DNA from: an uncultured Flavobacteriaceae bacterium
GTDB lineage: Bacteria; Bacteroidota; Bacteroidia; Flavobacteriales; Flavobacteriaceae
Length of the DNA stretch: 64,000 nucleotides
Assembly: GCA_913052585.1 (NCBI GenBank)
Contig: CAJXEB010000005.1
Location: 1-64,000, forward strand
Direction of reading: 5' to 3'
Shown here: in pieces, positions 1-64,000 of the stretch
How positions within the stretch are numbered: position 1 is the first letter of the stretch
Layout of the letters: each line of letters starts with the position of its first letter
Translations under genes and position numbers: made by a program
The notes under the pieces: model-generated
The model's database searches: none
Told to the model about the DNA's origin: nothing
What the model saw: only the letters and a program-made list of their open reading frames with translations

Positions 1-99
1 GGACTTTCATTATTCGAGCCAGAACTAGAAGTTCCATTTGAAAACACAGATATCTCTTTAAATTTTTGTATTACTCCAGAGCGGATTATTTCATTTTAA
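1..99 (+). CDS. C-terminal fragment of an unidentified CDS cut by the window start
   Basis: Open frame from base 1 (GLSLFEPELEVPFENTDISLNFCITPERIISF*) ending in TAA at 97-99; too short to assign. Confidence 0.45.
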   Translation, partial: GLSLFEPELEVPFENTDISLNFCITPERIISF

Positions 100-146
100 C
101 ATAATTATATTATCTTGGAAATTCACTAATCTAAAATTATAAACGT

Positions 147-512
147 ATGAATTGGTATTTAAAAGTTTTAAAACAATATGCAGATTTTGACGGTCGTGCA
201 CGAAGAACAGAATATTGGATGTATACCCTAGTAAACATACTTGTAATTGTTGTTCTCGCGTTACTTGATAATTTGACAGGGATGTCCTATATGGAAGGGA
301 TGCCTTATGGGTATTTAACGCTACTTTATACTTTAGCAGTTTTTATTCCTGGGCTGGCTGTTGCAATTAGACGGCTCCACGATATGGGAAAAAGTGGTTG
401 GTGGTATTTAATAGGCTTAGTCCCGTTTATTGGTGGAATTTGGTTAGTAATTCTATTGGCAACTGACGGACAACCTCAAGAAAATGAGTATGGTTCAAAC
501 CCAAAAGCATAA
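147..512 (+). CDS. DUF805 family membrane protein
   Basis: Motifs FDGRARRTEYW...AVAIRRLHDMGKSGWW...DGQPQENEYGSNP are typical of DUF805. Confidence 0.9.
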   Translation: MNWYLKVLKQYADFDGRARRTEYWMYTLVNILVIVVLALLDNLTGMSYMEGMPYGYLTLLYTLAVFIPGLAVAIRRLHDMGKSGWWYLIGLVPFIGGIWLVILLATDGQPQENEYGSNPKA

Positions 513-526
513 ACTATAAAAAACAT

Positions 527-560
527 GCTCTCTTGATGTTAATTCTTGGGAGCTTTTTTT
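527..560 (+). terminator. putative intrinsic terminator
   Basis: GCTCTC...GGGAGC stem (one G-U) followed by T8, just after the DUF805 stop. Confidence 0.5.
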
Positions 561-686
561 TGTCTTTGAAGATTTGCATTCTTCATATAATACAGGTGTT
601 CCATTGCAATTTTTCATAACACCAACTAAAATTTATAATTTTAAAAAAACGCAGTATATTTAAAACTAATATTTTAATAAACTTCT

Positions 687-1004
687 ATGAAAACTACTTC
701 TTTTTCTGAAAACACCTTGCCAAATAATAATATGAACTTAGCAATTATTGCTACTGTTTTAGGACTTTGCTCTCCTTGTTGTATTGGGCTTATTCTTGGA
801 ATTATTGCTATTGTATTATCAAGTCAGGTGAATACAAAATTTAAAAGTACTGATTTCGCTGGAGCGCTTTCTTCCGCTAAAAACTCAAAAATATTATCTT
901 TTATAGCGATAGGACTTCTAGCATTAAATTTAATTTTCTTATTAGGTTTTGGAGGATTAGCTGCTTATCAGGAACTAATAGAGGCCTATAATATTTCTCA
1001 ATAA
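687..1004 (+). CDS. small CCC-motif-type membrane protein
   Basis: LCSPCCIGLILGIIAIVLSSQ motif; two hydrophobic segments; adjacent to a DUF2752 ORF. Confidence 0.65.
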   Translation: MKTTSFSENTLPNNNMNLAIIATVLGLCSPCCIGLILGIIAIVLSSQVNTKFKSTDFAGALSSAKNSKILSFIAIGLLALNLIFLLGFGGLAAYQELIEAYNISQ

Positions 1005-1012
1005 TTATTTTT

Positions 1013-1384
1013 TTGATTTATAAAATTTTAACAATAATTGCATTTATAATATTTGGGATAGGTATCTATTATTTTTATGCTAATGATCCATCAAATAGTG
1101 AAGCAATTTTTATAGGTTGTATTAGTAAAACCGTTAGTGGCTTAGATTGCCCTGGTTGTGGTGCTCAACGTGCTTTTCATGAACTACTACACGGTAATTT
1201 TATAAAAGCTGCCCAACTTAATCTACTCATCTATTTTTTTGCGCCCCTATTACTTTTTATTTTTTTAAAAATGACCTTAAAACCATTTAACATCAATTTA
1301 CCAGACATCATTATTTCTACTAAATGGCTTATTACCTTGTTAGTATTAATGATTATTTTTACGATAATTAGGAATATAATTTAA
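1013..1384 (+). CDS. DUF2752 domain-containing protein
   Basis: GLDCPGCGAQRAFHELLHGNFIKAAQLN motif; TTG start. Confidence 0.8.
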   Translation: MIYKILTIIAFIIFGIGIYYFYANDPSNSEAIFIGCISKTVSGLDCPGCGAQRAFHELLHGNFIKAAQLNLLIYFFAPLLLFIFLKMTLKPFNINLPDIIISTKWLITLLVLMIIFTIIRNII

Positions 1385-1387
1385 TTA

Positions 1388-2035
1388 CTAAGACTCTTCT
1401 TCATCAGAATTTGAAGATGAAATACTAGTCTCGTTTTCTGGCTTAGGAAAAGCCCTTTTATTAAAAACTATTAATATTCCAAAACCGGTACTAATAGACA
1501 TATCGGCAATATTAAATACGGGATCGAAAAAAGTGAAGTATTTCCCCCCAAATAAAGGCATCCATTCTGGTAAAAACCCTTCCCACAATGGAAAATGCAA
1601 CATATCTACCACTTTACCATGAAATAAGGTACCATAGCCTCCATCTGGCGAAAACATAGTTGCAACTTGTAGATGACTATCGTTGAAAATAATACCATAA
1701 AACACAGAATCAATAATATTTCCCAAAGCTCCAGCAAATATTAATGCAATAGAAACAATTAATATTTTAGAGTGTTTCTTTTTTATGGAATCCCATAGCC
1801 AATATCCTATACCAACAATAGCTACTAACCTAAAGAGCGTAAGTATTAATTTGCCATATTCGCCGGGTATTTTAGCCCCCCAAGCCATTCCTTCATTTTC
1901 TACAAAGGCAATTTTAAACCATTCAAAAACAGTTATACTCTCTCCTAATACAAAATTAGTTTTAATATATATTTTTGAAATCTGATCTATTACTAAGATC
2001 AAAACTATAATTAATATGGGTTTTTTAAGAGACAT
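1388..2035 (-). CDS. lspA: lipoprotein signal peptidase (signal peptidase II)
   Basis: VIDQISKIYIK, ALGNIIDSVFYG and FNIADMSISTG motifs of SPase II. Confidence 0.93.
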   Translation of the reverse strand: MSLKKPILIIVLILVIDQISKIYIKTNFVLGESITVFEWFKIAFVENEGMAWGAKIPGEYGKLILTLFRLVAIVGIGYWLWDSIKKKHSKILIVSIALIFAGALGNIIDSVFYGIIFNDSHLQVATMFSPDGGYGTLFHGKVVDMLHFPLWEGFLPEWMPLFGGKYFTFFDPVFNIADMSISTGFGILIVFNKRAFPKPENETSISSSNSDEEES

Positions 2036-2068
2036 AGTGTTTTATATGGTTGGCAAAAATAATGTTAT

Positions 2069-2701
2069 TTAATGGATTTGGGATAATGAAATTTCTCCCT
2101 CCTTAGTTTCTGCCATTATTAAGTAATTACTTCCTTTATTTTTTGAAAGCTCATTATTAATTTTTCCGTTTTTCGAAAAAGCATTTCCTAATATTTTATC
2201 ACTGGTTGTAACTGAAATAAAACCTTCTTTAGTTTTTAAATTTGCATCTCCAATAAATTCTTTAAGAACACAATTTCCGCTTTCTAATTTTGCTGAAATA
2301 GCTTTAAATTTTCCTTTTGTTGTAACGGAAGCTATGGTCGACAAAATAAAAATCTCCATGCTTTCAGGTACCATAAGTTCTAATTCAATTGACTGAACTT
2401 TAAGAGCTGCTAATTTATCATTTTCAGCTTTGTAAAAAGGGGAATACGCTGGTTTTAAAAACAAAATATTATCTTTTTCCAACAAACTTAAAACGACATT
2501 TTCGCAATGCTCTCCTTCAATTCGAGTTCTAATTTTTATACTATTAGATTTTTCTGAAATTATTAAAATACGATGAATACTATTAGAATTAATTTCAATA
2601 CTATTAATTAGATTGGCATCAATATCTCTTTCAATTATTTTTTGAGAATAACAATAGGTTGACATTAAAGTTAAGAGTAGGATACAACTATTTCTAATCA
2701 A
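2069..2701 (-). CDS. secreted hypothetical protein, DUF4097/adhesin-like
   Basis: Signal peptide; beta-rich repeats of short strands; weak family call. Confidence 0.5.
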   Translation of the reverse strand: MIRNSCILLLTLMSTYCYSQKIIERDIDANLINSIEINSNSIHRILIISEKSNSIKIRTRIEGEHCENVVLSLLEKDNILFLKPAYSPFYKAENDKLAALKVQSIELELMVPESMEIFILSTIASVTTKGKFKAISAKLESGNCVLKEFIGDANLKTKEGFISVTTSDKILGNAFSKNGKINNELSKNKGSNYLIMAETKEGEISLSQIH

Positions 2702-2789
2702 TTTAATTTGTATTTAAAAAATAAATCCCAAATCCCATAAGCTATTTAGCTACTCTGGAATTTGGAATTTTAACGATCTTATTAATTTA

Positions 2790-3170
2790 CTATTGCATAT
2801 TCTTAGCTTCAATACTAAGAGTCGCATGAGGAACTAATTTTAATCGTTCTTTATTAATTAATTTCTTTGTTACGCGGCAAAGTCCGTAGGTTTTATTTTC
2901 TATACGAATTAAAGCATTATTTAAATCACGTATAAATTTTTCTTGACGTATAGCTAATTGGGAATTTGCTTCTTTACTCATTACATTACTTCCTTCATCA
3001 AATGCTTTAAAAGTAGGCGAAGTATCATCGGTACCGTTATCGCTATCATTTCTAAAAGCACTTTCAATTAAATGCAATTGCTTTTGTGCATTTTCGATTT
3101 TTTCAAGAATTAGTTGTTTGAATTCTTCTAAATCCGTATCATTATATCTGGCGTTTGTTTCTTGGTTCAT
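2790..3170 (-). CDS. TraR/DksA family transcriptional regulator lacking a complete zinc finger
   Basis: DksA-like coiled coil and YGLCRVTKKLINKERLKLVPHAT C-terminus; only one Cys remains. Confidence 0.85.
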   Translation of the reverse strand: MNQETNARYNDTDLEEFKQLILEKIENAQKQLHLIESAFRNDSDNGTDDTSPTFKAFDEGSNVMSKEANSQLAIRQEKFIRDLNNALIRIENKTYGLCRVTKKLINKERLKLVPHATLSIEAKNMQ

Positions 3171-3171
3171 T

Positions 3172-6100
3172 TTATACTTTTTTAATGGCCAACTTGCTTG
3201 TTATTTCATCAAAAATAATTTCAGTTCCTTCCTCCAATTTTTGATCAAAACACAAAACATCTGTTAGCGTTTCACGTTTAATATATTCTAAGTTTTGGCT
3301 TACCGCCACTTTTAATTTTTCATCTTCTTGAATGGTTACCTCAACTCGATCCATTACTTCAAAACCTGAGTCTTTACGTAAATTTTGAATTCGGTTGACT
3401 AATTCTCTAGCAATCCCTTCGTTTTTTAATTCTGGACTAATGGTAACATCTAAAGCAACAGTTACACCATCACTATTTGCAACCAACCAACCTTCAATGT
3501 CTTGAGAACTTATTATTACATCATCCTTGCACAATGTAGTATTTTTTTCGTTAATTAAAACATTAATTTCTCCTTCTTTTTCAAGGATTGCAATCTCTTC
3601 TTGACCAAAATTAGTGATCATTTGCGCAACAGATTTCATGTCTTTTCCAAAGCGAGGTCCTAACTTTTTAAAGTCTGGTTTTATCTGTTTTACTAATATT
3701 CCAGATCCTTCATCAATTAATTCAATTTCCTTCACATTAACTTCAGATTTAATTAAGTCTGAAACCGCTATAATTTCTTCACGCTGTTCATTATTTAAAA
3801 CAGGAATCATGATTTTTTGTAAAGGTTGTCTAACTTTAATCTTTTCTTTTTGTCTTAACGATAACACTAATGAAGAAATTGTTTGAGCCTTTTGCATTTT
3901 ATGTTCCAATGCACTGTCAATATATGACGAATTTGCTACCGGAAAGTTACTTAAATGCACCGAAATTTCATCAACTTTAACAGTTCCGTTCAATAAATCA
4001 TTATAAAGGCGGTCCATAAAAAAGGGAGCAACAGGTGCACTTAACTTAGATATCGTTAACAAACAAGTGTGCAATGTTTGATATGCCGATATTTTATCTT
4101 CGCCATAACTACCTTTCCAAAAACGCCTTCTACTTAAACGAACAAACCAGTTACTTAAGTTTTCTTGAACAAAATCTGAAATCGCTCTTGTGGCTTTTGT
4201 TGGTTCGTATTCGCTATAATACTGATCTACTCTTTCGATTAAGGTGTGTAATTCTGAAAGTATCCAACGGTCAATTTCTGGTCTTTTTTCTAATGCAATA
4301 TCTTCTTCTGAATAATCAAAATTATCCAAATTAGCATACAGACTAAAGAAACTATAAGTATTATAAAGTGTTCCAAAAAACTTATTTCTTACTTCTGAAA
4401 TTCCTGCTAAATCAAACTTTAAATTATCCCAAGGATTGGCGTTGCTTATCATATACCAACGTGTGGCATCTGGTCCAAATTTATCGATGGTTTCAAATGG
4501 ATCTGTTGCGTTTCCTAGACGCTTGGACATTTTTTGTCCCTTTTTATCTAATACCAAACCGTTTGAAACTACATTTTTATAGGCAACATCATCAAAAATC
4601 ATAGTTGCAATCGCGTGTAGTGTATAAAACCAACCTCGTGTTTGATCTACTCCTTCAGCAATAAAATCTGCTTTTCTCCACGTAGTATCTACTTTTTCTT
4701 TATTCTCGAAAGGATAATGCCATTGAGCGTAAGGCATACTTCCACTATCAAACCAAACATCAATTAAATCGGCTTCACGATTCATTGGAATTCCATTTTT
4801 AGAAACCAATATGATATCGTCAACTATATTTTTATGTAAATCTACTTTTGCATAATTATCTTCCGAAAAATCTCCAACTACAAATTCTTCAAAAATATCT
4901 TTTTGTAAAAATCCAGCATCGACAGATTTTTTCATTTCAACTTTTAATTCCTCAATAGAGCCAATTGCTATTTCTTCTTTTCCATCCTCGGTACGCCATA
5001 TAGGAAGTGGAATTCCCCAATACCTAGATCTGGATAAGTTCCAATCGTTTGCATTTGCTAACCAATTTCCAAAACGTCCTTCACCTGTAGCTTTAGGTTT
5101 CCAATTGATTCCTAAATTTAGCTCAAACATTCGGTCTTTAAAATCGGTTACTTTAATGAACCAAGAGTCTAATGGATAATATAAAATAGGCTTATCGGTA
5201 CGCCAACAGTTTGGATAACTGTGGGTATATTTTTCAACCTTAAAGGCTTTATTTTCAGTTTTTAATTGAATTGCAATCTCAACATCTATCGATTTTTCCG
5301 GCGCTTCTCCATCTGGATAATATTCATTCTTTACATATTTACCAGCGTATTCTCCCATTTCTGGTCTAAACTTACCTTGTAAATTAACCAAAGGAACTAA
5401 CTTTTGGTTTTCGTCCATCAATAACATGGGTGGTATTTCTGGCTCGACTAGTTTTGCAACCATCGCATCATCTGCACCAAAAGTTGGAGCTGTATGAACG
5501 ATTCCCGTTCCGTCTTCAGTTGTTACAAAATCACCAGCAATTACTCTAAAGGCATTTTCCGGATGGTCATTAGGTAATGTGAAGGGCATTAATTGTTCGT
5601 AACGAGATTCTAAGACTTCCGCTCCTTTAAATTCTTTAAGAATTAAATAAGGGATTTTTTTAGCTCCTTTTTCATAGGAAGATAAATCTTGTTCTGTTTC
5701 TACATTTTCAAACTTACCTGAAAATTGTTTTTCAACTAAATTTTTAGCTAAAATTACTTGTGATGCCTCAAAAGTATATTGATTAAAGGTTTTAACTAAA
5801 ACATAGTCAATCTTTTTACCAACGGTTAAAGCTGTATTTGACGGTAAAGTCCAAGGAGTTGTTGTCCAAGCTAAAAAGTAAATTTCGCCTTCTAAATTTT
5901 TTAAAAACCCTGGTAAAGTATCCTTGATTGCTTTAAATTTAGCAACAACAGTCGTATCGGTTACATCTTGATAAGTACCAGGTTGATTTAACTCATGAGA
6001 ACTTAATCCTGTTCCTGCTTTAGGTGAATATGGCTGAATCGTATAGCCTTTATAAAGTAACCCTTTGTTGTATATTTCTTTTAATAACCACCAAACTGTT

Positions 6101-6576
6101 TCCATATATTTTGGCTCATAGGTTACATACGGATCTTCCATATCTACCCAATAACCAATACGTTTGGTAAGGTCATTCCAAATATCGGTATAACGCATCA
6201 CTGCTTTTCTACAAGCCGCATTATAATCCTCTACTGAGATGGTTTTACCAATATCTTCTTTAGTGATTCCTAGTTCTTTCTCAACTCCTAATTCTATAGG
6301 CAGCCCATGAGTATCCCAACCAGCTTTACGCTTTACTTGAAATCCTTTCATGGTTTTATATCGAGGAAAGATATCTTTAATTGCACGAGCTAGCACATGG
6401 TGTACTCCAGGTAATCCGTTTGCAGAAGGAGGTCCTTCAAAAAAAACGTAAGGTGTTTTTCCTTCTCTAGAAGAAATACTTTTTTCAAAGATGTTTTCTT
6501 TTTCCCAAAACTCGAGTATTTCTTCTCCTAATTTTGGAAGATCTAAACCTTTGTATGTTTTAAATGTTGTGCTCAT
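3172..6576 (-). CDS. ileS: isoleucyl-tRNA synthetase
   Basis: 1134 aa; GPPSANGLPGVHH (HIGH region) and KMSKRLGN signatures, long anticodon-binding C-terminus. Confidence 0.97.
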   Translation of the reverse strand: MSTTFKTYKGLDLPKLGEEILEFWEKENIFEKSISSREGKTPYVFFEGPPSANGLPGVHHVLARAIKDIFPRYKTMKGFQVKRKAGWDTHGLPIELGVEKELGITKEDIGKTISVEDYNAACRKAVMRYTDIWNDLTKRIGYWVDMEDPYVTYEPKYMETVWWLLKEIYNKGLLYKGYTIQPYSPKAGTGLSSHELNQPGTYQDVTDTTVVAKFKAIKDTLPGFLKNLEGEIYFLAWTTTPWTLPSNTALTVGKKIDYVLVKTFNQYTFEASQVILAKNLVEKQFSGKFENVETEQDLSSYEKGAKKIPYLILKEFKGAEVLESRYEQLMPFTLPNDHPENAFRVIAGDFVTTEDGTGIVHTAPTFGADDAMVAKLVEPEIPPMLLMDENQKLVPLVNLQGKFRPEMGEYAGKYVKNEYYPDGEAPEKSIDVEIAIQLKTENKAFKVEKYTHSYPNCWRTDKPILYYPLDSWFIKVTDFKDRMFELNLGINWKPKATGEGRFGNWLANANDWNLSRSRYWGIPLPIWRTEDGKEEIAIGSIEELKVEMKKSVDAGFLQKDIFEEFVVGDFSEDNYAKVDLHKNIVDDIILVSKNGIPMNREADLIDVWFDSGSMPYAQWHYPFENKEKVDTTWRKADFIAEGVDQTRGWFYTLHAIATMIFDDVAYKNVVSNGLVLDKKGQKMSKRLGNATDPFETIDKFGPDATRWYMISNANPWDNLKFDLAGISEVRNKFFGTLYNTYSFFSLYANLDNFDYSEEDIALEKRPEIDRWILSELHTLIERVDQYYSEYEPTKATRAISDFVQENLSNWFVRLSRRRFWKGSYGEDKISAYQTLHTCLLTISKLSAPVAPFFMDRLYNDLLNGTVKVDEISVHLSNFPVANSSYIDSALEHKMQKAQTISSLVLSLRQKEKIKVRQPLQKIMIPVLNNEQREEIIAVSDLIKSEVNVKEIELIDEGSGILVKQIKPDFKKLGPRFGKDMKSVAQMITNFGQEEIAILEKEGEINVLINEKNTTLCKDDVIISSQDIEGWLVANSDGVTVALDVTISPELKNEGIARELVNRIQNLRKDSGFEVMDRVEVTIQEDEKLKVAVSQNLEYIKRETLTDVLCFDQKLEEGTEIIFDEITSKLAIKKV

Positions 6577-6706
6577 ATTTATTGCCCGAGTAAGCGGGTA
6601 TTATTTATTGCTTTTCCTTTAAAATTGAATCTCTAAAAGATAGTTGCGAATTTAATAAAATGTTAAGATAAGACAATGCTTATTGCCTTAAAATTAAGCC
6701 AATAAA

Positions 6707-6736
6707 AAAGCTCTGTAGAATTAACTACAGAGCTTT
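6707..6736 (-). terminator. intrinsic terminator of the 6758-7261 gene
   Basis: AAGCTCTGTAG/CTACAGAGCTT stem followed by a T-run on the minus strand. Confidence 0.8.
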
Positions 6737-6757
6737 AATAGTTAATATTTCTGATTG

Positions 6758-7261
6758 TTATCTAGTCATTCTCATTTCAAAAACATCTAAATGATCAATA
6801 CCATTATTAGTATAAATATTTTGTGTAACCATTCTTAACTCATTTGCATTAAAAAGAGTAACATCATAAGTTTCTCCATCAAATTCAATTTCCATTAAAC
6901 TATCATTAGTAGTATAATTTCCCGTTTCATTAGTAAAGTCAATAATTTCAAATCCCTCATTTACAATTTGACCAGCAACTGTTGTCACATAACCTATTCT
7001 GTATTCACCATTGATCGCATAAGTTCCGTCTTCTGAAAACACTATAATTACTTGAAAAGTATCACCAACTGTTGTAGACACAGTTACAATATCTAATCCA
7101 TTTACATTAGTAGTCTCAGTTTCTGAAGAATTAAGCATCGTTATAGAATGAGTACCACTCAAATTAGCATTGTTTAATGTGTATTGATTGCTATCATCGC
7201 TACTACAACTAATTATAGATACCGCAACAAATAAAACAAATAGGCTTTTTAATAATTTCAT
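6758..7261 (-). CDS. putative lipoprotein of unknown function
   Basis: Lipobox-like SIISCSS after an N-terminal hydrophobic segment. Confidence 0.6.
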   Translation of the reverse strand: MKLLKSLFVLFVAVSIISCSSDDSNQYTLNNANLSGTHSITMLNSSETETTNVNGLDIVTVSTTVGDTFQVIIVFSEDGTYAINGEYRIGYVTTVAGQIVNEGFEIIDFTNETGNYTTNDSLMEIEFDGETYDVTLFNANELRMVTQNIYTNNGIDHLDVFEMRMTR

Positions 7262-7351
7262 GATTTATTTTTTAATTTTTTAATTGTGGCAAATATAATC
7301 TGTTTTTAGTAGCTTAGTCATTTATTTAAAAAAAAATTAACCTTTTCCTTT

Positions 7352-8272
7352 TTGAAAAATTTATTATTATTTTTTTTTCTGTTTATTACGATTATTACAA
7401 GCGCTCAAGAATATGTTGACGTGCTTAAGTTAGGATACAGCTATGCTAATGAAGCAAAATATAAAGATACCGAAGAGAGTACTACTATAAATTCCTATAA
7501 TGCTGCCATTACTTTTCCAGTTGAATTAAATGAAAAATACGCTTTAATTACCGGAATTGATTTTAGCGCTAATCACTTATTATTGTCTCCAGATTATAAC
7601 CAATCCACCACTTTATATAATACCTTATTAAAAGTAGGATTGGCTACAACACATTCAGGTAAATGGAGTAGTACCCTCGTATTATTACCAAAAATAGCTT
7701 CCGATTATAAAAATCTATCTGGTGATGATTTTTATTTTGGGGCTTATGGAGTTGCGAAACTTAAAAAAAGCAAGCATTTTAAATACCGTTTTGGTTTTTA
7801 TGCCTCCACGGAAGCTTTTGGAGTTTTTGCGACCCCAATTATAGGAGCCTATTATTTAAGTCCCAATAATCGTTTTGAAATTGACGCTTCCCTACCCATT
7901 ACAGCTAATGTGAATTATAAATTTGGCAAAGCTGCTGTTGGGTTTGATTATTTTGGAATTGGACGCAGTTATAATATCAGCCAAGAAACTTCTATACCTG
8001 TATATATAGATCAAAGACCTATAGAGTTTGCTAGTTATTTTCAATACGGAATTCTAGAAAACAGCATCTTGCTTAGAGCAAAAGTGGGTTATTCCAGCAA
8101 TACCAATGAAGTATATGAGCAAGGCGATACATTAGAATTTAGAATTTCTGCATTTAGTTTTGGAGATAACAGAACGCAATTAAATCCAGATATTTTAGGA
8201 AGTGTTTTCTTTAAAGTAGAAGCGGTCTACAGAATTCATTTTGAAAAAAAGGAAAAGGAAACTATAAAATAA
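7352..8272 (+). CDS. outer-membrane protein, DUF6268-like
   Basis: N-terminal hydrophobic signal; alternating beta-strand composition typical of barrels. Confidence 0.55.
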   Translation: MKNLLLFFFLFITIITSAQEYVDVLKLGYSYANEAKYKDTEESTTINSYNAAITFPVELNEKYALITGIDFSANHLLLSPDYNQSTTLYNTLLKVGLATTHSGKWSSTLVLLPKIASDYKNLSGDDFYFGAYGVAKLKKSKHFKYRFGFYASTEAFGVFATPIIGAYYLSPNNRFEIDASLPITANVNYKFGKAAVGFDYFGIGRSYNISQETSIPVYIDQRPIEFASYFQYGILENSILLRAKVGYSSNTNEVYEQGDTLEFRISAFSFGDNRTQLNPDILGSVFFKVEAVYRIHFEKKEKETIK

Positions 8273-8288
8273 ACATTAATTTTGCAAA

Positions 8289-8642
8289 ATGAAGATTGAA
8301 AACTGTCCAGAATGTGGTGATAAAATTATCGGTAGAGCAGATAAGAAATTTTGTAGCGATTCTTGCAGAAACACCCACAACAATTCTTTAAACAAGGATA
8401 GCAAAAACCTTATTAGGAATATTAATAATAGTTTGCGAAAAAATCATCGTATTCTAGAATCTCTAAATCCAGAAGGTAAAACCAAAACTACTAAGGAAAA
8501 ATTATCTCGTTTGGGATTTAATTTTGAAAATTTTACCAGCATTTATACTACAAAAACAGGCTCTGTTTATTTTTATTTATACGACCAAGGGTATTTGCCT
8601 TTAGAAAACGATTATTATTTAATTGTAAAGAGGGATAATTAA
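8289..8642 (+). CDS. zinc-ribbon hypothetical protein
   Basis: CPECGDKIIGRADKKFCSDSCR treble-cleft/zinc ribbon motif. Confidence 0.65.
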   Translation: MKIENCPECGDKIIGRADKKFCSDSCRNTHNNSLNKDSKNLIRNINNSLRKNHRILESLNPEGKTKTTKEKLSRLGFNFENFTSIYTTKTGSVYFYLYDQGYLPLENDYYLIVKRDN

Positions 8643-8646
8643 TTTT

Positions 8647-10131
8647 TTATTCAACTACTTTAAATGATTCAATTGCTTCATTTGGCTCCATTATGGTATA
8701 ATCTTGCCAAAATGTAGGATCATATTTAGATAAATAGGTCGCTTTAATTAATTTCTTCTCTTCAATAAGGTCGTAGGAAGATTGCGTCATATTTTCCGAC
8801 TCAAAAACAACTAGCTCCTGTTTTTTTAATTGATTTCCTTGAATGTTTAACTTTAGAGAAAGTTCGTTTTGTTTTCTTCTACCTTTTACATTCTTATTTT
8901 TTTCAATAATTTTTAAAGGTCTATCTAATCCCATATAACTACCATCTAAGAGCTCTATAAATCGTGGGCTGTAAGTTCCGTTTTCATCTTTATCAAATAA
9001 CATTTTACCTTTATAAATATCATTTCGATAGGTAATTCCAAAAAGTCCAAATTTGCTTATTGGTTTTACATTTTCAAAATCTAACCGTACAATGGCAAAA
9101 TCTTGTGTATTTACATACATAGTTCCTTTAAAGTCTTTCCCGCCTTTAGGAGTGAATTTTAAAATATAAACAGTCATTTGATTAATTACCGTATAATTGT
9201 CTAAGGTAAATTTATACCTGCTGGATTTATCTAATACATCAATTTTACTATCTTCTTGAAAAACTAATTGCTTGTATAAATTAGCTATTTGATTGCTTAT
9301 TTGTTCTTGAAAGTCTAAATCCCCTTCTTTGTTTTTCTTTTCTAGGGCTACTTTAGCTTCTTCATTTTCTTGAAGGATAGAATCGACTTGCATTTTAGTA
9401 CTAAAGAATCCTGATTTTATTTTTAAATAAGAATCTTTTTTTATGTTTTCATTAAATATAGCTTCTAACTTTTTTCCTATTCCCTCTGCCGATATATCGT
9501 TATTCTTATCGTATAACTCTGCAGCTTTATTAATATTTAGCTTATAATTATTATAATCTCCATATAAATCTGCAACAACCTCTTTATAATAAGAGGATTT
9601 TTTTGGAATTATCCTTGTAATACTATCCATGAGCTCTTTGTTTAACTCTTTAATAGTAGAATTTTTAAATCCAAAGTCCATCTTTTTCATATTACCAATA
9701 TCAGATTGACGAAAGAAAACTTTCTTTTTTGTTAAATTAGAAGCATAGTTATTATCTAAGTTATCTTTAACTCTTTCAATAATCTCTTTAGTAGTGAGCA
9801 CCTCAGTAGTTAAAAATACTTCTTTAAGTTCGTAAAGCTTAGGAATCAATGGTATTATTATCCCTTCGTTTTCTTTAAAGACAACTCCTTTTGTTTCATA
9901 TCCCATGTAAGATATGTAAATAGAATCTTGAGGTTTTTTAACATTTTCCAATAAAAATGTAAATTCTCCTTCTTCGTTAGAAACCATTCCTTGATACGAT
10001 CCTGTTTCAATAGTAGCGTAGGAAACGGGCTCCTGAGTATCTTGATCGATAACCTTTGCCGAGAAAGATTGTGCATTTGCAAATGAGAAAATAAGAAAGC
10101 TGAGTAGCGTTAATGAATATTTTAAAGACAT
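8647..10131 (-). CDS. carboxypeptidase-like regulatory domain-containing protein
   Basis: Signal peptide, then AKVIDQDTQEPVSYATIETGSYQGMVSNEEGEFTF (CarboxypepD_reg-like). Confidence 0.8.
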   Translation of the reverse strand: MSLKYSLTLLSFLIFSFANAQSFSAKVIDQDTQEPVSYATIETGSYQGMVSNEEGEFTFLLENVKKPQDSIYISYMGYETKGVVFKENEGIIIPLIPKLYELKEVFLTTEVLTTKEIIERVKDNLDNNYASNLTKKKVFFRQSDIGNMKKMDFGFKNSTIKELNKELMDSITRIIPKKSSYYKEVVADLYGDYNNYKLNINKAAELYDKNNDISAEGIGKKLEAIFNENIKKDSYLKIKSGFFSTKMQVDSILQENEEAKVALEKKNKEGDLDFQEQISNQIANLYKQLVFQEDSKIDVLDKSSRYKFTLDNYTVINQMTVYILKFTPKGGKDFKGTMYVNTQDFAIVRLDFENVKPISKFGLFGITYRNDIYKGKMLFDKDENGTYSPRFIELLDGSYMGLDRPLKIIEKNKNVKGRRKQNELSLKLNIQGNQLKKQELVVFESENMTQSSYDLIEEKKLIKATYLSKYDPTFWQDYTIMEPNEAIESFKVVE

Positions 10132-10221
10132 TGTTTAATAATTATGGTTATAAATATAGACGCAATTAATGTTAAAGAAGTTGTCTGCAAACTAGTAGAC
10201 GAGTTAGTATAAAATCTGTTA

Positions 10222-10353
10222 CTACAAATTGACCTTTTTCATTTTTTCCTTATCCTCTTTAGTGGGCGAAATTTTATATAATAAATAACCAAAACCTACC
10301 ACTAAATGCAAGATAAAAATTGCAAATACTATATAAAGTCAAAAGTCTGACAT
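10222..10353 (-). pseudogene. small one-TM membrane protein interrupted by an in-frame TGA at codon 5
   Basis: MSDF*LYIVFAIFILHLVVGFGYLLYKISPTKEDKEKMKKVNL*; TGA at 10339-10341 (reads tca on +); not in the ORF track. Confidence 0.5.
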
Positions 10354-10403
10354 TAGAAATTAAAATTTGTTAAGCTGATGTGAAATTAATTATATAATAA
10401 AAA

Positions 10404-10427
10404 AACCCAGAATTTTCATTCTGGGTT
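10404..10427 (-). terminator. intrinsic terminator of the 10452-11420 gene
   Basis: AACCCAGAAT/ATTCTGGGTT stem followed by a T-run on the minus strand. Confidence 0.8.
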
Positions 10428-10451
10428 ATAAAATTAAAAAAATTAATTTAT

Positions 10452-11420
10452 TTATTGTTTTATAATTTTAGATACTTTTTTTACTCCATTTTCATAAAAT
10501 GAAAGTAAATATACACCTTGTGGTAAGTGAGCTACATTAATAACTGTAGCGTAGTTGTTTTGTACTAATATCTTTTTACCTAAAAGGTCATAAAGTTCGA
10601 TGTTAGTAACTGCAAGAGCATCTGTAGCGGCTAAAAACAATTTGTTTTGAACTGGATTTGGATAGAAATACGCATTATTAACTTGGCTTACATCTCCACC
10701 GTCTGAAAGAACTACTTCTTCTACATTTATAAAGTCTCCTTGAAGAATTTCTTTAGTATCATTATCTTGAATGAAGTAGGTTATTTCACATTTATCTATT
10801 ACCCAAGTTGGGTCTAAATCAAAACTAAAGTCTATTTCTAATTGATCGCTAGATGAAAAATCGATTGCTGTCCCATTTCCATCAGGAAACATTGCTCTTT
10901 CAACATGATCCAATTCTGTTTCACCTTGCCAAACTTCAGGAATATCAGATTCCGTTAAAACAATATGTAAAACCAAATTCTCACCAGTGTATTCAGCTAC
11001 TTTGTCTAAAGTAACAACTCCGCTTAAAACGCCTTCTAGCACTTCGGCACCAATAGTAGTAGTAAATGAAGATGGAGTATTCATACGATCTTGATAATAT
11101 TGAAGATGTATACTTTGCGTAGCCCAATCATCATAACCTATATGATTAGCATCGTAATACGTTGTTGGAAACCAAGGAAAATCATAATAATCTTCCCTTA
11201 AAATTGAAGCAGAATTAGTATAAGCATCGTTATTATGATATTCTACAATAGCAATTTCTAAACCTTGATCAATAAAATCATGAAGGATATCTACAACTGC
11301 TGGACAAGAAGGACACCAAGTTCCAGTACCGACTTCAACAACCACTTTTTGTCTATCTACTTGTTGAGCAAATAACGTAACAGTGCTTATTAATAATAAC
11401 ATCGTAAATAATTGTTTCAT
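10452..11420 (-). CDS. Omp28-related/thioredoxin-like secreted protein with T9SS type A sorting domain
   Basis: GTGTWCPSCPAVVDILHDF thioredoxin-like CxxC; C-terminal FYPNPVQNKLFL...LPQGVYLLSFYENGVKKVSKIIKQ sorting domain. Confidence 0.85.
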   Translation of the reverse strand: MKQLFTMLLLISTVTLFAQQVDRQKVVVEVGTGTWCPSCPAVVDILHDFIDQGLEIAIVEYHNNDAYTNSASILREDYYDFPWFPTTYYDANHIGYDDWATQSIHLQYYQDRMNTPSSFTTTIGAEVLEGVLSGVVTLDKVAEYTGENLVLHIVLTESDIPEVWQGETELDHVERAMFPDGNGTAIDFSSSDQLEIDFSFDLDPTWVIDKCEITYFIQDNDTKEILQGDFINVEEVVLSDGGDVSQVNNAYFYPNPVQNKLFLAATDALAVTNIELYDLLGKKILVQNNYATVINVAHLPQGVYLLSFYENGVKKVSKIIKQ

Positions 11421-11625
11421 GGCTAAGGTTTTAAATTTTTTATAAATATATTATTTTTAATTAATCTATTAGAAACTAGTAGTTCTTATTTAAAGATAAA
11501 GTATCTTTAAATAAGCAAAACAGGGATAATCGTCTATAAAATTGAAATACATAATATTTGCTTTTCTGATTTTGATAATATTTTCGTTTAACTCAAAATA
11601 TGACAAATACAAATAATTTGGTGAC

Positions 11626-11982
11626 ATGTATACCTTACTTTCCATAGATTTTGAAAGTGATATAACACATCTGATAAATAAAGTTAATAATCAAATCGAT
11701 GTAATTGCTTTAGATACTATAAAATATAAAAATGTGACTGAATTTCACAATCTGATTTCTGCATACAACAAATATATTGAACAGCTAGAATCTAAATTAG
11801 TGGAAGCAACTGAAAACCCATTTTGCTAAAATGATGTTATATCTGAATTGGGACTTGAATATTTAATAAAAAATAATTTTTATCGAGCAAAACTGTTACT
11901 GCTAATCAATGATAAAAACTTAAAACAACAAGTTAGAAATAAACTCAAAGCTATCAGTTCTCAAAACAAAAAAAAACATTAA
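11626..11982 (+). pseudogene. hypothetical small CDS interrupted by an in-frame TAA
   Basis: Track ORF 11626-11829 ends at TAA, but the same frame stays open to TAA at 11980-11982: ...ATENPFC*NDVISELGLEYLIKNNFYRAKLLLLINDKNLKQQVRNKLKAISSQNKKKH*. Confidence 0.45.
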
Positions 11983-11986
11983 TACT

Positions 11987-12871
11987 ATGAAAAGAAATTT
12001 ATCAGAGGTTTTTCAAATATCAATAGGTATTCTGTTAGCTAGTGTTGGATTAAAAATGTTTCTACTTCCAAATGGCTTTTTGGATGGCGGTGTTACAGGT
12101 ATTGCTATTTTACTAAGTGAGCTTTTCGACTTCGATATTTCTTATTTTCTAATATTAGTAAGTATCCCATTTCTCATATTGGCTTGGTTTAATCTATCTA
12201 GAAGAATTTTTATCAAATCAGTCATATCAATCATCGCATTAGCGGTTATTATTCATTTTGAAAACTTTAATGCAATTACCGATGATAAGCTTCTAATTGC
12301 AATATTTGGCGGTCTTTTTTTAGGTGCTGGAATTGGCTTGACTATTAAGAATGGTGCTGTTTTAGATGGTTCAGAAATATTAGGGATTTTTATAAATGAT
12401 CGCTTAGGAATAAGTATCGGTAAGGTGATCCTTTTATTTAATGCAGTATTATTTAGCGCTACTGCAATATTACTTTCTATCGAGGTGGCAATGTACTCCA
12501 TATTAACATTTATTGTTACCGGTAAAGTTATTGATCTTATGATCGAGGGTTTTGAAGATTATGTTGGATTAATGATTTTCTCTGAAAAAGTTGCTGAAAT
12601 TAATAAGGAACTTATTAGAGTGGTTGGAGCGGGCACCACTTTATACCAAGGATCTGGGGGTTTTGGAGAAAGAGGTCTTCAAACTAATAAAGAAATTATC
12701 CATACGGTAATTAACAGGATTGATATTAGAAGAACCTACAATTTAATAGACTCCATAGATAAGAAAGCCTTTATTATTGAATTTGATGTAAATAAGATAA
12801 AAGGAGGCGTTTACACAAAATTTCTCTCTAAGGAAGGCTTAAAAAAACTATCACCAAAAAAATATGTGTAA
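11987..12871 (+). CDS. YitT family membrane protein (DUF161/DUF2179)
   Basis: LPNGFLDGGVTGIAILLSELF and GAGTTLYQGSGGFG...VYTKFL motifs. Confidence 0.9.
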   Translation: MKRNLSEVFQISIGILLASVGLKMFLLPNGFLDGGVTGIAILLSELFDFDISYFLILVSIPFLILAWFNLSRRIFIKSVISIIALAVIIHFENFNAITDDKLLIAIFGGLFLGAGIGLTIKNGAVLDGSEILGIFINDRLGISIGKVILLFNAVLFSATAILLSIEVAMYSILTFIVTGKVIDLMIEGFEDYVGLMIFSEKVAEINKELIRVVGAGTTLYQGSGGFGERGLQTNKEIIHTVINRIDIRRTYNLIDSIDKKAFIIEFDVNKIKGGVYTKFLSKEGLKKLSPKKYV

Positions 12872-13002
12872 AATAGTGACGATAGTCCTCGTAAATTGAA
12901 GGTGCTAAGTACCTTGGATTTAAAGTTACTATCTTTGGAATGAAAGCACATATTTAAAGAGCATATTTTCCCAAAGTCAATCATTACAAAGAACGACCTA
13001 CT

Positions 13003-14391
13003 ATGAAAAACAAATTAATAAATTTCCTACTCTTATTGGTTTTGGGGTTTATATTAATTAGTGCTACTATTGATTTAAATAATCTTTTTAATTATGCCAA
13101 CCAAGATGTTCCTGACTATATTACCAAAGACAATACCGATGGTAACCTTATTAATGATAAAGCAGCTACCTTAGGTCGAGTTCTTTTCTACGACAAAAAC
13201 CTTTCCAGCGATGGCACCATAGCTTGTGCCAGTTGTCATTTACAGGCGCACGCTTTTGGCGATCCAAACGTTCAGAGTACTGGCATTAATGGACTTACAG
13301 CTCGACATTCCCCGCGACTTGTAAATCCCAGATTTTCACGCGAAACACATTTTTTTTGGGACGAACGTGCAGAAACATTGGAAGATCAGACGACCCAGCC
13401 CATACAGGACCACATAGAAATGGGTTTCAGCGGTACCAATGGTGATCCTAATTTAAACGATCTTATAAATCATTTAGAAAGTATTGAATATTACAGCAGC
13501 CTTTTCGAATTTGCTTTTGGCGATACCGAGATCACAGAAAATCGTATGCAATTAGCCTTAGCTCAATTTATAAGAAGTATACAATCCTTCGATTCCCGAT
13601 TCGATGAAGGTTTTGCGCAAGTAAACAACACAAGTGAACCTTTTCCAAATTTCACAGGGCAAGAGAATAGGGGTAAACATTTATTTATAAATACTCCTAA
13701 TGAGGGTACTGGTTGTGCAGATTGTCATATTCCTCCGGAATTTTCAATTACCATACATTCTCATAATAATGGTGTGATTACCGTAGCTGGAATGCCTGGT
13801 GAAATAGATTTAACAATTACCCATCCTCCATCCCTTAGAGATCTTGTAAACCCAGATGGTGTCTTAAATAGTCCCCTAATGCATGACGGAAGTTTTACCA
13901 GTCTTTTAGAGGTGGTTAATCATTATAATAATATACCTGATAACCCTGAAAACAACAATTTAGACACCCGATTAACAGACGTCAACGGAGCGCCACAAGA
14001 GCTAAATCTTACTGAAAATCAAAAACAAGACCTTATTGCGTTTTTGCAAACACTTAGCGGTACAGACATTTATACGAACGAAAAATGGTCCGATCCTTTC
14101 AATCTGGACGGCTCTATAGAAATAATAGGACCCACTTTGGGTATTTCTGAAGGCAGTCTGATTCCTTTCATCTCTATTTCCCCAAACCCCATAGTACATA
14201 ATACAACAGTTGAAACCAACCTTGGTTATTTCAAAATATGGGTTTATGACAATACAGGAAAGTTATTACTCCAAAAGGAAGCTAATACGCAAACAATATT
14301 AGATTTTAGTACCATAGCTACCGGATTGTATTTTGTGAAAGTAACTACAGAAAGTGGCTTGCAAATTACCAAACACATAGTGAAGAAGTAA
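13003..14391 (+). CDS. di-haem cytochrome c peroxidase (MauG/CcpA family) with C-terminal T9SS sorting domain
   Basis: Two CxxCH haem motifs (CASCH, CADCH); C-terminal ISPNPIVHNTTVETN...GLYFVKVTTESGLQITKHIVKK. Confidence 0.92.
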   Translation: MKNKLINFLLLLVLGFILISATIDLNNLFNYANQDVPDYITKDNTDGNLINDKAATLGRVLFYDKNLSSDGTIACASCHLQAHAFGDPNVQSTGINGLTARHSPRLVNPRFSRETHFFWDERAETLEDQTTQPIQDHIEMGFSGTNGDPNLNDLINHLESIEYYSSLFEFAFGDTEITENRMQLALAQFIRSIQSFDSRFDEGFAQVNNTSEPFPNFTGQENRGKHLFINTPNEGTGCADCHIPPEFSITIHSHNNGVITVAGMPGEIDLTITHPPSLRDLVNPDGVLNSPLMHDGSFTSLLEVVNHYNNIPDNPENNNLDTRLTDVNGAPQELNLTENQKQDLIAFLQTLSGTDIYTNEKWSDPFNLDGSIEIIGPTLGISEGSLIPFISISPNPIVHNTTVETNLGYFKIWVYDNTGKLLLQKEANTQTILDFSTIATGLYFVKVTTESGLQITKHIVKK

Positions 14392-14540
14392 AAAAGTGTC
14401 TGATTATATAGTTGATGTTCCCAAAATTGGTTAATCGAAAATTCCTAAATAAAAAATACAAATTTAGAATGGATTTTTAAACAATTGATCTGATCTTTGG
14501 TAAAATTCATCTGGTTATTCCACTGTAATTCTATTGCTCT

Positions 14541-14918
14541 TTAATTAACACCTGGACCATTATATATTTCCATTTCTATTATAGTATCTAAATTACTTCT
14601 ACTTAAACTTATGGATAAGCTACCTATATCTTTTACAATTGTATCATTTATTTCAATAAACTCATAAAGTCCACCAATTTCAAAATCAAAAATAATAGAA
14701 TTTACAGCATCTTTTTCAACGAGTATTACTGTTTTGTAATTGTGTTGTGTTGAATCAATAAACTTATTAGCTACATAACCCGAATATTGTGCTTTCTTAT
14801 AATTATTGGAAGCTGACGTATAATTATAATCATAAATTTTAGGCAAAATTAATTTTGGAGCATAAAACATAATACTTAAAAAAACTAATACTAAAAGAAA
14901 ACTATACCTTTTTTTCAT
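14541..14918 (-). CDS. hypothetical protein with N-terminal TM/signal
   Basis: ORF with N-terminal hydrophobic segment only. Confidence 0.5.
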   Translation of the reverse strand: MKKRYSFLLVLVFLSIMFYAPKLILPKIYDYNYTSASNNYKKAQYSGYVANKFIDSTQHNYKTVILVEKDAVNSIIFDFEIGGLYEFIEINDTIVKDIGSLSISLSRSNLDTIIEMEIYNGPGVN

Positions 14919-15118
14919 AATGGTTATTTTGAATTAAATAACAATAATAATTACAAACGGGACATCATATTCTGTTTGGTACTCAGCTCCTCTTAATATA
15001 GTTCCAATTATATTTGAATTTGTTCAAATATAAAAATCAAAATATTCTATTCCTGTTCCCACTCATATTCCGAGCTCATTTGAAGCTTTAAAAATTAACC
15101 AAAACCTTATAAAAGCAA

Positions 15119-15148
15119 AAACCCTCTATATCAATGATATAAAGGGTT
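15119..15148 (-). terminator. terminator-like hairpin downstream of tRNA-Asn
   Basis: AACCCT..TATATC-aat-GATATA..AGGGTT stem, T-run on the minus strand. Confidence 0.65.
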
Positions 15149-15154
15149 ATTATG

Positions 15155-15228
15155 CTCCTCTTCTTGGACTCGAACCAAGGACACCCTGATTAACAGTCAG
15201 GTGCTCTAACCAGCTGAGCTAAAGAGGA
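15155..15228 (-). tRNA. tRNA-Asn (GTT)
   Basis: Minus strand TCCTCTTTAGCTCAGCTGGTTAGAGCACCTGACTGTTAATCAGGG...GGTTCGAGTCC...AAGAGGAG; full cloverleaf, anticodon GTT. Confidence 0.95.
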
Positions 15229-15350
15229 ATTTATTTTTTTAATCGTAATTTTAAGAACTTAAGTTTTACCTTTTAAAACCTTATTCGTTTCGTAGGCGGG
15301 TGCAAATATAAATTATTTTTTATCTGCAGCAAACAATTTTTATTTTTTTA

Positions 15351-16676
15351 TTATTTAAATAACCATCTATAAACATCATTCCCGTTTGCGAATAATACCA
15401 ATGCAATTAATAATATAAATCCTGCCATCTGTGCATACTCCATTACCTTTTCATTAGGCTTACGTCCTGTAGCCATTTCATAGAGTAAAAACACTACGTG
15501 TCCACCATCTAATGCTGGTATTGGAAGAATATTCATAAATGCTAAAATAATTGAAATTAAAGCTGTCGTATGCCAGAAAGAAATCCAGCTCCATGTACCA
15601 GGAAACAAATTAGCAATGGCTCCAAAACCACCTACTTGTGTAGCTCCTTCAGATGTAAATACGTACTTAAACTGTTTTACATAGTCCGTTAAAACATTAT
15701 ATCCGTAATTGATTCCTCCTCCTAAGCTTTCAACAAAGCTATATTTTACTTCTTTATATGCATTTACATATTCTAGTCCGTAATTATTAATACCGATAGT
15801 TCCATCTTCTCCGGGAGTAACTTTTAAGGTTTCTAAATTACCATTTCTATCAATATTTAAAGTAACTTCCGTATTAGGATTCGCTTTTATATTTTCTGAT
15901 AAACTTGCCCAATTCAGCGTTTCTACTCCATTAATTGAAAGAATTTTATCTCCTTTTAATAATCCAGCTTTTTCAGCAGGATTATTTGGAATAATGGTAT
16001 CTAAAATAGTACCCCTTACAGGCTGAAAAGGTTTTAGCTCTCCTGCTTTAAACATGGTCATACCCACTTCCTCCGGAATCGTTATAGTTTCCGTATTTCC
16101 ATCGGTGTGTTTTACTGTAAGTGTGTTTACATCTCTTAAGAACAAGTAACGGTTTAGATCATTTAAGTTTTCAAAATCATCTCCATTAAGTTTTAAAACT
16201 TTATCTCCATGTTTAAATCCTAAGTCTTTAAATGTTTGAGAAACAGCAAAACCATGAGGTAATTCGTCATTGGTAACAATTTTTTGACCTACAAAGTAAA
16301 AGATGCAAATATAAATTACAAAACCAACAATTATATTAACGGTTACACCACCTAACATAATAATTAATCGTTGCCAAGCTGGTTTCGATCTAAATTCCCA
16401 AGGTTGTGGAGGCAAAGCCATTTGCTCCTTGTCCATACTCTCATCGATCATCCCAGATATTTTCACATATCCTCCAAGTGGCAACCAACCTATTCCGTAA
16501 GTAGTTTCTCCTATCTTCTTTTTAAATAAAGAGAACTTTATATCAAAGAAAAGATAAAACTTCTCTACACGAGTTTTAAATAATTTGGCAGGTATAAAAT
16601 GCCCCAACTCGTGAAGGACAATTAATAAAGAAAGGCTTAATAACAGTTGTAATGCTTTAACAGCAAATGGGCTCAT
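15351..16676 (-). CDS. rseP: RIP metalloprotease RseP (site-2 protease)
   Basis: HELGHFIPAK, PDZ domains, and MNILPIPALDGGH motif. Confidence 0.94.
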   Translation of the reverse strand: MSPFAVKALQLLLSLSLLIVLHELGHFIPAKLFKTRVEKFYLFFDIKFSLFKKKIGETTYGIGWLPLGGYVKISGMIDESMDKEQMALPPQPWEFRSKPAWQRLIIMLGGVTVNIIVGFVIYICIFYFVGQKIVTNDELPHGFAVSQTFKDLGFKHGDKVLKLNGDDFENLNDLNRYLFLRDVNTLTVKHTDGNTETITIPEEVGMTMFKAGELKPFQPVRGTILDTIIPNNPAEKAGLLKGDKILSINGVETLNWASLSENIKANPNTEVTLNIDRNGNLETLKVTPGEDGTIGINNYGLEYVNAYKEVKYSFVESLGGGINYGYNVLTDYVKQFKYVFTSEGATQVGGFGAIANLFPGTWSWISFWHTTALISIILAFMNILPIPALDGGHVVFLLYEMATGRKPNEKVMEYAQMAGFILLIALVLFANGNDVYRWLFK

Positions 16677-17084
16677 AGTCTATAAAATTAACGGCAAAAA
16701 TAGAAAATTTATGTTATAAACCTCTTGTACCTTACGTTTATTCCCTTTTAATTAATGATATATGTATGATCCCGAAATTTGTTTTAAAACGAACAAATAG
16801 TAATCCTGTTGTAAGGTCGCTAATAACGACCGTTTCAGAATATTTTTTCTCTTTTATAAATTGTACTAAAACATTATATATTTTAATGTTTTCAATTTTT
16901 AAATAAGCTGGTTAATTAATATGTATAATTTATTGAACACCTTGCATAAACACTTCTGCTCCTAACTGTCTATTTTACATGTGTGAAACAATGGAGCGTT
17001 TATTAAAAGAGTGAAAATTAAAAATGGGAGGAGTACTCGTTTTTTATATGACGATATTTTCACAAAATTAGCAAACACTTTTTA

Positions 17085-17115
17085 CTTGTAATGTGATAAA
17101 AGTCGCATAACTTTG
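17085..17115 (+). promoter_or_regulatory. Bacteroidota-type promoter of the SCO gene
   Basis: cTTG (17085-17088), 19 nt spacer, TAACTTTG (17108-17115), matching TTTG-N19-TAnnTTTG. Confidence 0.55.
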
Positions 17116-17140
17116 TTTTTTAAAAAATTACCTCTCGATT

Positions 17141-17809
17141 ATGATTTCATTTTTTTCCAGATATAAATTTTTTGCAGTTGTGCTATTGATTCTATCAATC
17201 ATAATTATTTCAATTATATATCAAATTTTAAAGCCAACTGAGGTATTACCAATATTTCAACCATCAAAAGTAAATGCTGAACTTGTAGATAGTACCATAC
17301 AGCATGTAAAAAAGTATCATAGCATTTCTGATTTTTCATTAATCAATCAAAACGGAAAAACCGTTACTCAAGAAGACTATAAGGGTAAAATATATGTTGC
17401 AGATTTCTTTTTTACCACCTGCCAAACTATTTGTCCTATAATGACCGATAATATGGTTGAAGTTCAAAATAAATTGAAAAACGATTCTGAAATAATGTTA
17501 TTATCACATACGGTTACTCCAGAAATAGATTCGGTTGCTCAATTAAAAAAATATGCTCTTAAAAAAGGAGTAGATGACACAAAATGGAACCTTGTTACTG
17601 GAGAAAAAAAAGAAATTTACAAACTTGCAAGAAAATCTTATCTCGCAGTAAAAAGCGATGGAAATGGAGATGAATATGATATGATCCATACTGAAAACTT
17701 TATCTTGGTAGACAAGAAAAAAAGAATTCGAGGGTTTTACGACGGAACTGATGATATCGATATCCAACAACTTCTAAAAGATATCGAAATATTGAAAAGA
17801 GAAAACTAA
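17141..17809 (+). CDS. SCO family protein (SCO1/SenC)
   Basis: ADFFFTTCQTICPIMTDNM CxxxC motif and conserved distal His (DMIHTENFILVDKKKRIRGFYDG). Confidence 0.93.
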   Translation: MISFFSRYKFFAVVLLILSIIIISIIYQILKPTEVLPIFQPSKVNAELVDSTIQHVKKYHSISDFSLINQNGKTVTQEDYKGKIYVADFFFTTCQTICPIMTDNMVEVQNKLKNDSEIMLLSHTVTPEIDSVAQLKKYALKKGVDDTKWNLVTGEKKEIYKLARKSYLAVKSDGNGDEYDMIHTENFILVDKKKRIRGFYDGTDDIDIQQLLKDIEILKREN

Positions 17810-17910
17810 TACACTAATAACTAGGAGGATTAAATCTTTTTTTTAAGCAACATTTTCCCATGTCAATATGTTAGTTTACATTTGTTGTTTAAAATCAATC
17901 TAAATAAATA

Positions 17911-18141
17911 ATGCTGTCTATTGCATCTCTAGAAATTGGGCAACGAGCTATTATAAAAGACTTCTCTGTAGATGTAGTCCCATTAAAATTATTAGAGATG
18001 GGATGCCTTCCAGGTAATGAAGTAACTTTAATCCAAGAAGCTCCTTTTAAAGACCCATTATACCTTACCATTAATGGCAGTCATTTAGCTATCAGAAAAG
18101 ATATGGCTTGTAAAATTGAAATTGAACTCATTAATGGCTAA
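17911..18141 (+). CDS. feoA: ferrous iron transport protein A
   Basis: 76-aa SH3-like FeoA: LEIGQRAIIKDF...LKLLEMGCLPGNEVTLIQEAPFKDPLYLTINGSHLAIRKDMA; overlaps feoB. Confidence 0.93.
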   Translation: MLSIASLEIGQRAIIKDFSVDVVPLKLLEMGCLPGNEVTLIQEAPFKDPLYLTINGSHLAIRKDMACKIEIELING

Positions 18142-20233
18142 ACAAATAAATGTTGCACTTATTGGTAATCCAAATACGGGAAAAACCTCTGTTTTTAATA
18201 TCCTCACTGGACTTAATCAAAAAGTTGGAAATTATCCAGGCATTACGGTTGAAAAAAAACAAGGAACCTGCCAATTTGAAAGAAATCTAAAAGCGCATAT
18301 CATTGATCTTCCGGGAACTTATAGTTTAAATGCGTCTTCCTTAGATGAAAATGTAGTTATAGAATTACTCCTGAATAAAAATGATAAAGATTATCCAGAT
18401 GTAGCTGTCGTTATCGCTGATATTGAGAATTTAAAAAGAAACTTACTTTTATTTACACAAATAAAAGACCTTGGTATTCCCACCATTTTAGCTATCAATA
18501 TGGCTGACAGAATGAAACGGAAGGCAATTTCATTAAATATTAAAGAATTAGAAGAAAAGTTAGGAACCAAAATTGTTTTAATAAGTTCCAGAAAAATAAC
18601 TGGGATTGAAGAGTTAAAAGATTTGATTTCAAATTACAAATCACTGTCTTTAGCACCTTGTGTAAATGCATCTAAGATCGCACCTGAATATTTTGAACGC
18701 CTTCAAAAAACTTTTCCAAATCAAGATTTATATAAATTATGGTTGGTAGTTACCCAAGATGTTAATTTTGGGAAATTAGATAGAAAGGAAATAAATGGAA
18801 TCCACTCCTTTCAAACAGAATCTATAGGTAATCTAAAACGATTACAGCAAAAAGAAACCATTGCTCGTTATCAATTTATTAATGATACTCTAAAGGAAAC
18901 ACTATCAATTGATCAGAAAAATGCAAAAGATTTAAGAAGTAGGTTTGATAAAATATTAACTCATAAGGTTTGGGGGTATGTAATTTTCTTTTCCATTTTA
19001 TTATTGATTTTTCAAGCTATATTTGATTGGAGTACCTATCCAATGGACTTTATTGATAATTCGTTTACATCGTTAAGTGAATGGCTAAAAATCAATTTAC
19101 CTCCTGGCGAGTTTTCAAGTTTAATTACGGAAGGCGTTATACCTGGACTTGGAGGAATTGTAATTTTTATACCACAAATTTCCTTTTTATTTTTATTCAT
19201 TTCCATTTTAGAAGAAAGTGGTTATATGAGTCGTGTGGTCTTTTTAATGGACAGAGTTATGCGTCGTTTTGGATTAAGCGGAAAAAGTGTTGTACCACTA
19301 GTTTCCGGAACCGCTTGCTCAATTCCTGCGATTATGGCTACTAGAAATATTGAAAACTGGAAAGAACGTCTTATTACTATTTTAGTAACACCATTTATTA
19401 CTTGTGCAGCTAGATTACCTGTTTATTTAATAATCATTTCGTTGGTTATTCCAGAAGGCCGAGTATTGGGCATTATTAGCTTACAAGGGTTGACTCTTTT
19501 AATTTTATATGGATTGGGTTTTGGTTCTGCAATTGCTGCAGCTTATACCTTAGACAAATATTTACATGTAAAAAGTAAATCATTTTTTGTGATTGAAATG
19601 CCAAATTACAAACTACCCATGTTAAAAAATGTGGCTATTACCGTTTTAGAAAAAACGAAAGCATTTGTATTTGGAGCTGGTAAAATAATATTAGCAATTT
19701 CAATAATTCTGTGGGTTTTGGCTTCTTATGGTCCTGGGGATTTCAATCAAGCTGAAGAAGTTGTTTTACAACAAATCGAACAACAAAATTTATCTCAAGA
19801 AGAGCTAGATATTAAAATCGCATCTTTTAAATTAGAGAATTCATATATAGGTATTGTAGGAAAGTTTATAGAACCTGCCGTAAGACCTTTAGGATTCGAT
19901 TGGAAAATAGGTATTGCTTTAATTAGTTCTTTCGCAGCAAGAGAAGTATTTATTGGAACACTTGCTACCATATATAGTGTTGGAAATGATGATGTAGAAA
20001 CCATAAAAAATAAAATGGCTTCTGAAATTAATCCCTCCAACGGAGAACCTTTGTTTAATTTAGCCAGTGGTATTTCTCTTTTATTGTTTTATGCTTTTGC
20101 GATGCAATGTATGAGTACCTTAGCTATTGTAAAACGAGAAACTAATTCATGGAAATGGCCAATGTGGCAATTAGTATCAATGACAGCGCTAGCATATATT
20201 GCTGCTTTAGCAGCTTATCAAATCCTTAAATAA
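18134..20233 (+). CDS. feoB: ferrous iron transporter B
   Basis: GNPNTGKTSVFN (G1), DLPGTYSL (G3), gate motifs SGTACSIPAIMATR; MAKQIN chosen as start (track ORF begins 18116). Confidence 0.96.
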   Translation: MAKQINVALIGNPNTGKTSVFNILTGLNQKVGNYPGITVEKKQGTCQFERNLKAHIIDLPGTYSLNASSLDENVVIELLLNKNDKDYPDVAVVIADIENLKRNLLLFTQIKDLGIPTILAINMADRMKRKAISLNIKELEEKLGTKIVLISSRKITGIEELKDLISNYKSLSLAPCVNASKIAPEYFERLQKTFPNQDLYKLWLVVTQDVNFGKLDRKEINGIHSFQTESIGNLKRLQQKETIARYQFINDTLKETLSIDQKNAKDLRSRFDKILTHKVWGYVIFFSILLLIFQAIFDWSTYPMDFIDNSFTSLSEWLKINLPPGEFSSLITEGVIPGLGGIVIFIPQISFLFLFISILEESGYMSRVVFLMDRVMRRFGLSGKSVVPLVSGTACSIPAIMATRNIENWKERLITILVTPFITCAARLPVYLIIISLVIPEGRVLGIISLQGLTLLILYGLGFGSAIAAAYTLDKYLHVKSKSFFVIEMPNYKLPMLKNVAITVLEKTKAFVFGAGKIILAISIILWVLASYGPGDFNQAEEVVLQQIEQQNLSQEELDIKIASFKLENSYIGIVGKFIEPAVRPLGFDWKIGIALISSFAAREVFIGTLATIYSVGNDDVETIKNKMASEINPSNGEPLFNLASGISLLLFYAFAMQCMSTLAIVKRETNSWKWPMWQLVSMTALAYIAALAAYQILK

Positions 20234-20391
20234 TGCAAAAAATATTAGTCATACTTACGTTCTCATTAGCAGCAGGGTTTCTACTTAAAAAATTTGTTTG
20301 GAATCCTATTTTTGAAGGGAGACAAAATAAGAGCACAGCTATGGATGGGGAAAACACCAAATGTGGAAAAAGTGATTGTGCTTGTCACTAA
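20233..20391 (+). CDS. FeoB-associated Cys-rich membrane protein
   Basis: Unlisted 52-aa ORF, ATG overlaps the feoB stop (TAATG): MQKILVILTFSLAAGFLLKKFVWNPIFEGRQNKSTAMDGENTKCGKSDCACH*. Confidence 0.85.
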   Translation: MQKILVILTFSLAAGFLLKKFVWNPIFEGRQNKSTAMDGENTKCGKSDCACH

Positions 20392-20801
20392 TTTTCAATA
20401 GCAATTAACAACACATATTCTTTAGTATCTAAATTGTATTCTGAAGATGGATACGGATTTAATTGATAAGCGGAAGCTTTCTTTAATGAAGTATTAACTA
20501 AAAATAAATAATCAGATTCATTTGGGTTCACTTTACCAAAGATTATTTCTTTTTGAATGGTTTCCATTCCTTCTAAAGAAATTTCAACCAATATTTTTGC
20601 TCTTCCGGCCCAAATGCAATTAGCATCTTTAGGACAACGAGAATCCTCTAACACCTCAACAAATTTAATGGTATGGTGTTCTAATAATATAGATTTTCCT
20701 AATGGAATTTTCATTAAAATCTTTGGGCTTCTAACTGATGGTTCTTGGGAATAACCAATTAAAGTAATTAATGATAATAGGAGAACTAATTTGAATTTCA
20801 T
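20388..20801 (-). CDS. secreted hypothetical protein
   Basis: Signal peptide ORF; stop overlaps the end of the convergent Cys-rich FeoB partner. Confidence 0.55.
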   Translation of the reverse strand: MKFKLVLLLSLITLIGYSQEPSVRSPKILMKIPLGKSILLEHHTIKFVEVLEDSRCPKDANCIWAGRAKILVEISLEGMETIQKEIIFGKVNPNESDYLFLVNTSLKKASAYQLNPYPSSEYNLDTKEYVLLIAIEN

Positions 20802-20849
20802 AATAAATATTTATAATCAAATATACTCAAATAGTATACCGGACTAGTA

Positions 20850-21050
20850 TTATCCTAAGACATCAACACTATAAACCCTCATATAAAGCCATAAAGTTGC
20901 AGTATCGGTATATTGGTATCTTTGTGTCTCTGGAGTCACTTGTTCAACAACAAGAAAATCATTGCACCAGCTGCAAATACTAAGATATAAGGTAATATTG
21001 GATTAAAAAAAGCTTGCAGCCATCATTACTACTTATGTAAACACTGAAGC
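20850..21050 (-). pseudogene. degenerate C-terminal remnant of a ZIP-family metal transporter
   Basis: Minus-strand pieces FNPILPYILVFAAGAMIFL / VVEQVTPETQRYQYTDTATLWLYMRVYSVDVLG* lie in different frames; match the ZIP pattern (FAAGAMIFVVVEE..PE.Q...TDIAT). 5' limit approximate. Confidence 0.7.
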
Positions 21051-21156
21051 ATAAGAAAAGAATAAAATTAGATTCGCTTTTACGAATTCTAAAATTTGTT
21101 GATACTTTTTATTTAAATAAATATTATTAATTAGATATTCTTTAGCAAACAATCAC

Positions 21157-22317
21157 TTAGCCTCTAAACAAGAAAAAATCATCTTTCATATGTTCGATTT
21201 TTTCATCTGTATTGGTAATGATATAATCTATAGCAAGATTTGTAAATTCCTGACCTTTTTCTGTTAAATTCACTATTTCTTGATCTATCAATATTAGGTT
21301 GTTTTTTAGTGCTAAATCTAATATTTTTTTTGATTTCAACTTATGCCAATTTATATGTTCATTTAAATGATTAATATGGCGTTCAGTAGTATCAGAATGA
21401 TTATTTAAATGTAGCATAAAAGTAAGTAACATCACTTCCTTTTTTTGTTGTTTATGCATTAATATAACAGAAATTAATCCCTTATTCGGTGCTGTTAGAT
21501 ATACAATTAAGAATAAAACTCCTAAGATTGTGGTTATTGAACCAGATATTGATGCGTCCAAAAAATGAGCTAACCAATAACCTCCAAGAGCAGAAATAAT
21601 ACCAAAGAGTATTGACAAGAACAGCATTTTTTTCAAGTTTGACGTAAGCAAATATGCTGCAGCTGCTGGTGCAATCATTAAAGCCACTACGAGTATCGCA
21701 CCAACTGCATCAAATGCTCCAACTACTGTAATTGAAGACACTGACATTAACCCGTAATGTAATAATACTGGAGAAAACCCTAATGCTGATGATAATCCTG
21801 CATCAAAAGTACTCACCTTTAATTCTTTAAAAAATAAAAACAATAAAATACAAGTAGTTATTAATATGGTCCCCATAACCCAAAGAGATTTTGGACCAAA
21901 ATCTTGCTCACCTATGAGAAAACGATCAAATGGTGCAAAAGCCAATTCTCCTAATAAAACTGCATCAATATCTAAATGAACATCATTAGCATTTTTAGCT
22001 ATAAGCAATACACCAATACTAAAAAGGATAGGGAATACTAGACCTATAGCGGTATCTTCTTTAACTAAACCTGTTTTTTGTATAGCTTCAACTAAAATCA
22101 CAGTAATAACTCCAGAAAGTGCTGCAAATAAAATTAATAATGGTGAATTTAAATCATGTGTAATAAAAAAACCTAGTACTATTCCTGGTAAAATAGAATG
22201 ACTAATAGCATCACTAATAAGCGCCATTTTACGCAATACCAGGAAAACTCCAGGAATGGCACAAGCTATTGCTACAACAACAGCAATAAGTTGTATTTCA
22301 ATTTGTGGTATTGTCAT
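21157..22317 (-). CDS. metal ABC transporter permease (ABC-3 family) with His-rich C-terminal winged-helix-like extension
   Basis: ABC-3 core (LRKMALISDAISHSILPGIVLGF; VGAILVVALMIAPAAAAYLLT) plus about 100 aa extension ending NLTEKGQEFTNLAIDYI. Confidence 0.9.
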   Translation of the reverse strand: MTIPQIEIQLIAVVVAIACAIPGVFLVLRKMALISDAISHSILPGIVLGFFITHDLNSPLLILFAALSGVITVILVEAIQKTGLVKEDTAIGLVFPILFSIGVLLIAKNANDVHLDIDAVLLGELAFAPFDRFLIGEQDFGPKSLWVMGTILITTCILLFLFFKELKVSTFDAGLSSALGFSPVLLHYGLMSVSSITVVGAFDAVGAILVVALMIAPAAAAYLLTSNLKKMLFLSILFGIISALGGYWLAHFLDASISGSITTILGVLFLIVYLTAPNKGLISVILMHKQQKKEVMLLTFMLHLNNHSDTTERHINHLNEHINWHKLKSKKILDLALKNNLILIDQEIVNLTEKGQEFTNLAIDYIITNTDEKIEHMKDDFFLFRG

Positions 22318-23437
22318 TTTCTATTTCGTTTTGTATAAACATGGTCGTGGCTTGACGATATCCTTTTTGGGTAAGTGACCAGTTTTGCCCAGATATTAAA
22401 ATGAATTCTTTTGTTTCAAGTTGTTTTAATGTTTTAACTGTAAATCCGTAAAAATTATTTAATATTTTAATAGCGTGAGGATGCTCTATATTAGTATGAT
22501 CTTTTGCTATTTCATACATAAATAACAATGTTTTATTATGATGTAGTTCTCTTCTATTCTGACGGAATTTATATTCTCTCATGAGTAAGCCTCTTTTGTG
22601 AGAAAATACAAATGAAAAAAACACAAAACAGCCAGCAATAAGCACAATCACAGGACCTGTTGATAAATTATTTTGACTCGCACTAATAGCAGTCCCCACT
22701 ACTCCTGAAAATGCACCAAAAATAGCTGCTAAACCAACCATGACACTTAATCTATTAGTCCATTGTCTTGCTGCTGCTGCTGGAGCTAAAAGCATTGCAC
22801 TCATAAGTACTACTCCTACAGTTTGTAAGCCTAAAACTATCGCTACTACAATAAGGAAGGTTATAAGAATATCTAATAACTTTGTATTAAACCCTAAGGT
22901 ATTTGCATATTCAGCATCAAAAAGTAGTATTTTAAATTCTTTCCAAAAGAGGAGTAATATAAACAAACTAGCAGTAGTTACTAACAATAGAATTTGAACA
23001 TCTTTTTCAATTAATGTTGCTGCTTGACCAAATAAGTATTTATCCAATCCTGCTTGATTGGCATTGGGTTGCTTTTGGATAAATGTTAACAATAACATCC
23101 CAAAACCAAAAAATAATGATAAAACCAAACCTAATGCAGTATCACTTTTAAGATGCGTTTTTGTGACCATAGAACGGATCCAAAATGTCCCTATTAAACC
23201 GCTTACAAGTGCACCTAAAAGTAAAACATTAGAATCCTTTGTCCCTGTTATTAAAAAAGCAATTGCAATACCTGGCAATGCAGCATGTGAGATTGCATCA
23301 CCTAATAAGCTTTGTTTTCTTAAAACAGCAAAACTTCCAAGCATTCCACAAATAGCTCCTAATAAGGCAGTTCCTAAACTAATCGTACGCAAGGTATAAT
23401 CTGAAAAAAGTAATGAAAAGTATTCTGAAAAACTCAT
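22298..23437 (-). CDS. metal ABC transporter permease (ABC-3 family) with C-terminal winged-helix-like extension
   Basis: LRKQSLLGDAISHAALPGIAIAFL; VGVVLMSAMLLAPAAAARQWT; extension ...LTQKGYRQATTMFIQNE; overlaps the next gene. Confidence 0.9.
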   Translation of the reverse strand: MSFSEYFSLLFSDYTLRTISLGTALLGAICGMLGSFAVLRKQSLLGDAISHAALPGIAIAFLITGTKDSNVLLLGALVSGLIGTFWIRSMVTKTHLKSDTALGLVLSLFFGFGMLLLTFIQKQPNANQAGLDKYLFGQAATLIEKDVQILLLVTTASLFILLLFWKEFKILLFDAEYANTLGFNTKLLDILITFLIVVAIVLGLQTVGVVLMSAMLLAPAAAARQWTNRLSVMVGLAAIFGAFSGVVGTAISASQNNLSTGPVIVLIAGCFVFFSFVFSHKRGLLMREYKFRQNRRELHHNKTLLFMYEIAKDHTNIEHPHAIKILNNFYGFTVKTLKQLETKEFILISGQNWSLTQKGYRQATTMFIQNEIENDNTTN

Positions 23438-24174
23438 TATTTATTTATAGCTACTTTATAATTTATCCCATAAGTTTTTGTAAGGTTATCATCATTAAAT
23501 ATATCTTTTACAGGCCCTGTGGCTATTTTTTTTACATTTAAAAAAGTAACCCAATCAAAATATTCTGGAACAGTTTGCAAATCATGATGAACAACCACGA
23601 CCGTTTTCCCAGATTTCCGTAATTCTTTAAGTATATTTATAATGGCGATTTCTGTAGAGGCATCAACCCCTTGAAATGGTTCATCCATAAAATATATTGA
23701 GGCATTTTGAACTAAGGCTCTTGCAAGAAATATTCGCTGTTGTTGACCACCACTTAATTGACTTATCTGGCGATTTTTAAAAGAAAGCATTCCTACTTTT
23801 TCTAGCGCTTCTAGTGCTTGTTTCTTTTCTTTAATTCCTGGTCTTTTAATCCATCCTAAATCCCCATAAGTACCCATTAAAACAACATCCTGTGCAGTAG
23901 TCGGAAAATCCCAATCTACACTACCCTTTTGTGGTACATACGCTACTAATTTTCTTTGTTTACTATAAGGTTTATCATAAATAGAAATGCTACCAGCAAT
24001 GGGTTTTATTATTCCTAAAATTGATTTAATTAAAGTTGATTTTCCTGCACCGTTTGGACCAACAATTGCCATTAAAACTCCTTCGGGTATTTCTAAATCT
24101 ATATCCCATAAAACAGGTTTATAATTGTAAGCTACCGTTAAATCGTCTACACGAACTGCAATTGAATTTTTCAT
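23437..24174 (-). CDS. metal ABC transporter ATP-binding protein
   Basis: GPNGAGKST Walker [16 protein letters not shown] signature, [11 protein letters not shown] Walker B. Confidence 0.95.
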
Positions 24175-24179
24175 CTAAA

Positions 24180-25082
24180 TTATTTTAATGCATTTACAAT
24201 CGTAGTAACATTATGTTTATACATACCTAAATAGGTCCCTTCTGAAGAACCTTTGTTGCCCAAAGCATCACTGTATAAAGATCCGCCAATTTCCACCTGA
24301 TGTCCCTTAGATTTAACAGCTTCTCTAAGAGCTTCTATCGTTCTTTGAGGAACAGAACTTTCAACAAAAATTGCTTTTACATTGTTAGTAATAATAAATT
24401 CTGAAAGTTTCTGGACATCTTGAACACCAGCTTCCGTAGCAGTAGATAACCCTTGTAATCCAACAACTTGAAATCCAAAAGAGGCTCCAAAGTAGTTAAA
24501 GGCATCATGTGCGGTTACTAAAATTCTTTTCTCTTTTGGCAATTGATTAATTAATTGAGTTAATTCAATTTCTAACTCATTTAATTTTCTGACAAATTCT
24601 TTACTATTTTCAGTATAGAATAATTTATTTTTTGGATCTTCCGTTATTAAAGTATTGGCAACTTGTTCTGCAAATAATTTAAAAAAAGAAATATCAAACC
24701 AAACATGTGGGTCGTAATTAGAAGCAAAATACTCAGAGCCTATTAATTTATCTTCAGGTAACTTATTAGCGAGACCAATTTGCTTTTTTTGTTTCATTTT
24801 TTCAAAAACCTCAACTAATTTACCTTCTAAATGTAAACCATTATAAAATATGATATCAGCCTCATAAAGTTTAGAAACATCACCCTCACTAGCTTTGTAT
24901 AAATGAGGGTCAACTCCCGCCCCCATAAGTCCATTTACTTCAATTGAATCTCCACCAATGATCGAAACCAAATCGGTTATCATGGTAGTGGTGGTTACTA
25001 CCTTAAGCTTATTAGATTTCTTTTCATTTTCCTTGCAACTAAAAATTGTAAGGACAATAATGATTAGGAATATTTTTCTCAT
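24180..25082 (-). CDS. metal (Zn/Mn) ABC transporter substrate-binding lipoprotein, ZnuA/TroA family
   Basis: Lipobox IFSCKEN; GAGVDPHLYKASEGDV, DPHVWFD, TAHDAFNYFGASFGFQVVGLQG. Confidence 0.94.
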   Translation of the reverse strand: MRKIFLIIIVLTIFSCKENEKKSNKLKVVTTTTMITDLVSIIGGDSIEVNGLMGAGVDPHLYKASEGDVSKLYEADIIFYNGLHLEGKLVEVFEKMKQKKQIGLANKLPEDKLIGSEYFASNYDPHVWFDISFFKLFAEQVANTLITEDPKNKLFYTENSKEFVRKLNELEIELTQLINQLPKEKRILVTAHDAFNYFGASFGFQVVGLQGLSTATEAGVQDVQKLSEFIITNNVKAIFVESSVPQRTIEALREAVKSKGHQVEIGGSLYSDALGNKGSSEGTYLGMYKHNVTTIVNALK

Positions 25083-25089
25083 AATACTA

Positions 25090-25296
25090 TTAATTTGGAA
25101 TTCTATAACTTACACCTGCACTAAGTAAAAGGTCTTGATTTCCTGTAAACCTTGTTCCTGTTGTTACATCTACTTGTAAGTTATTTTTTATTAAATAAGT
25201 TAATTCTGCATCGCAAGAGTGATTAGACCTGTCATTAACTGGGGAATTTCCAGAAACTTCTCTATAAACAGATAATTTACCTGTTATACCATAACC
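25090..25296 (-). pseudogene. C-terminal fragment of an outer-membrane transporter-like protein (Phenol_MetA_deg-like)
   Basis: Frame GYGITGKLSVYREVSGNSPVNDRSNHSCDAELTYLIKNNLQVDVTTGTRFTGNQDLLLSAGVSYRIPN*, preceded directly by an in-frame stop at 25297-25299; no start. Confidence 0.65.
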
Positions 25297-25435
25297 TTAT
25301 GATACCGGATTGAATATCCGTAGTTACTGACTTAAAGGCACTTGTCTTTCAATTTATCATAAAACGCTATTCAAAGATATTAATTTTTGATTTAATACAG
25401 AATCCGCAACTAGGTATATTTATTGTTGTAGCCAG

Positions 25436-27754
25436 TTATTTTGACATCATTTTAATTCCAACATAAATAGTTCTTGGAAGTGAAGGACCAAAGACAAAAT
25501 TACTATCTCTGTTTTTTCCAAGATCAAAGTTTGATTGATAGGAATTAAAAATATTTTTCACACCACCATAAAACTCTAGTTTTGATTGCATTTTTTCAAT
25601 TTCAATAGTATAACCAATCTTTGCGCTTAATTCCGAAAACGCATCTGAAGTATACATTTCATCGACCAATTGATTTGGTGCACCTGCAAAATGAGGCATA
25701 ATCATTTTACCTGTATATACGTAATTTAGGTTAGCACTAAGTTTCTCATTTGGAGTAAAGGATAAAGTTGCATACCCATAATCATTAGGTGTTCTTGTAA
25801 ATTCTCTTATACCTTCAACTCCTTCTATATATTCAACAGCGTCATCAAATTCACTCGACTGTACTGTAAAACCTGTTTCTAATTGTATTTTTTTATCGAA
25901 ATTGGCTCTTAATTCTAAAGTGACACCTTGCACAGTTGCTCCTTGTCCGTTTTGTTTTTCAAATAATTCACCAAAGTCGTCTTGTCCTATTGGCTGAAGA
26001 AAAAACGCATCATTTAATCTTGTATAAAACCCTTCTAATGTAAAACCTACTATATAATGTTCTGTTGGTTTATCAAAATTTATTGAAGCACTATAACTTT
26101 GTGATTTTTCTGGAATTAAATCTGGTGATAATGAAACACGTGAAATACCACCACCTGAAAAAGCAATATGTAAATCTGTGTCAAATGCTTGTGGTGCTCT
26201 AAATCCTGTTCCATAACTAAATCTAAATTGTGTGTTAGCTTTATATTTGTAAAGCAATGATAACCTTGGGTTAAAAACTAAATTATCAATCAAGTTGTGT
26301 TTATCCACTCTTACTCCAGACAGAAAAGTAAATGAAGGTGATATTTCCCAGTCACTTTGTAAAAACGAGCCAAAATTTTTGGTGGTTTGATCAATTAAAT
26401 AGTTGTATGTAGAAATTTTATCATAAACATCATCATATAAATATTCGGTTCCTAAAGTAAAGGTATTTGTTCCCTTGATAAAGTCATATACTTTATGATT
26501 AAGTTGAAATCCTCCTTGTAAAGTAGTAACGTTTGAAGTTCCATAAGGTGGATTTTCAAGATGCGCTTGGATTTCTGGTTCTTCATCTGGGAATATCCCT
26601 GTATAATGTTTTCGTTTAGTATTTTGCCAAGCCGCATAGGAAATGAATGAAGAATTATCATCATTAAAATTAATTTGATAATCTGCACTTCCCATCCAAA
26701 CATTGGTTGATCTTTCTTCTGATTGTTGAGTTAAATATGCTGGTCCTTCTACCATTTCACCACCAAATCTATATTCATTTAAATTACTGATGCTAATTTC
26801 TAATTTCTCGTTGTCACTAGGTAAAAAGAATAAGTTTGTACCAAACGAAGTGTTCTCTAATTTTGGCAACTCCGAATAATTATCATCATTATCATCATAC
26901 CAATCTCTCTCTCTATGGTTAAAAAAGAAGGCAATTCCCGAATTCTTATTTTCAGAAACTAAAGAAGCATTTCCACTAAGAACTATATCGTCTGCTTTTC
27001 CGTTTATATTTTGATAAAAAGAATTTAATTCATAGGAGTTTTTTTTGGGAACTTTGGTAATAACATTTACAGTTCCACCTATTGCGCTAGAACCGTATAA
27101 TGAAGAACCGCCACCTCTTACAACTTCTATTCTATCAATCATATTTGTTGGCAATTGTTCTAAACCATACAAACCTGTTAATGGACTAAAAATAGGACGG
27201 CCATTAATAAGAATCTGAGAATATCCACCTGCCAAACCATTCATTCTTAATTGTGTATAGTTGCAGGTTTGGCAATCTGTTTCAACTCTTAAACCTGGTT
27301 GAAATTTTAACCCCTCAGACAGGTTACAGGCTTGTACATTATTTAAAGTTGCACTATTAATAATGCCAACAATTACAGGTGAATTTGTTTGTCTTTTATA
27401 TGTTTTTGTACCAGTTATTACAATTTCGTCAAGTGAGTTTAAATTTTCATCTAAATTAAAGTTTAACTCTAATTTTTGATTGTTTTCATTTAATATAACA
27501 GTTTTAGTAACTTTTGTATATCCTACAAATGATGCTGTTACTGTGTAAGTTCCGAAAGAAATATTTTCGATATGAAAATGTCCTTTAGAGTCTGTGATTA
27601 TACCTTTTACCGGATTTGTAGATATAGAAATGGTTGTAGATTCTTGTTTGTTATTATCCACTCTAACAGTTCCATGAATAGTCCCTTCTTGCCCGAATGA
27701 AAGGTTGAATATGCTTATTGCAAATAGTAGTGATAAAGTTAATTTTAAATTCAT
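25436..27754 (-). CDS. TonB-dependent receptor with N-terminal carboxypeptidase-regulatory-like domain
   Basis: GTVRVDNNKQESTTISI... domain; plug motifs LRMNGLAGGYSQILINGRPIF...VVRGGGSSLYGSSAIGGTVNVITK; C-terminal barrel. Confidence 0.95.
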   Translation of the reverse strand: MNLKLTLSLLFAISIFNLSFGQEGTIHGTVRVDNNKQESTTISISTNPVKGIITDSKGHFHIENISFGTYTVTASFVGYTKVTKTVILNENNQKLELNFNLDENLNSLDEIVITGTKTYKRQTNSPVIVGIINSATLNNVQACNLSEGLKFQPGLRVETDCQTCNYTQLRMNGLAGGYSQILINGRPIFSPLTGLYGLEQLPTNMIDRIEVVRGGGSSLYGSSAIGGTVNVITKVPKKNSYELNSFYQNINGKADDIVLSGNASLVSENKNSGIAFFFNHRERDWYDDNDDNYSELPKLENTSFGTNLFFLPSDNEKLEISISNLNEYRFGGEMVEGPAYLTQQSEERSTNVWMGSADYQINFNDDNSSFISYAAWQNTKRKHYTGIFPDEEPEIQAHLENPPYGTSNVTTLQGGFQLNHKVYDFIKGTNTFTLGTEYLYDDVYDKISTYNYLIDQTTKNFGSFLQSDWEISPSFTFLSGVRVDKHNLIDNLVFNPRLSLLYKYKANTQFRFSYGTGFRAPQAFDTDLHIAFSGGGISRVSLSPDLIPEKSQSYSASINFDKPTEHYIVGFTLEGFYTRLNDAFFLQPIGQDDFGELFEKQNGQGATVQGVTLELRANFDKKIQLETGFTVQSSEFDDAVEYIEGVEGIREFTRTPNDYGYATLSFTPNEKLSANLNYVYTGKMIMPHFAGAPNQLVDEMYTSDAFSELSAKIGYTIEIEKMQSKLEFYGGVKNIFNSYQSNFDLGKNRDSNFVFGPSLPRTIYVGIKMMSK

Positions 27755-27789
27755 TTTTTTTTTTTTAATTCACAAATTGTTTTATGATG

Positions 27790-27820
27790 CAAATATAATA
27801 AGTTAGACTAATCTAACAAA
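27790..27820 (-). promoter_or_regulatory. promoter of the TonB-dependent receptor
   Basis: On the minus strand: TTTG (27817-27820), 19 nt, TATATTTG (27790-27797), the Bacteroidota -33/-7 pattern. Confidence 0.65.
27802..27817. promoter_or_regulatory. putative DtxR/MntR-type operator
   Basis: Perfect inverted repeat GTTAGA-CTAA-TCTAAC between -33 and -7 of the receptor promoter, next to the divergent DtxR-family gene. Confidence 0.6.
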
Positions 27821-27866
27821 GATGTTTTGACATTATTTTTTTTATCTTTGCCTTTTAATTTATCAT

Positions 27867-28523
27867 ATGCCAACACAAACAAAAGAGAATTACCTTAAAG
27901 CAATTTATTTTCTTAGTCATGAAAACATTGATGTTTCTATTACAGAATTGTCAAAAAAGATGAATGTAAGTAAACCAACCGCTAATAATATGGTGAAGAA
28001 AATGCAAGAAAAAGGTTGGTTGTTTTATGAAAAATATAAGCCAGTCAAATTAACTATTAAGGGTAAAAGATTAGGTGCTTTAATTGTTAGAAAGCATAGG
28101 TTAACAGAAATGTTTTTATCTCAAGTAATGAGTTTTGGGTGGGAAGAAGTACACGATATTGCAGAAGAAATTGAGCATATTAATTCAAATTTATTTTTTG
28201 ATAGAATGGATGAAATTTTAGGATTTCCTACTTTAGATCCACACGGTTCGCCAATTCCAGATAAAAATGGAAAAGTTTTAGAAATAAATTATTTGAATTT
28301 GGCTAATATTAAGCCAGGACAAAAAGTGAGACTTTGTGGATTAGAAAATAGTTCTAAAGATTTATTACTCTATTTGAATAAGAAAAAAATAAAACTTGGT
28401 TCAGTCTTATCAATACTGCACATAGAAAAATTTGATAATAGTTTTGAAGTTTTACTTGAAAACAGTTCTACTATTCTTTTAACTTTTAATGTCTGCTTAT
28501 CTCTTTTAGTTGAGGAAGTATGA
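27867..28523 (+). CDS. metal-dependent DtxR/MntR-family transcriptional regulator
   Basis: TKENYLKAIYFLS...ITELSKKMNVSKPTANNMVKKMQEKGW HTH; HDIAEEIEHI metal/dimer domain; C-terminal SH3-like FeoA domain. Confidence 0.92.
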   Translation: MPTQTKENYLKAIYFLSHENIDVSITELSKKMNVSKPTANNMVKKMQEKGWLFYEKYKPVKLTIKGKRLGALIVRKHRLTEMFLSQVMSFGWEEVHDIAEEIEHINSNLFFDRMDEILGFPTLDPHGSPIPDKNGKVLEINYLNLANIKPGQKVRLCGLENSSKDLLLYLNKKKIKLGSVLSILHIEKFDNSFEVLLENSSTILLTFNVCLSLLVEEV

Positions 28524-28535
28524 TTTTTTAAAATG

Positions 28536-28785
28536 CTAAAACTTATAGATATATGCAACTTCAGGACTTTCAACTGTCCAACATGTTCCTAAGTTATAGG
28601 AGATTTCAGGTTTTTCATTAATCGTTTGAGCAATAGCGAATCTAGAACTAAAACCAGTGCTTTCTAGTTTAGAATCTGTTGATGCTAAAAAAAGAAGCAA
28701 CATATGAACCATCAAGCCAATATCTGGCAAAATGAACCTCATTCCATTGAAAATTTAGTAGCAATAGAGTTCAACAATCCTTATT
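28536..28785 (-). pseudogene. internal fragment of an outer-membrane transporter-like protein (same family as 25090-25296)
   Basis: LPDIGLMVHMLLLFLASTDSKLESTGFSSRFAIAQTINEKPEISYNLGTCWTVESPEVAYIYKF*; in-frame stop upstream, no full N-terminus. Upper limit approximate. Confidence 0.55.
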
Positions 28786-28799
28786 TCATTATAATAAAT

Positions 28800-29309
28800 T
28801 TATGTGAACAATGCTTTTAACTCAGTTGCTTCCGTAGGGCTCATTTTTCCAGCAATCACCAAACTTAATTGACGCCTTCTTAATGCAGCTTCAAAACGTT
28901 CTTTTTCAAGGTCGCTTTCAGGAATTATAGCGGGAACTGGAACTGGCTGACCAGATTCGTCTACTGCAACAAAAGTATAAATTCCTTCATTGGATTTATT
29001 TCTCATACCGCTTTCCCGGTCTTCTATCCAAATATCCATTACCACCTCCATAGAGCTTTTAAAGGCTCTAGATACTTTTGCTTCAATAGTAACCACACTT
29101 CCTAAAGGAATCATTTTACTAAAAGCAACATGATTTACAGAAACTGTTGTTACAATTCTTCTACAATGTCTTCTTGCGGCTATACTTGCTGCTCGATCCA
29201 TACGAGCTAATAACTCACCACCAAACATATTTCCAACTGGATTGGTTTCGCTAGGTAAAACTAAATCGGTAACAACGGTGTAAGAGTCACTTGGTGTCCT
29301 TGAAATCAT
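28800..29309 (-). CDS. acyl-CoA thioesterase (hotdog, YciA-like)
   Basis: NPVGNMFGGELLARMDRAASIAARRH...VNHVAFSKMIPLGSVV; start MISRTP preferred (track ORF to 29336). Confidence 0.9.
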   Translation of the reverse strand: MISRTPSDSYTVVTDLVLPSETNPVGNMFGGELLARMDRAASIAARRHCRRIVTTVSVNHVAFSKMIPLGSVVTIEAKVSRAFKSSMEVVMDIWIEDRESGMRNKSNEGIYTFVAVDESGQPVPVPAIIPESDLEKERFEAALRRRQLSLVIAGKMSPTEATELKALFT

Positions 29310-29374
29310 AGGATATAATTTTTTGCAAATGTACAAAGTTATCTCAGGAACAAGATATCTTTAATAGAGAAGAA

Positions 29375-30316
29375 TTATTTTTCTAATTCTTTTACTAATA
29401 ACCAAGCATCTGGATTTTGAGTATTTTTAATGTCTCTAAGATTCTTTAGAGCATCTAATCGTTCCTCAAAACTGTTATATGCTACTTGATGTAGTCCATA
29501 TTTATTAACTCCAATAAGTGCAGGAGCAAATCCCTTCTCGCGAAGTTGTTTAATTTTTTTATCTGCATTATCTTGAACTCTAAAGGCACCAGCGATAATG
29601 TGATATTTTCCAGTTTGCTTTTTAAAAGTAAGATTTAAAATTGGCAACGGGTTTTCAATGATAAAAGTAGCCTCTTGAATTTGATTTTCTACAATTGAGT
29701 TTGCTTTTTGTTTTTCTGCAAAATTATGTTTTTGCACTTCTCCTTCATATAATTTCATTCCACTAAACCCTGCAATAGAAATAGCTACTATAGCTATAGC
29801 TGCATACTTTACATACGTTTTACTAGAACGTCTTTCTAGACTGTTGTATAATGGAACTGCTGTTTCTAAAGCCGCAACCGTTTCCTTATAATCTTCTCGT
29901 GTTACTTTAGGGGTTACAAATGATGTTAATCCAAAGGATGTGGTACTAAAATTTTGTTTAGAAGAAGGTATAAACTGCACTGAATTTTCTTCATTTAAAT
30001 GAAAATCTCCAATATTACTAAGAGATACTACTTCTTTTTCAGATAATTGTAAGGATAGTTTTCCTGTATAATTTCTTAACTTCTGAAGTGAAGTTTCATA
30101 ACTACATTTTTCAACCGAAGCAATATAATTTGCTAACAAACCATCATTAGTTTGTAATTGTCTGTTAAACGATAAGGTTTTTGAAGGAGGATAAAAAGTT
30201 TGGTTTTCACTATCAATTTTCGCAGATTGATACTGAGTTAATAACGCTCCAAATCCAGGAATGATTACACATTCGTAGCGGTAAAGTAAATCGTTTATGT
30301 AAGTGGTTATTTGCAT
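29375..30316 (-). CDS. CCDC81-type HU domain and SPOR domain membrane protein
   Basis: N-terminal YINDLLYRYECVIIPGFGALLTQYQSA; central TM; C-terminal KYHIIAGAFRVQDNADKKIKQLREKGFAPALIG SPOR. Confidence 0.85.
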   Translation of the reverse strand: MQITTYINDLLYRYECVIIPGFGALLTQYQSAKIDSENQTFYPPSKTLSFNRQLQTNDGLLANYIASVEKCSYETSLQKLRNYTGKLSLQLSEKEVVSLSNIGDFHLNEENSVQFIPSSKQNFSTTSFGLTSFVTPKVTREDYKETVAALETAVPLYNSLERRSSKTYVKYAAIAIVAISIAGFSGMKLYEGEVQKHNFAEKQKANSIVENQIQEATFIIENPLPILNLTFKKQTGKYHIIAGAFRVQDNADKKIKQLREKGFAPALIGVNKYGLHQVAYNSFEERLDALKNLRDIKNTQNPDAWLLVKELEK

Positions 30317-30422
30317 TAAAACAAATATAGGCGATTTTCATTTTTATTCAATTTTTAAAACAGATTTTTATTAACAGTTTAAATTCATTATTTTTAAGGT
30401 CTCCCCCTTTTAAATATCAAAT

Positions 30423-31529
30423 ATGTTATCGAAAAACGAATTACGCTATACGTTAGCTTTGCAACGTGTGCCTAATCTTGGGGATGCTACTGCTAAAAAA
30501 CTGATTCATAAAGTGGGTTCTGCTGAAGGGATTTTCAACGAAAAAAAGTCCAATTTGTTAAAGATAAATGGCGTTGGCAGTTTTAAACTGAAAGAACTTT
30601 CTAAAAAAATTCAGTTGGATGAAGCAGATGAAGAAGTACGTTTTATTGAAGAAAATAAATTAGAATGGCTTTATTTTCAAGACAATTTATATCCCGAGAG
30701 ATTAAAGCATTGTATTGATGGGCCCATTTTATATTTTCAAAAAGGCAATATTGATCTTCAGGAGAATAAAATAATAAGCATCGTCGGTACTCGAAAAATC
30801 ACAACCTATGGAAAGGTTTTTTGTGAAAAATTAATAGAAGAGCTAGCTCCTCTTAATCCTATAATTGTTTCAGGATATGCTTATGGAGTAGATATTACTG
30901 CTCATAAAACAGCAATACAAAATGGTTTACAAACGGTTGCTTGTTTGGCTCACGGAATGAATCAAATTTATCCAAAAGCACATCAAAAATATATGGAGAA
31001 TGTAATGGAGAATGGTGGGTTTATTTCTGAATTTTGGAGTAGTGATGCATTTGATAGAAATAATTTTTTAAAACGAAACAGAATCATTGCGGGGATTTCA
31101 CAAGCAACTATTGTTATTGAATCGGCTTTTAAAGGAGGTAGTTTAGTAACGGCAGATATTGCTAATTCCTATAACCGAGATGTTTTTGCTTTACCCGGAA
31201 GATCTACAGATTTACAAAGTCAGGGTTGCAATAACTTAATCAAGTCTCAACAAGCTAGCATGATTACTAGTGCTGCCGATTTAATTTATATGTTAGGCTG
31301 GGAATTGGAGGACAAAAAAATAAAACCGTTGCAAACTCAATTATTTGTGGAACTTTCTGAAGAAGAAAAAGTGATTTTTAATTATTTAAAAAAAACAGCT
31401 AAAGATGGTCTTGATAGTATTGCGCTAAATTGCAGTATGCCTACTTATAAATTAGCTTCAATTTTACTTGCTATGGAATTAAAAGGGGTGATTCGTCCTT
31501 TACCTGGAAAATTATTTGAATTAATGTAG
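30423..31529 (+). CDS. dprA: DNA-processing protein DprA
   Basis: SIVGTRKITTYGK...ISGYAYGVDITAHKTAI...GMNQIYPKAH; FALPGRSTD..SQGCNNLI. Confidence 0.95.
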   Translation: MLSKNELRYTLALQRVPNLGDATAKKLIHKVGSAEGIFNEKKSNLLKINGVGSFKLKELSKKIQLDEADEEVRFIEENKLEWLYFQDNLYPERLKHCIDGPILYFQKGNIDLQENKIISIVGTRKITTYGKVFCEKLIEELAPLNPIIVSGYAYGVDITAHKTAIQNGLQTVACLAHGMNQIYPKAHQKYMENVMENGGFISEFWSSDAFDRNNFLKRNRIIAGISQATIVIESAFKGGSLVTADIANSYNRDVFALPGRSTDLQSQGCNNLIKSQQASMITSAADLIYMLGWELEDKKIKPLQTQLFVELSEEEKVIFNYLKKTAKDGLDSIALNCSMPTYKLASILLAMELKGVIRPLPGKLFELM

Positions 31530-31531
31530 AA

Positions 31532-32500
31532 TTAATAACCCAGCTTTTTTCTGACTCTCATTAAAACTTCGTTAGCAACTATTAATGCTTTTTTGGCTCC
31601 AATTGCTAAGGCTTTTTCAACTTCCTCCAAATTTTCCATAAAGTAATTATACTTTTTTCTTTCGGTAGAAAATTTATGAATAATCAATTCGTATAAAGCT
31701 TGCTTGGCATGACCATAGCCATAATTACCTCCTTCATAATTAGCTCTCATTACTTTTATTTCATCTTCAGAAGCTAATAACTTATATAAGGAAAAAACAT
31801 TACATGTATCGGGGTTTTTAGATTCTTCCATAGGGATACTGTCTGTCTGTATTCCCATAATTTGTTTGCGAAGCTTCTTATCTGCTAAAAATATATTGAT
31901 AATGTTATTTTTAGACTTACTCATTTTTGCTCCGTCCGTACCAGGGATCAACATTGTATTTTCTTGCACTTTTGCTTCTGGCATCACAAAGGTCTCTCCC
32001 ATTTTACTATGAAAACGAGCCGCAACATCACGAGTCATCTCTATGTGTTGCAATTGATCTTTACCAACCGGAACTATATTTGCATCGTATAATAATATAT
32101 CGGCTGCCATTAACATTGGATACGAAAATAGTCCAGAATTCACATCTTCCAATCGATCGGCCTTGTCTTTAAAAGAATGTGCAAGCGTTAATCTTTGATA
32201 AGGAAAAAAACAACTTAAATACCAAGAAAGCTCCGATACCTGAGGCACATCACTTTGACGGTAAAAAACAGTTCTGTCTACATCCAAACCAAATGCCAGC
32301 CAAGCTGCTGCAGTACTATAGGTGTTATCGCGTAATGCACTTGCATCTTTAATTTGAGTTAAAGAATGTAAGTCTGCAATAAATAAAAAGGATTCATTTT
32401 TCGGGTTATTCGCCATTTCAATAGCTGGCAAAATTGCACCTAAAAGATTACCTAAGTGGGGTGTTCCTGTACTTTGTATTCCTGTTAGTATTCTTGGCAT
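31532..32500 (-). CDS. trpS: tryptophanyl-tRNA synthetase
   Basis: RILTGIQSTGTPHLGNLLGA and KMSKSKNN; start MPRIL (track ORF to 32521). Confidence 0.95.
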   Translation of the reverse strand: MPRILTGIQSTGTPHLGNLLGAILPAIEMANNPKNESFLFIADLHSLTQIKDASALRDNTYSTAAAWLAFGLDVDRTVFYRQSDVPQVSELSWYLSCFFPYQRLTLAHSFKDKADRLEDVNSGLFSYPMLMAADILLYDANIVPVGKDQLQHIEMTRDVAARFHSKMGETFVMPEAKVQENTMLIPGTDGAKMSKSKNNIINIFLADKKLRKQIMGIQTDSIPMEESKNPDTCNVFSLYKLLASEDEIKVMRANYEGGNYGYGHAKQALYELIIHKFSTERKKYNYFMENLEEVEKALAIGAKKALIVANEVLMRVRKKLGY

Positions 32501-32615
32501 CGCATAATCTATGAGGATCATTTCGAATTTTGGGCTGAAACAATCTGTTTTTAAATTTTTACAAAGATAATTTTTTTAAACCTTTTGATTATCTTCAATT
32601 TGCTATTTTTGACAA

Positions 32616-33359
32616 GTGCTTAAGATTTTAAAGAACATAGCAATCCTTCTCTACCGTATTTGGTACTACATTCTAGTAGTTTTAAGTATTGTTGTTTTGT
32701 TTCCGTTTCTATTTATTAGTATCTTGAGAGAAGAATGGTATCCTGTTTTTTTTAAATTAGCACGTATTTGGGCTTATACTATTCTATTTGGTATGGGCTT
32801 TACACCTGTTATAAAAAGAGGTGTAAATTTTAAAAAGGGAGAAAGCTATATGATTGTTGCTAATCATACTTCTATGATTGATATCATGCTAATGCTTTTT
32901 ATTACAAAAGATCCTATTGTATTTGTTGGCAAAAAAGAACTAAGTAAAATTCCTTTATTTGGTTTTATTTATAAACGGACATGCATATTAGTGGACCGAA
33001 ACAACCCTAAAAGTAGAATAGCTGTTTTTAATAGTGCACAACAAAAAATAAATTTAGGTTATAGTATTTGTATATTTCCTGAAGGAGGAGTTCCAGAAGA
33101 CGAAAGTATTGTTTTGGATGATTTTAAAGATGGTGCATTTCGTTTAGCTATTGAGCATAAAATCCCCATAGTTCCCATGACTTTTCATGATAATAAAAAA
33201 TTATTTTCCTATACTTTTTTTAGTGGGGGTCCTGGAAAAATGAGAGTGATGATCCATCCATTAATTTCAACAAGTAACTATTCAATTGAAATGAAGAAAG
33301 CACTAAATAATAAAACTCATTCTATAATTTTAGAAGAGCTAGAACATCCTTCTCTTTAA
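32616..33359 (+). CDS. plsC: 1-acyl-sn-glycerol-3-phosphate acyltransferase
   Basis: VANHTSMIDIML (HX4D), FPEGGVPED motifs; GTG start. Confidence 0.88.
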   Translation: MLKILKNIAILLYRIWYYILVVLSIVVLFPFLFISILREEWYPVFFKLARIWAYTILFGMGFTPVIKRGVNFKKGESYMIVANHTSMIDIMLMLFITKDPIVFVGKKELSKIPLFGFIYKRTCILVDRNNPKSRIAVFNSAQQKINLGYSICIFPEGGVPEDESIVLDDFKDGAFRLAIEHKIPIVPMTFHDNKKLFSYTFFSGGPGKMRVMIHPLISTSNYSIEMKKALNNKTHSIILEELEHPSL

Positions 33360-33371
33360 TTTTTAAAAGAA

Positions 33372-33400
33372 AAAACCATCTTATGACGTAAGATGGTTTT
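33372..33400. terminator. bidirectional intrinsic terminator between convergent genes
   Basis: AAAACCATCTTA-TGACG-TAAGATGGTTTT. Confidence 0.8.
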
Positions 33401-33432
33401 CTCTAATAAGTTTGTGAATTCACAAACCCAAA

Positions 33433-33458
33433 CTAACTTAACTTAACTTAACTTAACT
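33433..33458. repeat. 5-bp microsatellite (TTAAC)n at the stop codon of the downstream minus-strand gene
   Basis: taacttaacttaacttaacttaacta read directly in the sequence. Confidence 0.85.
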
Positions 33459-34938
33459 AAAACTTGAAACTCAAACCGCTATAAACACCTATATAATAAG
33501 GTTTAAAGTTAACAGATGAATCTGTATAAGGGTTGAGTTGATACTTAAACATGGGTTCAATATTAAACATTAACTTTTTAGAAAAACTGTAATTAAAGCC
33601 TATTCCGACGTTAGTTGTGAAGCTGATAGATGACAAATTACTTGCCTCACCAAGGACTTCACTAAAATCACCTGCTTCAACTGATACTTCATTATTTCCT
33701 AATAATAAAGTGCTAAAACCTCCGATAACGTTGATTCCAAATTTTTTATTAATAATTGCATAATTTAATTCTACAGGCATTTCATAATAACTTATTTTTT
33801 GATTTAAATAAGTCTCTCCATTTGTAGATTTTGGTGCAATAGTTCCAAAAGGATTATCTGGGTTTTGATTTACCAAAGTTCCTTTATCAACTACAATAGT
33901 AACATTGTTTTTCTTAGCATATTCAATACTAATAGTAGAAGCTGCTATAGGTCCTGTCCCTAAATCTAATCCTGTAGTTGAGTAACTTAAATTTACATTA
34001 CTAACTCCAGAACGTACACTTAATCTTTTATTTAAATTGTAACTTACTTTTACGCCATAAGCTATATTTAAATCTCCATTTTTTGGGTTGTCTGAAAAAG
34101 ATGGATCCACAGAAGACCCTTCACTTAGGGTATTATAATATACAGGAGCTACGTTTGGTGTAATTTCCCAGCGATTATCCGGTGTATTATCTAATTTTGC
34201 TATTACTACTTCCTCTTCAGGATTTTCATTTAAAGCGTCGAAAATAGACTTTTTGTTTTCTTCCTTAACAACTCCTTTATTTTCAGTAATTGAAGGATTT
34301 TCAGAGTTATCTTTTACATTTTCATTTACTGCAACCGCTTCAACATTCTTATTAATTTTGGAACCTTTATTTATTAGTTGCTCATTGGTTTTATCTAACA
34401 AATTAGAATTTGAAATCCCTTCTTTCTCCTTAATAATTACTTCTGAATTTTTAATTAGGTCTTGTTGAACTGAATTTTCTGAAATGTTTGATTTTTTATT
34501 ATTAGAAGCTACTTTAGTTTCAAATGCAATAACCTCATGACTTTTATTAATTGAGTTTGAAGATTTTTTAACGAGTACCTCATCAGTACTTTTCAATTCA
34601 TTATTATCTTCAATTGAAACAGTTTCATCTTGGTTAACATCATGATTATCTACTATTATATTATTAACTTTTTCTGAGTTAATTTCAATGGGGTTTTCAT
34701 TAACTATAGGAGCGTTTGTTTTGTTTAAAGGAGTGTTTAACATAGAATTTCCTATGGTAAAAACTAGAGCTAATAAAGCAGCAATACCTCCTAGTTTAAA
34801 CCAAAGAGGAATTAATTTTCGATCATCTTTCTCCTTTAGTTTTACTTGTATTTTATTCCAAACATCTGGGGAGGGAGTCGCTTCAAAATTTTTGAAACGT
34901 TCCTTAAATAATTCGTCTATGTTTTTATTTTTCTTCAT
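33457..34938 (-). CDS. anti-sigma-like TM protein with C-terminal outer-membrane beta-barrel domain
   Basis: N-terminal FKERFKNFEATPSPDVWNKIQVKL, one TM (WFKLGGIAALLALVFTIG), long N/K/E-rich linker, C-terminal barrel-like strands; next to ECF sigma. Confidence 0.75.
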   Translation of the reverse strand: MKKNKNIDELFKERFKNFEATPSPDVWNKIQVKLKEKDDRKLIPLWFKLGGIAALLALVFTIGNSMLNTPLNKTNAPIVNENPIEINSEKVNNIIVDNHDVNQDETVSIEDNNELKSTDEVLVKKSSNSINKSHEVIAFETKVASNNKKSNISENSVQQDLIKNSEVIIKEKEGISNSNLLDKTNEQLINKGSKINKNVEAVAVNENVKDNSENPSITENKGVVKEENKKSIFDALNENPEEEVVIAKLDNTPDNRWEITPNVAPVYYNTLSEGSSVDPSFSDNPKNGDLNIAYGVKVSYNLNKRLSVRSGVSNVNLSYSTTGLDLGTGPIAASTISIEYAKKNNVTIVVDKGTLVNQNPDNPFGTIAPKSTNGETYLNQKISYYEMPVELNYAIINKKFGINVIGGFSTLLLGNNEVSVEAGDFSEVLGEASNLSSISFTTNVGIGFNYSFSKKLMFNIEPMFKYQLNPYTDSSVNFKPYYIGVYSGLSFKF

Positions 34939-34968
34939 TAATCCCTTAATGGGTCTGTAGTTGTATAG

Positions 34969-35508
34969 TTATTTTAATTTATTAATTTTATAATAATCTT
35001 CAATTTTTGTTTTTAATATTCCTCTAGCTCTTGCTAGGTTAGATTTTGAGGTTCCTACAGAAATTCCAACTATATCCGAAATTTCTTTATGTGCATAATC
35101 ATCTAACACATACATGGTAAACACCAATCGATATCTATCTGGTAATTCCTGAACTATTTTTAACAAAAAGTCCAACGGAACTGTATTGTCTTCAATTTCA
35201 GTTACAGCTTCTTCTTCAAGCTGTTCTTCATTAGACAAATTAAATACTCGTTGTTTACGATATTTTTGAAGAACCGTATTAACAGTCACCCGTTTCATCC
35301 ACCCTTCAAAAGAACCTTTTCCTTTAAATTGCTCAATACGATTAAAAATTGTAATAAATGCATCTTGTAAATTATCCTCCGCTTCATGATAGTTTGGAGA
35401 ATATTTTAAACAAACAGAAAATAACATACCAGAAAACTTCTTGTACAGTTCTTCCTGACCTTTTAAATCCTGCTTCTTACAATTTAATATGAGCTCTTCT
35501 AATGTCAA
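34969..35508 (-). CDS. ECF RNA polymerase sigma factor
   Basis: Sigma70_r2 (NYHEAEDNLQDAFITIFNRIEQFKGKGSFEGWMKRVTVN) and r4 (DRYRLVFTMYVLDDYAHKEISDIVGISVGTSKSNLARAR). Confidence 0.93.
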   Translation of the reverse strand: MTLEELILNCKKQDLKGQEELYKKFSGMLFSVCLKYSPNYHEAEDNLQDAFITIFNRIEQFKGKGSFEGWMKRVTVNTVLQKYRKQRVFNLSNEEQLEEEAVTEIEDNTVPLDFLLKIVQELPDRYRLVFTMYVLDDYAHKEISDIVGISVGTSKSNLARARGILKTKIEDYYKINKLK

Positions 35509-35641
35509 ACGTAGTCTCTTAGATTATTATTAAATTGTTGATTTAACTTATGAAAAAATAAATAAGCAACCATAATAATAAAGATTTCTACGATGGGTAG
35601 ATGCCTAATACACAAATAGGTTGCGTAGGGAGAATAAACTA

Positions 35642-36646
35642 TTATTTAATTTCTTTAATAGCGTCTTTTATTTTTTGTTCTAGTTCATCCATTAATTCTG
35701 GATTATCTAACAGTAACGTTTTTACTCCTTCTCTTCCTTGTCCTAACTTAGTATCATCATAACTAAACCAAGATCCGCTTTTTTTAATGATTTCAAAATC
35801 TACTCCAAGGTCGATTACTTCTCCTACTTTTGAAATACCTTTACCATAAACGATATCAAATTCAACCATTTTAAATGGTGGAGCAACTTTATTTTTAACA
35901 ATTTTTACTCTTGTTTTATTTCCTAAAACTTCACCATTCGTGTTTTTAATTTGAGTAGATCTACGAATGTCTACTCTAACAGATGCATAAAACTTTAAAG
36001 CATTACCACCTGTAGTAGTTTCAGGATTTCCAAACATCACCCCGATTTTTTCACGTAATTGATTGATAAATATTACAGTACATTTTGTTTTACTTATCGA
36101 TCCTGTAAGTTTACGTAAAGCCTGAGACATTAAACGAGCATGAAGTCCCATTTTAGAATCTCCCATTTCACCTTCAATTTCACTTTTTGGTGTTAATGCT
36201 GCAACAGAATCTATTACAATAATATCAATAGCACCACTACGAATAAGGTTGTCTGTTATTTCTAGTGCTTGCTCTCCATTGTCTGGTTGAGAAATAATTA
36301 AATTTTCAATATCAACGCCTAAATTTTCCGCATAATACCTATCAAAAGCATGTTCAGCATCTATAAAAGCAGCTATTCCTCCATTTTTTTGTGCTTCGGC
36401 TATTGCGTGTAATGTTAGCGTTGTTTTACCTGAAGATTCTGGGCCATAAATTTCTACAACTCGACCTCTAGGATATCCTCCAACTCCTAGGGCTACATCC
36501 ATTCCTAAAGATCCTGTTGAAATTACTTCCATTTCTTCAATAGATGCATCACCCATTTTCATTACGGTACCCTTACCATATGTTTTATCTAATTTATCTA
36601 AAGTTAGCTTTAACGCCTTTAATTTCGCTTCTTTTTCGTTGCTCAT
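35642..36646 (-). CDS. recA: recombinase RecA
   Basis: [47 protein letters not shown]. Confidence 0.98.
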
Positions 36647-36849
36647 TGTTCCGTCTTTTTTATTGAAAATGTTAGTAGGCTAAGGTACTATTTCTTTATT
36701 AGCACTACAAAAGGAAAATAAGAAAAACTAAAATACTTTCAGTTGGTTTGTTTAGAATTAATATCTTTACTCCTTATATAAAATTCATAACAGGTTTTAT
36801 TAAGTTTAATCCACGTCTCTTTATTTTTAAAGAGCTTTATATATAATTT

Positions 36850-38061
36850 ATGGGCTGTACAAGCTGTAGTTCTGGAGTTGATGGACAACCAAAAGGATGT
36901 AAGAACAATGGTACTTGCGGATCTGATGGTTGTAATAAATTAACAGTTTTCGATTGGTTATCAAATATGGCACTTCCAGGTGACCAAAAACCATTTACTG
37001 GAGTAGAAATTCGTTTTAAAAACGGAAGAAAACATTTTTACAAAAATTCTGAAAATTTATCTCTTTCCATAGGAGACGTAGTAGCTACCGAAGCAATGTC
37101 TGGTCATGATATTGGAATTGTTACTCTTACTGGAGAATTGGTGAAAGTACAAATGAAAAAGAAGAATCAAACTGAAAAAGTTACAGAACTTCCTAAAATA
37201 TATAGAAAAGCTACTCAGAAAGATATTGATATATGGCAAACAGTAAGAGCTAAAGAACCCGAAATACAGAAACGATCTCGCGAAATTGCAATTCATTTAG
37301 GCTTAAAAATGAAAATTTCTGATATAGAGTATCAAGGTGATGGATCAAAAACAACTTTTTATTATACCGCAGAAGAGCGAGTCGATTTTAGACAATTAAT
37401 TAGGGATTTTGCAAGTGCATTTAGCACTCGTGTAGAAATGAAACAAGTTGGCTTTAGGCAAGAAGCAGCAAGACTTGGAGGTATAGGCTCTTGTGGTCGT
37501 GAATTATGTTGTTCTACTTGGTTAACAGATTTTAGATCGGTTAAAACTTCGGCAGCACGTTACCAACAACTTTCATTAAATCCACAAAAATTAGCTGGAC
37601 AATGTGGTAAATTAAAATGCTGTCTTAATTATGAATTAGACACTTACTTAGATGCTTTAAAAGACATTCCAAAAAATGACATTAAATTAATTACCGAAAA
37701 AGGAACTGCTGTTTGCCAAAAAACCGACATATTTAAAAGAATACTTTGGTATGGTTATGAGAAACAGGGAATGAACTGGCATAAAATTAGTGTTGATAAA
37801 GCAAACGAAATTATTGCATTAAATAAAAAAGGAGAAAAAGTTTCTAGCTTAGAAGATTTTGAAGAAGAAGAGAGTGTTTCTGAAAGTAAAATTTTTGAAA
37901 ATGTTGTTGGTCAAGATAGTTTAACTCGTTTTGACAAACCAAAACAAAAAAACAACCGAAGAAAAAACAATCAAAACAAAAGCAAAAGTCAAAATCAAAA
38001 CCGCAATAAGCCCAGTAATAAAAACCCTAATCAAAATCGAAAACCAAAAAAGAATGCCTAA
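36850..38061 (+). CDS. ricT: PSP1/RicT-type protein with Cys-rich N-terminus
   Basis: PSP1 core IGSCGRELCCSTWL...GQCGKLKCCLNYELD; N-terminal MGCTSCSSG...CKNNGTCGSDGCNK. Confidence 0.85.
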   Translation: MGCTSCSSGVDGQPKGCKNNGTCGSDGCNKLTVFDWLSNMALPGDQKPFTGVEIRFKNGRKHFYKNSENLSLSIGDVVATEAMSGHDIGIVTLTGELVKVQMKKKNQTEKVTELPKIYRKATQKDIDIWQTVRAKEPEIQKRSREIAIHLGLKMKISDIEYQGDGSKTTFYYTAEERVDFRQLIRDFASAFSTRVEMKQVGFRQEAARLGGIGSCGRELCCSTWLTDFRSVKTSAARYQQLSLNPQKLAGQCGKLKCCLNYELDTYLDALKDIPKNDIKLITEKGTAVCQKTDIFKRILWYGYEKQGMNWHKISVDKANEIIALNKKGEKVSSLEDFEEEESVSESKIFENVVGQDSLTRFDKPKQKNNRRKNNQNKSKSQNQNRNKPSNKNPNQNRKPKKNA

Positions 38062-38539
38062 ATTTTTTGCCCTTTCTTTTGTACTATTTTTAATAATCTC
38101 TTGCGAATCTAATTCTCCTTTTAGCACAAACAAATCGTTGCCTGGATTTTGGAATAAAGACGAGGTTATTGATTTTGATTTACCACAGTTAGACAGTTTA
38201 AAAACCTATAATTTATTTGTGAATCTTCGTAACACAAACGACTATAAATACAATAATGTTTTTTTAATTATAGTAATGAATTTTCCACACGGAAAAATAG
38301 TAACCGACACTTTAGAATATAAAATGGCTAATCCAGACGGCACTTGGTTAGGAAACGGTATTAGCAGTGTTAAAGACAATAAACTTTGGTATAAAGAGTC
38401 TGTATCTTTTAAAGAAAAAGGAATTTATACAGTGAGTGTTAAGCATGCAGTGCGCAATAACGGTACTATAGAAGGCGTTACAAATCTTAAAGGAATCACT
38501 GATATAGGTTTTAGTGTCGAGGAAATCACACAAGAGTAA
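38054..38539 (+). CDS. gldH: gliding motility lipoprotein GldH
   Basis: MPKFFALSFVLFLIISCESNSPF lipobox; FWNKDEVIDFDLPQLDSLKTYNLFVNLRNTNDYKYNNVFLI. Track ORF starts earlier at 37931. Confidence 0.85.
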   Translation: MPKFFALSFVLFLIISCESNSPFSTNKSLPGFWNKDEVIDFDLPQLDSLKTYNLFVNLRNTNDYKYNNVFLIIVMNFPHGKIVTDTLEYKMANPDGTWLGNGISSVKDNKLWYKESVSFKEKGIYTVSVKHAVRNNGTIEGVTNLKGITDIGFSVEEITQE

Positions 38540-38542
38540 TTT

Positions 38543-40852
38543 ATGGCTAAGCGTAAAACAACAACAAAGAAAGCTCAAGCGAATAATTTAAAACGTCATA
38601 TTAAAACGTTTTGGAAAATACTTGCTATAGGAGTTTTTCTTATTTTTTTTATATTCTTATTAGCATCTTGGGGAGTATTTGGAAAACTTCCAGATGAAAC
38701 AAGTCTAGAAAATCCTGAAAAAAATCTAGCCACAGAAATCATTGGATCTGATGGGGTAACATTAGGTAAATTTTACAAAGAAAATCGTACGCCTGTCCAA
38801 TTCGAAGAGTTGCCAAAACATTTAATCGACGCCTTAATTTCTACTGAAGATGTTCGGTTTTATGACCACTCTGGAATTGACGCTAGAGGGACGCTGAGGG
38901 CTTTCGCCTTTTTAGGAACTAAAGGAGGAGCCAGTACCATCACTCAACAATTAGCGAAATTGTTTTTTACTGAAAATGTTTCAAAAAATAAATTGAGTCG
39001 TGGAACTCAAAAAATAAAAGAATGGATTATCGCTACTCGTTTAGAGCGTAGATACACCAAAGAAGAAATTATAACCATGTATTTTAATGAGTATGGTTTT
39101 TTAAACCAAGCCATTGGAATAGAATCTGCTGCTCATATTTATTTTGATAAAGCACCCACAGAATTAACAATTACAGAATCTGCGATTCTAGTAGGAATGT
39201 TTAAAAACTCTTCGCTTTACAATCCTGTTCGTAATCCTGTTGGAGTAAGAAATAGAAGGAATGTAGTGCTGAGCCAGATGGCGAAGTATGATTTTATTTC
39301 TGAAGAAATGAAAGATTCTATTCAGGCAACAGCATTAGAAATTGTTTTTACCCCACAAGGGCATGACGAAGGAATCGCTACTTATTTTAGAGAATACGCT
39401 CGAAAATTTATGCACGATTGGATTAAAGAAAACCCAAAAACTGATGGATCTGAATATAATATTTATAGTGATGGTTTAAAAATCTATACGACTATAGATT
39501 CCAAAATGCAAGAATATGCTGAAGCCGCTGTAGATAGTCATATGCAAAATCTACAATTAGAATTTGACAAACAAAACAAAAATAATAAGCTAGCACCTTT
39601 TAGAGACGTAACTAAAGATGAGGTAGATCATATTTTAAATTCTGCTATAAAAAGAAGTGATCGATGGAGGGAAATGAAAAAACAAGGAAAAACAGAGGAA
39701 GATATAATAAAAAGTTTTTCGGTAAAAACTAATATGCGTGTTTTCGCATGGAGTGGTGATATCGACACTTTAATGACTCCTTTGGATTCTATAAGATATC
39801 ACAAATCAATACTTCAAGCATCATTAATGTCTATGACACCACAAACTGGCGAAGTAAAAGCCTGGGTTGGTGGTGTTAATTACAAGTATTTTAAATATGA
39901 TATGGTTAAAAAAGGGAAGCGTCAAATAGGCTCTACCTTTAAACCTTTTGTATACGCTACCGTGATAGATCAAATGCATATGTCACCTTGTGATACGTTA
40001 CCAAATACGTTACATACTATTGAAGTTGGTAAATATGGCTTAATTAAGCCATGGACTCCAAAAAATTCAGGTGATAAGTATGGAGGTTTTGTTTCTTTAA
40101 AACAAGCATTAGCTCAATCTATTAATACGGTTACTGCTAGATTGATTGATCGAGTTGGTCCAAAGCCTGTTTTAGATTTAGTAAGTAAAATGGGAGTTGA
40201 CACAGAAAATATTTTAGCATCTCCAGCAATCGCACTAGGTACTCCAGATGTTTCATTATATGAAATGGTTGGTGCCTATAGTTCATTTGCTAATCAAGGT
40301 GTTTATATTAAGCCATCATTAATTACAAGAATTGAAGATAAAAACGGCACCATTTTATATCAAAACATTCCAGAAACTAAGGATGTTTTAAGTGAAGAAG
40401 CTGCTTATGTTACCATTAGTTTAATGGAAGGAGTTACTCAATCTGGTTCTGGACAACGATTAAGATCAAAATGGGCTATCAATACTCCTGTTTATAAAAA
40501 AATTATTACTGGTTATCCTTGGGAATTTAAAAACCCAATTGCTGGAAAAACAGGTACCACCCAAAACCAAAGTGATGGTTGGTTTATGGGAGTAGTTCCT
40601 AATCTTGTAACTGGTGTTTGGGTTGGAGGTGAAGACCGATCAACACACTTTTCTTCTATAGCATATGGTCAAGGTGCATCTATGGCATTACCTATTTGGG
40701 CTAATTATATGAGGGATTGCTATAACAATGAAGGTCTTGGCATCTCTAAAGAAGACTTTATAATTCCAGAAGATCTTTCTATTGAAACCGATTGTGATAA
40801 GTGGAAAGAAAACCAGCAAGATACTGGTAATGAAATCCCAGACGAATTTTAA
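38543..40852 (+). CDS. class A penicillin-binding protein 1A
   Basis: Transglycosylase EDVRFYDHSGID, GGASTITQQLAK; transpeptidase KRQIGSTFKPFVYA, SIN, GKTGTTQNQSDGWF. Confidence 0.95.
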   Translation: MAKRKTTTKKAQANNLKRHIKTFWKILAIGVFLIFFIFLLASWGVFGKLPDETSLENPEKNLATEIIGSDGVTLGKFYKENRTPVQFEELPKHLIDALISTEDVRFYDHSGIDARGTLRAFAFLGTKGGASTITQQLAKLFFTENVSKNKLSRGTQKIKEWIIATRLERRYTKEEIITMYFNEYGFLNQAIGIESAAHIYFDKAPTELTITESAILVGMFKNSSLYNPVRNPVGVRNRRNVVLSQMAKYDFISEEMKDSIQATALEIVFTPQGHDEGIATYFREYARKFMHDWIKENPKTDGSEYNIYSDGLKIYTTIDSKMQEYAEAAVDSHMQNLQLEFDKQNKNNKLAPFRDVTKDEVDHILNSAIKRSDRWREMKKQGKTEEDIIKSFSVKTNMRVFAWSGDIDTLMTPLDSIRYHKSILQASLMSMTPQTGEVKAWVGGVNYKYFKYDMVKKGKRQIGSTFKPFVYATVIDQMHMSPCDTLPNTLHTIEVGKYGLIKPWTPKNSGDKYGGFVSLKQALAQSINTVTARLIDRVGPKPVLDLVSKMGVDTENILASPAIALGTPDVSLYEMVGAYSSFANQGVYIKPSLITRIEDKNGTILYQNIPETKDVLSEEAAYVTISLMEGVTQSGSGQRLRSKWAINTPVYKKIITGYPWEFKNPIAGKTGTTQNQSDGWFMGVVPNLVTGVWVGGEDRSTHFSSIAYGQGASMALPIWANYMRDCYNNEGLGISKEDFIIPEDLSIETDCDKWKENQQDTGNEIPDEF

Positions 40853-40922
40853 AATAACATTCTACTTCCTTCAGAAGTAATTCTGCTTCCTTTTCAGTAT
40901 TTTTATAGAAAATATTCTTTCT

Positions 40923-41624
40923 ATGATCAATAAGACCGTTTCTAATGTTAAAGAAGCTTGCCAAGGAATAAAAGACAGTATGACTTTTATGTTGGGGGGA
41001 TTCGGATTAAGTGGAATTCCTGAAAATTCAATTGCAGAATTAGTTCGTTTAAATGTAAAAGATGTAACCTGCATTTCGAATAATGCTGGAGTTGATAATT
41101 TTGGTTTAGGTCTATTACTTCAAAAAAGACAAATTCGAAAAATGATTTCTTCCTATGTAGGCGAAAATGCAGAATTTGAACGCCAAATGTTAAGTGGAGA
41201 ATTAGATGTGGAATTGATCCCACAAGGAACCCTCGCTCAACGTTGCCAAGCAGCACAAAGTGGAATTCCGGCTTTTTATACTCCTGCTGGTTATGGAACT
41301 GAAGTTGCTGAAGGTAAAGAATCTCGTGAGTTCAACGGAAAAATGCACCTTTTAGAAAAAGCTTTTAACGCAGATTTTGCTTTTGTAAAAGCCTGGAAAG
41401 GTGATGCTGCTGGTAATTTAGTTTTTAAAGGCAGTGCTCGTAACTTTAATCCTAATATGTGTGGAGCTGCAAAAATTACCGTTGCTGAGGTGGAAGAACT
41501 AGTTCCAGTAGGAACCTTAGATCCTAATCATATTCACATTCCTGGAATATTTGTACAACGAATTTTCCAAGGGGAGAAATATGAAAAACGCATAGAACAA
41601 TTAACCGTAAGAAAGCGAAACTAA
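40923..41624 (+). CDS. CoA transferase subunit A
   Basis: [53 protein letters not shown]. Confidence 0.93.
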
Positions 41625-42280
41625 TGGCACTAAGTAAAGAACAAATAGCACAAAGAATTGCTAAGGAAGTAAAGGATGGTTTCTATGTAAACCTAGGAAT
41701 AGGGATCCCAACATTGGTTGCCAATTTTGTACAAAATGATATTGAAGTTGATTTTCAAAGTGAAAATGGAGTATTAGGTATGGGTCCGTTCCCTTTTGAA
41801 GGAGAAGAAGATCCAGATTTAATTAATGCTGGTAAACAAACTATTACCACGTTACCGGGTGCTTCTTTTTTTGATTCTGCCTTGAGTTTTTCTATGATTA
41901 GAGGACAACATGTAGATTTAACAATTTTAGGTGCTATGGAAGTTTCACAAAATGGAGACATTGCCAATTGGAAAATTCCTGGGAAAATGGTTAAAGGAAT
42001 GGGTGGCGCTATGGATTTAGTTGCCTCTGCTGAAAACATTATCGTTGCAATGATGCATACCAATCGAGCAGGAGAATCTAAACTACTTAAAAAATGCTCC
42101 TTACCATTAACTGGAGTTAATTGTGTAAAGAAAATTGTAAGTAATCTTGCCGTTTTAGAAGTTGTAGATAATTCATTTAAGCTTTTAGAAAGAGCCCCAG
42201 GAGTAAGTGTTGAAGAAATTAAAAACGCTACTGAAGGAAATCTTATTATTGAAGGCGACATTCCAGAAATGAAGTTTTAA
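41624..42280 (+). CDS. CoA transferase subunit B
   Basis: YVNLGIGIPTLVANFV; SENGVLGMGPFP catalytic Glu; start overlaps subunit A stop. Confidence 0.93.
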   Translation: MALSKEQIAQRIAKEVKDGFYVNLGIGIPTLVANFVQNDIEVDFQSENGVLGMGPFPFEGEEDPDLINAGKQTITTLPGASFFDSALSFSMIRGQHVDLTILGAMEVSQNGDIANWKIPGKMVKGMGGAMDLVASAENIIVAMMHTNRAGESKLLKKCSLPLTGVNCVKKIVSNLAVLEVVDNSFKLLERAPGVSVEEIKNATEGNLIIEGDIPEMKF

Positions 42281-42290
42281 AAAAAATATT

Positions 42291-43292
42291 ATGAAAAAAA
42301 TCACCTTAACTTTCCTCTTAATATTTACTGCAATCATAAGCGTAAATAGTCAAGATACCTTTTCAATAGTTGCCATGGATCCAATTACGGGAGAAGTTGG
42401 GAGTGCTGGTGCTTCTTGTGTAGATTTAGACGCTGCCAATTTACCAACAGATGATTTTTTAGGAGAATTATTTCCTGGGATTGGTGCGATCAACGCACAA
42501 GCATGGTACGTGCCTGCAAATCAAGCCAACGCAAGAGCAAGAATGAATGAAGGAGATACTCCGAGTGAAATAATTGAATGGTTAATTAACAATGACATTA
42601 GTAATCAACCTCAACTAAGACAATATGGAATTGTTGCAAAAGTTGGAGAAAATATAGAAACTGCTGCTCATACTGGATCTTCCACTGATGACTATAAAAA
42701 CCATATAACAGGTCCAAATTATTCTATTCAAGGAAATATTTTATTAGGGCAAGAAGTATTAGATGGTATGGAAGCAGGTTTTTTAAATGCTGAAGGAGAT
42801 CTCGCTTGTAAATTAATGGGAGCATTACAAGGTGCTAATATGGTTGGTGCTGATATGCGTTGCACTAATAACGGAACCTCTTCTCTGTTTGCCTTTGTAA
42901 AAGTCGCACAACCTTCAGATACATTTGGAGACCCTTCTTTTTTATTATCTGTAAGGACTGGAAGCAATGATCAAATAGAGCCAATTACAGAACTACAGAG
43001 CTTATTTGATACAGATCGTGATTGCGAATCCCTTGGTTTAAATCAAGTAGATAATGATTTACCATTTTCTATTTATCCTAATCCATCAAAAAACGTTGTT
43101 ACTTTAAAGGTATTAAATGAGGATAATGAAACATATAATGTACATATTATCTCTATAACAGGTGCTGTTGTTTATAAATCAGATTTTATATCAAACACAG
43201 CTATTAATGTTTCGGAATTAGCTAAAGGTATTTATTTTATTACCATTACAAACAATAACTCTTCCTATACATCCAAGTGGATTAAAAACTAA
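42291..43292 (+). CDS. DUF1028 domain protein with T9SS sorting domain
   Basis: TFSIVAMDPITGEVGSAGASCV (DUF1028/Ntn-like) and C-terminal FSIYPNPSKNVVTLKV...GIYFITITNNNSSYTSKWIKN. Confidence 0.87.
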   Translation: MKKITLTFLLIFTAIISVNSQDTFSIVAMDPITGEVGSAGASCVDLDAANLPTDDFLGELFPGIGAINAQAWYVPANQANARARMNEGDTPSEIIEWLINNDISNQPQLRQYGIVAKVGENIETAAHTGSSTDDYKNHITGPNYSIQGNILLGQEVLDGMEAGFLNAEGDLACKLMGALQGANMVGADMRCTNNGTSSLFAFVKVAQPSDTFGDPSFLLSVRTGSNDQIEPITELQSLFDTDRDCESLGLNQVDNDLPFSIYPNPSKNVVTLKVLNEDNETYNVHIISITGAVVYKSDFISNTAINVSELAKGIYFITITNNNSSYTSKWIKN

Positions 43293-43432
43293 TATTTTTT
43301 TATGTTTTTAAAGCAGATAACTAGATAAATGTTAAATTAATGTGTATTTCGTCGTTTTTATATGTATTTTATCTTGTTTATTAGATATTAATCTCATATT
43401 AGCAGTCCCAAAAATAATGAACTTAACCTATT

Positions 43433-43522
43433 ATGAAAAAAATATACCTAGCAACAAAAGAAACATTTTACCTACTTAAAAATGTTTTCTATGTCGCTAA
43501 AAAAGTTTTTTTAATTATGTGA
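43433..43522 (+). CDS. candidate small peptide ORF (29 aa)
   Basis: MKKIYLATKETFYLLKNVFYVAKKVFLIM*; cationic amphipathic, isolated, about 55 nt before a strong terminator. Confidence 0.3.
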   Translation: MKKIYLATKETFYLLKNVFYVAKKVFLIM

Positions 43523-43576
43523 TAATTGATTGATTGTTTTTACAACCCCAAATCTGCAACGAAACAGATAAAAGGT

Positions 43577-43614
43577 AAACCCGTTCTTTGTGAGGTTAGA
43601 ACGGGTTTTTTTTG
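43577..43614 (+). terminator. intrinsic terminator
   Basis: AAACCCGTTCT-loop-AGAACGGGTTT followed by a T-run. Confidence 0.85.
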
Positions 43615-43615
43615 T

Positions 43616-44123
43616 TTATAAATTTTTCTTAATCCTGTAGTATACAGAATCTTCAATACCCTCAAAACTATCCTGTTTCCAAAAAGTTATATTTAATTTT
43701 TCTAAAACTCTAATGGAAGAGATATTGTCCTTAGATGCTCGTCTAATAATTTCTTTTAATTTTAAGGTATTAAAACCATAATCTAGTAATGCCTTAGCAG
43801 ATTCTGTAGCATATCCTTTTCCCTATTCTTTTTTAAAAAAGCGAAAACCAATATCTACTAAGTTTTTCTTCATTTAATTTTAAACCACTCCATCCAATAA
43901 AAGATTCAGTTTCTTTTAAAATAACTGCCCATCTACCAAATCCGTTTTTTTTATAATCTGAATAGTTTATAAGGAATTTTTCTGCATCAACTATGGAAGA
44001 AAATGGAAGATCTCCTGTATATTTTAAGACTTCAGGATCTAAATTTAAATTAAAAAAGTTTTCAGAATCATTAATATCCAATTCTCGTAAAATCAATCTA
44101 TTTGTCTCAATAATCTTTTTCAT
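43616..44123 (-). pseudogene. GNAT N-acetyltransferase with frameshift and amber stop
   Basis: Track ORF 43833-44123 is the N-terminal half; other frame continues LVDIGFRFFKKE*GKGYATESAKALLDYGFNTLKLKEIIRRASKDNISSIRVLEKLNI...VYYRIKKNL*. TAG at 43824-43826; shift near the homopolymer at 43864-43868. Confidence 0.85.
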
Positions 44124-44133
44124 ATATACCTCA

Positions 44134-45822
44134 TCAAATTCCTTTTGGGATGGCTTCTATTAATTTTTGAGTGTATTTTTTTGTTGGGTTTGCATAGATC
44201 TCATCTGCATCTCCAATCTCTTCTATTTTCCCATCTTTCATCACTAATAATTGATCTGCCATAAATTTAACAACCGCTAAATCGTGAGATATAAAAATAT
44301 AGGTGAAGCCAAAATCATCTTTTAATTCATTTAATAAATTTAAAACTTGTGCTTGTACCGAAATGTCCAAAGCAGAAACCGATTCGTCACAAACTACCAA
44401 TTTAGGTTCCATTGCGATTGTTCTCGCAATACCAACTCGTTGTCTTTGACCTCCAGATAACTCATGTGGATACCTATTAAAATAACTATCGTCTAACTCT
44501 ACTCTATTCAAAATACTCAGTACTTTATTTTTCCGTTCCCGATCATTTTTACCAATATTGTGGACTTTCATTGGTTCCATAATAGCCTCTCCAATTAACA
44601 TTCTAGGATTAAGTGATGAATATGGATCCTGAAAAATAAGCTGAATCTCTTTTCTGAGTTTTCTTAATTCTGAAGATTTTAATTCTGTTAATTCCTTGCC
44701 TCTGTATTTAATACTTCCGCTAGTTGCTTTTTCTAATTGTAAAATTGCTTTCCCTAATGTTGATTTACCACAACCAGATTCGCCTACCAACCCTAAAGTT
44801 TCTCCTTCAAAAACTTTAAAACTTACTTCATTTACAGCATTAAGCACCTTCTTTTTATTAAAAACCCCAGCATTGGAATAATATTCTTTTTTTAAATTCA
44901 GAATTTCCAAAATTGGAGTTTTAGTATATAAATATTTATGTTTTAATGCCCTTTCTTGAGGAGTAATTTCTATGGATTTAAAACTATTATCAGCTAATGA
45001 AGCAATCGTAGGAAGTTCTTTTAATCGAACATCTAAACTAGGCCGAGACGCCATTAATGCTTTTGTGTAGTCCTCTTTTGGTATTTTAAAAACTTGAAAT
45101 GCACTGCCTTCTTCAACGATATTTCCTTGATACATTACTGCTACTCGATCAACAATTTCGGAAACCAAACCTAAATCATGAGAAATAAAAAGCATACTCA
45201 TTTTAGTTTCTTTTTGAATCTCCTTTAAAAGCAATAATATTTCTTTTTGTACAGTAACATCTAAAGCTGTTGTTGGCTCATCTGCTATTAATAACTTTGG
45301 CTTACAAGCAATTGCCATAGCAATCATAACGCGTTGCATTTGACCTCCACTTATTTGATGGGGATAACTATTATATATTTCTCGAGGACGAGGAAGCTTC
45401 ACTTTTTCAAATAAAGAAATAGTTTCCTTTTTAGCTTTTGAAGTTGAATATTTTAAATGAAGTTTAATTATTTCAGAAACTTGATTTCCACAGGTTATTG
45501 ACGGATTTAATGCCGTCATGGGTTCTTGAAAAATCATAGCAATATCATTACCTCTAAGTTTTCTGATATTGTTTTTCGATTTTTTTAAAAGATCTTTTTT
45601 GTTGAAAAATATTTCGCCACCTATAAAAGTATTCTTTTCAGGTAATAACCCTAATATAGCCATTGCGGTTATGGATTTTCCAGAACCGGACTCTCCTACA
45701 ACTCCTACTATTTCATTTTCATTAATATGTAGAGAAATACCGTGAACAACTTCAACAATCCTTTTTTTATTCCCGAAAGAAATAGTAAGGTTTTTTATAT
45801 CTAGAATGGAATTATTATTCAT
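44134..45822 (-). CDS. fused dipeptide/oligopeptide ABC transporter ATP-binding protein (two ATPase domains)
   Basis: Two Walker A (GESGSGKS, GESGCGKS), two signatures (ISGGQMQRV, LSGGQRQRV). Confidence 0.93.
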   Translation of the reverse strand: MNNNSILDIKNLTISFGNKKRIVEVVHGISLHINENEIVGVVGESGSGKSITAMAILGLLPEKNTFIGGEIFFNKKDLLKKSKNNIRKLRGNDIAMIFQEPMTALNPSITCGNQVSEIIKLHLKYSTSKAKKETISLFEKVKLPRPREIYNSYPHQISGGQMQRVMIAMAIACKPKLLIADEPTTALDVTVQKEILLLLKEIQKETKMSMLFISHDLGLVSEIVDRVAVMYQGNIVEEGSAFQVFKIPKEDYTKALMASRPSLDVRLKELPTIASLADNSFKSIEITPQERALKHKYLYTKTPILEILNLKKEYYSNAGVFNKKKVLNAVNEVSFKVFEGETLGLVGESGCGKSTLGKAILQLEKATSGSIKYRGKELTELKSSELRKLRKEIQLIFQDPYSSLNPRMLIGEAIMEPMKVHNIGKNDRERKNKVLSILNRVELDDSYFNRYPHELSGGQRQRVGIARTIAMEPKLVVCDESVSALDISVQAQVLNLLNELKDDFGFTYIFISHDLAVVKFMADQLLVMKDGKIEEIGDADEIYANPTKKYTQKLIEAIPKGI

Positions 45823-45982
45823 TATTCAAATATAATTAATTCGCTGTTAAAAGATTTACTATGAATTGATTAATAAAAATTGTCTGAAAACGATATATGT
45901 AGGTTAAATCTTACAATATGTCGTAAATTTTAACTATCTATGTATCAGTATTAAACATTAACCCAAATACCCCTAAAAAATT

Positions 45983-48900
45983 ATGAAAAAACATTCACAC
46001 CTACTAATTTTGACTCTTTTAACACTTGGTTTCTTTTTTACTGGAACTTTAAAAGGGATTTCACAGGACCAAAAAATTGATCAAAAACCAACTAAAATTC
46101 CACCAAAGCTTTTAAAGTTTAATGAATCTCAAAGAGTCTCTTTTCAAAATTCCAATCAACTATTAAAAAATGTTTTTGACTCATCAGAAAATACCACGTT
46201 TATCAACATTAAACAACAACAAGATAAATTAGGTTATACTCATCAAAAAAACCAACAATATTATAAAAATATTAAGGTAGAGTTTGGAACGCTAACTATT
46301 CATAGTAAAAGTGGCGTAATAGAATCCATAAGTTCAGAATTTTATAAAATTGAAGACCTTAATACTTCACCTAATATCACAAATAATCAGGCATTTAACC
46401 GAGCTATTTCTCATACAGGAGCGAGTGCTTATTTATGGGAAGATGAAGCTGCATCTAACGAACTAGGGTATAGCAAACCAGAAGGAGAATTAGTAATTCT
46501 TCCCCTTTTTGAAGGAGAAACTACAACGATGAAACTAGCGTATAAATTCGATATTTATACGATTGTTCCTATGGGTGGTGGAGATCTATACATTGATGCT
46601 CAAAATGGTCAAGCCTTATTCTTTAATAATAAAGTAAAACACTTAGATAATTTTGGTCACGACGGTAGCGCATTTCATAAAAATGAAGAAGTACCTGCTA
46701 CTAAAGTAATTGTCGAAGAATTTGAAGCTGTTGCTTCTGGTACTGCAGCTACAAGATATAGTGGTTCAAGAACTATTGAAACTTCTTTATCTGGTGGAAA
46801 TTATATTCTTAGCGATGCTGGAAGAAAAGTTTATACTCGTAATGCTAATAATTTAGCGCCTCAAGGTAGTTCATTACCATATATAACTAATTATTCTCAA
46901 TTTACTGATGCCAATAATAATTGGACCGCGGCTGAATTTGATAATAGTAATAAAGATAATGCAGCACTAGATGCACATTGGGGAGCGATGATGACCTATG
47001 ATTATTGGTCTTCTGTTCATGGTAGGGATAGTTATGATGGAAATGGAGCTCAGCTTAGAAGTTATGTTCATGTAGATAATAATTATGACAATGCATTTTG
47101 GTTTTTAAATGTGATGTCTTATGGTGATGGATCTTCTAATGGAAATGAAGGAAATGGTTATTTTGATGCATTGACTAGTTTAGATGTAGCAGCACACGAA
47201 ATTGGACACGCAGTTACTGAATTTACAGCAAATTTAGCGTACCAGAGAGAATCTGGAGGTTTAAATGAAGGGTATTCTGATATTTGGGGAGCAGCTGTTG
47301 AACATTTCGCAAAAGGAAATGGAAATGACGCTAATCCTGATGCATCAATTTGGTTAATCGGTGATGAAATTGACAGAAGAAGTGGATCTGCTGCTTTAAG
47401 ATCTATGAGCAACCCTACTTTATTAGGACAACCAGATACATATGGAGGTGCCAACTGGCAAAACCCAAATTGTGGAACTCCTACACAAAGCAATGATTAC
47501 TGTGGAGTGCACACAAATTCAGGAGTATTGAACTATTGGTTTTATTTATCTGTAGCTGGAGGCAGTGGAACAAATGATATTGGTAATGCTTTTTCAGTTT
47601 CTGGAATAGGAATGACAAAAGCTGCGAAAATTTCATATAGAGCGATCAACACTTATTTAAGTGCTAATTCAACTTATGCTGATGCTAGAGCTGCAATGAT
47701 TCAATCTGCACAGGATCTATATGGAGCAGATGGAGCAGAAGAGCAAGGAGTTACTAATGCATGGCATGCGGTTGGTGTTGGTGATGCTTATGGAGGAGGA
47801 AATCCAACAACTTGCTATTCAGGTGATATATCATTATCTATTACATTTGATAATTATCCTGAAGAAACAGCTTGGACCTTAAAAAATTCTAGCGGAACTA
47901 CTGTAGCTTCTGCAAGTTATTCAACTGCAAATCCAGATGGTTCAACAGTTAACGAAACATTTACTGGATTGGCTGTTGATGACTATATTTTTAATATAAC
48001 TGATGTTTATGGTGACGGGATTTGTTGCTCTTATGGTTCAGGATCTTATACATTATCTTCTTCTGCTGGCTCTTTTAAAACTGGTGGTGATTTTGGAAGT
48101 TCTGAAGCAACACCTTTTTGTATTGAAAGTGGTACAGGTGGCGACACTGAAGCGCCTACAACACCAACTAGTTTAGCTGCTTCAAATGTTACTGAAACAA
48201 CTGCGGATCTTTCTTGGAATGCGTCTTCGGATAATGTAGCTGTTACTGGGTACGATATATACCAAGGATCAACTAATATCGGAACAGTTACAGGAACTTC
48301 GGCGCAAATTACAGGTTTAACTGCTGCTACATCTTATTCATTCAATATAAGAGCAAAAGATGCTACTGGAAATGAATCTTCTTCAAGTAATACGGTTAAT
48401 GTCACGACCTCTTCTGGAGCAGATACACAAGCACCAACCGCACCTACTACTTTAGCTACTTCTAATATAACTCAAACTACAGTAGATCTTTCATGGAATG
48501 CATCTTCAGATAATTTTGGGGTAACTGGATATGATGTATATCAAGGATCAACTAATATTGGAACTGTTACAGGAACTTCTGCGCAAATTACAGGTTTAAC
48601 TGCTGCTACATCTTATTCATTTAATATAAGAGCAAAAGATGCTGCTGGAAATGAATCTTCTTCAAGTAATACGGTTAATTTCACGACCTCTTCTGAAGCA
48701 GATACACAAGCGCCAACCGCACCTACTAGTTTAACTGCTTCAAATATAACTCAAACTTCACTAGATCTTTCTTGGAATGCATCTTCAGATAATATTGGAA
48801 TAACTGGATATGATGTGTATCTAGGTGCTTCTAATATTATGTCGGTAACTGGAACTTCTGCTTCCGTATCTGGATTGACAGCTGCAACTACTTATACTTT

Positions 48901-49753
48901 TAGTATAAGAGCAAAAGATGATGCTGGGAACACTTCATCTTCAAGTAATACGGTTAGTGTAACTACAGATAGTAATGACGGAGGCGACTCTACAGTTCTA
49001 AATGAGGGATATTTTGAATCTGGCTGGGATGGCTGGGTAGATGGAGGTAGCGATTCTTATCGTTATTCTGGGTCAAGGTCTTATGAAGGATCAAAATCTA
49101 TTAGATTAAGAGATAATACCAACTCATCAGTTATGACGCTAAGTGACATTAATGTTTCTAGTTATAATAACATTGATATTGAATTTTATTTTTATGCTCG
49201 AAGCATGGAAAATGGAGAAGATTTTTGGGTTCAATACCATGATGGCTCTTCTTGGAATACAATAGCAACTTATGCTAGAGGGACTAACTTTAACAACAAT
49301 ACTTTTTATAACGCTACGGTAAATATTTCAGATGTTATTTATAATTTTCCTCCAAATGCTAAATTTCGTTTTAGATGTGATGCAAGTGGCAATAATGATC
49401 ATATATATATAGATCAAGTTACTATTACTGGAAATTCAAGTTCTTCTAGTTTAATAAATAATATCACTTCTCTTGGAGAGATTAATAATATTCTAGGAGA
49501 TGGAGAAAATGAAATTGATTTTGAAAGTGACTTCTTATTATATCCAAATCCAGCAAAATCTAATATATCTATCAAGTTATCAACTGAAAGCGTCTATGTG
49601 ACTTACCGTGTTGTTAATATGATTGGACAAGAAGTATTTTCTGGCATATTAAGTAAGGGACCAATTAATGTTCAAAATCTAGAAACAGGTATTTACTTTA
49701 TGGAAGTAAATGATGGTGAAGAAGTAATGATTCAGCGATTTATTAAGGAATAA
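45983..49753 (+). CDS. secreted M4-family (thermolysin-like) metallopeptidase with three Fn3 domains and T9SS sorting domain
   Basis: FTP propeptide; HEIGHAVTEF and GLNEGYSDIWG; Fn3 repeats; C-terminal LYPNPAKSNISIKL...ETGIYFMEVNDGEEVMIQRFIKE. Confidence 0.94.
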   Translation: MKKHSHLLILTLLTLGFFFTGTLKGISQDQKIDQKPTKIPPKLLKFNESQRVSFQNSNQLLKNVFDSSENTTFINIKQQQDKLGYTHQKNQQYYKNIKVEFGTLTIHSKSGVIESISSEFYKIEDLNTSPNITNNQAFNRAISHTGASAYLWEDEAASNELGYSKPEGELVILPLFEGETTTMKLAYKFDIYTIVPMGGGDLYIDAQNGQALFFNNKVKHLDNFGHDGSAFHKNEEVPATKVIVEEFEAVASGTAATRYSGSRTIETSLSGGNYILSDAGRKVYTRNANNLAPQGSSLPYITNYSQFTDANNNWTAAEFDNSNKDNAALDAHWGAMMTYDYWSSVHGRDSYDGNGAQLRSYVHVDNNYDNAFWFLNVMSYGDGSSNGNEGNGYFDALTSLDVAAHEIGHAVTEFTANLAYQRESGGLNEGYSDIWGAAVEHFAKGNGNDANPDASIWLIGDEIDRRSGSAALRSMSNPTLLGQPDTYGGANWQNPNCGTPTQSNDYCGVHTNSGVLNYWFYLSVAGGSGTNDIGNAFSVSGIGMTKAAKISYRAINTYLSANSTYADARAAMIQSAQDLYGADGAEEQGVTNAWHAVGVGDAYGGGNPTTCYSGDISLSITFDNYPEETAWTLKNSSGTTVASASYSTANPDGSTVNETFTGLAVDDYIFNITDVYGDGICCSYGSGSYTLSSSAGSFKTGGDFGSSEATPFCIESGTGGDTEAPTTPTSLAASNVTETTADLSWNASSDNVAVTGYDIYQGSTNIGTVTGTSAQITGLTAATSYSFNIRAKDATGNESSSSNTVNVTTSSGADTQAPTAPTTLATSNITQTTVDLSWNASSDNFGVTGYDVYQGSTNIGTVTGTSAQITGLTAATSYSFNIRAKDAAGNESSSSNTVNFTTSSEADTQAPTAPTSLTASNITQTSLDLSWNASSDNIGITGYDVYLGASNIMSVTGTSASVSGLTAATTYTFSIRAKDDAGNTSSSSNTVSVTTDSNDGGDSTVLNEGYFESGWDGWVDGGSDSYRYSGSRSYEGSKSIRLRDNTNSSVMTLSDINVSSYNNIDIEFYFYARSMENGEDFWVQYHDGSSWNTIATYARGTNFNNNTFYNATVNISDVIYNFPPNAKFRFRCDASGNNDHIYIDQVTITGNSSSSSLINNITSLGEINNILGDGENEIDFESDFLLYPNPAKSNISIKLSTESVYVTYRVVNMIGQEVFSGILSKGPINVQNLETGIYFMEVNDGEEVMIQRFIKE
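48150..48990 (+). repeat. three tandem Fn3-encoding repeats, 279-bp period
   Basis: Equivalent positions 48271, 48550 and 48829; copies 1 and 2 share long near-identical DNA. Outer limits approximate. Confidence 0.88.
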
Positions 49754-49777
49754 ATGCTAAATAATTTATGAAAATAA

Positions 49778-49810
49778 AAACCGCCTAAAGTTATCTTTAG
49801 ACGGTTTTTT
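49778..49810 (+). terminator. intrinsic terminator after the M4 peptidase gene
   Basis: AAACCGcCTAAAG-TTAT-CTTTAGaCGGTTTTTTT. Confidence 0.85.
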
Positions 49811-49822
49811 TACATGAAAAAA

Positions 49823-50965
49823 CTACTCAACTAATTTAGATATTTTCTTATAATGTATATTTCTTTCTTTTAAATAATTAAGGAAATAATGGAAACATTC
49901 TTCGTGTTTTCCAACTAATTCTGGAGGAAATACTCCTTTCTCTTTAAACTTCCCTTCTAAAAACAAATTTGCAGCAGCTGAAGCTGTATATCCGGTTGTT
50001 CTTGCCATCGATGAAGTTTTTGTTTCAGAACAGTATTCATCGTGAAGTGTATATACAATTTCTTCAATTTTGCCATCAGCGTTTTCTCCTTTCACAGTAA
50101 TACGCATTACCGTAATTTCTTCCTCTGTTTCTCCTAATTTCCATTCGTCAAATAAAACCTTACTTGTAAAATCTAACGGTGAAATTTTAGTTCCGTTTAT
50201 TTCAATTTCTTTTGTATTAAAAAATCCACTTTCCTTTAATACACTTATGTATTCAACATGACCAGGATATCGTAATGTCTTTTCCTTCATGTTTTTAATA
50301 TGTGGCATGGTAAACATAATAGAGCGCAATCCATCAGAATTAAAAGATTCTAAGGTTCCTACTTTATCAAATTCTACAAACTCACAGTCTGTTAAAGCTT
50401 CTCTAGTAATCATTTTACCATTTTCTATATATCGAGCAGGACGTGTATATTCTTCAATTACATCTATGGGTGAAAAAGGAGCTTTATAACAAAATGGCCA
50501 TTTTTTTACTTTAGGTAAACCACCAACTAAACATTCAAAATCAGTTAGTTTCATTTTTTCATTATAATAGCCTAAAATAACATTGTCCATTCCAGGAGCT
50601 ACACCACAATCCACTATTGCGGTTACATTTTTTTCCTTGGCTAAAGCGTCTAATTCTAATGAGTTTTCTGAAAAGAATGAAATATCTATAACATTCATTT
50701 CAGCTTCAATAATAGATTTTAAAGTTTCAAAACCTAGAAAACCCGGTACTGCACAAACTACTAAATCAAATTTCTTAATGGTTTGTTTTAACTTATTTAT
50801 ATCAGTTACATCAAGTAATTGGGTTTTTAAATTATTACATTTTTGTTCCGCTTTTTGTAAAGCTTCTTGATTAAAATCGGTAAGTGTTATGTTATTTTTT
50901 TTTGAAAGGTCAATTGCAATGGTACTACCAACCATTCCAGCACCTAATACGATGATGTTTTTCAT
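49823..50965 (-). CDS. saccharopine dehydrogenase family protein
   Basis: IVLGAGMVGSTIAIDLSKKNNITLTDF Rossmann; VDCGVAPGMDNVILGYY...GGLPKVKKWPFCYKAPFSP. Confidence 0.9.
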   Translation of the reverse strand: MKNIIVLGAGMVGSTIAIDLSKKNNITLTDFNQEALQKAEQKCNNLKTQLLDVTDINKLKQTIKKFDLVVCAVPGFLGFETLKSIIEAEMNVIDISFFSENSLELDALAKEKNVTAIVDCGVAPGMDNVILGYYNEKMKLTDFECLVGGLPKVKKWPFCYKAPFSPIDVIEEYTRPARYIENGKMITREALTDCEFVEFDKVGTLESFNSDGLRSIMFTMPHIKNMKEKTLRYPGHVEYISVLKESGFFNTKEIEINGTKISPLDFTSKVLFDEWKLGETEEEITVMRITVKGENADGKIEEIVYTLHDEYCSETKTSSMARTTGYTASAAANLFLEGKFKEKGVFPPELVGKHEECFHYFLNYLKERNIHYKKISKLVE

Positions 50966-51137
50966 TTTTGAAAATTATTTAAAAAGTGATGTGTAATTGT
51001 TGAATTATATTTTTATTCAGAACGCATTGAAGAATCTCTGAATATATATTTAAGCTAAGTTATTATAAAACAAGTTATAAACCTGGAATAAGAATCCAAG
51101 GCATTTCAGAAAGATTATAACGTTTGTAGGTTAACAT

Positions 51138-51890
51138 CTAATAGTTTTTGATTTCAAAATTTTCACCATCAAAGACTCCGAAAGTATAATAATTTATCCA
51201 ATCTCCTAAATTAAAATAGGTAGAATTTTTTCCAACTTTAATTTCCATAGGCAAATGTCTATGACCAAAGATGAAATAATCGTAATGCTTGTTTTCTAAT
51301 TTACGTCTAGCATAAGCTGCTAGCCACTCCTTATTTTCACCTAAAAACTTTTTGTCTTCGACACCTGAAATCAATTTGTTTTTTACTGATAAATGTTGAG
51401 CAAGTCGCATACCAATATCGGGATGTAACCAACGATAAAGCCATTTTGAAAAAGGATTTGTAAAAATTTTTTTCATTCTTTTATAGCCTTTATCATTAGG
51501 TCCCTTACCATCCCCATGACCTATTAAAAATGTTTTATTATTAAAAGTAAATTCTTTTAGATCGTGGTAAGTAGGAATATTTAATTCTTTTTCAAAATAA
51601 TCATTCATCCATAAATCATGATTCCCAACAAAAAAATAAATGGGTATTCCACTATCCCTAATTTCAGCAAGCTTTCCTAATGTTCTAACAAAACCCTTTG
51701 GAACAACAGTTTTATATTCAAACCAAAAATCAAACAGATCACCTAATAAAAAAATAGCAGCTGCGTCTTCTTTTACTTCATCTAACCATTTTACAAACTT
51801 TTTTTCACGAGGAAAACTTTCCTCTTGAGTAGGAGCGCCTAAATGATTATCACTTGAAAAATATATTTTTTTTCCTTCTGGAATTTGCAT
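51138..51890 (-). CDS. lpxH: UDP-2,3-diacylglucosamine diphosphatase-type phosphoesterase
   Basis: SSDNHLGA, LLGDLFDFWFEY, VGNHDLWM, GHGDGKG, FGHRHLP metallophosphoesterase motifs. Confidence 0.85.
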   Translation of the reverse strand: MQIPEGKKIYFSSDNHLGAPTQEESFPREKKFVKWLDEVKEDAAAIFLLGDLFDFWFEYKTVVPKGFVRTLGKLAEIRDSGIPIYFFVGNHDLWMNDYFEKELNIPTYHDLKEFTFNNKTFLIGHGDGKGPNDKGYKRMKKIFTNPFSKWLYRWLHPDIGMRLAQHLSVKNKLISGVEDKKFLGENKEWLAAYARRKLENKHYDYFIFGHRHLPMEIKVGKNSTYFNLGDWINYYTFGVFDGENFEIKNY

Positions 51891-51979
51891 GGGTTAAATA
51901 TACAAATTCTTAAGTAGGCAAGAAGCTTTTTGTTTGATGGGTTAGTTCTTTAAGGTGAGATTCCTGCGAAAGTAGAAAT

Positions 51980-52429
51980 TTAATTATCAGACGCAAACCA
52001 TTGTGCATAACTGCTATCTGTTTCTTGAAGCTTTAAGGAGTGTAATTGAACATGTTGTGGTAATTCTTGTTTAATGACATTTGCGAAATCAATAATCATC
52101 ATTTCGCTTGTCGGTTGATAATCTACCAGTAATACATTATGTCCTCTATCAGATAATTCTTTTGCTAATTCTACATGTGGCGTGTTTTTATTAAAAACGG
52201 TGGCATGATCAAAAACATCTACTATTTTATTTTTAACAATTACTTTTAAGTCACTAAAATCGATAACCATTCCAAGTTTAACATGACTAGTATCTGAAAT
52301 AGGTTTACCAATAACAGTTACGTGGAGTTTATAACTATGTCCATGGACATTCCTACATTTTCCATCATAACCATATAAGGCGTGGCCTGTTTCAAAAGAA
52401 AACTGTTTGGTGATTCTTATAGTACTCAT
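51980..52429 (-). CDS. queD: 6-carboxytetrahydropterin synthase / PTPS family
   Basis: FSFETGHALYGYDGKCRNVHGHSYKLHVTV; DFSDLK; FDHATVFN. Confidence 0.88.
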   Translation of the reverse strand: MSTIRITKQFSFETGHALYGYDGKCRNVHGHSYKLHVTVIGKPISDTSHVKLGMVIDFSDLKVIVKNKIVDVFDHATVFNKNTPHVELAKELSDRGHNVLLVDYQPTSEMMIIDFANVIKQELPQHVQLHSLKLQETDSSYAQWFASDN

Positions 52430-52480
52430 ACAATTAAATTAGACCGTAAAGATACTGTTTTTAGTAGCAAAGTGAAATTT

Positions 52481-53827
52481 CTAGCCTAACCTTTCAGACT
52501 TTGCTAAGGGATAATATTTGGATTTAAATTTAAATATCAATGCAACTGCTCTAAATGCAATCCATACTACTAAAGCAATCCAAATTCCTGTTAATTTTAA
52601 ATCTAGATAATTACAGATTAATAGCGTTGGAATAAACCCAAATAAAGTTGCGCCAACTAAAACATTTCGGAGGTATTTCATTTCACCTAAACCTTTAAAA
52701 ATAGCATCCAATGTAAACCCTAAGGCGTTAAATGGTTGTGAAATTAAAACAATAAAAAACATCCCATAGAAAGTAGATAATACTAATGTGTCTTTAGTAA
52801 ATATTAAACCTAAATGATCGTAAAACAATACACCAGCTACTATTAACAAAAAACTAACAAATAAATTATAGAGATTTACCCTTTTTGTTAAAATCCATAG
52901 GTCTTTATACTTTTTCGCTCCTAATAATCTACCTCCAAGAATATTACCAGCAGCTCCATATCCATCAATAAAAAATGCCGAAAACAACCAAAGATTAATT
53001 GCAATGGTATGAGCGGCGATAAATTCTTTTCCTAAAGAAGTCGCTTCACGAACAGCCATTAATAATGCAACGTTTAATGCAACAGATCTAATAAATAAAT
53101 TAAAGCTCATATTGACCAATCGTTGTATTTCTGGATGAATTTTTCTTTTTAATTTCAAAGAAATATTCGTTTTGGTTATTAATAAAAATAATGCTAAAAG
53201 AGCCATCACTAATTGTGAAATTAAACTAGCCCAAGCTGCTCCTTTTACACCCATTGGCTCAACAAAATCTTCTAAACCATAAACAAAAAGAAAGTCCAAA
53301 CCAATATTAATAAAGGCTCCAATTGAAGCGATTATCATGGGCCAAAAAGTATTTTGTAAGCCTCTAAAAAGTCCAAAAATTGCAAAAGTGAATAAGGTTA
53401 AGGGAAATCCCCAAATACGGATGTAATAATAATCTTTACTAAACTCTAATATTTTCCCTTCAGCTCTTAAAAACAATAATATGTCTTCAATAAAAAAATA
53501 GGTAGAAAGTAAAAGAATAAAACTTAATAATACATTGAATAGTATTGCTTGAGCTGGAAAGCTAGTAAGGCTTTTTAAATTCCCTGCTCCTAAATTTTGT
53601 GAAATAATTGCCGAAATCGCACTTCGTGTTTGTGCTAAAATCCATATAATTGTTGAAATAAAAGCCCCTACAATACCAACAGCAGCTAAAGACTCTGTGC
53701 CAAATTCTGCAATGTTACCAACTACAGCAGCATCCGTAGAAGACAGAACAGGTTCAGCAATACCCGCAATAATAGCTGGTAATGCTAATTGTTGAATCCG
53801 TTTAAATGAAATGTCTATTTTTTGCAT
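52481..53827 (-). CDS. MATE family efflux transporter
   Basis: About 12 TM segments; ALPAIIAGIAEPVLSSTDAAVVGNI N-terminus; start MQKID (track ORF to 53842). Confidence 0.92.
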   Translation of the reverse strand: MQKIDISFKRIQQLALPAIIAGIAEPVLSSTDAAVVGNIAEFGTESLAAVGIVGAFISTIIWILAQTRSAISAIISQNLGAGNLKSLTSFPAQAILFNVLLSFILLLSTYFFIEDILLFLRAEGKILEFSKDYYYIRIWGFPLTLFTFAIFGLFRGLQNTFWPMIIASIGAFINIGLDFLFVYGLEDFVEPMGVKGAAWASLISQLVMALLALFLLITKTNISLKLKRKIHPEIQRLVNMSFNLFIRSVALNVALLMAVREATSLGKEFIAAHTIAINLWLFSAFFIDGYGAAGNILGGRLLGAKKYKDLWILTKRVNLYNLFVSFLLIVAGVLFYDHLGLIFTKDTLVLSTFYGMFFIVLISQPFNALGFTLDAIFKGLGEMKYLRNVLVGATLFGFIPTLLICNYLDLKLTGIWIALVVWIAFRAVALIFKFKSKYYPLAKSERLG

Positions 53828-54321
53828 AACCATTCGTAGCAATAAAAAGGAAATTCACTTTGTTTTGGAAAATGAATTTCTCCTAATCTTTTGAAGCCAC
53901 GAATTTCGTAAAACTTTTGGTTTCTAACATTCTTACTAAAGGTATCTAATCTTATAGAGATATAATTATTATTTATAGCAAATTGCTCTGCAAAATCCAT
54001 AAATATTTGAGCGAAGCCATTCCCTTGATTGTTTGGATTAATTGCCAGTCTATGGATATATAGGTTATTATCATTTTTAGTAAGCCAATTTATTGGAATA
54101 TATTCAGAATCCATAAAGGGAGTTAAAACCATGCAGCCTATAATATTTTCATCTGAAATAAGAACATATAATTCATTTCGCTTAATATCATTTTCAAAAG
54201 CATTTCTTGAAGGATAGTCTTCATTCCACTGAAGTATCCCTTTCATTATCATATCCTTAGCACAAGCCTTTGTTATTGCTAATATTTTAGGTATTTCTAT
54301 TTTTTTTGCTAATCGAATCAT
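53815..54321 (-). CDS. GNAT family N-acetyltransferase
   Basis: NLYIHRLAINPNNQGNGFAQIFMDFAEQFA acetyl-CoA binding motif; overlaps the MATE start by 13 bp. Confidence 0.9.
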   Translation of the reverse strand: MIRLAKKIEIPKILAITKACAKDMIMKGILQWNEDYPSRNAFENDIKRNELYVLISDENIIGCMVLTPFMDSEYIPINWLTKNDNNLYIHRLAINPNNQGNGFAQIFMDFAEQFAINNNYISIRLDTFSKNVRNQKFYEIRGFKRLGEIHFPKQSEFPFYCYEWLCKK

Positions 54322-54364
54322 TTATTCGGTGTATTTTTGCTCGAAATTATTAAATCCGAATTTA

Positions 54365-55159
54365 ATGAAAAATATTCTTGTACCTGTTGGTTCAACAGAA
54401 AATGGTATTAACAACTTAAAATATGCTATAAATTTCGCCTCTATAAGTGGGGGAACTGTGTATTTAATAAATGTATATAAAGAGTATGTTAAATTAGGTG
54501 GTCTAAAAGAAGTAGATCAATTTGAGCTTGACAAAAGCGGAAAATTGTTAAGTAATATTATGAATAGTGTTAACACTAAAGGTATTAATGTAATAGCAAA
54601 ACCCATTAAGGGAGATGCTTTTGTTGCTATTAAAAAAATTTCGAAGCAGCTTGATATTGATTTAATTATTGCTTCCCCACAAAGTGTAGAGATTGACGAT
54701 AAAGTTTATTTAGGAACTATTACTGCTAAACTTGTAAAGCAAACAGAAATTCCATTATTAATTGTGCCAAAAGACTATTTATTTAGAAAATTTGATTCCA
54801 TTTTAGTTGCATTTAAAAATGGCCATTTTGAAAAAGAAAATGTATTAACACCAATACATGATATGTTGAGGATATTTAAGTCTAAAATTAATCTACTTCA
54901 AATAATAACACCAGAGACTACTGAAGAACATTTAAAAATTGATCAAGAATTACTTGACATTAAAAGTACTTTAACAACTACAAAAAACGCAACTACTTTT
55001 CAAGGAGTTTTAGAGCATTTCCAATCTCACAACCCAGATATGTTATGTGTTATTAGAAGAAAAAGAGGTTTCTTTAAAAAGTTATGGGAAAAAAATAGCG
55101 TGCTAAAACGTGATTTTCATACTAGTATTCCACTATTAATTTTAAGCGGAAACATATAA
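54365..55159 (+). CDS. universal stress protein family (UspA-like)
   Basis: MKNILVPVGSTENGINNLKYAINFASISGGTVYLINVY; start MKNIL (track ORF begins 54329). Confidence 0.8.
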   Translation: MKNILVPVGSTENGINNLKYAINFASISGGTVYLINVYKEYVKLGGLKEVDQFELDKSGKLLSNIMNSVNTKGINVIAKPIKGDAFVAIKKISKQLDIDLIIASPQSVEIDDKVYLGTITAKLVKQTEIPLLIVPKDYLFRKFDSILVAFKNGHFEKENVLTPIHDMLRIFKSKINLLQIITPETTEEHLKIDQELLDIKSTLTTTKNATTFQGVLEHFQSHNPDMLCVIRRKRGFFKKLWEKNSVLKRDFHTSIPLLILSGNI

Positions 55160-55183
55160 AAGTATATTTGTTTATTTAATTAA

Positions 55184-55260
<77 letters not shown>

Positions 55261-55320
55261 CAATAAAAAAAGCAATTATAACTATATAACTGCTTTTTAA
55301 TTATTTTATGTTTTGCTGTT

Positions 55321-55497
55321 TTAAACAGCAGCGTTTACAACTTCATTTTTTCTTCTATAATAAAGTGTTCCATGGTCACTATAACGGTGAATGTCAAAAA
55401 CTTTTTTCACACCTTCAGTATTATAAAACTGAATTGTTTTTTTGTTTTCAGATTTTTGTCCATTCATCTTAATAGGTTGTTGTTTAGAATTTGTCAT
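55321..55497 (-). CDS. small basic hypothetical protein (58 aa), absent from the ORF track
   Basis: MTNSKQQPIKMNGQKSENKKTIQFYNTEGVKKVFDIHRYSDHGTLYYRRKNEVVNAAV*. Confidence 0.5.
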   Translation of the reverse strand: MTNSKQQPIKMNGQKSENKKTIQFYNTEGVKKVFDIHRYSDHGTLYYRRKNEVVNAAV

Positions 55498-55805
55498 GAT
55501 TTCTAGTTTAATATTAAGTTAATTAATAAATTCGGGTTATTAAAATTAATAATAAAAACGACTATAAGCAACTATATTAGACTAAAAGCGTTATTTTTTA
55601 ACATATTGACGAAGTTTAGGTTGTTTATACGTATATTAATTAAAATAATTTATTTATTTATAACACTTTAGGTGGGGTTTTTATCTCAAATTTTACTAAA
55701 TAATAAACCAGCTCAATATCCCTATTAAAATAAACTATGAATAATTAGTGCTAAATTCATATATATAAATATATTTACGCTGTAATTAATAATAAAAAAA
55801 TCCTT

Positions 55806-56027
55806 ATGGAAATTATAGATAAAGCCTTAGAGTTTGAGACAAGAAAACTTTCTTTTCAGACCACAAGTGATAGAATAGTTGCTTCTAGACAGGTGAAAGC
55901 ACTTATACTAGGTGTAAATGAAATCTATAAAGAGAATCAAGATCCAGAATTAATGGACCTTATGAAACGGCTAACAGTTATTAAAAAGAAAATAGAAGTT
56001 AGATTAAAAGGCCGTTCTCAAAGCTAA
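55806..56027 (+). CDS. small hypothetical protein
   Basis: 73-aa helical charged ORF on its own between tRNA-Ala and the hydrolase. Confidence 0.6.
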   Translation: MEIIDKALEFETRKLSFQTTSDRIVASRQVKALILGVNEIYKENQDPELMDLMKRLTVIKKKIEVRLKGRSQS

Positions 56028-56879
56028 TTAGCTGCCTATATTTAGAAAATAAATTGACTTTTCTACTACATCTTGTAAATTTTTAGGAAGTTCACTTTCT
56101 TTCCAAGGATGTTTGGTTCCAAAAGAATGATCCCCATTTTCAATAATTTCTAATTTACTTTTTGGATTCCATTTATGCATTCGTCTTGCTTCTGCTTCAA
56201 TCACAGTAGAATCATCACTTCCTTGCAAAATTAAAAATGGTATATTTAATTTTTGAACTGCTAATTTTATGGTTAATCGATTTTCATTGGCTGTAAAATC
56301 TTGGAAAAACTGAAAATAATGAGGCATTTTTTGCTTGGTTCTTGAATTTTCAATGTAGGTAATTCCTTTTTCTTTCCAATCGTTAAAATGACTTGAACCA
56401 ACCTGAAACCTTGCTTTAAAATCGCTTACACCTGCCCAAGTTATCACATTTTTAATCTTAGATTCTTCCGTTGCTTTTATAAGTATGATGCCTGCTCCTC
56501 TACTATGAGCTATTAAGGAAATAGCATTTGAATTAAGTTCGTTTTCAAAATTATTTGTAGAGGAAATAAAATTTATCACAGTCTCTAAATCCCCTAATTC
56601 TTTACTAAAATTATTTTGTGCAAATGCTTCTAAATCTGGAAAATCTATTGGGTTTTGAACGGTCCCTCCATTGTGAGAAAAATTGAATTTCAAAAAAAAG
56701 TATCCTTCTTCGGCAAACCGTTCTGCTACTAAATTCCAAGCTCCCCAATCTTTATAACCTTTATAACCATGACAAAAAATAACAATTGGTTTTGGTGTGT
56801 TATTAGCCTTATAAAAAACATCATAAACAATCGTTTTTTCATCTTTTCTATTGAGTAATAGGTTTTTGATTATAATCAT
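56028..56879 (-). CDS. alpha/beta hydrolase
   Basis: VIFCHGYKGYKDWGAW, LIAHSRGAGI nucleophile elbow, LQGSDDSTV, NGDHSFG. Confidence 0.92.
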   Translation of the reverse strand: MIIIKNLLLNRKDEKTIVYDVFYKANNTPKPIVIFCHGYKGYKDWGAWNLVAERFAEEGYFFLKFNFSHNGGTVQNPIDFPDLEAFAQNNFSKELGDLETVINFISSTNNFENELNSNAISLIAHSRGAGIILIKATEESKIKNVITWAGVSDFKARFQVGSSHFNDWKEKGITYIENSRTKQKMPHYFQFFQDFTANENRLTIKLAVQKLNIPFLILQGSDDSTVIEAEARRMHKWNPKSKLEIIENGDHSFGTKHPWKESELPKNLQDVVEKSIYFLNIGS

Positions 56880-56881
56880 AT

Positions 56882-59593
56882 TTAGACTTCTTTTTCTATA
56901 AAAGGTATTTCTTTATTGCAAATTTCAAGGATTAATTTCTTTAGCTCTTTTGTATAGTCATTTAGAATTTCAGTATTAATATTGGTCTGTTTAGGTTTTC
57001 CTTTTATTGCAAATTTCATAAAACCATTTTTTAATCTTTTAAATGATATAATACCTGCTTCAGCATTTTTAAATGGTTTATTTTTATTAATCATTAATGA
57101 ATAAGCAAGAACTTGAATTATTTTACTGAATTTATAATCTGAATTTACAAGCTCCCAATTGTGTATTTCTAAATTTGAAGGTTCCACGATTCCTGTTTTG
57201 TAATCTATAATTCTAAGTGTTCCGTTAAACTCATCAACCCGATCTACTTTTCCATGAATATTAACTGGAAAATTCAATTCGGGAATTGGTATAGAAACGG
57301 AAAGATTACTTTCAATACTAATTATTTTAATTTTATTTCCTTTTTTAATTTCTGTAATTTCAAAATTGATAAAATTTAACACAAAATGCTTAGCAACTTC
57401 AAATATGATGAGATTTTTCCCTTTTTTATAGTCTCCTCCTTTAAATGATTTTTGAAATTGTTCTTCAATTTCTAAATCAATTTTAAGCTTCATTTTATTT
57501 AAATCCTCTACTAATACTATTTGACCTTCCAAAGGCTTATAAAAAGCCTCTAGGGCATCATGAACGATTGTTCCTAATGTATTTGCAGCAACTGTCTCTT
57601 CTACTTTTTCAAATTCTTTTACTCCTAATATTTTTTGATAATAAAAATCTATTGGATTTCGAATATAAGATGTTAAAGCAGATGGAGAAAAACCATTTTT
57701 GGCAATTTCTTGAAGCCTCTCCATGACTTCATTTGTTTTTATTACGCTTTTCTTCTGAGCTTCAAAAATTGTAATAATTGGGCTTATTATTTCTTTAGTT
57801 TGAAAGTGATTTGGATTTTGATCAATTTCTAATTGTGTTATAAATCTACTTTTTTCTCCTGTACTTAATCCGTCAGAAAAGTTATTATATAATAACGTTA
57901 TATTTTGTGCTCTGTGCAATAATCTATAAAAATGATAGGTATAAATGGCATCCTTTTCTGTGTAAGTCGGGAGGTTGTATTCTTTTTTTAAATCGTAAGT
58001 AATAAATGAATTATTTGATTTTCCGGAAGGCAAAACACCTTCATTAACAGAGATCATTATAATATTTTTAAAATCGAGGACTCTCGTTTCTAAAACACCC
58101 ATTATTTGCAATCCATTATAAGCATCTCCCTGGTAATCTAATGTTGTAGTTGCTACTATTTCAGTAAATAATTTCTGAACCGTTTTAATGCTATTAAAGT
58201 ATTCAAATTTGTTATTTAAAGATTCAATTTTAAGGAACGCTGCATAAACTTGGTAAAATGTAACTCGCTCGATAATAGTTGTTTCTGCAGTTTTTAATTG
58301 AAGAAGTAATTTCAAGCACAATTTAATAGCAACTGAGCTATTGTCTTTCCGGTCTTTAAAAAGCAATGATACTATTTCAGCATCTTTTGAACTTGATAAC
58401 TCTAAAAGGACTGGAAATGATACATAAGTTAAATTGTTTTTTGTAATGCGCTCTACTAATTGAGCTGAATCTGGATATAACTTTGAAACTATGGGATGGT
58501 TTAAAATAGCAATAACCTCTTTATAATGAAACCTATTATTAGAGGTATCATGTACTATTAATAACTTGCTAAAAAACACACTAATGGGGAATGTTTTTAA
58601 AGTAACTCCCATTGTAATATTTATTTTTTTTACATTATTTGGAAGCGATTGCAATAAAGGGTTTAATAAGTTTTCGTCAGCAAGAACTACGGCTGTATTT
58701 TTTAATTCTTGATCACTTAATTTTGAAAGTAATTCGCCTACATATTTTACTTGACTAATATTTTTTTGAGCTTCTATAAAACGGAAGTTCTTTTCTGTGT
58801 TAAAATTATTTGAAATGAATTTAGCTTGATGTGTTTTATAGTAATTCCATTCAGAAAAATATTTTCTTAAAAAATAAGAAGCACTATGAGATTTGTTTGT
58901 GAAAAAATGTTCATCAACATCCCAATACACTTCTGCATTACTATCTTCGAGTAATGCTTGAATTATTGTTTGTTCTGCATTATTCAAAGCATTAAACCCT
59001 ATAAAAACATGTGGGGTGTCCTTTTTCGTGATTTTATAATGCTCTATGTTTTCAGCAGCTTCTCGATAAACGATTCCTTGGTATCCAACATTGTTCTTTA
59101 AAAGAGTTTCTTTTAAAGTTTCATAAAAACTAGACAAACTATTCCAAAATTTTAAATAGTTTTCAATTAATTCTGTTTTTTCGTGTTGTACATACCAATA
59201 ATTAATATCCTGAATATTACTTAGGTAATTAAAAAATGGTTTTGTTGGGATTAGATAACGATCAATTTCATTAAAATCGTTTAATAATGTATTTGCCCAT
59301 GTTGCATATACATCAAAGCTATCTTTCTCTTGATTGGGAGAGGTTTTTAAATAAACTTTATAGCTTTCAAAAAGTAATTCAGTACTGTCAATAATTTTTA
59401 AACTAGAAACCTCTTCTATAAATTCCTCTATGCTTATAATTTTTGGCGCAAAAATTGTTTTTGGGTTATTGGATTTTAAGTAGTTTAATAAAAATCCACA
59501 AGCTCTTTTACTTGGAAGAATAATGGTAAGCTTAGAAATATCTTGGTAATCTTCTTTTATTTTTATAAGTGTTTCTTCTAGAAATGTAATCAT
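56882..59593 (-). CDS. AddB-like PD-(D/E)XK nuclease family protein
   Basis: LPSKRACGFLLNYL; GTIVHDALEAFYK; HGKVDRVDEFNGTLRIIDYKTG nuclease motif. Confidence 0.88.
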   Translation of the reverse strand: MITFLEETLIKIKEDYQDISKLTIILPSKRACGFLLNYLKSNNPKTIFAPKIISIEEFIEEVSSLKIIDSTELLFESYKVYLKTSPNQEKDSFDVYATWANTLLNDFNEIDRYLIPTKPFFNYLSNIQDINYWYVQHEKTELIENYLKFWNSLSSFYETLKETLLKNNVGYQGIVYREAAENIEHYKITKKDTPHVFIGFNALNNAEQTIIQALLEDSNAEVYWDVDEHFFTNKSHSASYFLRKYFSEWNYYKTHQAKFISNNFNTEKNFRFIEAQKNISQVKYVGELLSKLSDQELKNTAVVLADENLLNPLLQSLPNNVKKINITMGVTLKTFPISVFFSKLLIVHDTSNNRFHYKEVIAILNHPIVSKLYPDSAQLVERITKNNLTYVSFPVLLELSSSKDAEIVSLLFKDRKDNSSVAIKLCLKLLLQLKTAETTIIERVTFYQVYAAFLKIESLNNKFEYFNSIKTVQKLFTEIVATTTLDYQGDAYNGLQIMGVLETRVLDFKNIIMISVNEGVLPSGKSNNSFITYDLKKEYNLPTYTEKDAIYTYHFYRLLHRAQNITLLYNNFSDGLSTGEKSRFITQLEIDQNPNHFQTKEIISPIITIFEAQKKSVIKTNEVMERLQEIAKNGFSPSALTSYIRNPIDFYYQKILGVKEFEKVEETVAANTLGTIVHDALEAFYKPLEGQIVLVEDLNKMKLKIDLEIEEQFQKSFKGGDYKKGKNLIIFEVAKHFVLNFINFEITEIKKGNKIKIISIESNLSVSIPIPELNFPVNIHGKVDRVDEFNGTLRIIDYKTGIVEPSNLEIHNWELVNSDYKFSKIIQVLAYSLMINKNKPFKNAEAGIISFKRLKNGFMKFAIKGKPKQTNINTEILNDYTKELKKLILEICNKEIPFIEKEV

Positions 59594-59605
59594 CCTATAA
59601 AAATA

Positions 59606-59636
59606 AAAAACGTCCCGATAATATCGGGACGTTTTT
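59606..59636. terminator. bidirectional-looking intrinsic terminator
   Basis: AAAAACGTCCCGAT-AAT-ATCGGGACGTTTTT. Confidence 0.85.
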
Positions 59637-59664
59637 AATAAAATATTATATTTATTTTATAATA

Positions 59665-61050
59665 CTAATTTTTGCTTAGGCTAATCTCAACTCTACGATT
59701 ATTAGCTCTTCCATCTCTAGTGTTATTAGAATCAAGAGGTCTTTCTTCTCCAAATCCTATATATTCTAATCTACTTGAAGCAATACCATTATCAATTAAG
59801 TAATCCGTAACTGAGCTTGCTCTACTTTGAGATAATTTTTGGTTTAGTTCATCACTACCAACATTATCCGCATGACCTTCAACTAAGAATCTTGCATTCG
59901 GATATTCTTTCATAATACCAATGATATCATTTAATACACTTGCAGATTGTTCTTTTATAGAAGATTTACCTGTGTCGAATAAGATAGTTTTAGCATAAGC
60001 ATTTAATGCTTTTCTTACTCCTTCAGTTACTTCAGGACAACCATCGTTAGCAACAGTTCCTGGAAGGTCTGGACATAAATCATCTTTATCTGGTACACTA
60101 TCACTGTCTCTATCTGGCCAAGGACATCCATTGTTAGCTTTAGGACCAGCTACAGTAGGACATTCATCTTCATTATCTGGTACACCATCACCGTCAGTGT
60201 CAGGACAACCGTTATATTCAGCTAAACCTGGAGTATTAGGACAAGTATCTAAATGATCAGGGATTCCGTCTCCATCAGTATCAGGACATCCGTTAAATTC
60301 TGGTAAACCAGGTGTGTTAGGACATTCATCAGTTCTGTCTTCAATTCCATCACCATCACTATCAGGACAACCATTAAATTCTGGTAAACCAGCAGTTTCA
60401 GGACATTCATCCTCGTAATCGTATACTCCGTCACCATCAGTATCTTTTCCACCAAATTTAAACTTTATACCAGCAGTATGTTGGAAGTGTGTTGCACCGT
60501 AATTATCTTCAAATGCATGCTTATAAGTTGATTGGAATGTTAATGCTAAGTTTTCAGCAACCCAAAAATCAACACCTAATAATGCATTAGCGGTTCCAAA
60601 ACCAATATTATCAATCCAAGTATAACCACCACCTATACCAAGGTAAGGAGCAAACCAACTGTCATTTAATAATTCTCTAAAACTATATTTGATTTCTCCA
60701 TCTACACCAATGTAAGCTAAATTATCAGCTGCAGAATCACCTACTTTTGTGATTTTGTTAAAAGATCCACCTGCAACAAAAGTAAATCCGCTACCGATAT
60801 ATCTTCCAATTTTAACTTCAGAAATTGTTGGAACCATATTCCAATGATCATTTGCATTAAAGTATTCTGTAAAAATACCTCCTTTAGTTACAGCAGGAAA
60901 TTTTCCATCGTCTGTGTTTTCAATTGGGAAAAAATCTACTGCGTTTACACCAAGTTCAATAGACCAAGGATTGTTTTTATCCTGTGCATTAGTTACGCCC
61001 ACTCCTACTATAAAGAGTACAGCTACTAATAAAATTTTTAGATGTTTCAT
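59665..61050 (-). CDS. OmpA family outer-membrane protein with TSP3-type calcium-binding repeats
   Basis: Barrel N-terminus; [15 protein letters not shown] repeats of 27 aa; C-terminal [13 protein letters not shown]...[25 protein letters not shown]. Confidence 0.95.
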
Positions 61051-61178
61051 ATTCGATTGTTTAATTTTTAAGTGTTATTATTGGCAAAAGTAAGTTGTTA
61101 AAATTTATTAACAAAAATAAATCTATTAAATTTTTAAGATAATGCTTGTTTTTATTGCTGAAATAAAGCTTTTCTTCG

Positions 61179-62372
61179 TTAAATTACGTTTAATTTTTGA
61201 CCAATTTTAACAAATGCAGCTATTGCTTTATCTAAATGCTCTTTTGTATGGGCTGCAGACAATTGTACTCTAATTCTTGCCTTGTCTCTTGGTACTACGG
61301 GAAAAAAGAAGCCAATTACATAGATTCCTTCTTCTAATAATAGGTTAGCCATAGTTTGTGAAAGCTTTGCATCATAAAGCATTACAGGAACAATTGCAGA
61401 ATCTCCATCAACAATATCAAAACCTGCTTTTTTCATGCTTTTTTTAAAGTAATTAGTGTTTTCTTCCAGTTTATCTCTTAAGGTGGTGTCATTTGATAGC
61501 ATTTCAAATACCTTAATAGATGCACCTACAATTGCAGGAGCTAAAGAGTTTGAAAACAAATAAGGTCTTGAACGTTGTCTTAATATTTCAATTATTTCTT
61601 TTTTTCCAGTAGTATATCCACCCATAGCACCTCCTAAAGCTTTACCTAAAGTGCCTGTTATAATATCAATTCTATTTAAAACGCCTTTTTCTTCAAGAGT
61701 TCCTCTACCTGTTTTTCCTATAAATCCTGTTGCATGACATTCATCAATCATTACTAATGCGTCATATTTATCTGCTAGATCACAAATTGTATCTAATGAC
61801 GCAACAGTTCCATCCATAGAAAAAACACCATCTGTAACTATTATTTTAAATCGCGCGCCATTTTCGTTAGCGGCTATTAATTGATTTTCTAAATCTGCCA
61901 TATCACTATTGTTATAACGATATCTTGCTGCTTTACATAATCTAACTCCGTCTATTATAGAGGCATGATTTAAAGAATCTGATATAATAGCATCTTCTTT
62001 TGTTAATAAAGGTTCGAAAACTCCTCCGTTTGCATCAAAAGCGGCAGCATATAAAATAGTGTCTTCTGTTTGGTAAAAATCTGCTATTTTTTGTTCTAAT
62101 TCTTTGTGAATATCCTGAGTTCCACAAATAAACCGCACCGAAGACATTCCAAATCCATGGGAATCCATAGCATCTTTTGCTGCTTGAATAACTTCTGGAT
62201 TATCTGAAAGTCCTAAATAATTGTTGGAGCAAAAATTAATCACTTCTTCACCTGTAGAAATATTAATAACTGCACCTTGTGGTGAAGTAATTATTCTTTC
62301 TGTTTTATAAAGACCGTTGTCTTTTATTTCTTGAATTTCTTTTGAAAGATGTTCTTTAATATTACCGTACAT
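61179..62372 (-). CDS. kbl: glycine C-acetyltransferase (2-amino-3-ketobutyrate CoA ligase)
   Basis: [57 protein letters not shown]-binding region. Confidence 0.93.
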
Positions 62373-62396
62373 AATTTTTATTTTGAGACACCAAAA

Positions 62397-64000
62397 TTAA
62401 ACTTTTTTTAGTGTAATTCCTTCTGTTGAACAATAGATTACTATTTTTTCTGAAATAGGATACCCCATTTCTATTAAAGCCGATCCATAACTATTTATCT
62501 GACTCTCATGCTTATGATGATATACTCCAGTCTTATAATCTATTACAGTTATAGAACCAGATTTATTTATGTTTAAACGATCTGGAATTAAAACATTACC
62601 TTTAGTCGTTATTATTTTTCTTTCCACTTGCACTTTATCTGTAGTATTGAAAAAACAATTTAATTCTTTATGGTTTACGATTCCATTTAATATATTTTTC
62701 AAATAATTCTTTTCTTCTGAAATTAAATCAAGATGATTTTTTATTTCTTCTAAAACAATTGGCAAATCTTTTTCATAAATAATATTTTCCATAAACTCGT
62801 GTACTAAAGTACCTGAATCTATTGCCTTTTCTGCATCTGAACCCCAGATAAAAGCGTTTTTTGTTACAATATTTAAATCATGTTCTTCGGGAGGTGTTGA
62901 TATATATATAGGTGAATTGGTTTTTTGTTGAGATACCTTTTGTTTTGAATTGGTTTTTTGTGACTCTCCAAATTCATAAACCATCTTCTCGTCATCCCAA
63001 CTATTGTTGTGTTTTAAAAACTCTCCAAAAAACTGATTGTAGGTTTTTATTTCGTTATTATTAATTGCTGTTGGTTTATTTGCAAAAACATATAATTGAA
63101 CTTCAGCCCTTGTTAAAGTAACATACAATAAATTTAGATTGTCAAGTTCTAGGGTATTCCGTCTTTTTTGATAAATTTCTTTTCCAACTTCATCGTATTC
63201 TTGAACGTTATTATTAAAATTTACAAGAGATTCTTTAAATTCAAACTCTTCTTCATTTAATGGGTACCATGATTTAGGTTCAATCTCGTTATAAATAGCA
63301 AGGTCTGCATACGGAAATATAACCACAGGAAACTCCAACCCTTTTGCTCTATGTATCGTCATTAATTGTACTCCATTAATTTCTTCACTAATTGGAATAC
63401 TAGTTTTTTCTTTTTGAGCCTCCCATTCTTCTAGAAACGCGAGTTTATTGGAATTTGGTTTTATACTAAAGTCAAAAACCAGGTCCATTAATCCAAATAA
63501 ATAGCCGTCTGCATTTTGTGATAATTTAAATTTTCTGATAACATATTCAAAACTTTCATAAAGAGGTTTTAATTGCATCTCTTCAAAATTGAAATCTAAT
63601 TCGGATTTTAAATAATTTAAAAAATATTCTTTATTTTTTAATGATTTGAAATATGTATGCTTTTCTTCAGAAATTAATAAATGATCGTATAAAAATTCTA
63701 AAAAGTTAATTTTTATTTCTTCATTATTTAAATATAAACTTAACGTTAAGCAGTTAATTAAAAAAAGTACGATAGGTGAATGTTGCAATAATAGTGTTTC
63801 TGAAGACACTACAGTTATTCCTTTTTCTTGAAGAAAACTTCCTAGTAAAATACCATCTGCTTTTTTACGAGTAAGAATACAAATATCCTTTTCTTGAAAA
63901 TCCTCTTCTAATAAATTTAGGATGGATTTATATACTTTATCTGAATAAAGTTTATTTGATTCTTCCTTGTTTTTAAAATCCAAAAATTCAAGTTTTACAT
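62397..64000 (-). CDS. AddA-like UvrD helicase/PD-(D/E)XK nuclease, N-terminal part beyond window end
   Basis: GVQLMTIHRAKGLEFPVVIFPY, LNLLYVTLTRAEVQLYV helicase motifs, VIDYKTG nuclease motif; frame open to base 64000 (VKLEFLDFKNKEESN...). Confidence 0.87.
   Translation of the reverse strand, partial: VKLEFLDFKNKEESNKLYSDKVYKSILNLLEEDFQEKDICILTRKKADGILLGSFLQEKGITVVSSETLLLQHSPIVLFLINCLTLSLYLNNEEIKINFLEFLYDHLLISEEKHTYFKSLKNKEYFLNYLKSELDFNFEEMQLKPLYESFEYVIRKFKLSQNADGYLFGLMDLVFDFSIKPNSNKLAFLEEWEAQKEKTSIPISEEINGVQLMTIHRAKGLEFPVVIFPYADLAIYNEIEPKSWYPLNEEEFEFKESLVNFNNNVQEYDEVGKEIYQKRRNTLELDNLNLLYVTLTRAEVQLYVFANKPTAINNNEIKTYNQFFGEFLKHNNSWDDEKMVYEFGESQKTNSKQKVSQQKTNSPIYISTPPEEHDLNIVTKNAFIWGSDAEKAIDSGTLVHEFMENIIYEKDLPIVLEEIKNHLDLISEEKNYLKNILNGIVNHKELNCFFNTTDKVQVERKIITTKGNVLIPDRLNINKSGSITVIDYKTGVYHHKHESQINSYGSALIEMGYPISEKIVIYCSTEGITLKKV

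Follow-up and report, generated by a model that had tools for sequence, protein, structure and literature searches.

An inverted repeat situated between the divergent genes for a TonB-dependent receptor and a DtxR/MntR-type metalloregulator, in the genome of an uncultured Flavobacteriaceae bacterium, is, judging from comparisons with related genomes, very probably the operator at which that regulator would act as a repressor; the metal sensed is likely to be manganese. The stretch of DNA analysed here (hereafter, the window; 64,000 nt) corresponds to positions 1-64,000 of the forward strand of contig CAJXEB010000005.1 in assembly GCA_913052585.1, and its relevant features are listed in Table 1.

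A predicted operator within the receptor promoter

The arms of the repeat GTTAGA-CTAA-TCTAAC (27802-27807 and 27812-27817) are fully complementary, but the central CTAA is only partly symmetric and 14 of the 16 positions are thus symmetric; the description of the element as a perfect palindrome in the original prediction holds for its arms and its coordinates, but not for its centre. The claim that it occupies the 19-nt spacer of a Bacteroidota-type promoter proved correct: on the minus strand, 19 nt separate TTTG (27820-27817) from TATATTTG (27797-27790) and the repeat falls within this interval, with position 27817 being at once the outermost base of one arm and the last base of TTTG. The receptor promoter has the boxes and the approximately 19-nt spacing of a sigma-ABfr promoter, TTTG / TANNTTTG being the primary promoter consensus in Bacteroidota (PMC6847099); the combination TTTG-N19-TANNTTTG has four occurrences in the window, where 1.26 would be expected. 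In the convention used for F. johnsoniae, the -7 box spans positions -12 to -5 (PMC6847099). The transcription start site of the receptor gene would accordingly be near 27785, about 5 nt beyond the -7 box and not about 7 nt as first proposed, with a leader of about 31 nt, and the operator would extend from about -17 to -32.

By itself, the palindrome is unremarkable and within chance: a repeat with 6-nt arms and a 4-nt loop arises in 12% of shuffled versions of the 112-bp intergenic region (P ~0.12), and 49 such repeats are present in the window. Since the repeat alone is not unusual, the case for an operator rests on comparison.

Table 1. Features of the receptor/regulator region (positions in the window)
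Feature	Position	Strand	Remarks
DtxR/MntR-type metalloregulator, 218 aa	27867-28523	plus	Pfam PF01325, PF02742, PF04023
Regulator -7 element TATCTTTG	27843-27850	plus	TAnnTT invariant in 16 relatives
Receptor -33 element TTTG	27817-27820	minus	CAAA on the plus strand kept at the same offset in relatives
Candidate operator GTTAGACTAATCTAAC	27802-27817		Inverted repeat, 6-nt arms and 4-nt centre; arms kept in relatives
Receptor -7 element TATATTTG	27790-27797	minus	Fixed distance from the operator kept in relatives
TonB-dependent receptor, 772 aa; presumed regulated target	25436-27754	minus	Pfam plug and barrel; carboxypeptidase-like N-terminal domain
ZnuA/MntC-family metal-binding protein of an ABC importer	24180-25082	minus	PF01297; AztC/EfaA/MntC-like, below curated cut-offs
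ABC ATPase, Mn/Fe type	23437-24174	minus	Sub-threshold NCBIfam matches, the best being to Mn/Fe ABC ATPases
ABC-3 family permease	22298-23437	minus	PF00950
ABC-3 family permease	21157-22317	minus	PF00950

Conservation of the site beside related regulators

Of 109 related regulators, 86 have the motif TTAG-N6-CTAA in the 300 bp preceding the gene (Markov shuffles gave a mean of 1.04 and a maximum of 5), mostly 50-80 bp before the regulator start, and the remaining 23 lack it in that interval. It adjoins orthologous as well as paralogous regulators across Bacteroidota. When the intergenic regions of 16 close relatives were aligned, without selection for the motif, the invariant columns fell in the two arms (GTTAG and CTAAC), in the -7 boxes of receptor and regulator, each of which was largely invariant, and in the -33 box, which was partly so; the receptor -33 and -7 boxes keep their fixed 19-nt spacing around the operator. 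The original prediction had been made to depend on conservation of the palindrome in orthologous intergenic regions, and the palindrome and the receptor boxes are indeed what is conserved there. It is this conservation, and not the repeat itself, that places the palindrome beyond chance.

Two patterns were also searched for in 201 genomes of the host's family. Just three copies of the 16-mer GTTAGAYTARTCTAAC turned up, each beside the regulator, and WTTAGAYTARTCTAAW yields 23 sites in 21 genomes, 15 of which lie 50-75 bp upstream of a homologous regulator; the reversed control pattern of WTTAGAYTARTCTAAW has matches in nine genomes (a hand tally from two tables). Within the host genome, the full 16-mer operator is found once, so that regulation is probably local. 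A search for further sites, as originally suggested, thus recovered the motif near orthologous and paralogous regulators but no other full 16-mer in the host, and a genome-wide regulon was rejected, the looser matches being no commoner there than those of the reversed control.

The outer base pair of the operator varies with the recognition helix of the regulator. The clade to which the regulator of the window belongs has Pro37 and mostly Asn40 in the helix and an outer G..C pair; among Pro37 regulators this pair is G..C in 54 of 61 cases and T..A in none, whereas all 24 regulators with Ser37 and Thr40, which form a paralogous clade of about 40% identity, have T..A. There is no crossing over between the clades. 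Tenacibaculum has both: a regulator of the window's clade faces an Fe-type superoxide dismutase (SOD) gene with a G..C operator, and the second regulator faces a receptor orthologue with TTTAGTCTAGRCTAAA. Because the outer pair changes together with the helix, the operator is tied to the regulator, with the proviso that the covariation may reflect few evolutionary events and that phylogeny limits the number of independent cases. Conservation and linked change together support the earlier view of the repeat as a putative operator of the adjoining regulator.

Genes facing the regulator in relatives

In most relatives the divergent gene codes for the orthologous receptor (at least 50% identity) or for another TonB receptor. 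At other loci, the same operator precedes the gene for an MntH-type Nramp transporter (L068), a ZnuA-type ABC operon (L106) or a receptor gene followed by one for a ZupT-like ZIP protein (L064); FeoB is encoded at L125 and L126, with the operator motif only at the former. The receptor gene is followed by one for the peroxide-stress protein YaaA at L077 (775-1539) and L091 (760-1521). In Polaribacter irgensii and in a Winogradskyella MAG, a NiSOD operon (L062:3205-3699 and L063:3211-3705) is divergent from an orthologous regulator, 81% and 80% identical to that of the window, and has the same operator; at L063, a small His-containing ORF precedes the NiSOD gene and a peptidase-like ORF follows it. 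In two Tenacibaculum (L122, L128), an Fe-type SOD gene is found under the same operator. The genomes with a NiSOD or Fe-type SOD target have a Mn-type SOD elsewhere, as called by similarity to the SOD of the host genome, itself closest to Mn enzymes among proteins of solved structure. Finally, the divergent gene at L099 (2698-3924), and probably also at L092, codes for a di-haem oxidoreductase. In orthologues, the operator is found upstream of genes for Mn transport or Mn-sparing functions, as for an MntR-like regulator.

The host genome codes for one DtxR-type regulator, two Fur-type regulators and one Mn-type SOD; an Nramp transporter was not found in this assembly, which is about 84% complete. 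An operator-like sequence, TTAGATTAATCTAT, lies 110 bp upstream of the Mn-type SOD gene, just beyond the end of the window (G000:C5:65593-65606; L040:1501-1514). It is also present in two near relatives, in which the whole region is conserved, and absent from more distant ones.

The regulator and the metal it may sense

The divergent gene had been said to code for a DtxR/MntR-type regulator, and three Pfam domains confirm this: the full-length protein has an N-terminal winged helix, a metal-binding and dimerisation domain and a C-terminal FeoA (SH3-like) domain, with PF01325 (59.6 bits) and PF02742 (89 bits) both above cut-off. A second family trait, that a palindromic operator should overlap a metal-uptake promoter, is seen in the presence and conservation of the predicted site. 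By sequence, the closest relatives of solved structure (PDB chains) include SloR and ScaR. The best NCBIfam match (NF047407; 134.9 bits) falls short of the MntR equivalog cut-off of 350.

The metal-site residues H77, E81, H96, E103, H104, D124 and H126 are invariant among relatives and E100 is nearly so. The ligands of the binuclear MntR site are Asp8, Glu11, His77, Glu99, Glu102 and His103 (PMC4805248). The regulator shares with B. subtilis MntR the Mn-type Glu-Glu-His cluster (E100, E103, H104) and H77 but differs from the canonical binuclear site by N8 and K11, since Asn8 and Lys11 stand in place of Asp8 and Glu11 in nearly all 109 relatives. Nor does it have the iron-specific primary site of DtxR and IdeR (Met10/Cys102/Glu105/His106), the first two positions being N8 and E100. 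With N8 and K11 replacing D8 and E11, selectivity for Mn is unreadable from the sequence. We therefore place the protein in the DtxR/MntR family and regard it as MntR-like by the logic of its predicted targets, while making no claim that it is a canonical MntR.

That logic favours manganese: the simplest reading of a repressor that would restrain both the uptake of Mn and the SODs that do without it is as a sensor of manganese, and with these targets a Mn-responsive repressor fits better than an iron sensor. The fit is imperfect, in that the di-haem oxidoreductase at L099 does not point to manganese; it may indicate iron in that lineage. It is unlikely, although not negligibly so, that the same repressor at the same operator senses iron instead, in the manner of DtxR or IdeR, and controls a siderophore-type receptor. 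In addition to L099, this would accord with the resemblance of the TTAG-N6-CTAA core to the iron box TTAGGTTAGGCTAACCTAA of DtxR, IdeR and DmdR1 (example sites in PMC7174319), with the invariance of the ancillary-site positions H77, E81 and H96, and with FeoB being encoded 8-10 kb away within the window. Yet iron starvation would then turn on an iron-type SOD, which makes little sense, whereas induction of Fe- and Ni-type SODs by Mn shortage is sensible; moreover, position E100 carries the MntR residue, Glu, and not the Cys of DtxR, and the two Fur homologues are already present for iron. In addition, Mn tightens the binding of PgMntR (PG1044) of P. gingivalis to the promoter of feoB2, the gene for a Mn transporter, whereas Fe weakens this binding and releases the protein (PMC4805248).

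That zinc is sensed, the downstream importer being a zinc transporter, is improbable: AztC, a zinc protein, is the top NCBIfam match of the binding protein and a ZupT-like ZIP protein is encoded after the receptor at L064, but the best matches of the ATPase are Mn/Fe ABC ATPases, and MntH and SOD targets are unlike a zinc regulon. Still less probable is a primary role at the regulator gene, through activation or autoregulation, with the site falling within the receptor promoter only incidentally. The -7-like element proposed for the regulator is borne out by its conservation in the 16 relatives, and no canonical -33 box is found at 19 nt from TATCTTTG; in this promoter the operator would span about -53 to -38, where an activator could act, and the site persists at loci where something other than a receptor gene is divergent. 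The fixed 19-nt -33/-7 spacing around the operator in close relatives is instead the geometry of a repressor. A functionless chance palindrome, of a size common in AT-rich DNA, is already contradicted by the comparative data, given conservation far above expectation and the linkage to the regulator that whole-genome scans revealed, and can be given next to no credence.

A model for control of the receptor and its neighbours

In the preferred model, a manganese-responsive repressor, with enough metal (most likely Mn(II)), would bind as a metal-loaded dimer to GTTAGAnnnnTCTAAC between the -33 and -7 boxes and so would keep RNA polymerase off the receptor promoter; upon metal shortage, the repressor would leave and the receptor would be made. 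The receptor would probably supply the ABC importer encoded downstream by bringing the metal through the outer membrane.

The genes for the binding protein, the ATPase and the two permeases lie downstream of the receptor gene on the same strand and may be co-transcribed with it; the binding protein is possibly co-regulated with the receptor. The 353-bp gap between receptor and binding-protein genes (25083-25435) may hold another promoter. It contains a broken reading frame, which suggests a decayed gene; by eye, the end of the frame seems outer-membrane beta-barrel-like (...LLLSAGVSYRIPN-stop, minus strand). Both permeases (21157-23437) have C-terminal extensions of about 100 aa past the ABC-3 domain, winged-helix-like by eye, for which a Pfam search gave no match. 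Some 8-10 kb away, a FeoA-like ORF is followed by FeoB (17912-20233); no operator copy with up to two mismatches was found upstream of these ORFs.

Relation to known systems and significance

PgMntR, the characterised example found for Bacteroidota, is likewise a DtxR-family regulator that is linked to its own transport gene (FeoB2) and whose DNA binding is strengthened by Mn. Its FeoA domain is duplicated and its site 1 contains Asp19/Cys108, in contrast with the single FeoA domain and Asn8/Glu100 of the window's family; it was tested on a 385-bp promoter fragment only, and the passages of PMC4805248 consulted leave the operator undefined. With DtxR, IdeR and DmdR1, the present system shares the family and the TTAG...CTAA half-sites, but its operator is a simple 16-bp palindrome and not a 19-bp iron box, and Asn8/Glu100 take the place of Met10/Cys102. 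The streptococcal Mn repressors ScaR and SloR, which control Mn ABC importers, are near sequence relatives with the same three-domain layout; the regulator of the window differs by Asn8 for Asp7 and Asp124 for Cys123 of ScaR, by the Bacteroidota promoter and by the TonB-receptor target. B. subtilis MntR lacks a C-terminal FeoA domain, unlike the regulator of the window. Known members have Asp or Met where the predicted metal site here has Asn8.

A literature search, mostly among papers outside subscription, gave no direct precedent for an MntR operator in Bacteroidota, for a manganese receptor of the TonB type or for an MntR linked to NiSOD. The principle, a metal repressor in the promoter of an uptake gene, is familiar; the operator and its targets appear undescribed for Bacteroidota. 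We consider evenly balanced the broader proposal of a widespread Bacteroidota family of Mn-responsive repressors with a metal site that, unusually, contains Asn and with TTAGAYTARTCTAA as operator, the local targets of which would define TonB-dependent manganese receptors, and in which some lineages would swap a Mn SOD for a Ni or Fe SOD when Mn is scarce. The comparison offers an exact predicted operator for Bacteroidota DtxR/MntR regulators and, in the two regulator clades, a natural specificity-swap system. It also provides a candidate outer-membrane manganese receptor in a phylum about whose uptake of manganese little is known, and points to induction of Ni- and Fe-type SODs as possible manganese-sparing substitutes.
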